Shown here piece after piece: positions 1 to 41,891 of a stretch of 41,891 nucleotides of DNA. The stretch lies in NCBI GenBank assembly GCA_029857955.1, contig JAOUFY010000022.1, forward strand, positions 1 through 41,891. Direction: 5' to 3'. Position numbers and translations under genes: made by a program. The notes below the pieces were generated by a model. That model saw only the letters and a program-made list of their open reading frames with translations, had not been told where the DNA came from and made no database searches. The number at the start of each line of letters is the position of its first letter. Within the stretch, counting starts at the first letter, position 1. The DNA is from Spirochaetia bacterium. Lineage in GTDB: Bacteria > Spirochaetota > Leptospiria > Turneriellales > JAOUFE01.

Positions 1-19
1 ATTTAACATTGAATCATAA

Positions 20-241
20 ATGATCATTGAGGTTAAGATTCACCCCGGCTCCAGTCAGAAAAAAATTGTAAAAAAAAATAAAATTTATCATGTTTACATT
101 CATTCTCTGCCAGAAAAAGGAAAGGCAAACAAAGAATCTATCGAAATTTTATCAAAATACTTTAACATTGGCGTAAAATCAATCATTATTCAAAATGGTA
201 AATTATCTAAAAACAAAATAATTGAGTTAACCGGGAAGTAA
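20..241 (+). CDS. DUF167 / YggU family protein
   Basis: A 73-residue protein of the small DUF167 (YggU/UPF0235) family, whose biochemical role is not established. The family pattern is visible: a basic 'VKIHPGSSQKKI' start, the 'LPEKGKANKESIEILSKYF' core with the conserved KANxE-type helix, and a C-terminal strand-turn-helix ending 'SKNKIIELTG'. It is slightly shorter than the roughly 90-100 residues usual for the family. The ATG at 20 is the first in frame. Its last 15 nt overlap the convergent PilZ gene. The upstream partner lies outside the window, so the operon context is unknown. Confidence 0.85.
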   Translation: MIIEVKIHPGSSQKKIVKKNKIYHVYIHSLPEKGKANKESIEILSKYFNIGVKSIIIQNGKLSKNKIIELTGK

Positions 242-1345
242 TTCTACCATCGAATGATACCTGGTTGAATCAGAACTCTTTGTTGAAAAACCTATAATTT
301 TAATACCTATGATTAGATCATCATTATCTTTTGCAAGGTAAATGATTTCACTAGAAACAGTAACAGGTTGTGTTAATTTAAATATCACATCAAAAGTTAA
401 ACCATTTTGTTCTGGCATCAACCTCTTTAATTCTTCGTGTTCAATTTTAATGCACATACCCTCGTTTGAAATATTAACAATTTTCTGTCGTTCATTAATC
501 ATCACCGTGTTAGAATCGCGCATTTTTTGAACGATTTCAGCTCCTGTTTTAAGTAAAACATCTGCCTGACCTATGTCGATGGGTTTTGTTTTTGAAATCA
601 ATTGAATATAGCCGAGAGGTATTGGAATACCATCGTGCCCAGTATAAATAATAGGAACGATCATTTCTGAAACAATTTTTTTATCTTTATATTCTCTCAT
701 TAAGTCTGTCAACTCACTGTCCGTTGATTTGAAATAGTTTATAAATTTTTCTGGATCGTCAGACTCATATGATTTTTCATCACCTGTATTTTTTATATAT
801 AATATTTTGCAGGTTTTTCTTACAATTTCATGCTTTTCTTTTGTTTTATCAAAAACATCAACAATCACTTCATCGGCGTGTTTTGTAAGCATTTGCTGGT
901 ATTGTTTTAAGTGAACTTTAACTGAAGTCGGTATATTAAATAATGAAGCATTGATGACATTACGAGATACTCTTAAATTACCAATGCTGACTACATTAAA
1001 ATCTACTAACTTACGAATATGTTTTCTTTCATCAACCGCAACATTGACGGCTTGAATATGAATTCTGTATCTTTCAGGTGAAACTGTTTCTTCTACAGTT
1101 CCATGGAATTCAATATATTTTTTAAACAAACTATACATAGTGATTTCATTTGATACTTTTAATTTTGTATCAACAATAACCCTGGACTTTTCTTCTAGTT
1201 TAATTCCGGTAATAAATCCGCCAGTATTATCATTTTTCAAGAAATAAGGTTTATTGATAAAATATTTTTCAATCATGTGCATTTTTCGTGCATCGTCTGT
1301 TAATGTTTGAAACTTTCGGGTTTCTTTTTCATGAATCAATTTCAT
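227..1345 (-). CDS. PilZ-domain protein (DUF1577-like), probable c-di-GMP effector
   Basis: A 372-residue cytoplasmic protein with no signal peptide or membrane segment. The C-terminal ~110 residues have the look of a PilZ fold: 'NERQKIVNISNEGMCIKI' resembles the PilZ 'D/NxSxxG' core, followed by alternating strands 'LTFDVIFKL' and 'DDLIIGIKIIGFS'. The canonical RxxxR part is reduced to 'NERQK', so nucleotide binding is uncertain. The N-terminal half (about residues 25-130) has a second beta-rich region, 'YIEFHGTVEETVSPERYRIHIQ', reminiscent of leptospiral DUF1577 proteins. PilZ proteins usually read c-di-GMP, and a diguanylate cyclase is encoded at 12785-13705. The gene is monocistronic, with a 173-bp AT-rich gap upstream. 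The PilZ call is moderately sure; the DUF1577 link comes from memory of the family. Confidence 0.7.
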   Translation of the reverse strand: MKLIHEKETRKFQTLTDDARKMHMIEKYFINKPYFLKNDNTGGFITGIKLEEKSRVIVDTKLKVSNEITMYSLFKKYIEFHGTVEETVSPERYRIHIQAVNVAVDERKHIRKLVDFNVVSIGNLRVSRNVINASLFNIPTSVKVHLKQYQQMLTKHADEVIVDVFDKTKEKHEIVRKTCKILYIKNTGDEKSYESDDPEKFINYFKSTDSELTDLMREYKDKKIVSEMIVPIIYTGHDGIPIPLGYIQLISKTKPIDIGQADVLLKTGAEIVQKMRDSNTVMINERQKIVNISNEGMCIKIEHEELKRLMPEQNGLTFDVIFKLTQPVTVSSEIIYLAKDNDDLIIGIKIIGFSTKSSDSTRYHSMVELLPG

Positions 1346-1518
1346 AATTTAAATAATAATGGGTAAATTACGCGTAAAGTATTTTTATCGTAGTTAAATA
1401 ATGTTTAAATTAATTTTAAAATATTTAAAAAGATTCAGCACATATTAACGTTACAAAAAAATGAAATTAAATATTTCTTGATAATATTATAAACAAGAAT
1501 ATTTTTACATAATGTACT

Positions 1519-1893
1519 CTAATTTGATTCTAAATATTTAATGGCTTCTTCTAAAGAAGAGACAGCAATACCGTCATAACCGGCTTCCTTAGCAGTAGTT
1601 TTAAATTGCAACAATCCACTTACGCTTTTATCAACAATGCGTACCAACCTTTTAATGCCTTTTTGAGCAACTTTAATTTGAGCATCTTTGATAATTTGAG
1701 CTCCTTTTGCTGTGGCCGGTCGAAATTCTGAAATATCATTTATAATATCAAAATTAGGTTGTAGTTTTTCCAGTTCTGATAAAAATTTGTCACTAGCCTC
1801 TTTAACCTGCTCATCTCGAAAAAAACCTTTAAGTTTCATATAAATTCTGTTTTTTTCAGGTTTTGCGTATATATCATAAATATTTTCTTGCAT
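1519..1893 (-). CDS. STAS/SpoIIAA-like small protein
   Basis: A 124-residue soluble protein. It starts with a short beta-rich stretch ('DIYAKPEKNRIYMKLKGFF') and then has a helix 'DEQVKEASDKFLSELEKLQ'. The central 'FDIINDISEFRPATAKGAQIIKDAQ' strand-loop-helix resembles the core of SpoIIAA-like/STAS domains, where a Ser/Thr can be a phosphorylation or binding site. The C-terminus 'RLVRIVDKSV...LEEAIKYLES' fits the last strand and helix. Such proteins can act as anti-sigma-factor antagonists or lipid/ligand-binding modules, but no partner kinase or sigma factor is nearby. It stands alone between the PilZ gene and htpG. The fold assignment is an inference. Confidence 0.55.
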   Translation of the reverse strand: MQENIYDIYAKPEKNRIYMKLKGFFRDEQVKEASDKFLSELEKLQPNFDIINDISEFRPATAKGAQIIKDAQIKVAQKGIKRLVRIVDKSVSGLLQFKTTAKEAGYDGIAVSSLEEAIKYLESN

Positions 1894-2033
1894 ATTAATA
1901 CATCATACACATTTAATTTCCAATTGTAAAGCAAAAATGCTAAACAATTAAAATTTTTAGTAAAACGTTATAATAAAATTAATACGTTATGAGTTAGTTA
2001 TTGTTTAAATACAAGTTTCAAAATTTAATTCTA

Positions 2034-2124
2034 GACCCAATATACAAATTTATATCGGGTCGATGCAGCTTTTATTTTAAATTAAGCGTGCGTCTTAAAA
2101 ATCCATAGATGGTTTTTGGGACGC
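2034..2124. repeat. Two hairpins downstream of htpG
   Basis: Between htpG and the STAS-like gene there are two inverted repeats. One pairs gcgtc (2090-2094) with gacgc (2120-2124) and continues inward through an A5/T5 and CC/GG stem around 'atagat'. The other pairs gaccc (2034-2038) with gggtc (2057-2061) around an AT-rich palindrome. They lie just past the htpG stop and may end its transcript. Neither is followed by a clean U run on the minus strand, so they are not textbook intrinsic terminators. Confidence 0.4.
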
Positions 2125-2139
2125 TTACTAAGTAGTTTT

Positions 2140-4029
2140 TTAAACTAGAGATTGATCCATATACGAAAATAATTTTTCAACCAGTTTATTGGGATTATCC
2201 AGCTTGTCTTCAAGCAGCAATAAAGCTTCGAATATGGTATTTACAGTACTTTCAAGTTCCTGAGATTTAGGTTCTCTTTCATGAATAGCTATTAGTTTTT
2301 TAACTAAAGGATGGGAAAGGTTGATTTCCATATTTTTTTTAGCTGATTTATAATTCGGATCCATCATTTTCATCATTTGTTCCATATGAGGATTTAACGC
2401 TCCCTTATTACTCACAAGCGAACATGGACTTGAAACCAGTCGATTACTTTCCTTGACTTCGTCTATTTTATCACTTAAAATATCCTTAATTCTTCCAATG
2501 AAATCCTTTTTAACTGTTTCGTCAATTTTTTCAGAATTGTCGTTTTCTGGAGCTTTGACTTCCGCTTTTTCTACGTGTATAATCTCCATGTCCTGGTACT
2601 TTCCAATTACGGGCATGAGGTATTCGTCGATCATATCGGTGATGTACAATACTTCAAAACCTTGATTGGCAAAATATTCAATATTTGGATTTGATTTTAA
2701 AGCATCCAGATTTCTTCCTGCGATGTAATAAATTTTATCTTGCCCTGGCTTTAAGCGACTTACGTATTCTGAAAAGCTTGTAAATTCGCCGTCATTTAGA
2801 GCGCTTGTTTTAAACCTTAACAAACTGATCAGCTTGTCTTTATTTTCATAATCAGATTCAACGCCCTCTTTCATGATACTTGAAAAGTTTTTATAAAATT
2901 TTAAATATTTTTCTTTATCATTTTCAGCCCACCCTTCAAGTAACTTTAGAATTTTTGACGTAAGCGCTTTTTTAATTTTACCAAGTACAGCGCTGTGTTG
3001 AGTAACTTCGCGCGAAACATTTAAAGGTAAATCTTCTGAATCAACGACTCCTCGTAAAAATCGCAGGTACGGCGGTAAAAGATCTTTACAGTCATTTTGT
3101 ATAAACACTTTTTTTACATACAAATGAACATGAAAATCATCCGGTTTTTGAAAAATGTCACCTGTTGATTTTTCTGGTATAAATAAAAGTCCGCTATAGG
3201 TAAGCGGCGCTTCTGCATTAACCTGAATATGGCCAAGGGGATCATTAAAATCATGTGAGATAAATTTATAAAATTCGTTAAGATCTTCTGGTTTTACTTC
3301 TGATGGTTTTTTACGCCAAAGCGCAGAAGATTTATTAACATGTTCTTCGCCAAGATAAATGGGAAACTCAACAAAGTTGGAATATTTTTGAATGATATTT
3401 TTTACCTGATACTGACCGGTATACTCTTTATCCTCGCTTTTTAACTGGATAATGATCTCAGTTCCACGATCAGCTTTTTCAATGGGAGTAATTGTGTATT
3501 TTCCAGTTCCCTTCGACTTCCATTCGACAGCTTTTTCGGATGGATGAACAGATTTAGTACGAACACGTACTTCTTCTGCTACCATAAAAACAGAATAAAA
3601 GCCTACGCCAAATTGACCAATTAAATCCATATTTTCTTTTTTTTCATTTTTCGCAGCTGCTTCTTTTAAAAACTTAAGCGTACCTGATTTAGCAATTGTT
3701 CCGATGTTTGCTTTAAGTTCATCTTCTGACATCCCGATTCCGTTGTCTCGAATGATGAGCTGGTTCTTTTTTTCATCCATTTCAATGTTAATTTTTAATT
3801 CTTCTCCAGCTCCGAGGATCTCGGTGTTTGTTAATTCTATAAATCGAATTTTCTGAAGAGCATCTGATGCATTAGAAATAAGCTCACGCATAAAAATTTC
3901 TTTGTGAGTATACAACGAATGTATAATCAGATGCATCAATTGATCCATCTCGGCTTCAAAAGCAAATTCCTGTGCGTTACCTGTATTTTTTTCTTCTTTA
4001 CTTACATTTTTGTTCTTTTCTTTATCCAT
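2140..4029 (-). CDS. htpG: Molecular chaperone HtpG (Hsp90)
   Basis: A 629-residue cytosolic Hsp90, the usual bacterial length. The N-terminal GHKL ATPase shows 'HSLYTHKEIFMRELISNASDAL' (metal/ATP-binding Glu and Asn), 'IRDNGIGMSEDEL' and 'IGQFGVGFYSVFMVAEEV'. The middle domain carries 'KVFIQNDCKDLLPPYLRFLRGVVDSEDLPLNVSRE', with the catalytic Arg loop, and the C-terminus is the dimerisation domain. There is a charged extension before the first helix, 'MDKEKNKNVSKEEKNTGNAQ'. The ATG at 4029 is preceded by an AGGGAG ribosome binding site about 8 nt upstream, which fixes the start. I found no CIRCE element in the 98-bp upstream gap. It is monocistronic. Confidence 0.98.
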   Translation of the reverse strand: MDKEKNKNVSKEEKNTGNAQEFAFEAEMDQLMHLIIHSLYTHKEIFMRELISNASDALQKIRFIELTNTEILGAGEELKINIEMDEKKNQLIIRDNGIGMSEDELKANIGTIAKSGTLKFLKEAAAKNEKKENMDLIGQFGVGFYSVFMVAEEVRVRTKSVHPSEKAVEWKSKGTGKYTITPIEKADRGTEIIIQLKSEDKEYTGQYQVKNIIQKYSNFVEFPIYLGEEHVNKSSALWRKKPSEVKPEDLNEFYKFISHDFNDPLGHIQVNAEAPLTYSGLLFIPEKSTGDIFQKPDDFHVHLYVKKVFIQNDCKDLLPPYLRFLRGVVDSEDLPLNVSREVTQHSAVLGKIKKALTSKILKLLEGWAENDKEKYLKFYKNFSSIMKEGVESDYENKDKLISLLRFKTSALNDGEFTSFSEYVSRLKPGQDKIYYIAGRNLDALKSNPNIEYFANQGFEVLYITDMIDEYLMPVIGKYQDMEIIHVEKAEVKAPENDNSEKIDETVKKDFIGRIKDILSDKIDEVKESNRLVSSPCSLVSNKGALNPHMEQMMKMMDPNYKSAKKNMEINLSHPLVKKLIAIHEREPKSQELESTVNTIFEALLLLEDKLDNPNKLVEKLFSYMDQSLV

Positions 4030-4127
4030 TATAAACTCCCTGTTTTTTTAAAATTCATTATTATAAATAATCTCATTTTTAAGTTTTTAAGCTTACACAT
4101 TATTTTAAAAATATTTTCTAACATATT

Positions 4128-5570
4128 TTAGCGATATTGGAAAACCTCTTCATTCCAACCGGTGTACATCATCGGAAGTTGAATGGATTTTTCTCTATTA
4201 ACATAATATTGCTTTTTTGAAAATCCTATAAATATCCACGGGGCATCGTCTCTGATCATTTCTTCAACAGCCTTCAGATTTTGCGATGTTACACCAGCAT
4301 TATCTATTATATAATCTAATTTTTCGTTTTTATAGTAAGAGCGATTTCCGCCGGAGCCTGAGTTTCGACTATGAAATAAAGGAACAATAAAATTTTCAGC
4401 ATGCGGGTAGTCAGCTATCCATTTCAATAAATAAATACCGGTTCTTTTTTCATTGTTAATTTTCAGCAAAGTTGACAAATCAACAATTTTAATCCTGGAT
4501 GTAATTTTACAATCGTGCAAAACGCTTTTAATTACCATCGCTGATAATTGACGATCCCGATCTGATGGAGAATAAATATTGATGATTTCGTCACTATGAA
4601 AATTTGTGCAATTGTATTTCTCATCATAATGGTAAAACTCCGGCAAGGTGCCGTTTAAAATATCAGGAACAGGATAATCTGCGGGCTGGTATGAATTCAT
4701 TAGAATCTTTGAGGTAACATTTTTTCGGTCAAATTTATAATTTAGTGCCTGTCGAAATGCGCGATCATTTAACAAGGATTTTTCATCAGAAACTATCGCG
4801 GCATACATTACGATCGGTTCGGTAACATTTATTGAATCATATGTTGTTTTATTATTTTTTAAAAATCGAAAAATACCGTCGGCTTCGTAAACATCCAAAA
4901 GGTTTTGTTGATAATAAAACCATCTACTGGAATCGGAAGAAATAACTTTATAATCAAGTTTAAAACCTAATGAACTGCTCAATTCAACTGATCCTTGTTG
5001 AAAATCTGTCACTGAAAATGTTGAAGCGCCTGAAAATTGATTATTTTTAACGTTATCAGCTTTTGAATAAACGGCACATTGAGGTAGACTCAATAAATAC
5101 TTTTGCCTTTGCCATAGATTTTCATTTACATTATTTATAATAAATACAACTCCATATCGATTTACAGCTCTGATATCGACGATCTTGTCGAGAGTCCATG
5201 GTTGACGAGCTGATGATTTTAATCTTAAAAGACTGTATACGACATCTTCAGCAGTTAGCTCGGCTTTAGAAGTATCATTAAAATATATTCCATGTTTTAT
5301 AGTGACATATACAGAATCAACAGCAATGTAAGAACTTTCTACAAGATCGTTGATCACATTACCCATGACATCTGTTGTGTATAAGTTTCGGTGAAGTAAA
5401 TTTAAAATGATTCCGGAAGTTTCATCAACACTGTTTACAGGATCAAACGATTCTATGTTTTCTTTAATAGCCAGATGATAAACTTTTTTTTGACTGGAAT
5501 TAAATAAATTATTTTGCTTACAACTCACAATGTTAATCATAATCAAAAACAAAATGATATTCTGCATCAT
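4128..5570 (-). CDS. Oligopeptide-type ABC transporter solute-binding lipoprotein (SBP family 5)
   Basis: A 480-residue exported binding protein. The frame stays open upstream through two tRNA genes, so the start was chosen at the paired ATG codons at 5570/5567, which begin a hydrophobic stretch 'MMQNIILFLIMINIVSCK' ending in a lipobox (IVSC). Family-5 features are 'NIESFDPVNSVDETSGIILNLLHRNL' near the mature N-terminus, 'FNDTSKAELTAEDVVYSLLRL', and the late 'KWIADYPHAENFIVPLFHS' motif. It probably captures peptides or similar solutes, but no permease or ATPase genes adjoin it. The signal peptide lacks the usual basic residues, so a non-ATG start a few codons upstream is possible. It lies directly behind the tRNA operon. 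Confidence 0.85.
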   Translation of the reverse strand: MMQNIILFLIMINIVSCKQNNLFNSSQKKVYHLAIKENIESFDPVNSVDETSGIILNLLHRNLYTTDVMGNVINDLVESSYIAVDSVYVTIKHGIYFNDTSKAELTAEDVVYSLLRLKSSARQPWTLDKIVDIRAVNRYGVVFIINNVNENLWQRQKYLLSLPQCAVYSKADNVKNNQFSGASTFSVTDFQQGSVELSSSLGFKLDYKVISSDSSRWFYYQQNLLDVYEADGIFRFLKNNKTTYDSINVTEPIVMYAAIVSDEKSLLNDRAFRQALNYKFDRKNVTSKILMNSYQPADYPVPDILNGTLPEFYHYDEKYNCTNFHSDEIINIYSPSDRDRQLSAMVIKSVLHDCKITSRIKIVDLSTLLKINNEKRTGIYLLKWIADYPHAENFIVPLFHSRNSGSGGNRSYYKNEKLDYIIDNAGVTSQNLKAVEEMIRDDAPWIFIGFSKKQYYVNREKSIQLPMMYTGWNEEVFQYR

Positions 5571-5612
5571 GAACAAATGCAGCCTGTCAAAATATTCATA
5601 CGCTTCTTTGTA

Positions 5613-5642
5613 AATATAGCGCTGCCCATTGTATTTTGACAA
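5613..5642 (-). promoter_or_regulatory. Candidate promoter for the solute-binding protein gene
   Basis: On the minus strand there is TTGTCA (5637-5642) as a -35, an 18-nt spacer, and TATATT (5613-5618) as a -10. It lies between the last tRNA and the ATG at 5570, and would give a leader of about 35 nt. It matches the general sigma-70 consensus by eye only. Read-through from the tRNA operon is the alternative. Confidence 0.4.
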
Positions 5643-5662
5643 AAAATTATTGAACAAGAATG

Positions 5663-5734
<72 letters not shown>

Positions 5735-5749
5735 GATTATAAAACCAAC

Positions 5750-5831
5750 TGCGAGCGGAGGGACTTGAACCCCTACGCCTTGCGGCACCAGATCCTAAGT
5801 CTGGCGTGTCTACCAATTTCACCACGCTCGC
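5750..5831 (-). tRNA. tRNA-Leu (TAG)
   Basis: A type II tRNA of 82 nt with acceptor GCGAGCG/CGCTCGC, anticodon arm CCAGA-CTTAGGA-TCTGG (anticodon TAG, reads CUN codons), a short extra arm typical of Leu tRNAs, and a T arm with GGTTCAAG. The discriminator is A, as expected for Leu. CCA is not encoded. It is 15 nt upstream of tRNA-Gly in transcription order. Confidence 0.96.
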
Positions 5832-5845
5832 TAAAATACTCTCTA

Positions 5846-5919
<74 letters not shown>

Positions 5920-6010
5920 TTTCATTTATTTTATCGATCATACTTTTTGTACTTTCGACACAACGGATAAAAATAAATTACAACACCCGCTGTCAAACAT
6001 CAATTAGCTG

Positions 6011-6084
6011 GGTGGTCGACGGGGCTTGAACCCGCGACCGCAGGAATCACAATCCTGAGCTCTGCCAACTGAGCTACGACCACC
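6011..6084 (-). tRNA. tRNA-His (GTG)
   Basis: The anticodon arm CAGGA-TTGTGAT-TCCTG has anticodon GTG. The acceptor begins GGTGGTCG and ends CGACCACC, so the extra G at position -1 opposite C73, the hallmark of His tRNAs, is encoded. The D arm is 'AGCTCAGTTGGCAGAGC'. A full CCA is not encoded. Confidence 0.97.
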
Positions 6085-6090
6085 ATTTTT

Positions 6091-6119
6091 CCTGAAAATG
6101 AGAATTTTACATTTTCAGG
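6091..6119. repeat. Perfect 10-bp inverted repeat between tRNA-His and tRNA-Arg(TCT)
   Basis: cctgaaaatg (6091-6100) and cattttcagg (6110-6119) are perfect reverse complements around a 9-nt AT-rich loop. The hairpin sits in the 80-nt spacer of the tRNA precursor. On the minus strand it is followed by A residues, not U, so it does not look like a terminator. A role as an RNase processing site or a strengthened spacer is a guess. Confidence 0.6.
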
Positions 6120-6164
6120 TTATGAAGCCATCCTTCAGGCCAACCCTTCATATGACTTCATTTC

Positions 6165-6238
<74 letters not shown>

Positions 6239-6253
6239 TCTTAAAAAATAATT

Positions 6254-6325
6254 TCGGGATGACTGGACTTGAACCAGCGACCCTCAGTTCCCAAAACTGA
6301 TGCGCTACCACTGCGCTACATCCCG
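6254..6325 (-). tRNA. tRNA-Pro (TGG)
   Basis: This is the first gene of the minus-strand tRNA operon. The acceptor CGGGATG pairs with CATCCCG, with the C1-G72 pair typical of bacterial tRNA-Pro. The anticodon arm TCAGT-TTTGGGA-ACTGA has anticodon TGG, and the T loop is GGTTCAAGTCC. The discriminator is A and CCA is not encoded. Confidence 0.97.
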
Positions 6326-6344
6326 AAAATGTGATAGTCCAAAT

Positions 6345-6374
6345 TGTATAACTGGACAGACTGTCAATTGTAAA
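6345..6374 (-). promoter_or_regulatory. Candidate promoter of the six-tRNA operon
   Basis: The minus strand carries TTTACA (6369-6374), an 18-nt spacer and TATACA (6345-6350), about 20 nt upstream of the tRNA-Pro 5' end. The spacer contains an 11-bp palindrome GACAG-A-CTGTC (6355-6365). A competing TTGACA overlaps the region, but no well-placed -10 goes with it. This is a visual match only. Confidence 0.4.
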
Positions 6375-6478
6375 AGTATTCAAGTTAAGATAATTAAAAA
6401 AATTATTGTTATTTGATTTAAACAACTATTGAGCTGCATAATTATAATATAAATTTACATTTCTATAAAATCTTGCGT

Positions 6479-6525
6479 GGGGTAAGGCAGAACCATGTTT
6501 TGCCTCAGGGGCGTGCTACGCCCCT
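6479..6525 (-). repeat. GC-rich double-hairpin element, copy 1 (downstream of rsgA)
   Basis: On the plus strand the element reads GGGGTAAG, a hairpin AGGCA/TGCCT around an ACCATG-containing loop, CTCA, then a perfect hairpin AGGGGCGT-gct-ACGCCCCT (6507-6525). It starts 18 nt past the rsgA stop. It shares framework and orientation with the copy at 25769-25845, and more loosely with the one at 13794-13871. Its GC content contrasts sharply with the AT-rich flanks. It could end the purC-rsgA transcript, but no U tract follows directly on the minus strand. Confidence 0.65.
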
Positions 6526-6542
6526 ATAAATATTAAAATTTT

Positions 6543-7520
6543 TTAAGAAAGGTTTCTCATATCGCCTCTTCTGGGTTTCCAGTTTTCAAGCATGGACTTC
6601 ATGATGTTGCAGTACTGTTCATATCTAAATTGAGGAAAATCATGTTGTTGTAATGACAACTTTACCCCGCAATCAGGTTCGTCAAGATGCAGGCAATTAT
6701 CAAAGCGGCATTTAATGTCATTAAATTCATGAAATCCTGAAGCAATTTCAAACTTTGTGCGGTGCATTAAACCAAACTCGCGAATACCTGGTACATCAAT
6801 CAATTCAATTGAACCTTCCATTTCATACAAAACAGGATTTGTCGTTACATGCCGTCCTTTTAATACAATTTCAGTCATATCTGTTGCTTGAATTTTTTTT
6901 CCAAGCATTTGATTGATGAATGTACTTTTACCTACTCCGGATTCGCCAAAAGCGAGATAACGCCCTGGAGTTATCTCGTTTCGTAATTTTTTACTGATGC
7001 CATTGTTAAAAGATTCGTAAAAAACTCTGAAGTTTTGTTTTTCGAAATACTGCATAATTTCAAGCGCATGTATATATTCTGTCTTTTTGTTTTTATCATG
7101 AAAGTCCATTTTATTTAAAATCAATATCGGCTTGATTTTACAAAGGGCTGTCTCAACTAGAAGTCTTGCCAGCAGACCTCCATTTATCACAGGACAGTCC
7201 ATTGAAGATATCATAATGACTGCCGTTAAATTTGCTCCAAGAGTTTGTTTTTGATAAATCGTTGCTCTTTGAAAACTGTTTTTTCTGGGATAAAGTTCAA
7301 TGATGTTTGCTTCATCTTTTTCACCGTCGTCTACCTGGATTTCTACCACATCGCCAATGGTTAAAAGGTGTCTTTCTCTTGGCTCTAAATACGAAGTTGT
7401 TTTTTTTTCAAGCCTAAGCTTTCCCCTGGTTTTTGCCAGAATTATTTTTCTTGAGAAATGTTCACCTTCAGGTCTGACCTGGTAATAAGCTCCGTAAATG
7501 CCCACTACGGTTGCTTTCAT
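6543..7520 (-). CDS. rsgA: Ribosome small-subunit-dependent GTPase A
   Basis: A 325-residue circularly permuted GTPase (YjeQ/EngC) that assists late 30S subunit maturation. An N-terminal OB-fold contains 'REREHLLTIGDVVEIQVDDGE'-type sequence. The permuted GTPase order is visible: G4 'LNKMD' (~135-139) precedes G1 'GESGVGKST' (~192-200) and G3 'DVPG'. The C-terminal zinc finger is 'CRFDNCLHLDEPDCGV'. The ATG at 7520 overlaps the purQ stop by 4 nt (ATGA), so translation is probably coupled. It is last in the purC-purS-purQ-rsgA operon, and coupling it to purine genes is unusual. Confidence 0.97.
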   Translation of the reverse strand: MKATVVGIYGAYYQVRPEGEHFSRKIILAKTRGKLRLEKKTTSYLEPRERHLLTIGDVVEIQVDDGEKDEANIIELYPRKNSFQRATIYQKQTLGANLTAVIMISSMDCPVINGGLLARLLVETALCKIKPILILNKMDFHDKNKKTEYIHALEIMQYFEKQNFRVFYESFNNGISKKLRNEITPGRYLAFGESGVGKSTFINQMLGKKIQATDMTEIVLKGRHVTTNPVLYEMEGSIELIDVPGIREFGLMHRTKFEIASGFHEFNDIKCRFDNCLHLDEPDCGVKLSLQQHDFPQFRYEQYCNIMKSMLENWKPRRGDMRNLS

Positions 7521-8197
7521 ATCATTTTCAATAAAGTATCAAAAAAATATTTTCCTGGGGTATTGTTTGTATATGTAAAATCTTTGGTTGGCTCAAGCGC
7601 CCTTTCCGGGTGCGGCATTAGACCGACAATACGTCCTGCTGCGTCGGTGATACCGGCTATGTTTTCGGTAGAGCCATTAACATTATCAGCATATTTCATT
7701 AAAATACGATCTTCATCGATGAGTTGTTTTATGATATCTGCTGGAGCGATATAATTTCCTTCAGAATGTGAAACTGGAAGTTTAAATGGTTTTTCAATTT
7801 GTTTACTCCATTTACCGACAGCGTTAAGATCTACCCATTTGCAAATGTGTTTTAATTTTTCATTTCTAATTAAAGCTCCCGGTAAAAGACCGGTTTCGGT
7901 CAAGATTTGAAAACCGTTGCAGATACCAACTATCATTTTATTTTTAATCGCAGCTTCTTTTAATGAACGAATACTGATGGATCTAGCCGCAAGCGCGCCG
8001 CTTCGAAGATAATCTCCGTAGGAAAAACCGCCGGGTACAAAATAAATATCATGATCTGTATGAAAACTTTCAGTATGCCAGAGAAGTTCTGTTTTAATGC
8101 CGTATACATTTTCAAGTCCATGAATCAAGTCTTGCTCACAATTGGTTCCTGGAAAATATAAAATACCGGCTTTAATTTTTTTGTTTAAAACGCTCAT
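7517..8197 (-). CDS. purQ: Phosphoribosylformylglycinamidine synthase, glutaminase subunit
   Basis: A 226-residue class-I glutamine amidotransferase that supplies ammonia for step 4 of purine synthesis within the PurLQS complex. The nucleophile elbow is 'VGICNGFQ', with the catalytic Cys, and the His/Glu pair lies in 'LMPHPERALEP'. The N-terminus 'KAGILYFPGTNCEQD' is typical. It overlaps purS by 4 nt upstream and rsgA by 4 nt downstream. The PurL partner is not in this window. Confidence 0.97.
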   Translation of the reverse strand: MSVLNKKIKAGILYFPGTNCEQDLIHGLENVYGIKTELLWHTESFHTDHDIYFVPGGFSYGDYLRSGALAARSISIRSLKEAAIKNKMIVGICNGFQILTETGLLPGALIRNEKLKHICKWVDLNAVGKWSKQIEKPFKLPVSHSEGNYIAPADIIKQLIDEDRILMKYADNVNGSTENIAGITDAAGRIVGLMPHPERALEPTKDFTYTNNTPGKYFFDTLLKMI

Positions 8198-8445
8198 ACT
8201 TTTTCAACTTCAATTTCACATACTTCCATCACTGGATTAAACAACACTTCATCTGCAAGTTTTTGGAGTTTGTCAAGAGCGTCTTTATCAGAATCAGCAT
8301 CCATTAAAACATCAATCCATTTACCGACCCGAATTTCCCGAATTCCCGAATGATGAGTTTCTTTTAACTGAAGCTCTACTGCCTTACCCTGAGGCTCCAG
8401 CACTGATTTTTTAAACCTGACTTTTACTTTTCCCTGGTAATGCAT
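8194..8445 (-). CDS. purS: Phosphoribosylformylglycinamidine synthase, PurS subunit
   Basis: An 83-residue PurS, the small subunit that bridges PurQ and small-type PurL. Family features are the start 'YQGKVKVRFKKSVLEPQGKAVE' and 'IREIRVGKWIDVLMDADS', ending 'LFNPVMEVCEIEVE'. The start overlaps the end of purC by 22 nt and its stop overlaps purQ by 4 nt. Its presence implies that this organism uses the three-subunit FGAM synthase and not the fused large PurL. Confidence 0.95.
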   Translation of the reverse strand: MHYQGKVKVRFKKSVLEPQGKAVELQLKETHHSGIREIRVGKWIDVLMDADSDKDALDKLQKLADEVLFNPVMEVCEIEVEKV

Positions 8446-9332
8446 AATATAACCTTTTCAATTTCTAAATATTTGTTTTTTGTTTTTTCAATAAGTTCGT
8501 CTGGTATCGAAGGCGGCGGTGGATTTTTGTCCCACTTTAATGTATTTAAATAGTCGCGTACAATTTGTTTGTCCATACTGGGTATGGGGAGATTATTTTT
8601 TATGGCCTCTTCGTATTCAACCTGTCTCCAATATCGTGAAGAATCAGGCGTTAGTACTTCATCTATTAAAATAATTTCATTTTCGCCATTATTATCTTCA
8701 ATACCAAATTCAAACTTGGTATCAGCTAGTATAATACCTTTTTCTGATAATTTTTGAGATGCAAATGTAAAAATCTCAAGACTTTTATCTCTTAATTTTT
8801 CTGATAAATCCTGACCGAGACTTTGTTCCATCTCTTTATAGGTGATATTTATATCATGCCCTGTATCGGCCTTTGTACTTGGAGTAAATATTGGCCAGGG
8901 TAACTTGCTGCCCTGCATTAATCCGGATGGTAAAAATTCGCCGCTTACCATACCGGTTTCTTTATATTCGGCATAAGCGCTGCCCATTAAATAACCGCGT
9001 ACAATACATTCAAAATCTATTCGTTTACATTTTTTTACCATTGTAGTTCGTTCTGAAAGCATTTCTGCCTGTGATGCAAATGAAGACGGCATTTTACGAA
9101 CATCAGTTTCCAAAATATGGTTTTTTACAGGTAAAATTGAAAACCAGTGATTTGAAATTCGTGTCAAGATTTTTCCACGATCCGGAATTCCTTCGTTAAA
9201 GACCACATCAAAGGCTGATAAACGATCGCTGGTTACCATGACCATTTTGTCGCCAAGGTCATATAAATCACGAACTTTTCCCCTGTAAAAAGGTTGAGCG
9301 CCTGGAATGTTTATTTTAGTTAATGCGTTCAT
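8424..9332 (-). CDS. purC: SAICAR synthetase
   Basis: A 302-residue phosphoribosylaminoimidazole-succinocarboxamide synthase of the longer, roughly 300-residue class. Motifs are 'FYRGKVRDLYDLGDKMVMVTSDRLSAFDVVF', 'CIVRGYLMGSAYAEYKETG', 'FTPSTKADTGHDINI' and 'LIDEVLTPDSSRYW'. The frame is open to 9392, but the ATG at 9332, preceded by GGA about 6 nt upstream, matches the family N-terminus (MNALTKINIPGAQPFYRGK). It is first gene of the purC-purS-purQ-rsgA operon and is transcribed divergently from pssA. Confidence 0.96.
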   Translation of the reverse strand: MNALTKINIPGAQPFYRGKVRDLYDLGDKMVMVTSDRLSAFDVVFNEGIPDRGKILTRISNHWFSILPVKNHILETDVRKMPSSFASQAEMLSERTTMVKKCKRIDFECIVRGYLMGSAYAEYKETGMVSGEFLPSGLMQGSKLPWPIFTPSTKADTGHDINITYKEMEQSLGQDLSEKLRDKSLEIFTFASQKLSEKGIILADTKFEFGIEDNNGENEIILIDEVLTPDSSRYWRQVEYEEAIKNNLPIPSMDKQIVRDYLNTLKWDKNPPPPSIPDELIEKTKNKYLEIEKVILCITREK

Positions 9333-9441
9333 ATATAATCCATTTAATTTAAGATTGTGTGGATGTGTTTCGTAAAAAACACTTGCCTGCAAGAGTAAAA
9401 TGAATCTTGATTAAAATATTAAATATCATTAGACTCAGGAT

Positions 9442-9470
9442 TTGAATCCATGCCATAATTAAATTATGTA
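9442..9470 (+). promoter_or_regulatory. Candidate promoter for pssA
   Basis: TTGAAT (9442-9447), a 17-nt spacer and TATGTA (9465-9470) lie in the 150-bp divergent purC/pssA gap. A start of transcription near 9477 would leave almost no leader for the TTG at 9484 but about 43 nt for the ATG at 9520. No recognisable PurR-type box or riboswitch was seen in the gap. Confidence 0.4.
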
Positions 9471-9519
9471 AAATAAAAAATGATTGTCAACGATTAAAAC
9501 AGAAAATATTCAACCTTGT

Positions 9520-10341
9520 ATGATTATAAAAGCGTGGATTCCAAATGCAATGTCTCTTAGCAATTTAGCGCTTGGTTTTCTTTCCATTTTACTCTGCGGC
9601 CATGCCGCTGCACCCTTAAAATACCCAGTTGAAAATATTTATTTTATCAGCAGTCTTTTGATATTGAGCGCTGTTTTTGTAGATGGGTTTGATGGTATGG
9701 TCGCCAGATGGTTACATGTAGAAAGTCCAATTGGTAAGCAGCTTGACTCTTTGGCAGATCTTACTACTTTTGGAATAGCTCCAGGAGTGCTTATTTATAC
9801 AATGTTTCTGCATGATATTCAAACTTCTGTTAATTTTTTTGAGCTTCCTTTAATTAGCGTAATTATAGCATCTATATATCCAATTAGCGCAGCTTTCAGG
9901 CTTGCCAGATTTAATGTAGACAGTCGACCAGAAAGCTTTGTTGGTCTACCATCCCCAATTGCAGGTGCAACTTTAGCTTTAATTGGAATTGTTTATAAAG
10001 TATACCCTTTGCCGGCGTTACCTGTGATAATATTATATCTTATTTTGGCAATTTTAATGTCCAGCAATATACGATACAGCAAACCACAGATACAATTTAA
10101 ACAACATTTTACAATCTTTAGATTAATTTTCCTTTTTACTGCACTATTTTCAGCAATGTATTATTTCAGCTGGTACCTCACAATTTTAATGTGTTTATTG
10201 TTTTATATTTCATCAGGAATACTTGTCTTGTTTTTACATGTTTTGCAAAAAGCAAAATTTGTTTTTGGAAAATTACAGCCAGTACGCGCTGAAGGGAAGT
10301 TAAAAAATCTAAATAATAAACGAAATAAAGAAAACTATTAG
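9520..10341 (+). CDS. pssA: CDP-diacylglycerol-serine O-phosphatidyltransferase
   Basis: A 273-residue integral membrane CDP-alcohol phosphatidyltransferase making phosphatidylserine. The signature D-G-x2-A-R-x8-G-x3-D-x3-D is complete in 'DGMVARWLHVESPIGKQLDSLAD'-type sequence, followed by 'GLPSPIAGATL', typical of PssA. About seven or eight hydrophobic segments are visible. The frame extends to a TTG at 9484. I prefer the ATG at 9520 because PssA proteins normally begin just before the 'IPNxxxxxNLxxGF' motif and because of the promoter position; neither start has a clear ribosome binding site. It begins a plus-strand lipid/envelope cluster ending with lpxD. Confidence 0.9.
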   Translation: MIIKAWIPNAMSLSNLALGFLSILLCGHAAAPLKYPVENIYFISSLLILSAVFVDGFDGMVARWLHVESPIGKQLDSLADLTTFGIAPGVLIYTMFLHDIQTSVNFFELPLISVIIASIYPISAAFRLARFNVDSRPESFVGLPSPIAGATLALIGIVYKVYPLPALPVIILYLILAILMSSNIRYSKPQIQFKQHFTIFRLIFLFTALFSAMYYFSWYLTILMCLLFYISSGILVLFLHVLQKAKFVFGKLQPVRAEGKLKNLNNKRNKENY

Positions 10342-10469
10342 TTTTTTATAGAAATTATTATATTTTATGTTATAAAATGAAATCATAAAATTTTAAAACT
10401 ACAGATTATTAAAAATGTCATATTTTATTTACTTTTCAGTTAGTTTTTTTTTTGAGAAGATACCATACA

Positions 10470-11282
10470 ATGGGTGTAAAAATTAAAACCGTATTACTTT
10501 TATTAACTTTTTTTTTATTTAATCAATTTTCAATGATTCAAGCTGAAGAATCAGTTGAACTAAAAGAAAATGATAATTTTAAAGTCAAAACAGAAAAAAA
10601 TAGTAACAAAACAGATATAAATGTTAAATCTGAATCTGATACAAATAAAAAATCGGCCAACGAAGTAGAATCTGAATCCATTCATAAATCCGGTAAATTA
10701 GAAGATACATCTGAAAAAAAAATAGAAAAAACTACAAGTAAAAATAAAACAAAAACTAAAACAAATGGTAATATTTTAAAAAATCCCGGTTTAATGCAGG
10801 AGTTTAAAGATGTCAATTATGATGATAGTCCAACAGATCGTGTGGCTGATTACTTGTTTTATGGATTATTAACCGGCGGAATCATGGGTATGGGTGGAGG
10901 TCTTGCATTTTACACAACAAGTAATAATTTAACGCCTCTTTACATTTCAGCAGGAGGCGTAGGAGCCGCCGGAGCTGTAACAGGTGTGATTGTTGCCTTG
11001 ATTGAAAACTCAGTTCATAACCCGCTTATTGGCAGCGATCTTTTAAAATACACCTGGTATGGCGTTGTTGGCGGCGCAATGATTGGTGGTTTGGCAGGTT
11101 TAATCCCCTATTCTACTACTAAAAATATAAATAGCATTTTAAACGGAATTGGTTATGGCTCCTATGCAGGTATTGGAGTTGGTATGGCGTTATTTTTTGT
11201 TCTTCCTAAATCTACATTGAAAAATATAATCATCGATATAAACCCTGTCGAATCAAGAATTGGTTATAAAATTTCATTTTAA
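10470..11282 (+). CDS. Secreted glycine-rich protein of unknown function
   Basis: A 270-residue protein that I do not recognise. An N-terminal signal peptide, '[24 protein letters not shown]', is followed by about 90 residues of low-complexity K/E/S/N/T sequence. The C-terminal half has repeated small-residue hydrophobic segments: '[17 protein letters not shown]', '[20 protein letters not shown]', '[18 protein letters not shown]' and '[18 protein letters not shown]'. These look like glycine-zipper membrane helices. The frame is open to a TTG at 10452, but the ATG at 10470 gives the better signal peptide. It ends 1 nt before lpxD, so the two are probably co-translated, which hints at an envelope role. 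Function unknown. Confidence 0.75.
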
Positions 11283-11283
11283 A

Positions 11284-12324
11284 ATGAATCGTCACATTAA
11301 GACCAATATTCAACTAAATGAACTGGCTAAAATTCTACAATGTGAATTTAAAGGTAATCCGGAAACTTTAATTGAACACATTGGTGATTTTAATAATCTC
11401 GATCAAAACAATTTAAGTTTTCAAAATAACTGTATTTATTATGTAAAATCTGAAAAACTTTTGCTTTCACAGTTAAATATTAACCCAAATAGTATCATAC
11501 TTGGCGATAAAAATGTTTCAGTTCACTTCTCTCACGCAATCATGACAGGCGATAATCCACGTCTGGATTTTATCAAGTTACTTGAATACTTTAACTTAAA
11601 TATTTCAAACCTTGTTAATCAAGGTATTTTCATTCATCCGACAGCTAAAATCGGTAATAATACGACGATTGCACCAGGTGTTTATATTGGAGAAGGCGTA
11701 ATTATAGAAGAAAACTGTATTTTATACGCAAATGCTGTGATTGAACCTTTCACCAAAATTTCTAAAAACTCTACAATACACTCTGGAGTATTTATTGGCC
11801 GACATAGCATTATTGGCAGTCACTGTATAGTTTATCCAAACGCGGTAATTGGCGCTGACGGATTTGGTTATATCGATGAAAATGGTAGACGTTATAAAAT
11901 TCCACAAATTGGAAACGTTGTTCTTGGCGATTTTGTGGAAGTAGGCGCTTGCACGACAATAGACAGATCAACCATTGAATCCACAGTGATCGGAGATTAT
12001 ACAAAAATAGACAATCAAGTTCAAATAGCCCACAATTGCATCATTGGAAAAAATGTTTATATTGCCGGAAAAGCTTCCCTTGCAGGTTCAGTTAAAGTAC
12101 GTGATAATGCCATTCTCGCCGGTGGATGTGGAATTCGCGACCACGTTAACATTGCTGAAGGTAGCATCATTCTCGCTTTTACTGGAATTGAAGAAGATAC
12201 ATTGCCGCATCATACTTACTTTGGAATTCCTGGCAGAAAAGTTCGAGAGATGCACAGAATTAATTCTGCTCTCACTTACTTACCTGACCTCGTAAAAGCT
12301 TCTAAAGTAAAAATGAATAAATAA
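11284..12324 (+). CDS. lpxD: UDP-3-O-acylglucosamine N-acyltransferase
   Basis: A 346-residue LpxD that adds the N-linked acyl chain in lipid A synthesis. The N-terminal uridine-binding domain is followed by a left-handed beta-helix of hexapeptide repeats (for example '[20 protein letters not shown]'), the conserved '[21 protein letters not shown]' loop and the catalytic His in '[13 protein letters not shown]'. The frame extends upstream to a TTG at 11260 inside the previous gene; the ATG at 11284, immediately after that gene's stop, fits the family. It shows that this organism makes lipid A. Other lpx genes are not in the window. Confidence 0.97.
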
Positions 12325-12345
12325 GTTACACAATATTTTACTAAA

Positions 12346-12777
12346 ATGGGACGAATTCTAGCCATAGATTACGGTCGAAAAAAAATTGGAATGGCTGTCA
12401 CCGATGAAAGTCAGCTTGTGATTTCAAGCCTGGACCAAATCATCAACGATTCCAGTTTGTGGAATTCAATTTCAGATATTCTTAAAGAATATAATCCAGA
12501 TATAATCATTCTAGGTTTTCCATATGCTTATTTGGAACAACAAACAAATCTGCAGAAAGAAATACTTACATTTAAAAACAAATTGGCTTCGATGGGTTCT
12601 TTTAACATTATCCTTCAAGACGAAAGTTACACTTCAAGAGAGGCGGGACAAATTTATGTTAAAAACAAAGGTGGTAAAAAAACAAGTCCTAAAAAATATA
12701 AAGAACGAAAACAAAAAATTGATTCGCTTGCCGCACATTTGTTACTGAGAACCTATTTACAATTTCCGGTTGAATAA
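12346..12777 (+). CDS. ruvX: YqgF/RuvX RNase H-fold protein
   Basis: A 143-residue RNase H-like protein known as Holliday-junction resolvase-like YqgF, also implicated in pre-16S rRNA 5'-end maturation. The start 'GRILAIDYGRKKIGMAVTD' carries the first acidic active-site residue, 'DIIILGFPY' the central strand, and 'QDESYTSREA' plus 'KIDSLAAHLLLRTYL' the later ones. The family's 'vGLP' motif appears as 'LGFP'. It follows lpxD by 21 nt and runs convergently into the GGDEF gene with 7 nt between the stops. Confidence 0.93.
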   Translation: MGRILAIDYGRKKIGMAVTDESQLVISSLDQIINDSSLWNSISDILKEYNPDIIILGFPYAYLEQQTNLQKEILTFKNKLASMGSFNIILQDESYTSREAGQIYVKNKGGKKTSPKKYKERKQKIDSLAAHLLLRTYLQFPVE

Positions 12778-12784
12778 ATTGCTT

Positions 12785-13705
12785 TTATTTAACTTTAAAC
12801 AATCCTGAACAAATTCTGTTTCGTCCAGATTCTTTTGCTTTGTATAGAAGTTGGTCTGCTCTAACAAGAAAATCAGAAAATAGCATATTTTCGTCAATAA
12901 AATCCATTGTTACACAGCCAAGAGAAATTGTAACTATGTCTGATACTGTTGATTTTTTATGCGGTATACCTAGTTTTTTAATATTCTTTAAAATAGTTTT
13001 AGATATAAAAATAGCATCTTTTTGATCGGAATCGGGTAGAAGGCATACAAACTCTTCTCCTCCAAAGCGAGCAGCTATACCGGTAGTTCCTTGAAATACA
13101 TTGTCTATTGCAAGGGCAACTGACTTTAGACAAATATCTCCTTCTAAATGTCCATAATGATCGTTATACTTTTTAAAAAAATCAATATCAATCATGAGTA
13201 ATGATAATTTTGTATTTTCTCGTGCAGCTTTCAGAAATTCTTTTTTTATGGTTTCTTCAAATTTTCTTTTATTAAACAAACCTGTTAATCCGTCACGCAT
13301 GGATAATTCTTTCAGTGTATCCTGATAGTTTTTTAGTTTTAAATGATTTTTTATTCTGGATTTTATTATAGCATGACTAAATGGTTTCGTAACATAATCA
13401 ATTGCACCTGCCTGAAGACCTTCTTCTTCAGCTTCAGGATCACATTTTGAAGTTACAAATATCACAGGTATATTTACTGTTTCAGGATCATCTTTTAAAA
13501 TTTTGCAGACTTCATAACCATTTAATTCCGGCATTTCTACATCAAGAAGGATTAAATCAATATTGTATTTCTTTGCGATATCAAAAGTTTTTTTACTTTC
13601 TTTCGATGTATAAATTGTGTAACTGCCTGATAAAAACATTGTTAAAATTTCAATATTTGTCGATGAATCATCTACAATTAATATTTTGTCTTTTTTATTA
13701 ATCAT
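12785..13705 (-). CDS. Response regulator with diguanylate cyclase (GGDEF) output
   Basis: A 306-residue two-domain signalling protein. Its receiver domain has the acidic pair in 'ILIVDDSSTN', the phospho-acceptor Asp in 'IDLILLDVEMPELNGYEVC', Thr/Ser in 'VIFVTSK' and Lys in 'DYVTKPF'. After a short helical linker, 'LSMRDGLTGLFNKRKFEE' begins the GGDEF domain, with the active site 'ARFGGEEF', so it should make c-di-GMP when phosphorylated. The inhibitory I-site RxxD is replaced by G-T-T-G ahead of the active site. The frame is open to 13741; I chose the ATG at 13705 just before the receiver domain, with 13717 an alternative. No cognate kinase is adjacent. Confidence 0.92.
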   Translation of the reverse strand: MINKKDKILIVDDSSTNIEILTMFLSGSYTIYTSKESKKTFDIAKKYNIDLILLDVEMPELNGYEVCKILKDDPETVNIPVIFVTSKCDPEAEEEGLQAGAIDYVTKPFSHAIIKSRIKNHLKLKNYQDTLKELSMRDGLTGLFNKRKFEETIKKEFLKAARENTKLSLLMIDIDFFKKYNDHYGHLEGDICLKSVALAIDNVFQGTTGIAARFGGEEFVCLLPDSDQKDAIFISKTILKNIKKLGIPHKKSTVSDIVTISLGCVTMDFIDENMLFSDFLVRADQLLYKAKESGRNRICSGLFKVK

Positions 13706-13793
13706 ACCGTTTAACATTAATAATTTTAAATAAATTGGCAATAATAAATGAAATATTTATAACTTAATGATCAATATTTTTTAATCTTTCTTT

Positions 13794-13871
13794 GGGGGGT
13801 GCCGCAGGACGGAAACGGCCGAAGGCAGGGGGTGCATGTAATTTCCACTTCTATTATTTTCATTGCCCCCC
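13794..13871 (-). repeat. GC-rich double-hairpin element, copy 3 (downstream of rbfA)
   Basis: In an otherwise AT-rich 190-bp gap there is GGGGGG followed by TGCC (13800-13803) pairing with GGCA (13824-13827), with GCCG/CGGC as an alternative inner stem. Next comes AGGGGGTGCATG (13827-13838), which pairs imperfectly with CATTGCCCCCCT (13861-13872) across a 22-nt AT-rich loop. The order of blocks and the orientation relative to the upstream operon match the copies at 6479 and 25769, though the sequence is more diverged. It lies 60 nt past the rbfA stop. Confidence 0.55.
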
Positions 13872-13931
13872 TTTTATTGAATAATAAGTTATGAGCATCT
13901 TTTAAATATGTAGATGTATGATATAAAAAAG

Positions 13932-14270
13932 CTATTTATCACCGTCTAATAGACTATTTATTTTTTCCATTTTTTCATAGGAAGTATCAAGAATAAATCG
14001 AATTTCAGGTGCATTCCTTAAACCCATGCTTTTACCGATTAAATTTCTAAAAAATCCTGCTGCTCGATTTAATGAATTAATTGATTTGCCATTATCGTTT
14101 TCACTGTCAAAAACTGATACAGAAATATCTGCATGACTTCCATCAATTGACAATTCGCACGAAGTGTATGTCACCAAACCTATTTCTACGTTTTTTAACT
14201 TTCGGTATGTAATTTCAGCTGCAAGTCGTAAAATTTGTTTTTCTGTTTTCTTTCGCTTGGTTTCATTCAT
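13932..14270 (-). CDS. rbfA: 30S ribosome-binding factor A
   Basis: A 112-residue RbfA, a KH-fold protein that binds immature 30S subunits and helps 16S 5'-end maturation and cold adaptation. Typical features are 'KKTEKQILRLAAEITYRKL', 'GLVTYTSCELSIDGSHADISVSVF' and 'GFFRNLIGKSMGLRNAPEIRFILDTSYEKMEKINSLL'. It is last in rimP-nusA-infB-rbfA and starts 16 nt after the infB stop. truB, ribF or rpsO, common followers elsewhere, are absent here. Confidence 0.95.
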   Translation of the reverse strand: MNETKRKKTEKQILRLAAEITYRKLKNVEIGLVTYTSCELSIDGSHADISVSVFDSENDNGKSINSLNRAAGFFRNLIGKSMGLRNAPEIRFILDTSYEKMEKINSLLDGDK

Positions 14271-14286
14271 CAGGTTTTATCTTGTA

Positions 14287-16506
14287 TCACTCCACATCTG
14301 TTGAACTGGAAGCAGCAGCTTTTTTATCTTGCTTTTCTTTTTGAACAGCATCTTCATGTGTTCTTTCTTTTGACTGACTTTCGTAAGCTTCAATAATATC
14401 GCCAGGCTCCATATCATTGAAACCTTCCAGCATAATTCCACATTCAAAACCATCTTTAACTTCATTTACGTCGTCTTTAAATCTTTTTAAACTTTTTATG
14501 CCGCCGTGAAAAACTTCAACACCTTTCCTGGTTACACGTACCTTGCTGTTTCTTTTTATAAATCCTGACTTAACCATACAACCTGCAACAGTACCTAGAG
14601 CTGAAATTTTATAACATTCTCTAACTTCCATATCGCCGGTAACTACCTGGGTAATTTCAGGCGCCAACATACCAGTTAATGCTGATTTAATATCATCAAT
14701 TACCTGATAAATGATATTGTAATGTTTAATTTCAACGCCTTCTCTGTCTGCTATTTCGCGTACTCTGGCATTTGCCTTGGTATTAAATGCAATGATCATG
14801 GCTTTGCCTGCCGAGGCAAGCATTACATCAGATTCAGAAATTTCACCAGTTGCGCCGAAAATTACCTGTACACGAACATCGGGTATCGATAATTTTTCAA
14901 GAGACTCTTGAATTGCCTCTACAGAACCTCTCACGTCAGCTTTAATGATAATCTTTAAAGCGTTTACATTTCCGTCAATGATCATTTGGTTTAAATTTTC
15001 AAGCTTGACTTTTTTAATTTTTTGCGCCTGCTGCTGTCGATTTAAATCTTGACGTTTTTCCATGATAACTTTTGCTTCTTTTTCTGAATCCATCTCATGA
15101 AATGGATCTCCCGCATTGGGAACACCGTTTAAACCGAGAATAACAACCGGGGTTGCCGGGCCGGCTTCAGTGATTTTTTGTCCTCTGTCATTGAACATGG
15201 CTCGTATACGACCACTTTCCATACCTACAATAAAAGAGTTAGTTTGCTTTAACGTACCATTGGATATAAGAATAGTAGCTACTGGTCCGCGACCCTGGTC
15301 AAGCATCGCTTCAATAACGGTGCCGACGGCTTTTTTATTCGGATTTGCTTTTAACTGCAACATCTCAGCAGTTGTTAAAATCACATCTTCAAGTTTATCA
15401 AGGTTTGTACCTTTTAAGGCTGAAATATGAACAACGGGTGTTGTACCGCCCCACTCTTCTGGAACTAATTGATACTGTGTTAATTGCTGAAGAATTCGTT
15501 CTGGATTAGCAGAAGGTAAATCAATTTTATTTACCGCAACAATTATAGGAACGTTGGCATCCTGAGCGTGTTTAATTGCTTCAATAGTTTGAGGCATAAC
15601 ACCATCATCTGCTGCTACAACTAAAATTACAATGTCGGTTACATGTGCACCTCTTGCTCTCATCGCAGTAAAAGCAGCATGTCCTGGCGTATCTAAAAAT
15701 GTAATTTTACCGCGAGCTGTTTGCACCTGATAAGCTCCGATATGTTGTGTAATACCTCCGGCTTCCTGTGAAACAATATCTGTTTTACGCAATGCGTCCA
15801 AAAGCCTTGTCTTGCCATGATCTACGTGCCCCATCACTGTAACTACGGGCGGTCTGGGCTGTAATTCGTCTTCTTTATCAACTTCCTCTTCAATTAAAGT
15901 TTCTTCATACAAAGACACCAATTGTACTCGACATCCGTATTCAGCAGCAACGAGAGTTGCCGTTTCAGCATCTATTGATTGCGTAATCGTAGCCATAACA
16001 CCCATGTGCATTAATTTGGCAATTATGTTCGATGTTTTTATATTAAGTTTTCTTGCCAATTCCCCGACTTGTATGTATTCTGTAATTTTTATTTCTTTTG
16101 GTACTGACGATGAAAGAACACCTTCTGTAGGACCCGTTGAACCTTTTCCATGAGTTTGTTGCTTCATGAAGAATTTTTTATGTTCTTCATTCTTTAATAT
16201 ATCTTCTCTAAACTGATATTTATTTCTATCACTTTTTTCTTTTTCTCTGGCAGCTTTAGCCTGAGATGTTTCAGGTACAACAGCATCTTTGTTTTCTTCA
16301 ATAACTGTTGGCGCAACTGGTGGAAATATTCCTGTATCTGGAGTGTTATTTTTCTGAATAACTGCTGGAGCAGCTTGAATTTTGGCATTTTTCTTTATTT
16401 CTGCCTCTTTTTCTCGCTTTTGACGATTTATTTTTTCAGCAATAGTTTCGCCGCCGCCAGTTTTTTTTATAATTAACTTTTTCTTTTTTTTAAATTCTTC
16501 AGACAT
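14287..16506 (-). CDS. infB: Translation initiation factor IF-2
   Basis: A 739-residue IF-2, which brings initiator tRNA to the 30S subunit. A lysine-rich, alanine/proline-containing N-terminal region (1-135) is followed by an IF2-N module, '[26 protein letters not shown]', and then the GTPase: G1 'GHVDHGKT' (226-233), G2-region '[12 protein letters not shown]', G3 'DTPGHAAF' (272-279) and G4 'NKID' (326-329). Domains II-IV follow, including '[21 protein letters not shown]' and the C-terminal fMet-tRNA-binding barrel. It is compact compared with enterobacterial IF-2. It starts 9 nt after nusA; AAGAG precedes the ATG. Confidence 0.98.
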
Positions 16507-16515
16507 TAATATCTC

Positions 16516-17940
16516 TTATGGTTTATTTTCCGTGCTCTCCACAGATTGTTCATCATCGTTCTTTTCTTCAATTTCTTCGTCGTCGTCGTCGTCGGCGGCG
16601 TCGTCAGTTTCTTCAAACTCTACGTTTTCAGAGATAATTTCCATTATTTTTTTAGCTGTAGCTTCTCCTATACCTTCTATACCGACAAGATCTTCCTCTT
16701 CAAGATTAATCAAATCTTCAAGATAACGGATATTCGAATCACCAAGAATTTTACACATACGACGCGTTAAACCAGGCAAATCCGTTAATGGAGTTCCAGT
16801 ATGAGTTTCTTCCGCCTTAACAGCAAACAAATCATCGAGTCTTCCACGGGCCTCGGGTGAAGCCATTTCTGTTGAAAACTGTGATTCACTTTTTACATCA
16901 ATTTTAAAACCAGTTATAGATGAAGCCAATTTCACATTTGAACCATCTTTCCCGATGGCAAGAGATAAATCCTTGTCCGATACAACGGCAAGTGCTTCTT
17001 TATTATTAAAATCAACTTTAACCAGAGTCGGAGCGACTGGAGACAGTGCATTATTAATAAAATCTTTTGAATTTTCAGAAAATTCTACAATATCAATTCT
17101 TTCATTGCCTAGCTCTCTAACTATAGCCTGAATACGAACCCCTCTTACCCCGACGCATGCCCCGACTGGATCTACATCTCGTCTCTGTGAACTTACAACT
17201 ACCTTTGTTCGAATGCCGGGTATTCTTCCAATTTTTACTATGTTTACAATTCCATCATATATTTCTGGCACTTCCATTTCAAAAAGTTTTTGAACAAACT
17301 TTTTATCTGCCCTGCTTACAAGAACTTTTAACATATGAGTTTTAGGATCTTCTTCTATTGTATGTAAAACAACTTTTATTTTATCTTCTACCCTGTATCT
17401 TTCGCCAGGAATTTGAAATTTTACCGGCATAATGGCTTCTACTTTACCTAAATCAATGTATACTGTATCACCTTTTTTTCTTAAAATATATCCGTTTATC
17501 AACTCACCCAGTTTATGGATGTATTCATTTCGTATTCTATTTTGTTCAAGATATCTCAGCTTTTGAGCGACGACCTGCATAGCAGATTGAACGGATATAC
17601 GACCAAACTCATCAGGACTTTCCGATATTTCAATTTCATCACCCACTTGAACATCTGGATTGATTTTACGAGCATCTTCAAGTCCAACCTGCATACCTGA
17701 CATTATGACATCATCAACAACTCTACGTTTTGCAATTATAAATATTCGTTCATTTTCTTTGTCAATAACAACTCTTACATTTTCACTGGTTTTATATTTT
17801 CTTTTGTAAGCTGCAATCATACCAATTTCAATGATTGATAAAACCTCATCTCTATCAAAACCTTTATCAGATACAATTTGTTGTACGGCATCAAAAATAT
17901 TTTTTGTTAAATCCCCTGTCGCCGCTTTTATTCTAGCCAT
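16516..17940 (-). CDS. nusA: Transcription termination/antitermination factor NusA
   Basis: A 474-residue NusA that binds RNA polymerase and nascent RNA. The N-terminal domain is 'LSIIEIGMIAAYKRKYKTSENVRVVID'. It is followed by an S1 domain ('ELINGYILRKKGDTVYIDLGKVEAIMP') and two KH domains ('VGACVGVRGVRIQAIVRELGNERIDIVEFS' and 'LAIGKDGSNVKLASSITGFKIDVKSES'). A single helix-hairpin-helix-like segment, 'LVGIEGIGEATAKKIMEII', precedes a very acidic tail rich in D and E. The ATG at 17940 has an AGAGGA ribosome binding site. It is separated from rimP by a structured 181-nt spacer, unusually long for this operon. Confidence 0.98.
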   Translation of the reverse strand: MARIKAATGDLTKNIFDAVQQIVSDKGFDRDEVLSIIEIGMIAAYKRKYKTSENVRVVIDKENERIFIIAKRRVVDDVIMSGMQVGLEDARKINPDVQVGDEIEISESPDEFGRISVQSAMQVVAQKLRYLEQNRIRNEYIHKLGELINGYILRKKGDTVYIDLGKVEAIMPVKFQIPGERYRVEDKIKVVLHTIEEDPKTHMLKVLVSRADKKFVQKLFEMEVPEIYDGIVNIVKIGRIPGIRTKVVVSSQRRDVDPVGACVGVRGVRIQAIVRELGNERIDIVEFSENSKDFINNALSPVAPTLVKVDFNNKEALAVVSDKDLSLAIGKDGSNVKLASSITGFKIDVKSESQFSTEMASPEARGRLDDLFAVKAEETHTGTPLTDLPGLTRRMCKILGDSNIRYLEDLINLEEEDLVGIEGIGEATAKKIMEIISENVEFEETDDAADDDDDEEIEEKNDDEQSVESTENKP

Positions 17941-17988
17941 AATGTCCTCTTAAAATTACAATATATTTCTTTAAACTATTTTAATAAT

Positions 17989-18014
17989 CTCGTCTGCTGC
18001 TTAGCAGATTCGAG
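17989..18014 (-). repeat. Hairpin in the rimP-nusA spacer
   Basis: ctcgtctgct (17989-17998) pairs with agcagattcgag (18003-18014) around a GCTT loop, interrupted only by a TT bulge on one side. It lies about 50 nt upstream of the nusA start codon in the transcript. No U run follows, so it is not an intrinsic terminator. It may be a processing site or a NusA/ribosome-responsive leader element; nothing more can be said from sequence. Confidence 0.5.
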
Positions 18015-18121
18015 TTAAACACCCAAATCATTTAATCTTTCATCTATCGACCCACTGGGTACTGACTTTAAAATGATACCTGTGCATCACTGTTAACTAT
18101 AGGATAAATTTTTATCTAAAT

Positions 18122-18646
18122 TTAAAAATCAAGATAAAGTTTTACCTGAATAATATCTTTAATTAAAATACCTATTTCTTCATTAAATTTTTCATTTTTA
18201 CTTTTTTTATCTTTTTTTAAGACAGCTTTTTTCCAATAAACGGTTTCGCCATCTAACCTGACAAGAGAAAATATATTTGCATTTGCTTTAACCGGTGATA
18301 TGTTATATCTGACCTTCATGGGTTTATCTTTAAAACGTACCCATTCATCACTACCGACAAGCTCACGCTCCGCACCAGGTGAAGAAACCTCTAAAGTATA
18401 ATCATCTGACATTTTACCCATGTTCACTAAATTTGTCAATCTGGAATCTAAAGCCTTGGCGAATTTCCCACAATCAGAGACAGTTGGTGTTCCCCAGGGG
18501 TCATCAAGCTTATCCAATAAAACTCTGACCTTTAGACCACTTTTTCCATGAACAAGTTTAATATCATACAGCTTAAACCCTTTTTCAAGCGCCATTAGTG
18601 CTGCATCGCTTATGTCAAACTCTAAATCAAGTTTTCTCATTCTCAA
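18122..18646 (-). CDS. rimP: Ribosome maturation factor RimP
   Basis: A 174-residue RimP required for 30S maturation. Typical parts are 'ALEKGFKLYDIKLVHGKSGLKVRVLLDK', 'TVSDCGKFAKALDSRLTNL', 'YTLEVSSPGAERELVGSDEWVRFKDKPMKVRY', and an Sm-like C-terminus ending 'DIIQVKLYLDF'. It has two nearby ATGs (18646 and 18640), both plausible. It is first gene of the rimP-nusA-infB-rbfA operon, directly behind a leader terminator (18676-18701) and a TATAGT -10-like box. Confidence 0.93.
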   Translation of the reverse strand: MRMRKLDLEFDISDAALMALEKGFKLYDIKLVHGKSGLKVRVLLDKLDDPWGTPTVSDCGKFAKALDSRLTNLVNMGKMSDDYTLEVSSPGAERELVGSDEWVRFKDKPMKVRYNISPVKANANIFSLVRLDGETVYWKKAVLKKDKKSKNEKFNEEIGILIKDIIQVKLYLDF

Positions 18647-18675
18647 GTCTTATTGATACTATAAAAAGGTATATG

Positions 18676-18701
18676 AAAAAAAAAAGCGGCCTACGCCACT
18701 T
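18676..18701 (-). terminator. Intrinsic terminator / candidate attenuator in the rimP leader
   Basis: On the minus strand AAGTGGC (18695-18701), loop GTAG, GCCGCTT (18684-18690) form a 7-bp stem with one G-U pair, running straight into a T10 tract (18676-18685). It points toward rimP and lies 30 nt upstream of its start codon. The nearest minus-strand gene further upstream ends at 19814, beyond two plus-strand genes and a tRNA, so the hairpin is most simply an attenuator of the rimP operon. Insulation against antisense transcription is the alternative. Confidence 0.65.
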
Positions 18702-18805
18702 AAATGAACTCAATATAGATTAATTCAACCTGTCAACCATTTTATTAAATTATCATTGCATGGATGTTAATCAAGTAAAAATTGGAAAACCGAAAATAAA
18801 AACAC

Positions 18806-18945
18806 GGGGTTGTCGAATAAGTCAAAATTTGAACAGCGAAGACGCAAAGAACGCAAAGGAATTAAAGAAAATGACAAGAAAAATCCCTTTATTTCTTTAC
18901 TTTGCGCCCTTCGCCCCTTTGCGGTGAAACTTTTTAGACAGCCCC
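18806..18945. mobile_element. MITE-like 140-bp inverted-repeat element
   Basis: The ends are inverted repeats matching at 14 of 17 positions: GGGGTTGTCGAATAAGT at the left, and the reverse complement of the right end reads GGGGCTGTCTAAAAAGT. Inside are subterminal inverted repeats rich in GCGAAGACGCAAAGAACGCAAAG on one side and CTTTGCG/CTTCGCC/CTTTGCGG on the other, so the whole can fold into one long hairpin. There is no transposase. The ends resemble insertion-sequence termini, so it may be mobilised in trans. No clear target duplication is visible. The 329-bp gap it sits in has no real gene. Confidence 0.7.
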
Positions 18946-18975
18946 ATAACATGAAAACAAGAACAGAGTTAAAAA

Positions 18976-19353
18976 ATGGAAACAAAAAATAAATACAATT
19001 CTGATAATTTTATTAAAGACATTAAACTTTTTTTACTGACAGGACCGACACTTTTAGTTTGGATATCAGCTATAGTGCATTATCCAAAAAATTCAAAGTA
19101 TTTTTTACTATCAATTCAAAATGCTTTAATTTCAGTTATTTTTATTTTTATTTATAGTTTTTTCATTGTGATAAATTTATTTTTTCAAATTCCTTCAGAA
19201 AGTAGTTTATTAATTATTGAGTCAACCTTATCAACGATATATCTAATAATAACATTATATTGTTTTTACCTCTTTAGGCAAAAAGAAAAAATCGCCTTAT
19301 CAAAGATAGTAGATTCTTTGCTTGACCGTGTGTTTTTAGTCGAAACTTTGTAA
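18976..19353 (+). CDS. Small membrane protein of unknown function
   Basis: A 125-residue protein with three hydrophobic segments: 'IKLFLLTGPTLLVWISAIVHY', 'NALISVIFIFIYSFFIVINLFF' and 'STIYLIITLYCFYLFRQK'. The charged ends suggest a cytoplasmic N-terminus, 'METKNKYNSDNFIKD'. I do not recognise the family, although the arrangement is like small DUF4870-type membrane proteins. It begins 30 nt after the MITE-like element and is followed 34 nt later by tRNA-Arg. Codon use is as AT-rich as its neighbours. Confidence 0.6.
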   Translation: METKNKYNSDNFIKDIKLFLLTGPTLLVWISAIVHYPKNSKYFLLSIQNALISVIFIFIYSFFIVINLFFQIPSESSLLIIESTLSTIYLIITLYCFYLFRQKEKIALSKIVDSLLDRVFLVETL

Positions 19354-19387
19354 TTAATTGTTTAAGCATGAAATGTTTAATTAACAA

Positions 19388-19461
19388 GCGCCCATAGCTC
19401 AGTTGGATAGAGTGTCTGACTACGAATCAGGAGGTCTGAGGTTCGAATCCTCATGGGCGCA
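19388..19461 (+). tRNA. tRNA-Arg (ACG)
   Basis: The acceptor GCGCCCA pairs with TGGGCGC. The D arm is 'AGCTCAGTTGGATAGAGT', and the anticodon arm CTGAC-TACGAA-TCAG region gives anticodon ACG (A34 is normally edited to inosine by TadA). The T loop is GGTTCGAATCC. The discriminator is A and CCA is not encoded. It is a third Arg isoacceptor in this window and the only tRNA on the plus strand. Confidence 0.97.
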
Positions 19462-19538
19462 AATTCTAATTGACAGCATATGTCAAGTGTTGATTTAGTT
19501 AAAATTCTATCAAGTTAAATTAATAAAGGCATACAAAA

Positions 19539-19787
19539 ATGAAGGAAATGGAAATTACAAAGGTTTTAAATCTGGTAAAAGGAAATAAATACGAAGCTGC
19601 ATGCGCTGCATTTGACCTCGTTGATCATATTTTCAAAGTAGATGTTCCTAAAAGTATGCGTACACGTAAACTATCTGTACAGGCAATGTCTTTATTGCAT
19701 GATGGTGTGATTAAATTCGGTTATGAGAATAAAAATGATATTGTTGAAAACAAAAGTAACCGCGATAATAAATCAGAAGAAGAATAA
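19539..19787 (+). CDS. rpoZ: Probable RNA polymerase omega subunit
   Basis: An 82-residue protein. The core 'NKYEAACAAFDLVDHIF' lines up by eye with the omega motif 'N-R-Y-E-x-x-x-A-A-x-x-A-R', and 'KLSVQAMSLLHDGVIKFGYE' with the following 'KPTVxALxExxxGxI' helix. A charged tail, 'KNDIVENKSNRDNKSEEE', follows. Spirochaete omega subunits are divergent in the same way. Omega binds the beta-prime subunit and aids polymerase assembly. The spacing from tRNA-Arg is 77 nt, and it converges on the XPB-like gene. It could instead be an unrelated small helical protein. Confidence 0.6.
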   Translation: MKEMEITKVLNLVKGNKYEAACAAFDLVDHIFKVDVPKSMRTRKLSVQAMSLLHDGVIKFGYENKNDIVENKSNRDNKSEEE

Positions 19788-19794
19788 AAACCGC

Positions 19795-19830
19795 TTAAGT
19801 TAAATTATTGGAATCAACGGATTAACTTAA
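19795..19830. terminator. Possible bidirectional transcript-end hairpin
   Basis: ttaagttaa (19795-19803) and ttaacttaa (19822-19830) are perfect 9-bp reverse complements at the convergent ends of the rpoZ-like gene and the XPB-like gene; the right arm falls in the latter's last codons. There is no U tract on either strand, so termination is only suggested by position. Confidence 0.35.
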
Positions 19831-21787
19831 CAATCATTTCAAGTTTTTCAGCGACTTCCATTACTTCCTGAACCTTGTTTTTATAGATTATAAGCGCTGT
19901 ATCCGAAAGTTCTTTTTTAACTATTTTTTTACCTTTAATTTGTCCAAGAAGCGATTCCATTAGTTTTGAACTTCCAGTTTCCAGAAGTACAACACCTTCT
20001 TCAATATTTACAATAGGAAGTACTTCACTCCAATCATTGATTAAAAATAGTACGTTTTGCGGTACCCTGTTTTTTGAACTGAAATTTAAAAATTCGATAA
20101 AATTATTTATATTATTACCAAGTAACAAGCCCTCCTGCAGCGATTCTTTCGTTATTTGAAAATTATAAACCTTATCATAGTCTTTTAAAATTGTAAAAGA
20201 TTTTAACAAATGCAGGCCGTTTATCGATAGTTGATCCGGCATTGCTACAATCGTTGCATCAGGGTTTACAATGATTGCTCCAGGAGTGTCATTTTGAGAC
20301 AATTCTTCATTAAAGAAAAAATACATCCCTAAAGGCGATAACCGTATAAATCGTTTTGGATATTCAACCTCAAGCAAACCAAAAATATTCAAGTAAAATA
20401 ATGATGATATAATTGCGCTGCGGCTCTCATGATACATGTTTTTAAAATTACGAATCTTAAATTCAGGTGTAAGTACAACCCACTCTCGTATCAACGTTGT
20501 AACCAGCACCTTTACATAAATACCTTTTTCTGCCTGAATGATATCCAGACATTTTTGTAAAATGTCTCTTTTAAAAAATGGAACGTCCATTGGTAAAAAC
20601 ACTTCATTACCTACCATTCTCTTCTCAGCTGCTTCGGCTGTTGTTTCCATTAAATCATGAAGAGTGCTGAGCGGATCTTTTTGTAGAAACTCCTCATAAG
20701 ATTCTAATAAAATGATATCTTCTCCGCGCAGATCAACAAGATTAAAAAGTTTAAGGAAAGGAAGTATAATTTCAATTAAATGCACCTGACTTTTTTCAGG
20801 AAATAGCCGTAAATCCATCTCGATCAGCGATTCTTCGCTCTTTTTTATATCAGCCTGCTTTATTTTTTCAGATTGAGCCAGAGTAAGACCTTTATTCGAT
20901 ATAAATAAAAGTAATTTCTTGATATTTAAAATAAAATCAAATTCGTTAGAAATAACTCTATGCTGCAGTTCTTTTATTCCGCTGGCTTTTGGAAAAACAG
21001 GACTGACTTTCAAATATTGAAAAAGTTCTAAAGGTATAATAAGAGCTCTCACAAACCTCTCATCAATATAATATGTATCAATTAAAACCTGTAATCCATG
21101 TAATCTTCGTAATGTTTTTTCCTGTTGGAGCTTTTTTTCCTGCATTACAATACGCGCAGCATTAATTTCAATAAGGCCGCCGTTTGAAAAAGCCTCATCT
21201 AATAAAAATATTTCTTCGTCGCTTAATTCTGATATAATTTTTTCAAGAAATTCATCACTTACAGCATATGCTGCTTTAGCGGAAATAGCATCAAATTTTC
21301 CAATTAATTTTTCGTATTTTGGATCAAAATCATCAATAGCTCCGGATGAAATTTCTTTTTCAATTGAATAAAGAAGTTTTTGACCATTTTCATTTGTATC
21401 AATTTTTATAACATTTCTTATTTCTTCAAATGGATAGTATTTGTCAAGATTACTGGTAATTCGTTCTCGATTTTTTCGCTGATAAACCAGCATGAGATGT
21501 TTTAAAACAGCCAGTTCTTTTTCAACGTTTATTGGAAGTAATTTAATTTTTCGAGATATTTCGCCTAAGGTTAAAATACTTTTACTTTCAATAATGATTG
21601 AATATATTAAAACCTGTAATGGCGTTAATTTTTCTAACACTCCTTTAAGAAAATATTCATCAATTGATATTGTTAGTAGGGATTGAATGATTGACTTTTT
21701 ATCTGATGGAATTTTTTGCATATCCCATATTTCAGCTATTCTTTTTAATTGATCATATTCCAGTTTATTTAACTCTTCTTGCAACAT
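19814..21787 (-). CDS. XPB/Ssl2-type helicase-associated domain protein (no helicase core)
   Basis: A 657-residue soluble protein. Residues ~5-50 ('LEYDQLKRIAEIWDMQKIPSDKKSIIQSLL') resemble a SAP-like helix-turn-helix. The middle has several winged-helix-like stretches, such as 'LSDEEIFLLDEAFSNGGLIEIN' and 'QKCLDIIQAEKGIYVKVLVTTLIREW'. The last ~160 residues match the Helicase_C_3 pattern of XPB-like proteins: 'IIVNPDATIVAMPDQLSINGLHLLKSFTILKDYDKVY..ITKESLQEGLLLG..FIEFLNFSSKNRVPQNVLFLINDW'. There are no Walker A or DEAD-type motifs, so it has no helicase activity of its own. It may partner an XPB helicase encoded elsewhere; role in DNA repair or transcription is an inference. Confidence 0.75.
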   Translation of the reverse strand: MLQEELNKLEYDQLKRIAEIWDMQKIPSDKKSIIQSLLTISIDEYFLKGVLEKLTPLQVLIYSIIIESKSILTLGEISRKIKLLPINVEKELAVLKHLMLVYQRKNRERITSNLDKYYPFEEIRNVIKIDTNENGQKLLYSIEKEISSGAIDDFDPKYEKLIGKFDAISAKAAYAVSDEFLEKIISELSDEEIFLLDEAFSNGGLIEINAARIVMQEKKLQQEKTLRRLHGLQVLIDTYYIDERFVRALIIPLELFQYLKVSPVFPKASGIKELQHRVISNEFDFILNIKKLLLFISNKGLTLAQSEKIKQADIKKSEESLIEMDLRLFPEKSQVHLIEIILPFLKLFNLVDLRGEDIILLESYEEFLQKDPLSTLHDLMETTAEAAEKRMVGNEVFLPMDVPFFKRDILQKCLDIIQAEKGIYVKVLVTTLIREWVVLTPEFKIRNFKNMYHESRSAIISSLFYLNIFGLLEVEYPKRFIRLSPLGMYFFFNEELSQNDTPGAIIVNPDATIVAMPDQLSINGLHLLKSFTILKDYDKVYNFQITKESLQEGLLLGNNINNFIEFLNFSSKNRVPQNVLFLINDWSEVLPIVNIEEGVVLLETGSSKLMESLLGQIKGKKIVKKELSDTALIIYKNKVQEVMEVAEKLEMIVKLIR

Positions 21788-22544
21788 TAGACTATCTTGA
21801 TTTATGAGATAGGGTATTTATGTATAAATTACTCTGGCTGTAAAATAAGTTTTATATTTATTTAACCTTTAATTGTAACTTATCTAAAAATTGCCATTTT
21901 TTAATGAAAAATAAAAGAATTTAACCAAATGAAGGGTATAAACTGAATAAATTCCTTGAAAATTACAATTATTTATAATATTTTCCATATTGTAAATAAT
22001 GAAAATATGGTATGCCATTAACGTTTGCTGCTCAAGTAAAGCTTTTATAGACTTGCAAAAATCAATGCAAGAGCAAAACATTTTATCTGTAACTGTGCTA
22101 AATCGGGCGTTTAAATGGAGAACAAATTTAATTTGGTTGGGCAGTTTCGATTTTAGCTTAGAAAGTAAAATGTTTAATACAAATCTTAAATCTGGAAAAT
22201 AGAAACGCAAAACACGAGCACCGCGAAGATGACATAGCAGGTCCCCGCTTATGAGCTGTAAGTGTTGATAGGAAATATTAACTTAATACGTTTGTATATT
22301 TTATATTTATACAAGGTTAGATAATTATTTTTTCTTTCAATTATTGCCAAGCAGATGATTCATCAGGAAAATCTAATTTATGTAGCCCCATAATATCTGG
22401 AAAGGTTTTAATATCTATACTATAAATATTATATGTGTGTAAACACAATAATAAAATAGAAAAAATTTCAACACTTATACCTCACAAAATTATACACCCG
22501 AAGTTTATAGAAAATAAAAAAAATTAAAATTAATCATTAAACAA
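21788..22544. other. 757-bp gap without a convincing gene
   Basis: This is an AT-rich region between two minus-strand genes. Two short overlapping frames at 21884-22210 and 21999-22202 look random, apart from a plus-strand C-terminal 'GSFDFSLESKMFNTN' with a faint likeness to the second phospholipase-D motif. On the minus strand, 22481-22341 is an open 46-codon frame without an ATG ending 'SIDIKTFPDIMGLHKLDFPD', which reads like a protein C-terminus. The stretch may hold decayed gene remnants. A short GC-richer patch at 22200-22265 resembles the inner part of the MITE at 18806 only weakly. Confidence 0.4.
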
Positions 22545-23654
22545 TTATTTTAAATGTGATTTTAAAATTTTCCAATTGGTAGAAAACTTTTTAACGTTTA
22601 ACGGAGGATATTTTTTGTAAATCTTTGCAAGTTCATCTGCTCTTTTTTCTGATAAAGGATGAGTTAATAACCATGACATCGATTTTAATTCTTTTTCATT
22701 TTCAGACATTTTTTTAAAAAATTGAATCATTCCATCTGCAGGAATTCCTGCATTACTAAGCAATATTATACCTTCTTTATCTGCCTCTGTTTCCATATTA
22801 CGGCTATATCCAAGTGAGAGTAATTCAGAACCAACTTCGAGAATTACTGAACCAGCATCTGCCATATCACCAACAATGACTTGAAAAAGTACAGATAGCC
22901 CCATTCTGCTTACAATTTGTTTCATCGCATGTCGTTTTTCTACATGCATGATTTCGTGTGCCAAGATTCCGGCTAATTCTTCAGGAGAATCAACTTTTAA
23001 CAATATTCCTGTAAAAATTACAATTTTACCGCCTGGTAATGCAAATGCATTTTCAACTGGCGACTTTAACACCGTGATGTTATATTTAAATGGCGTATTT
23101 TTTAAAGAAACACTGAGCCTGTTTTTAATTTCTTCGATAGATTGAAGTACGTACTTATCTTCTATTTTCGTACTTCCGGGAGCCATCGATGCAATTGCAG
23201 AAGGATATCCAAGTTCGCCAATTTTTTCATCCCATTTTACGGGTATTAGTTTAACAATAATTCCAGCGCTTTGAGTAAAAGCTATTGACATTAATCCTGA
23301 AAAAAAGACAATAATAAGAATAATACCGGCTATTTTATTAAACTTTTTCTTTTTTTGAATTCCTGTTGCCTGCATTGCCTTTTGACGAACAATTTCATTT
23401 GAACTGGCGCTGATTTCTTTAAGTAACGAAAGATCTTGAACTAAAATGGCAGGTGATGTCACATTATGATCGGGATAAATGTACAACATATTATTGTCAA
23501 AACCGCCTGCCACTAATTTCGCATTTTTTAAATCAAACTCAACACTTCCTGAATCATGTCGTGCAATCAATAAATCTCCATGAAATAATTGCAATTCAAC
23601 AGAGACTTTTCCGTCGGTAAATTGTTCGGAATATAAAGTAGCTTTATAATTCAT
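22545..23654 (-). CDS. M48-family membrane metallopeptidase
   Basis: A 369-residue zinc protease. Residues 1-70 form a beta-rich N-terminal domain ('FHGDLLIARHDSGSVEFDL') common in membrane M48 proteins. Basic residues 'KKKKFNK' precede a membrane segment, 'IAGIILIIVFFSGLMSIAFTQ' (~108-128). The catalytic domain contains 'NAFALPGGKIVIFTGIL', zinc motif 'HEIMH' (233-237) and the third ligand in 'METEADKEGI' (Glu ~290). Such proteins degrade or process membrane and periplasmic proteins (HtpX, BepA and Oma1 relatives). The ATG overlaps the stop of the upstream AIM24 gene by 4 nt, indicating co-translation with the AIM24 cluster. Confidence 0.92.
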   Translation of the reverse strand: MNYKATLYSEQFTDGKVSVELQLFHGDLLIARHDSGSVEFDLKNAKLVAGGFDNNMLYIYPDHNVTSPAILVQDLSLLKEISASSNEIVRQKAMQATGIQKKKKFNKIAGIILIIVFFSGLMSIAFTQSAGIIVKLIPVKWDEKIGELGYPSAIASMAPGSTKIEDKYVLQSIEEIKNRLSVSLKNTPFKYNITVLKSPVENAFALPGGKIVIFTGILLKVDSPEELAGILAHEIMHVEKRHAMKQIVSRMGLSVLFQVIVGDMADAGSVILEVGSELLSLGYSRNMETEADKEGIILLSNAGIPADGMIQFFKKMSENEKELKSMSWLLTHPLSEKRADELAKIYKKYPPLNVKKFSTNWKILKSHLK

Positions 23655-24325
23655 TGTCGACTTTCAACTTTACGCCAGCCATCAGCCCATACCGCAAAAG
23701 AGCTGTGATTTCGCGTTTGTATATAAGCTTTTCCATGTCCCTTAAATCTACAAACAAAACCTTCACCGCTTAAAAATAGTGATTTTAAACCTCCGACCTT
23801 TTCAATGGAAAAGTCAAGAGAAGGCTCAAAGCCGACAATATGGCCATTGTCAATAACATATTCACCGTTGATCACAATTTCTTCAATGGCTCCAAAGCTT
23901 GAAAAAAACAAACTTCCGGTTCCTTCTATTTTTTGAAACATAAGACCTTCACCGCCAAAGAGAGATTTAAAACCACCCCATTTGCTCTCAATTTTTAAAT
24001 CAGGGCTTCCGCAGACATATGCTCCCCTGCTTAAAATCAGCGCTTCATTTTTTAATTCTCTAAAATGAAGATCACCCATGGTTTCTGGCGCAAAAATAAT
24101 TTCACCAGAACCTCCATTTGCTGTAAATTTATTTTGAAAAAAACTTTCTCCGGAAAATACCATTCTTTTTAATGACCCCATTACACCGCCTCTGGCTGAT
24201 GTTTCAATGGCAATGTTTGATGTCATGGAGACCATAGCCCCTGCTTCGGCAACGATACATTCGCCGTCGTTTAATGTTATTTTTACTACTGGAAAATCAG
24301 GTTTACCAATGAGTTCGTGTTTCAT
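23651..24325 (-). CDS. AIM24 family protein, copy 3
   Basis: A 224-residue protein of the AIM24/TIGR00266 family (DUF124), a beta-helix-like fold named after yeast Aim24; the bacterial role is unknown. Family signatures are 'GECIVAEAGAMVSMTSNIAIET', 'GSGEIIFAPETMGDLH', 'YVIDNGHIVGFEPSLDFSIEK' and 'SGEGFVCRFKGHGKAYIQTRN'. There is no signal peptide or membrane segment. It is third in transcription order of three paralogues and is joined to the M48 protease gene by an ATGA overlap; it starts 18 nt after copy 2. Confidence 0.93.
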   Translation of the reverse strand: MKHELIGKPDFPVVKITLNDGECIVAEAGAMVSMTSNIAIETSARGGVMGSLKRMVFSGESFFQNKFTANGGSGEIIFAPETMGDLHFRELKNEALILSRGAYVCGSPDLKIESKWGGFKSLFGGEGLMFQKIEGTGSLFFSSFGAIEEIVINGEYVIDNGHIVGFEPSLDFSIEKVGGLKSLFLSGEGFVCRFKGHGKAYIQTRNHSSFAVWADGWRKVESRQ

Positions 24326-24343
24326 AATTCCTCCATATAATAA

Positions 24344-25021
24344 TTATTTTTTCTTTGGCGGCAAGGTAGCCCGAAGCCACTGCCCCAATTGAGGTACATT
24401 GCGCGACTGTATCCATACATTTCCATGCCCTGAAAATCTCGCCACTAACCCTTCTCCGCCAATTAAAAAGCTTTTCCAGCTTCCAAATTTTTCAATTTTA
24501 TAGTTTAAAGATTCATCAAAAGCAACTATATGACCGGTATCGACGATAAAACTTCCACTTACATTTCGCTTTTCTATTCCACCATAGCTCGATAAAAGAA
24601 CTTTTCCTTTTCCGCTTAATTTTAAAAAAAATAAACTTTCGCCGCTAAAAAATCCTTTTAATCCCTGAAACTTTGTATCGATATCTATGGAATCTTCTGC
24701 TCCAAGAAAACCTGTTGATTGAACAAAAATAGTAGAATTGTCCAGTTCTTCTAGAATGATATCTCCCGGTAATGTCGGGGCAAGTTTTACTTCGCCTTTT
24801 GTACCATTTGTTGAGAAAATATTCATCCAGAAAGATTCTCCTCCAAAAAATGCGGCTTTTAAACTTTTTAAAACGCCGCCGCGAGAGGCTTTTTCAGTTT
24901 TCATATTTACATTTGCTGACTTGGCAACCATGGTGCCTGCCTCTGCTCTTATTTTATCGTCAGCATCAAGCGTTACACAGGCCATGGCAAACCCTGGTTT
25001 ATATTTAATATCTATCTTCAT
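24344..25021 (-). CDS. AIM24 family protein, copy 2
   Basis: A 225-residue paralogue of its neighbours, sharing 'DDKIRAEAGTMVAKSANVNMKT', 'KGEVKLAPTLPGDIILEEL', 'FIVDTGHIVAFDESLNYKIEK' and 'IGGEGLVARFSGHGNVWIQSRN'. It ends with a basic tail 'LPPKKK' that the other copies lack. The copies are clearly homologous but well diverged, so the duplications are old. It starts 20 nt after copy 1. Confidence 0.93.
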   Translation of the reverse strand: MKIDIKYKPGFAMACVTLDADDKIRAEAGTMVAKSANVNMKTEKASRGGVLKSLKAAFFGGESFWMNIFSTNGTKGEVKLAPTLPGDIILEELDNSTIFVQSTGFLGAEDSIDIDTKFQGLKGFFSGESLFFLKLSGKGKVLLSSYGGIEKRNVSGSFIVDTGHIVAFDESLNYKIEKFGSWKSFLIGGEGLVARFSGHGNVWIQSRNVPQLGQWLRATLPPKKK

Positions 25022-25041
25022 ATCATTACCTTATTAATTTA

Positions 25042-25704
25042 CTATGACGGAAGAAATCTCATCAGCCAACTGATGAATCCTCTCGGAACTCGGGTCTGTA
25101 TCCACAATTTACCATGTCCTTTAAAACGCATGGTTAAACCCTCGCCTGAAAATATGGTCGACTTCCAGCCTCCGGTTTTTGATACTGTGAAATCGAGAGT
25201 TTTTTCAAAGGCCACCATATGACCTGTATCGAGAATGTATTCTCCATCGACATTAACTTCCACGATACCGCCGTACGAGCTTAAGTATAAACTACCGCTG
25301 CCGCCGGCTTCCAGTAAAAATACGCCTTCGCTTGAGAAAAAACTTTTTAAACCGCCAAAACGGGTTTTTAATGAAACCGCGGTTTCAGAACAAAGATACG
25401 AACCTTTTTGAATCACAACCGGTGTATCGCTTACATTTAATTTAAATATATCACCCGCCAGATCAGGCGCAAATCCAACATTCACAGGTTTTTCTTTGGC
25501 GGTAAAAACGTTAAAAAACATACTTTCTCCGCCTAAAATTTTTCTTAAAACAGCAGCTAAAAAACCGCCGCCAAGAATTGAGTTAATGTGAATATCATCG
25601 CTCATATACACCATTACTCCGGCTTCCGCCTGAATGGATTCACCTGGTGAAAGCTCAACATCCAGCAAGGCATAGGATGGATTGTGTTTTATCGTATGTT
25701 TCAT
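25042..25704 (-). CDS. AIM24 family protein, copy 1
   Basis: A 220-residue protein, first in transcription order of the AIM24 triplet. Signatures are 'GESIQAEAGVMVYMSDDIHINS', 'PVNVGFAPDLAGDIFKLN', 'YILDTGHMVAFEKTLDFTVSK' and 'FSGEGLTMRFKGHGKLWIQTRVP'. It has a slightly hydrophobic end, 'FISWLMRFLPS'. It lies downstream of murD, separated by the GC-rich element at 25769-25845, so it probably has its own promoter in the 150-bp gap. Confidence 0.93.
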   Translation of the reverse strand: MKHTIKHNPSYALLDVELSPGESIQAEAGVMVYMSDDIHINSILGGGFLAAVLRKILGGESMFFNVFTAKEKPVNVGFAPDLAGDIFKLNVSDTPVVIQKGSYLCSETAVSLKTRFGGLKSFFSSEGVFLLEAGGSGSLYLSSYGGIVEVNVDGEYILDTGHMVAFEKTLDFTVSKTGGWKSTIFSGEGLTMRFKGHGKLWIQTRVPRGFISWLMRFLPS

Positions 25705-25768
25705 AAATTATTTATAATAAAGATTATCGTTTCGTCAATTTCTTTTTGCACAGCAGTAAAAAAACATT

Positions 25769-25845
25769 GGGGGTAAGCTGCGACCGTGGCGCAGCTTCAG
25801 GGGGCTTAGAAAATAATCTACGGTGCTGCTTACCAAAAGCCCCCT
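25769..25845 (-). repeat. GC-rich double-hairpin element, copy 2 (downstream of murD)
   Basis: The plus strand reads GGGGGTAAG into a perfect 8-bp hairpin AAGCTGCG-accgtgg-CGCAGCTT (25775-25797), then CAGGGGG. AGGGGGCTT (25799-25807) pairs perfectly with AAGCCCCCT (25837-25845) over a 29-nt loop. A competing pairing, GGTAAGC (25772-25778) with GCTTACC (25828-25834), extends through ACCG/CGGT and would break the first hairpin. It begins 9 nt past the murD stop. On the minus strand a T7 run occurs about 8 nt after the distal end, so terminator activity is possible. Confidence 0.7.
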
Positions 25846-25854
25846 CATCCTTCT

Positions 25855-27279
25855 TTAAATGGATTGTACAAGTTTTTTAAAATATTCCCCTCGTTCTTCA
25901 AAAGAAGAATATTGATCCCATGAGGTGGATGCCGGAGATAGTAAATATGTGACTTCGGTTAATTTTTTTTCTTTTTGGTATTTTATAGCGCCATAAAAGG
26001 CCAACTCAAGCGTTTCATAGCTGTCGATGACATTGACATTATTTTTTTTAAAAACCTCATGCAGTTCTTTTTTATTTTCACCGTATAAAAATACATGGGC
26101 CTGCTGATTTTGAATGATCAAAGCCAGAGGCTGGTAATCTTCGCCTTTTGAGCGTCCTCCCATAAAAATAAAAAGCGGACTTTTTGAGTTTTGAATGGCA
26201 ATGCCGGCAGCCTGTGTCGTTGTAGCCTTTGAGTCATTTATATAAATATTTTTATCTTCCTGATTTTTTATAAAAATTTTCTCATAGCGATGAGGAAGAC
26301 TTTCAAATGTTGAAAGTGATTTGGCAATTTTTTCGTTATCTGTGCAATGAAAATAATCAAGTACTTCAAGGGTAAACAATACATTGGTATAATTGTGCTG
26401 ACCTTGAATTTTTAAATTTTTTAAAGCAAGTATGTTTTCATTATTTTTCTTTTTAACAATTTGTTGATTTAAAATTTGAAAATGACTGGATTCAATATGA
26501 TGCGTATCTACAAATGATGTATTTAATAATTTTGAAATCTTTTCAAAAGGGTGGTTTGTAATCCAGTATTTTGAGTTGCCAGGTAATAATTCTTTATTAA
26601 CAATGAACAATCCGTTTTCTTTTACCGTTTCTGCAATATGATATTTAACCCTTCCGTATTCTTCAAGATCTTTATACCGATTTAAATGATCGGGCGCGAG
26701 ATTTAAATACAGGCTGACTTCTGATTGCAGGTTACGACAAAGTTCAAGCTGGTAACTGCTTAATTCCGCAACAAGGTATTTATATTTTGCATATTGATTT
26801 TTTTCATATGCAATTTTTGAAAATGAAAGTCCAAAATTTCCGCAGCTTACGGCATCTTTACCAAATGAATTTAAGCTATGTTCAATCAGGGCTACCGTTG
26901 TGCTTTTACCGTCAGTTCCGGTAACGCAAATCCAGTGTCGGTCTGCAAGTTTGCTGTAACTATATTCCAGCTCTGAAAAAATAAATTTGTTTTGTTCTTT
27001 TGCCTTTAAAAATATATTCTGATTTAATGGTACGCCGGGAGAAAGCGTTACAGAATCAATTTTATCTAAAATACCGGCATCGCTAAACTCTTTTGCTGAA
27101 ACCTTGTGAAACAATTTATCATTTAATAATTCATCAGAATAAACTACTTTTTCATTTTGATCAAAGGCATACACCTCAATACCATTTTGAATGAGAAGTC
27201 GAGCATACCAATACCCCGTTTTACCGCCTGCTCCAACGAGCAATACTTTTTGAATCTTTTTAAAATCCAGATTTTGCAT
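25855..27279 (-). CDS. murD: UDP-N-acetylmuramoylalanine-D-glutamate ligase
   Basis: A 474-residue Mur ligase adding D-Glu to UDP-MurNAc-L-Ala in the cytoplasm. A Rossmann-like N-terminal domain, 'KVLLVGAGGKTGYWYARLL', is followed by the ATP loop 'VTGTDGKSTTVALIEHSL' (121-127 core) and the 'LNLAPDHLNRY' motif. Also visible are 'INDSKATTTQAAGIAI' (the MurD-type 'NDSKATN' motif, here with T for N) and the C-terminal 'FIFMGGRSKGEDYQPL' plus 'LLSPASTSWDQYSSFEERGEYFKKLV'. It follows ligA by 3 nt. Downstream mur genes (murG, ftsW) are not adjacent. Confidence 0.96.
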   Translation of the reverse strand: MQNLDFKKIQKVLLVGAGGKTGYWYARLLIQNGIEVYAFDQNEKVVYSDELLNDKLFHKVSAKEFSDAGILDKIDSVTLSPGVPLNQNIFLKAKEQNKFIFSELEYSYSKLADRHWICVTGTDGKSTTVALIEHSLNSFGKDAVSCGNFGLSFSKIAYEKNQYAKYKYLVAELSSYQLELCRNLQSEVSLYLNLAPDHLNRYKDLEEYGRVKYHIAETVKENGLFIVNKELLPGNSKYWITNHPFEKISKLLNTSFVDTHHIESSHFQILNQQIVKKKNNENILALKNLKIQGQHNYTNVLFTLEVLDYFHCTDNEKIAKSLSTFESLPHRYEKIFIKNQEDKNIYINDSKATTTQAAGIAIQNSKSPLFIFMGGRSKGEDYQPLALIIQNQQAHVFLYGENKKELHEVFKKNNVNVIDSYETLELAFYGAIKYQKEKKLTEVTYLLSPASTSWDQYSSFEERGEYFKKLVQSI

Positions 27280-27282
27280 ATA

Positions 27283-29400
<2,118 letters not shown>

Positions 29401-29411
29401 GTCAATAATTT

Positions 29412-30842
29412 TTAACTTTTACTGGCAGCTTTATAAAAATCAGCCGCATATTCAGCAGAATTTCCTGCGCCTAAAAAAACAACTGCAGTATTTACTTTTT
29501 TTGAGTTTATATGATCAAGTAATGATATATAATTTCCTTTAGCTGCTATGGTTCCAAGTACATTGTCACTCCAGTCTTTTAATATCGATGAGAACTGTGA
29601 AAATTCCGGCATTTGACTTTCTCCGGCTGCGTCAAAAACATTCATTAAAAATAAATTTTGATAACCCGGCCCAGCTTTAAACACGCTTTGAAAATCGAGA
29701 TTAAAATGGATCCAACGCGAAATTCTATGTGGTTCCCATATGGCGATGATGCTGTCATATTTTTTCTGTAAAGTTTCAATTACCATTTTTATTTCTGTAG
29801 GATGATGGGCATAATCGTCAATGACCGATATTACAGCCTGGTGATCATTTTTAAATTCGCCCAGATACTGCATTCTTCTCTCAACGCCTTTAAAATTTAA
29901 CAATGCGCCACGAATAGATTCAACTGATAAATTATGATAAACAGCAAAAGCAAGTACCGCAAATGCATTCCATAGATTATGCCTGCCGGCTAGCCCTACT
30001 TTGAAAAATTCTTTTGAAGTATCGTTATTCCAATGAAGTCCGTGAGCAGTTACATCAATCTGAATTTGCTCCATGATTTTTAAAACTTTTAAACCGTGTT
30101 GTGCGGTATTTATAAATTTTTTTACTAAATCCTGAACTTCAAAAGAAGGAAAAAATACACCGCCTGAATGTTGGCAATTTTCAATAAATTTATAAAAGTT
30201 ATCAACCACATGCGTTAAATTGTTATATCTGTCAACATGATCAAGTTCAATGTTGGTAACAATGACCTCACTTGACTCTATAAAAAGAAAACTTTCGTCA
30301 GATTCATCGGCTTCAATCACCAATATTTCTTTTTCATTTATTTTTCCATGACCTAACCTGACATTGGAATTCCATTGCACCATAGTTCCGCCGACAAGCG
30401 CATTTGGGTCAAATCCAGCCTGTTCAAGAAGATAGGCAATCCAGCCTGTTGTGGTGGTTTTACCATGTGTACCTGAAATGGAAATTGTATGGTATTGCTG
30501 TGAAATTGTTTTAAGTAATGTATGCCTTGAATGTATCTCAAGATTATGATCCTTTGCCCAAACTCTTTCTGGATCTTTTTCATTAATCGCACTGCTGTAA
30601 AAAACCATTGCATTTGCCGGAATTTGATCTGGTTTTGAACCAACCCAAACCTTTGCACCTGCATTACCAAGTTTTTCCAGATATTTTCCTGCGTTTTTAT
30701 CTGAAGCTGAAATTTGAAAACCTGATTTAATTAACAATTGTGCAAGGGCGCTCATTCCCACCCCGCCTCCGCCAATTATATGAATGGGTTTGTTTTTTTG
30801 AATTTTCGATTGAGAATTTAGTTCATGAAAGGATTCTGCCAT
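29412..30842 (-). CDS. murC: UDP-N-acetylmuramate-L-alanine ligase
   Basis: A 476-residue Mur ligase starting peptide-stem synthesis. It has 'HIIGGGGVGMSALAQLL' (N-terminal UDP binding), 'YSSAINEKDPE', ATP loop 'SISGTHGKTTTTGWIAYLL' (124-130 core), 'VIEADESDESF' and 'VTNIELDHVDRY', then 'GVERRMQYLGE' and 'VIDDYAHHPTEIKMVIETL', diagnostic of MurC. The C-terminus 'VFLGAGNSAEYAADF' corresponds to the usual GAGD/N motif. It is first of the murC-ligA-murD operon and divergent from the secreted-protein gene at 31064. Confidence 0.96.
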   Translation of the reverse strand: MAESFHELNSQSKIQKNKPIHIIGGGGVGMSALAQLLIKSGFQISASDKNAGKYLEKLGNAGAKVWVGSKPDQIPANAMVFYSSAINEKDPERVWAKDHNLEIHSRHTLLKTISQQYHTISISGTHGKTTTTGWIAYLLEQAGFDPNALVGGTMVQWNSNVRLGHGKINEKEILVIEADESDESFLFIESSEVIVTNIELDHVDRYNNLTHVVDNFYKFIENCQHSGGVFFPSFEVQDLVKKFINTAQHGLKVLKIMEQIQIDVTAHGLHWNNDTSKEFFKVGLAGRHNLWNAFAVLAFAVYHNLSVESIRGALLNFKGVERRMQYLGEFKNDHQAVISVIDDYAHHPTEIKMVIETLQKKYDSIIAIWEPHRISRWIHFNLDFQSVFKAGPGYQNLFLMNVFDAAGESQMPEFSQFSSILKDWSDNVLGTIAAKGNYISLLDHINSKKVNTAVVFLGAGNSAEYAADFYKAASKS

Positions 30843-31063
30843 ATGGTTTATTTATTTCTTTTTTTGATTTTAAGATTCATCAATTTATAAAACGGATTTG
30901 TTTATTTAAATATAGTATCCTAAATCAAGCCTCTTTATCGCCTGTACAACATTTTTTAAAACTCATTGCCTGAATTTCATTTTTAATTATAGATTTCGTA
31001 AACTTGTATTTTGAAAAAAATACTTGTCGTACAATACGTTTTAAATTTAAGTCTCTTTATAAT

Positions 31064-32779
31064 ATGAAAGATAATAAAATACCTTTTAAAAATATTCTTC
31101 TAATGATTATTTTCTTTTCATTATGGAATACAAGTATATCTGCATATGATCCTTCATCTTATTTTGATGATGCAACATCTGTTTATGTAGAAGTTTATCC
31201 TGCTGAAGACAGTATAAATAAAATTAAAAAACTGTTCAATTCGTTAATGAACAAAGAAAAAGCTGAAACGGAATGGAGATCTTTTGAAGATTATTTCTCA
31301 GAGGATATTGGATTTAATATTTTATCATTGGAAAATCTTCATTCTGCAGCTTTTGATACCTCTTCTCCTGCAGGAATTGGTATAAACTATATGTTTGAAA
31401 AAGCAAATAGCGACAAAACAATTAAATATGTAACTGTTTTGCTGCCAACAACCCAGGCAACGAAATCTTTTCAATTTTTAAAAAATGCACTCTTAAATAG
31501 AATAAAACAAAATCAAGTTCCATCTAAAACACCTTTACTTGTAGAAATTGAAAAAGACTCTTTAGTTAGAATTTTTGATCCCTCAATTGATGCCATGCCT
31601 GTTTTTATTTATAAATCTGATCATTTTATCATTGTTTCAGAAAATCCAGCAACTATAAAAAGTTATTCAAAACCATCCAGTAATCCTCTTAATAAAAATA
31701 ACAACTTTATAACGAGAAAAAAATTATACGAAAAAAAAGTAAAAAAATCAGATATAATAGGTTTTTACTTTATCAATCAAAAAGTTTTTGATAGAAGAAT
31801 ACGTGTAAGACCCAGATTATTGTTTGATAATATACTTATGGACAATTCTTACGTAAAGGAATTTTCAGCTAATTCCGATTCAATTTGTGGAATTCTAACC
31901 ATCAACGATCATGAAGTAAAAGTCATTGCTGATTATATTTTTCCGCTAAATTATCTGCTTAAAAATAATTCTTTTTTAGCCAATATTTTTAATTTTAAAA
32001 ATAAATCTTATTTTCCAGACAATATAACTGCTTTACCAATGGCATTTGTAAAATGGCAAACCAATTTCTCATCTGACCATTACAATGAAACCGGTGAAAA
32101 TACTATTGATGAGAAGATAATCAATAATTTTGTAACGAGAATTACCGGCGGCCTTGATGTTGCCATTCCTGAAAAAATTATTTTATTATTTAAAGAAAAT
32201 ATATCAATTTACATTCAAGACGTACCCAATTTTAAAGATATCAATAATTATTATTTATGGAAAGGATATCTTTCCATGAATTATAATCCACAGTATTATG
32301 GTAAATTTTTAAAATACATGGAAAATATAATTGCAAGTTCTAAAAATAGTAAAAAAACTTCAGTGGTTTACAGTAAATCAGGTGAGATTTCTCAATGGGA
32401 ATTAAATATCACTCATTTTATAAAAAAATATGATAAGATTAAAGAACAGGTAGTTTTAGATGAAAAAATCATTAAAACCTATATCTTTTCTGATTCAAGT
32501 CAAATTATAATTACACATGATCCCACGTTATTAAAGAAGAAACCTGCTCAATCCATTTCTCCAATTTATAGCAGACTACTACCAGATAATACCAAAGGTA
32601 AGCATATGTTATTCAGCTACATTGATATTAAAATGTTTTTAGCTTATTTAAAAAAAACATCGCTGGCTTTTTCAAACAACTATCTCTCATATCTGGAAAA
32701 TTTAAATTCCGTATTTTTTACTGTAAATCAGGAAAATGATACAATAACAGAGGAATTGATTATAAAACTTGATAAGTGA
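31064..32779 (+). CDS. Secreted protein of unknown function
   Basis: A 571-residue protein that I cannot assign. The frame is open to a TTG at 31004, but the ATG at 31064 begins a clear signal peptide, 'MKDNKIPFKNILLMIIFF..TSISAYD', with likely cleavage after SISA. The body has recurring units such as 'ATSVYVEVYPAEDSINKIKKLFNSL' and 'VTVLLPTTQATKSFQFLKNALLNRI', the sort of pattern seen in DUF3352-like envelope proteins, but the resemblance is weak. It has no lipobox and no other membrane segment. It lies 92 nt upstream of fapA on the same strand and may be co-transcribed. Confidence 0.75.
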   Translation: MKDNKIPFKNILLMIIFFSLWNTSISAYDPSSYFDDATSVYVEVYPAEDSINKIKKLFNSLMNKEKAETEWRSFEDYFSEDIGFNILSLENLHSAAFDTSSPAGIGINYMFEKANSDKTIKYVTVLLPTTQATKSFQFLKNALLNRIKQNQVPSKTPLLVEIEKDSLVRIFDPSIDAMPVFIYKSDHFIIVSENPATIKSYSKPSSNPLNKNNNFITRKKLYEKKVKKSDIIGFYFINQKVFDRRIRVRPRLLFDNILMDNSYVKEFSANSDSICGILTINDHEVKVIADYIFPLNYLLKNNSFLANIFNFKNKSYFPDNITALPMAFVKWQTNFSSDHYNETGENTIDEKIINNFVTRITGGLDVAIPEKIILLFKENISIYIQDVPNFKDINNYYLWKGYLSMNYNPQYYGKFLKYMENIIASSKNSKKTSVVYSKSGEISQWELNITHFIKKYDKIKEQVVLDEKIIKTYIFSDSSQIIITHDPTLLKKKPAQSISPIYSRLLPDNTKGKHMLFSYIDIKMFLAYLKKTSLAFSNNYLSYLENLNSVFFTVNQENDTITEELIIKLDK

Positions 32780-32871
32780 AAACAATTTATTAAATATTAT
32801 TTCTACATTAATATAAATTTATTGGGTTTTAGGGAACATTTTGACTATGTTTTTTACGATAATAAACTATA

Positions 32872-34863
32872 ATGAAAATTAATAAATTAAAGCAAGCTTT
32901 ACTGAGTCTTGAACTTGATTCTTTGGAATCAAGTATTGACGACATTCCAACAGAAGTTGAAGTTTATGCCGATTCAGTTAAAGAGGCACTTGTCATAGGT
33001 TCACAATCTTTGATGACACCGATGTCTCAGCTTGAGTATGAAATTGTAAGTAAAGGTTCTTCAGGAATTCTTGGATTATTACGTACACCTTACCACGTTA
33101 TTATAAAAAAATCGTCTCAACATGAATCAAAGCAATGGGATGACCTGGATGATTTTGATGTATCCCTTGAAACTGGAGTTAAAATTAACGACTTTGGAGA
33201 AGAAGTTGAACCTGACATTGACGGGCGCTGTTTTATTCGTATATATAGTACTGGAATATTCTTAAACATCGTTCAACCTAGCGGAAAAGGTAATCCAGTA
33301 ACCATAAATATGGTATATGATACTTTGGTTAGATCTGGTATTCAAAATTACGATAAAAGCGCTGTAGATAAAGCAGTTAAAAACCTTCAAAACGAACCTG
33401 TACGCATTGGTAGTTATACACCTCGCCCTGATGCAGATTCTTCAATGACCCTTGATATTGCACCTGATGAAATGACAGCTACGGTAATAATTTCTTCTCC
33501 ACGTCCTGGTGGAAGACATTTAATGGTTAAAGATATCATCGCTGCGTTAAAAAAATCAGGTGTTGAATATGGTTTTCAAGAAGAAAGCCTGCAAAAAGCC
33601 CTTGACAATGATCGTTATGGCGAGTCTTTAATTGCTGCAAAAGGTGATCTTCCAGTAAATGGTGAAGACGGGCACATCGATTATAAAGTTCGAATTAATA
33701 AAAAAATCGAGTTTAAAGAAGATGAAGCAGGTAAAGTTGACTTTTTTGCAAAAGACTTGATTGAAAACGTAGTACAGGGACAGGTTTTAGCTGAATTGAT
33801 GCCGCCGGAAAAAGGTAAACAAGGTAAAACTATTTACAATAAACTTTTACCCGCAACTGATGGCGTACCAACAGAGTTAAGAGCCGGTAAAGGAACCATT
33901 TTATCTGAAAATGGCAGACAATTGATTGCCGAAAAAAATGGTCAGGTTGTATTTATCGGAGGAAGAGTAAATGTCGAAGAAAACTATGTTGTTGGAGGAG
34001 ATGTTGGTCTCGATACTGGAAACATCATGTTTCTTGGTTCTGTAACCATACGCGGATCTGTTTCTGACAACATGGAAGTTAAAGCTGCCGGCAACATTGA
34101 GGTGGCTGGAAGTGTACAAAAAGCTCATCTGGAAGCAGAAGGTGATGTAATTGTTAGACAAGGTATTGTTGGTAGAGATGGAGCTGTTATAGAATCCACC
34201 ACAGGCAGCGTCTTTGCAAAATTTGTTCAAAACACATCTATCAATGTTGAAAAGGACGTTGTAGTTGCCGAGGGTATACTGCACTCGAAAATATCAGCGG
34301 GTTCCAAAATTTTATGCAATGGTAAAAGAGCTCAAATTGTCGGCGGAGAAATCATGGCCGGAGAAGAAGTTCGTGTAAAACAACTTGGAGCACAGGCATC
34401 AACACCGACATTGGTAATAGTTGGTACGAACCCTAAAATTTTACAGCAAATTACACAACTAGATAACATTCAAAAACAAGCTAAAGAAAAACTGGATAAA
34501 ATAGAACAAAACATACGAACCTTAACGGTTCAAAAAACTACCCAGGGTGAAGAATTTACTGAGTCAAAAGAAGCAATGTTAAATAAAATGATTTCCGGTA
34601 AAGTAAAATTAAATGAAAGGCTTGGTGAGACAGAAAATGAAAAAAAACAGCTTCAGGAATACCTGCAAATACTTGCTGCAAAAGGAAAAGTTCATGTTGA
34701 AAATACTCTTTTTCCTGGTGTTAGAATTGTCATTAATGAAGCTGAATTTCTGGTTAATGACGAATATAACCATGTTACGCTAGTTTCTGAAAATGGTAAT
34801 ATAAAAATACTTCCCTACGAAGACGAAGCCGGCGCGAAAAAGAAAAAAAGAGGAAGAAGATAA
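32872..34863 (+). CDS. fapA: FapA (DUF342) family protein with Jag-like N-terminal domain
   Basis: A 663-residue cytoplasmic protein. Residues ~27-80 ('EVEVYADSVKEALVIGSQSLMTPMSQLEYEIVSKGSSGILGLLRTPYHVIIKK') form a Jag_N-type domain. DUF342/FapA follows: 'IDYKVRINKKIEFKEDEAGKVDFFAKDLIENVVQGQVLAELMPPEKGKQGKTIYNK', then a beta-helix of turns such as 'GNIMFLGSVTIRGSVSDNMEVKAAGNIEVAGSVQKAHLEAEGDVIVRQGI'. A coiled coil spans ~530-605, and a basic tail 'AKKKKRGRR' ends it. In other bacteria FapA-type proteins affect flagellar assembly or polar placement; in spirochaetes the exact role is unclear. The next gene follows after 3 nt. Confidence 0.92.
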   Translation: MKINKLKQALLSLELDSLESSIDDIPTEVEVYADSVKEALVIGSQSLMTPMSQLEYEIVSKGSSGILGLLRTPYHVIIKKSSQHESKQWDDLDDFDVSLETGVKINDFGEEVEPDIDGRCFIRIYSTGIFLNIVQPSGKGNPVTINMVYDTLVRSGIQNYDKSAVDKAVKNLQNEPVRIGSYTPRPDADSSMTLDIAPDEMTATVIISSPRPGGRHLMVKDIIAALKKSGVEYGFQEESLQKALDNDRYGESLIAAKGDLPVNGEDGHIDYKVRINKKIEFKEDEAGKVDFFAKDLIENVVQGQVLAELMPPEKGKQGKTIYNKLLPATDGVPTELRAGKGTILSENGRQLIAEKNGQVVFIGGRVNVEENYVVGGDVGLDTGNIMFLGSVTIRGSVSDNMEVKAAGNIEVAGSVQKAHLEAEGDVIVRQGIVGRDGAVIESTTGSVFAKFVQNTSINVEKDVVVAEGILHSKISAGSKILCNGKRAQIVGGEIMAGEEVRVKQLGAQASTPTLVIVGTNPKILQQITQLDNIQKQAKEKLDKIEQNIRTLTVQKTTQGEEFTESKEAMLNKMISGKVKLNERLGETENEKKQLQEYLQILAAKGKVHVENTLFPGVRIVINEAEFLVNDEYNHVTLVSENGNIKILPYEDEAGAKKKKRGRR

Positions 34864-34866
34864 ATT

Positions 34867-35223
34867 ATGAGTGTACGGCCACTAGACCTTCAGGTAAACA
34901 TTAACTCACTGATTGAAACCTCGCGCGATCAGGCTTCGCGTCAAGCTACAACTATGCAGGAACAACGGGTCATGGACGGTCATATGATTGACGACGCTAT
35001 TCTTAATCAGCAAAAAGTCAATAAAACGAATGCGCCTACAGATAACGAAGAGCTTCAGGATACAGAACGTCATTTCGGCAACAAAACTGAAGCAGAGACA
35101 GAACAACAATTTTCTGAAGATGATAAAGAGCGCAAAACACAAGATAAAGATGAAAAATCCAATGCATCAATAAATAAAAAAAAGGAAAAATCATCTGATC
35201 ATATCATTGATTTTCTCGTATAA
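34867..35223 (+). CDS. Small FapA-associated hydrophilic protein
   Basis: A 118-residue protein starting 'MSVRPLDLQVNINSLIETSRDQASRQ', then very acidic/basic low-complexity sequence and a short conserved-looking end, 'SSDHIIDFLV'. Similar small proteins with an MSxRPxDLQ start and a hydrophobic IID end are, as I recall, encoded near flagellar or FapA genes in spirochaetes. It is probably disordered in the middle. Start is 3 nt after the fapA stop, so translation is coupled. The molecular role is unknown; a link to motility is inferred from context. Confidence 0.75.
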   Translation: MSVRPLDLQVNINSLIETSRDQASRQATTMQEQRVMDGHMIDDAILNQQKVNKTNAPTDNEELQDTERHFGNKTEAETEQQFSEDDKERKTQDKDEKSNASINKKKEKSSDHIIDFLV

Positions 35224-35246
35224 AGCTTCATAATTTGTAAAATAAT

Positions 35247-35615
35247 TTATTGTTTTATTGGTTTTAAAGGTAAACGTAAAAAAGTTAAATACGAAACACC
35301 CAGTAAAATAAGTAACAGGATTTGTCTTTTTAATGTAAAAATGGAGTCTCCAGCGAGCAGATGAGATGCAATTAAAGAGATAACGTTATATGTAGAAATT
35401 GCATAAGCCCATTCTTTAATTTTTGCAGAAATCGGAATTGCAAGAATGATCGCGCTGAAAGTATAACACGAACCAATTATAAATCGAAAGTACTCAGGGT
35501 AACCCAGGTGTTGAAGTCTCGCCATTAATTCAGGTAAAGCTCCTATATAACCTATTCCTGAAAAACTAATTCCAATGGAAAATAAAATACTTGTAGCCCA
35601 ATATAAAATTTTCAT
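35247..35615 (-). CDS. DoxX-like membrane protein
   Basis: A 122-residue protein with four hydrophobic helices: 'LYWATSILFSIGISFSGIGYIGA', 'YFRFIIGSCYTFSAIILAI', 'EWAYAISTYNVISLIASHLL' and 'QILLLILLGVSYLTFL'. The pattern 'LGYPEYFRFIIGSCYTFSAIILAIP' matches the DoxX-like group 'LGYPxYFxxxLGxxKLLGxxxLLxP'. DoxX relatives are small quinone- or redox-linked membrane proteins of mostly unknown function. It lies 62 nt downstream of tolC on the same strand and is convergent with the FapA-associated gene. Confidence 0.8.
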   Translation of the reverse strand: MKILYWATSILFSIGISFSGIGYIGALPELMARLQHLGYPEYFRFIIGSCYTFSAIILAIPISAKIKEWAYAISTYNVISLIASHLLAGDSIFTLKRQILLLILLGVSYLTFLRLPLKPIKQ

Positions 35616-35677
35616 TTAAATATTTTCTCCTCAATTTAAAGTCATATTTATATCAATTCATTTAATTACAATAGACT

Positions 35678-37315
35678 TTACTTTAAATTTTTCAACAATT
35701 CTACAATATCAATGTTGTACCTTTCAAATATTTCGTTTTTAGCAAGGTCAAATTGAAGCAAAGCGATATTGTATTGAACCAAAGATTCAAGAACCCGTTG
35801 ACGCGCATCTACAATACTATCTAAGGCATTTTTAACCACAATAGAATTAAATCGCCCTTTTTGTGCATTCTGCATAATTTTTTCATAATAAATTTGAGAT
35901 TCTTTCATCACCGTTTTTGTATTAACCAGGACTTTATATTGCAGTTGAACGGCCTGATATTTTTCAGTAACTTCGTCTTCAACTTCTTTTTTCAACTGTA
36001 CAAGTTTAATACGTGACTGTTCTACTTTAAATGATGCATTTCGAATAGCTGTTTTAACTCCCTTATCCCATAATGGATAAGAAGCGCTTACGCCAATTTT
36101 CCAGGTTGGATATTTTGCTGATACTGAATCAGCAAAGGCCGTGGAAAAAATATCAGACTGACCTAGCGTAGATATAGTAAAAAAACCAGTCAATGAAGGC
36201 AGCGCATTATGATTGGCAAGAGATAAATTTAACTCATTGACTTCAATTTCACGCAATATGTTTTTATAATCAACTCTTTTTCTTAATGCGATTTCAATGG
36301 ATTCTTGCAAGTTCAATACCGGCAATTCTTCTACAAGTTCTGTAACACCTTGAATTTTCGTATCTGAAGGCATGTTGATTGTACGAAGCAATTTTCTCAT
36401 TGCCTGATCTCGCTGAAATTCACTTAAAGCATAACGGCTTTTCGCTGCGGCAACAAGAGATTGGTATTGATTTAATTCAAAAGAATCCGTCAAACCATAC
36501 GATGAATTTCGACCAACAATGTCTCGAATTTGTATTGTCGCATCTAATCCTTTTTTGCTGTTTTTAAGAGCACTTTCCTGAATAATTACCTGCCAGTAAT
36601 CAACAAGAGCTGATACAATTAAACCTGATAATTGCGAAATGTATGCATCTCTTCTCATTTCAGTAATATTTTTTAAAATTGCCATATTTTTACGATCAGC
36701 AATTCCAAATGCATTTTTCAACAGGTCCTGCTGAACTGAGAAAAATAAAGATGGTTTATGAAATGGAGGATCTTCATTCGGTTTTAAATTTGGAATTGCA
36801 AGATCATTTTGATCATATAAATTTTCTTTGACCCCGAGAGACAGCATGGTTCCCGTTGAAAAAATCTTGGATACTGACAGACCCGCATCATATTGAGTAG
36901 TTTTATCTCCGCCAAAACTTGAAGCTAAACCGCTGACAGGAACCTGTTGATTTAAATACGAACCATCTGCATTTAATCGTATGGAATATTTCTGCAGGTA
37001 GTTTTCAAAATCGGTATCACTCATCAATACATCAAATTTAGCGCTTTTAAGTGTAAGGTTATTATGAAGAACCAATTGAATGGCTGAATCAAGAGTTAAA
37101 TTTAACGTTGTAGCCGGTGAAGAATTGCCTGTATTTTGAGAAACCTCTGACGGTTCAACGTCTTTAGCTGTTTTATTTTCTACATCTGCATTTTCATTTT
37201 GTAAAGGTTTATCCGTATTTACAATATCAAGAGCAAAAACTGGAGCATATGTTAGTCCTCCCAAAATAATGATGACATAAAAAAAGAAAGCGGTTTGAAT
37301 TAATTTTTTAATCAT
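35678..37315 (-). CDS. TolC-family outer membrane efflux protein
   Basis: A 545-residue outer membrane protein. Signal peptide 'MIKKLIQTAFFFYVIIILGGL..PVFALD' is followed by a ~45-residue polar linker and the OEP pattern 'LTLDSAIQLVLHNNLTLKSAKFDVLMSD'. Two long coiled-coil alpha-barrel halves follow; the second repeat is visible as 'LNLQESIEIALRKRVDYKNILREIEVNELNLSLANH', with 'WKIGVSASYPLWDKG'. It forms a trimeric channel for efflux or type I secretion. No inner-membrane pump or adaptor is adjacent. It overlaps the tetR stop by 4 nt (ATGA), so the regulator probably controls it. Confidence 0.93.
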   Translation of the reverse strand: MIKKLIQTAFFFYVIIILGGLTYAPVFALDIVNTDKPLQNENADVENKTAKDVEPSEVSQNTGNSSPATTLNLTLDSAIQLVLHNNLTLKSAKFDVLMSDTDFENYLQKYSIRLNADGSYLNQQVPVSGLASSFGGDKTTQYDAGLSVSKIFSTGTMLSLGVKENLYDQNDLAIPNLKPNEDPPFHKPSLFFSVQQDLLKNAFGIADRKNMAILKNITEMRRDAYISQLSGLIVSALVDYWQVIIQESALKNSKKGLDATIQIRDIVGRNSSYGLTDSFELNQYQSLVAAAKSRYALSEFQRDQAMRKLLRTINMPSDTKIQGVTELVEELPVLNLQESIEIALRKRVDYKNILREIEVNELNLSLANHNALPSLTGFFTISTLGQSDIFSTAFADSVSAKYPTWKIGVSASYPLWDKGVKTAIRNASFKVEQSRIKLVQLKKEVEDEVTEKYQAVQLQYKVLVNTKTVMKESQIYYEKIMQNAQKGRFNSIVVKNALDSIVDARQRVLESLVQYNIALLQFDLAKNEIFERYNIDIVELLKNLK

Positions 37316-38034
37316 AGATTTAAATTCCTGTTATTTTTTATTTCTAATATTTGTTTATTTAAGATTTCAATTACGCCCAAAGGAATATCTTTAAGCTTTA
37401 CAGGATTTGCCACACCTAAAGATTGAAATACGTGTACGAATAAAAAATCTAGTATATTTTGTTTTATGTCATTTCCATAAAGGCGATTATAAATTTTTGT
37501 TTCTCTATATATTTCTTCCTGATTGATGTATGTGATTAAAAAAACAATAAAACTCCAAACGCTCATCATTGGATTGCTTGTCTTGAATTCACCGGTCTTT
37601 ACTCCCTCAATAACAATGCTTTCTAATCGCTCTAGCGCTGGACCAAAATAGTCTTTTACAAGCATCTTCATGCTGTTTTTACCTTCGGCAAAGTCCCAGG
37701 CGATGATTCGATGAAAGTCATGGTCAATTACATCAAAATGTAAATGAACAATGCAATAGATCATGGATGATAATTTTTGCGTTGAAGTTAAACTCTCGTT
37801 TATCGGGTAAATGCTGGTATCATTTTTTAAACCAAGCCCTACCAAATAAATAATAACGTCTTTATACAATTGTTCTTTGCTGCCGAAATAATAATGTAAC
37901 ATAGCCTTATTAACACCCGTTTGTTTGGCAATGGCATCCATTCTTGCGCCAGCAAAACCATGTAGGGCAAATTCTTTTTTAGCTGAAAATAATATTTTAA
38001 GCTTAGTTTCTTGATTGATCTGTGCTTTACTCAT
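37312..38034 (-). CDS. TetR/AcrR-family transcriptional regulator
   Basis: A 240-residue repressor. The N-terminal DNA-binding domain has 'ILFSAKKEFALHGFAGARMDAIAKQTGVNKAMLHYYFGSKEQLYKDVI', a classic TetR helix-turn-helix. The C-terminal ligand domain is helical with 'MMSVWSFIVFLITYINQEE'. The frame starts with GTG at 38040; the ATG at 38034 (MSKAQINQ) is preferred. It overlaps tolC by 4 nt, forming a two-gene operon. A palindromic operator candidate lies at 38053-38072, so autorepression is likely. Confidence 0.94.
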   Translation of the reverse strand: MSKAQINQETKLKILFSAKKEFALHGFAGARMDAIAKQTGVNKAMLHYYFGSKEQLYKDVIIYLVGLGLKNDTSIYPINESLTSTQKLSSMIYCIVHLHFDVIDHDFHRIIAWDFAEGKNSMKMLVKDYFGPALERLESIVIEGVKTGEFKTSNPMMSVWSFIVFLITYINQEEIYRETKIYNRLYGNDIKQNILDFLFVHVFQSLGVANPVKLKDIPLGVIEILNKQILEIKNNRNLNL

Positions 38035-38052
38035 GAACACGGCTACCGAAAA

Positions 38053-38072
38053 TTAACTAAACGGTTAGTCAA
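38053..38072. promoter_or_regulatory. Candidate TetR-type operator
   Basis: TTaACTAA-ACGG-TTAGTcAA is a 20-bp palindrome with one mismatched pair, 18 nt upstream of the tetR ATG. On the minus strand it reads TTGACTAACCGTTTAGTTAA and includes a TTGACT hexamer that could be a -35 box. Its size and symmetry are those of TetR/AcrR operators, and it is the only such palindrome in front of the tetR-tolC pair. Confidence 0.7.
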
Positions 38073-38463
38073 ATATTTTTTAATAAATGGATGATTCCAT
38101 GTTAAACAACTTTTAAAAATAAATTTTTCTTCATTATAAGATGAAAATTTAAAAATGACATATTTAATTATAAATTAACATATTTAACAAATTTTTATCA
38201 ATTTACAAATATGAAAGATCAGTTTATATATCAAAATCATTCATTTTCATATATAAACTCACCTTTTATATTTATAAAATGTTATTTTAAAAATTAAAAT
38301 GACAGTAAAAAAGAAAAATTAATGTTTTTTAAATACAAAATGTCAATTTATAGTTATAAATTAACATTTTTACATTTAAAACAATAAAACCTCACGATCA
38401 TGCTGCGTGTGCCAATACGTGATTGCAGGTTGCAATCAGAAAAAACCTTCTATGTTTATAATA
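38073..38463. other. AT-rich, palindrome-rich intergenic region
   Basis: This is the rest of the 430-bp gap between carB and tetR, with no credible gene. It contains several inverted repeats. agtttatatatcaaaat (38221-38237) pairs with attttcatatataaact (38243-38259), matching at 16 of 17 positions. aaatgtcaatttata (38338-38352) pairs with tataaattaacattt (38355-38369), matching at 14 of 15. tgattgca-ggt-tgcaatca (38420-38438) is perfect. The sequence TATAAATTAACAT recurs (38170 and 38355 areas). The last hairpin lies 26 nt past the carB stop and may end its transcript, but lacks a U tract in that direction. Confidence 0.6.
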
Positions 38464-41400
38464 TTAATTTATACAATATGTCGATATGCCTTTATTTTTC
38501 ATTTCTGCGATACCATCAAATGCAGCATTGGCTGCAGCAACAGTTGTCATGTATGGAATGTTATACTGTAAGGCAGATAAACGAATTTCAAGTGCATCGT
38601 TTCGGGTCTGTACTCCGGTCGGTATGTTTATCACAAGCTTAATTTCTTTTGAACGAATTTTATCAACAATGTGAGGACGACCTTCGTGAACTTTTAAAAC
38701 TTTTTCACACTTTATGCCGTGATCGTTTAAATATTGTGAAGTATTTTCTGTAGCTACAATGGTAAAACCAGTTTCAAGGGCTTTTCTCATACAATCAACA
38801 ATCAGTGGTTTACAAAGATCGTTTACAGAAACAAAAATTTTACCTTCAAGCGGTAAAGAAGCGTTTGCTGCAATCTGAGCTTTAAAAAAAGCCTCGGCAG
38901 GAGTTTTACCAATACCCATCACCTCGCCGGTAGATTTCATCTCAGGCCCTAAAATAGTGTCTACACCGCTGAATTTTTTAAATGGAAATACAACTTCTTT
39001 GGCATAGTACAATGAAGGTTCTTTATATTCAAGAAGGTTTAATTCTTTTAAAGTTTTGCCAAGCATAACCCTGGTAGCGACTTTTGCAAGCGGTATTCCT
39101 GTTGCTTTTGAAACAAAAGGTACTGTTCTGCTGGCTCGAGGGTTTACCTCAAGTATATATAACTCATCATTATAAATAGCAAATTGAATGTTCATCAAAC
39201 CAATTACCCTTAACTCAAGAGCCAACTGTTTAGTTACAATTTTAATTTCACTTAACAATGATTCTGAAATATTATACGGAGGAAGAATACACGCGCTGTC
39301 GCCGGAATGAATACCTGCTTCTTCAATGTGTTCAAGAATACCGGCCACATAAACGTCTATTCCGTCAGAAATAGCATCGACATCGAGCTCAACTGCATTT
39401 TCAAGAAACTGATCGATGAGCACAGGTCGATCTTTACTGACTTCTGTACTTTGTTTCATATACGTAGAAAGCTGATCAGGACCATGTACAATACTCATGG
39501 CCCTGCCGCCTAAAACATAGGAAGGTCTGGCCAAGACCGGATATCCGATTTTTTCTGCCGCAGTCAGCGCGCTGGAAAGGCTGGTCGCCATTGTTCCCCG
39601 CGGTTGTTTAATGTGTAACTTGTCAATGATTTCAGAAAAACGCTGACGATTTTCAGCAAGGTCTATACTTGCCCAGGATGTGCCTAAAATGGGAACTCCC
39701 TTTTTATTTAAGGCATTGGCAAGCTTCAAAGGAGTTTGACCACCAAATTGCAAGATGATTCCGCGAATATTCCCGTTTTGAGATTCTTTTTTATAGATAT
39801 TATAAACACTTTCAATGGTCAGCGGCTCAAAATACAAACGATCAGAGGTATCATAATCCGTAGAAACTGTTTCTGGATTTGAATTGATCATGATGCTTTC
39901 AAATCCCATCTCCTGTATTGCAAATGATGCATGGCAGCAGCAATAGTCAAATTCAATTCCCTGACCAATTCGATTTGGCCCTCCCCCTAAAATAATGACT
40001 TTTTCTTTATCACTTGGATTACTCTCGCACTCTGTTTCCATCGTAGAATACATGTAAGGTGTATACGATTCAAACTCTGCAGCACATGTATCCACTCGTT
40101 TATATACAGGTTGAATTTTCATGTCCGAAATAAACTGTTCTACTTTTTTTTGATGATCACGGATATCACTTTCAATTTTCCATTCGAGCTCAAGATATTC
40201 CTGCGATCCTTTATCGTATTTTACTAAATTACTGATTTCATCCTGTAAACGGCTCTGTGCCATCATAAAAGCAAATTGTCGTTCGCAATAACCAAGCTTA
40301 AATCCGTCTAAAATCAGTTCTTTTGTAATTACATTATTATTATTCCATGTATTTTTAAATAAATCTTCATAGGAAATTAATTTTAAAAGTTGAGTTAAAA
40401 ACCACGGGTCAATGTTACTGTATTCATAAATCTGTGTTAGAGAAATGTTTTGAAGCATGGCTTCGCGTACATAAAAAATTCTTAAATCAGTAGCTTTTGA
40501 TAAAACATCTTTAATAAAAATATTAAATTCGCCATTTTGAATTTTTCTCATCACTTCCGAAGAAATTTCAAATTTACCGTCACAGCCCCATCCTGATCTG
40601 CCGATTTCAAGCGATCTTATACTTTTTTGAAAAGATTCCGGAAAAGTTCTGCCAATGGCCATTGCCTCGCCCACTGATCTCATTTGAGTATCCAATAACC
40701 GCGAGCTTTCAGGGAATTTTTCAAAAGTAAACCGAGGTATTTTGGTTACAATATAATCAATGGTTGGCTCAAACGATGCCGGTGTTTTTTTTGTTACATC
40801 GTTCATGATTTCATCAAGTGTATAACCAACTGATAATTTAGCTGCAATCTTAGCAATGGGAAACCCTGTCGCCTTGCTTGCCAGAGCCGATGATCGACTC
40901 ACCCTCGGGTTCATCTCAATCACAATGATATCGCCGTTTGTTGGATTAATAGCAAATTGAACATTGGATCCGCCGGTTTCAACTCCAATTTCACGTATAA
41001 TAGCGATTCCCAAATCGCGTAATTTCTGATATTCTTTATCGCTTAATGTTTGCTGAGGTGCAACGGTTATTGAGTCTCCGGTATGAATACCCATGGGATC
41101 AAGGTTTTCAATGCTGCAAACGATCACCACATTGTCTGCTACATCACGCATGACTTCAAGTTCAAATTCTTTCCATCCGAGAACAGATTGTTCAACTAAA
41201 ATTTGATTGATCGGGCTTTCATAAATACCTCTTGCAATCATCGATTCATACTCTTCAAGGTTGTAACAAACTCCGCCCCCTGTACCGCCTAAAGTATAAG
41301 AAGGTCTTAAGATCAATGGAAATCCAATTCGATCAGCCAGTTCCAATGCTTCTGTAAGGTTGGTAACGATGCCGGATTCGGGAACGCTTGCGCCGATGTT

Positions 41401-41811
41401 TTGCATTGCCTTTTTAAACAATTCCCTGTCTTCAGCTTTTTTAATAGCCTCTGCTCGTGCTCCGATCAATTCTACACTGTATTTTTTTAAAATACCGGCT
41501 GAATCCAGTTGCAAAGCGGCATTTAACGCTGTTTGACCGCCCACAGTTGGTAAAATGGCGTCGGGCCTTTCATTTTTTATAATTTCTTCAAGGTAAGTTA
41601 AATCAATGGGTTCAATATAAACCCGATCTGCCAGTTCCGGATCTGTCATGATGGTCGCAGGGTTTGAATTGATTAAAATGGTTTCATAACCCTCGCTTTG
41701 AAGGGCTTTTACTGCCTGGGTTCCGGAATAATCAAATTCACAGGCCTGCCCTATAACGATCGGACCTGATCCAATGATCATTATTTTTTTAATATCCGTA
41801 CGTTTAGGCAT
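38464..41811 (-). CDS. carB: Carbamoyl-phosphate synthase large subunit
   Basis: A 1115-residue CarB, making carbamoyl phosphate for pyrimidine and arginine synthesis with the CarA glutaminase. Two homologous ATP-grasp halves are visible. The first has '[19 protein letters not shown]', '[13 protein letters not shown]' and '[24 protein letters not shown]'. The second has '[19 protein letters not shown]', '[12 protein letters not shown]' and '[25 protein letters not shown]'. The oligomerisation domain and a C-terminal MGS-like domain ('[21 protein letters not shown]') are present. It is longer than the usual ~1070 residues because of an insertion at ~520-562. carA is not in the window. The 80 bp beyond the start show no recognisable gene. 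Confidence 0.98.
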
Positions 41812-41891
41812 ACCGCCAAATCACAATATTTAAATGAGCGGTCAAATCATTGAATTGTATTGCTGCAATTAAAATGGGCGGATTCAAATCC

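Follow-up and report, generated by a model that had tools for sequence, protein, structure and literature searches.

The locus considered here, in which three tandem paralogues of one protein family are followed by a membrane protease gene, raises the question of whether these genes constitute a conserved module whose products act together. It lies in the window, i.e. the whole 41,891-nt stretch of Spirochaetia DNA that was analysed, and includes the following features:

25042..25704, minus strand: C1, first AIM24/TIGR00266 paralogue (220 aa; PF01987 1.2e-63; TIGR00266 235 bits), which clusters with position-1 genes
24344..25021, minus strand: C2, second AIM24 paralogue (225 aa; PF01987 5.8e-64; TIGR00266 222 bits), within the position-2 clade
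23651..24325, minus strand: C3, third AIM24 paralogue (224 aa; PF01987 6.1e-65; TIGR00266 216 bits), within the position-3 clade
23651..23654, minus strand: 4-nt ATGA overlap of the C3 stop and the M48 start, read from the sequence
22545..23654, minus strand: M48 metalloprotease with a predicted PH-fold domain, one membrane helix and an M48 domain (369 aa; PF01435 3.7e-29)
25765..25850, minus strand: spacer rich in hairpins, located between murD and C1 (25730-25860 folds as RNA at −35.9 kcal/mol, z −1.4, not significant; present once in the genome)

The layout described in the original prediction, which had been made from the DNA letters alone, was reproduced in its coordinates, its 18-20 nt gaps (20 nt between C1 and C2, 18 nt between C2 and C3) and its 4-nt overlap (a C3-M48 spacing of −4 nt), the ATGA overlap being a probable sign of translational coupling. 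C1, C2 and C3 all give full-length matches to PF01987 (215-219 bits, curated cut-off 25.7) and TIGR00266 (216-235 bits, cut-off 96.6), with C1 and C2 each about 39% identical to C3, and a genome search revealed no other AIM24 gene elsewhere in the genome of the window.

Upstream of C1, across a 150-nt spacer, are located murD, ligA and murC. An operon with murD was ruled out since the link is not conserved, the other genome of the same genus having different genes upstream of C1, and the absence of the mur context there indicates that the four genes are the unit. The hairpin-rich spacer is possibly the terminator of the mur genes and the upstream border of the module; its origin from a repeat or an insertion element was ruled out by its single copy. 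A defence role of the locus was rejected, as there was no PADLOC match. Elsewhere in the window (31004-32779) there is a gene coding for a 591-aa protein without a Pfam or NCBIfam match; it precedes a FapA-like gene that includes a Jag N-domain.

The exact AIM24 triplet was found in at least seven phyla, namely Spirochaetota, Bacteroidota, Pseudomonadota, Myxococcota, Verrucomicrobiota, Lentisphaerota and Planctomycetota, and is also annotated in deltaproteobacterial bins other than Myxococcota, while the same annotated scan gave single AIM24 genes in archaea, Chloroflexota, Thermotogota and others. This cross-phylum scan, with one genome per GTDB species, resulted in 79 AIM24 loci, among which triplets are over-represented because the loci were picked by similarity to C2. 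The number of genes per locus is close to constant: in the tree set (n = 94) there are three AIM24 genes in 55 loci, one in 37 and two in 2, both of the latter being cut by a contig end, and the 61 spirochaete genomes possess either three tandem genes or one. At least three AIM24 genes are present in 27 of 113 Myxococcota genomes and exactly two in none, and the triplet occurs in one of 118 Bacteroidota genomes, namely the seed genome, all these counts coming from sets that contain many incomplete genome bins as well as related genomes that cannot be treated as independent. Two features of individual triplets are worth recording. A short gene resembling a STAS-domain anti-sigma antagonist is found directly 3′ of the triplet in two spirochaetes lacking M48 (L048 4437-4775; L050 7397-7738), and in the Pseudomonadales locus L116 (6696-7712) C3 carries an N-terminal extension matching TPR repeats, C3 ORFs being likewise long in other gammaproteobacterial loci.

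The order C1-C2-C3 is invariant, and in the trees each gene falls into its own clade. In the tree of all AIM24 domains the position of a gene corresponds to its clade, with 57/57 C2 sequences in one clade and 56/56 C3 sequences in another; C1 sequences form two groups of 29 and 24, deep support being low in that quick tree. In a more careful tree the C2 and C3 clades have SH-aLRT values of 95.9 and 98.1, respectively, and constraining all C1 sequences to one clade was not rejected (p-AU 0.64), with a likelihood that was even higher. The two C1 groups correspond to two module types: type A is found in the window, its closest spirochaete relatives and most Myxococcota, and type B in Bacteroidota, Pseudomonadota, Verrucomicrobiota, Lentisphaerota and some spirochaetes. 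As far as sequences can tell, the simplest explanation would be a single ancient triplication, after which the number and order of the genes were kept over very long times.

Since number and order are kept as in obligate subunits, a hetero-oligomer of C1, C2 and C3 gains indirect support. Such an assembly had been put forward in the original prediction; the invariant order, the per-position orthology and the near-constant number of three, all of them properties of the sequences from which we infer the assembly itself, speak further in its favour. The alternative, namely that C1, C2 and C3 each form a homo-oligomer of their own, with distinct ligands or roles, and not one complex, would agree with the limited identity of C1 and C2 to C3, with the TPR extension borne by C3 alone in a Pseudomonadales genome and with the lone single AIM24 genes of other genomes; it is nevertheless unlikely, as number, order and tight spacing are kept across several phyla with no losses or reshuffling seen, which is the behaviour of subunits.

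As for the protease, an M48 gene adjoins the triplet in 34 of the 58 triplet loci (a few genomes being counted twice); 27 of these loci have it immediately upstream in the same orientation, 5 divergently upstream and 2 downstream. The usual gene order is M48-C1-C2-C3; both downstream cases belong to the genus of the window, and the divergent arrangement is found in Polyangia. No other neighbour family occurs in more than four of the 58 loci, and beside the triplets of these loci no ter gene and, apart from M48, no envelope-stress gene is recurrent. Where M48 lies upstream of C1, the spacing ranges from −17 to +5 nt in 32 of 40 loci, with an exact 4-nt overlap in 11 of the 40, the same overlap length as between C3 and M48 in the window. 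A single AIM24 gene is located beside a protease of the same type in three genomes (G004, G831, G523), so that the link is kept in four arrangements: M48 upstream, downstream, divergent or beside a single AIM24 gene.

Counted across genomes, the AIM24-M48 neighbourhood is therefore not peculiar to the immediate species group of the window and recurs in other phyla. Hitchhiking or chance adjacency might be suspected from the patchiness of the linkage between phyla and from the fact that the M48 of the window does not belong to the main linked clade, but it is made extremely improbable by the return of the linkage across seven phyla and in four arrangements, and by M48 being the sole recurrent neighbour.

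Among the 61 spirochaete genomes, nine harbor both triplet and protease, two the triplet only, one the protease only and 49 neither (Fisher p = 3e-8, a descriptive value, as these genomes are not phylogenetically independent). The reverse searches, which started from the protease in genome sets drawn without regard to AIM24, showed the full-length PH-type M48 to abut AIM24 genes in 14/14 cases in 245 Pseudomonadales genomes, in 9/10 in Spirochaetota and in 2/2 in Myxococcota, the single exception being the spirochaete G037, which possesses the protease and lacks the triplet. Most sequences in the alignment used for the protease searches were AIM24-linked proteases, hence “full-length PH-type M48” here denotes close relatives of these. 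In random surveys by phylum, which covered 396 genomes of Bacteroidota and 399 of Pseudomonadota, such proteases were found in the seed genomes only, hence the module is rare and patchy in both phyla.

Many triplets have no protease beside them. This is the case for 24 of the 27 Myxococcota triplets (at the threshold used); no PH-type M48 was detected in the genome bins of the nearest triplet-bearing spirochaetes to the window; and in the Verrucomicrobiota genome G078 and some deltaproteobacterial genomes the PH-type M48 is found at a place apart from the triplet. In G074 a PH-type M48 gene directly follows a gene for an MscS-type mechanosensitive channel, away from the AIM24 triplet (L136 171-2222). 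The frequency of triplets without a protease points to the AIM24 set as the core, with the protease as its dedicated partner. The pairing of the two families proposed in the original prediction thus stands as an association recurring beyond chance, with the qualification that the AIM24 set can occur without the protease.

In a rival reading the triplet would be an autonomous membrane-associated complex and M48 would only share its regulon and pathway, e.g. envelope stress, without ever being in contact with it. The many triplets without a neighbouring M48, its divergent orientation in Polyangia and its separate locus in some deltaproteobacterial genomes are all in line with this possible, if doubtful, explanation; against it are the overlapping or nearly overlapping M48 and C1 frames in most adjacent loci, the almost exclusive occurrence of the full-length PH-type M48 with AIM24 and the lack of any other recurrent envelope-stress gene. 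A dedicated protease that is docked on or controlled by the AIM24 set is the reading preferred here, and the structure of the protease bears on it. Its features are:

23361..23654, minus strand: predicted N-terminal PH-fold domain, residues 1-98 (model pLDDT 93, pTM 0.82; best PDB match the ASAP1 PH domain, E 3.6e-4)
23274..23333, minus strand: predicted transmembrane helix formed by residues 108-127, with the N-terminus inside according to the positive-inside rule (K/R 5 before, 2 after)
22944..22958, minus strand: zinc/catalytic motif HEIMH, residues 233-237 (H233, E234 and H237, like E288 further on, invariant in 24 orthologues)

The N-terminal domain, for which seven strands plus one helix are predicted, has no family of its own in a Pfam search. 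The M48 domain scores 102 bits with PF01435 (cut-off 20.3) and contains the HEXXH motif and the downstream glutamate. The protease orthologues can be aligned over their whole length, the best solved relative is 3c37, and the AlphaFold model of the window protein has a mean pLDDT of 85. The modelled build of PH fold, helix and M48 domain can be assigned with good confidence. Lysine and arginine residues flanking the helix in 23 orthologues average 4.3 before and 1.7 after it, with the N side higher in 21 of the 23, which predicts from charges that the N-terminus is inside and the catalytic domain periplasmic. In the tree the window M48 is not part of the main AIM24-linked M48 clade and may therefore have joined its triplet independently; the M48s beside Polyangia triplets are devoid of the PH domain. 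In G004, a genome of the same order as the window, the PH-type M48 that follows a single AIM24 gene has a reading frame that stays open beyond its first usual start codon in the upstream direction (L041 6690-7821).

A sister group of PH-type M48s, forming a clade separate from the AIM24-linked ones, follows DUF898 (YjgN) genes. These proteases share the N-domain, helix and M48 build and the position directly after the partner gene, but the partner is a multi-pass membrane protein and not AIM24. No DUF898 gene is present near the triplet-linked M48 in the window, which is thus not such a pair; a second PH-type M48 gene in the window's own genome overlaps a DUF898 gene (L126 6284-8354, G000:C132), and the pair is also found in G020, G040, G004 and G006. 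The pairing of PH-type M48s with either DUF898 or AIM24 suggests an N-domain that serves for docking to more than one kind of partner.

The protease could instead be a processing or quality-control enzyme with AIM24 proteins among its substrates, for which genetic linkage alone would speak. This is very unlikely: AIM24 proteins should be cytosolic, since the family domain begins at the start and leaves no room for a signal peptide, while the catalytic domain is placed outside by the charges.

Based on the observed gene content, order, linkage and intact active-site residues of the module, the reading to which we give the highest probability, roughly 45%, is that of an AIM24 triplet core with a dedicated M48, in which a C1-C3 hetero-oligomer would dock and control the protease through its PH-fold domain. 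C1, C2 and C3 would be orthologous subunits that became fixed through a single ancient triplication. Where single AIM24 genes would give a homo-oligomer, these subunits would assemble into a hetero-oligomer, in the most likely case a 1:1:1 trimer, at the inner membrane on its cytosolic side. M48 would be a single-pass membrane protein with a cytosolic PH-fold domain, presumably docking on the AIM24 assembly, and a periplasmic zinc-protease domain, a topology read from charges. As a scaffold or sensor of membrane state, the assembly may place the protease or switch it, the direction of control being assumed by analogy. The earlier suggestion that the AIM24 proteins present or control the protease at the membrane fits the cytosolic PH-fold domain and the outward catalytic domain, both of them predicted.

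The analogy is with the SPFH proteins HflK/HflC, a paralogous membrane scaffold controlling the membrane protease FtsH. It concerns the way of working only, i.e. a paralogous scaffold governing a protease, whereas there is no sequence relation to the module and FtsH, an AAA protease, is cytosolic. In mitochondria, Oma1 belongs to the M48 enzymes and resides in the inner membrane that also houses Aim24, its catalytic domain lying on the side away from the matrix; we know of no PH-fold domain in Oma1. In yeast, Aim24 binds the inner membrane tightly, is shielded from outside protease and has its C-terminus in the matrix or membrane (PMC3975624), and this matrix-side position matches a cytosolic-leaflet position in bacteria; in contrast to the window, yeast has a single gene and not three. 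Oma1 is not mentioned in the Aim24 paper (PMC3975624), and none of the papers in the collection searched names both AIM24 and M48, so the mitochondrial parallel to the bacterial module is only an analogy. A bolder version, in which an obligate C1-C2-C3 heterotrimer on the cytosolic leaflet would sense membrane state and signal across the membrane to the PH-domain M48 as a counterpart of the mitochondrial Aim24/Oma1 inner-membrane world, is speculative and rather unlikely.

With regard to known bacterial proteins, the AIM24/TIGR00266 family (PF01987, formerly DUF124) includes PA3696 (1yox) and SpyM3_0169 (1pg6); the six chains of 1yox would be compatible with trimers. C1, C2 and C3 are all full-length members, but here they are three fixed paralogues in one array, and PA3696 was rejected as a triplet member since it has no close match to any of them. 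No functional study of these genes was found in the literature on PA3694-PA3696, COG2013, TIGR00266, DUF124 and DUF898. AIM24 genes adjoin TerD genes in group I ter clusters, according to a passage in PMC5822837 citing Anantharaman et al. 2012, unlike the triplets studied here, at which ter genes are not recurrent. The window M48 shares the M48 domain and zinc motif with BepA, LoiP and HtpX, and its structure resembles BepA as well as 3c37. It scores far below the NCBIfam equivalog cut-offs for all three (BepA 95.7 vs 570, LoiP 59.2 vs 365, HtpX 31.4 vs 341), and differs from their secreted or multi-pass build in its PH-fold domain and membrane helix.

The ordered AIM24 triplet, often with M48, appears not to have been described as a module before. 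AIM24 proteins span bacteria, archaea and mitochondria, and their molecular function in prokaryotes is not known; an ordered three-subunit set with a dedicated protease makes this function testable as that of a complex. The C1, C2 and C3 identities can be used for annotating each paralogue, the module defines an unnamed family of PH-fold membrane proteases, and it offers a bacterial system in which an AIM24-M48 link could be checked ahead of mitochondria.
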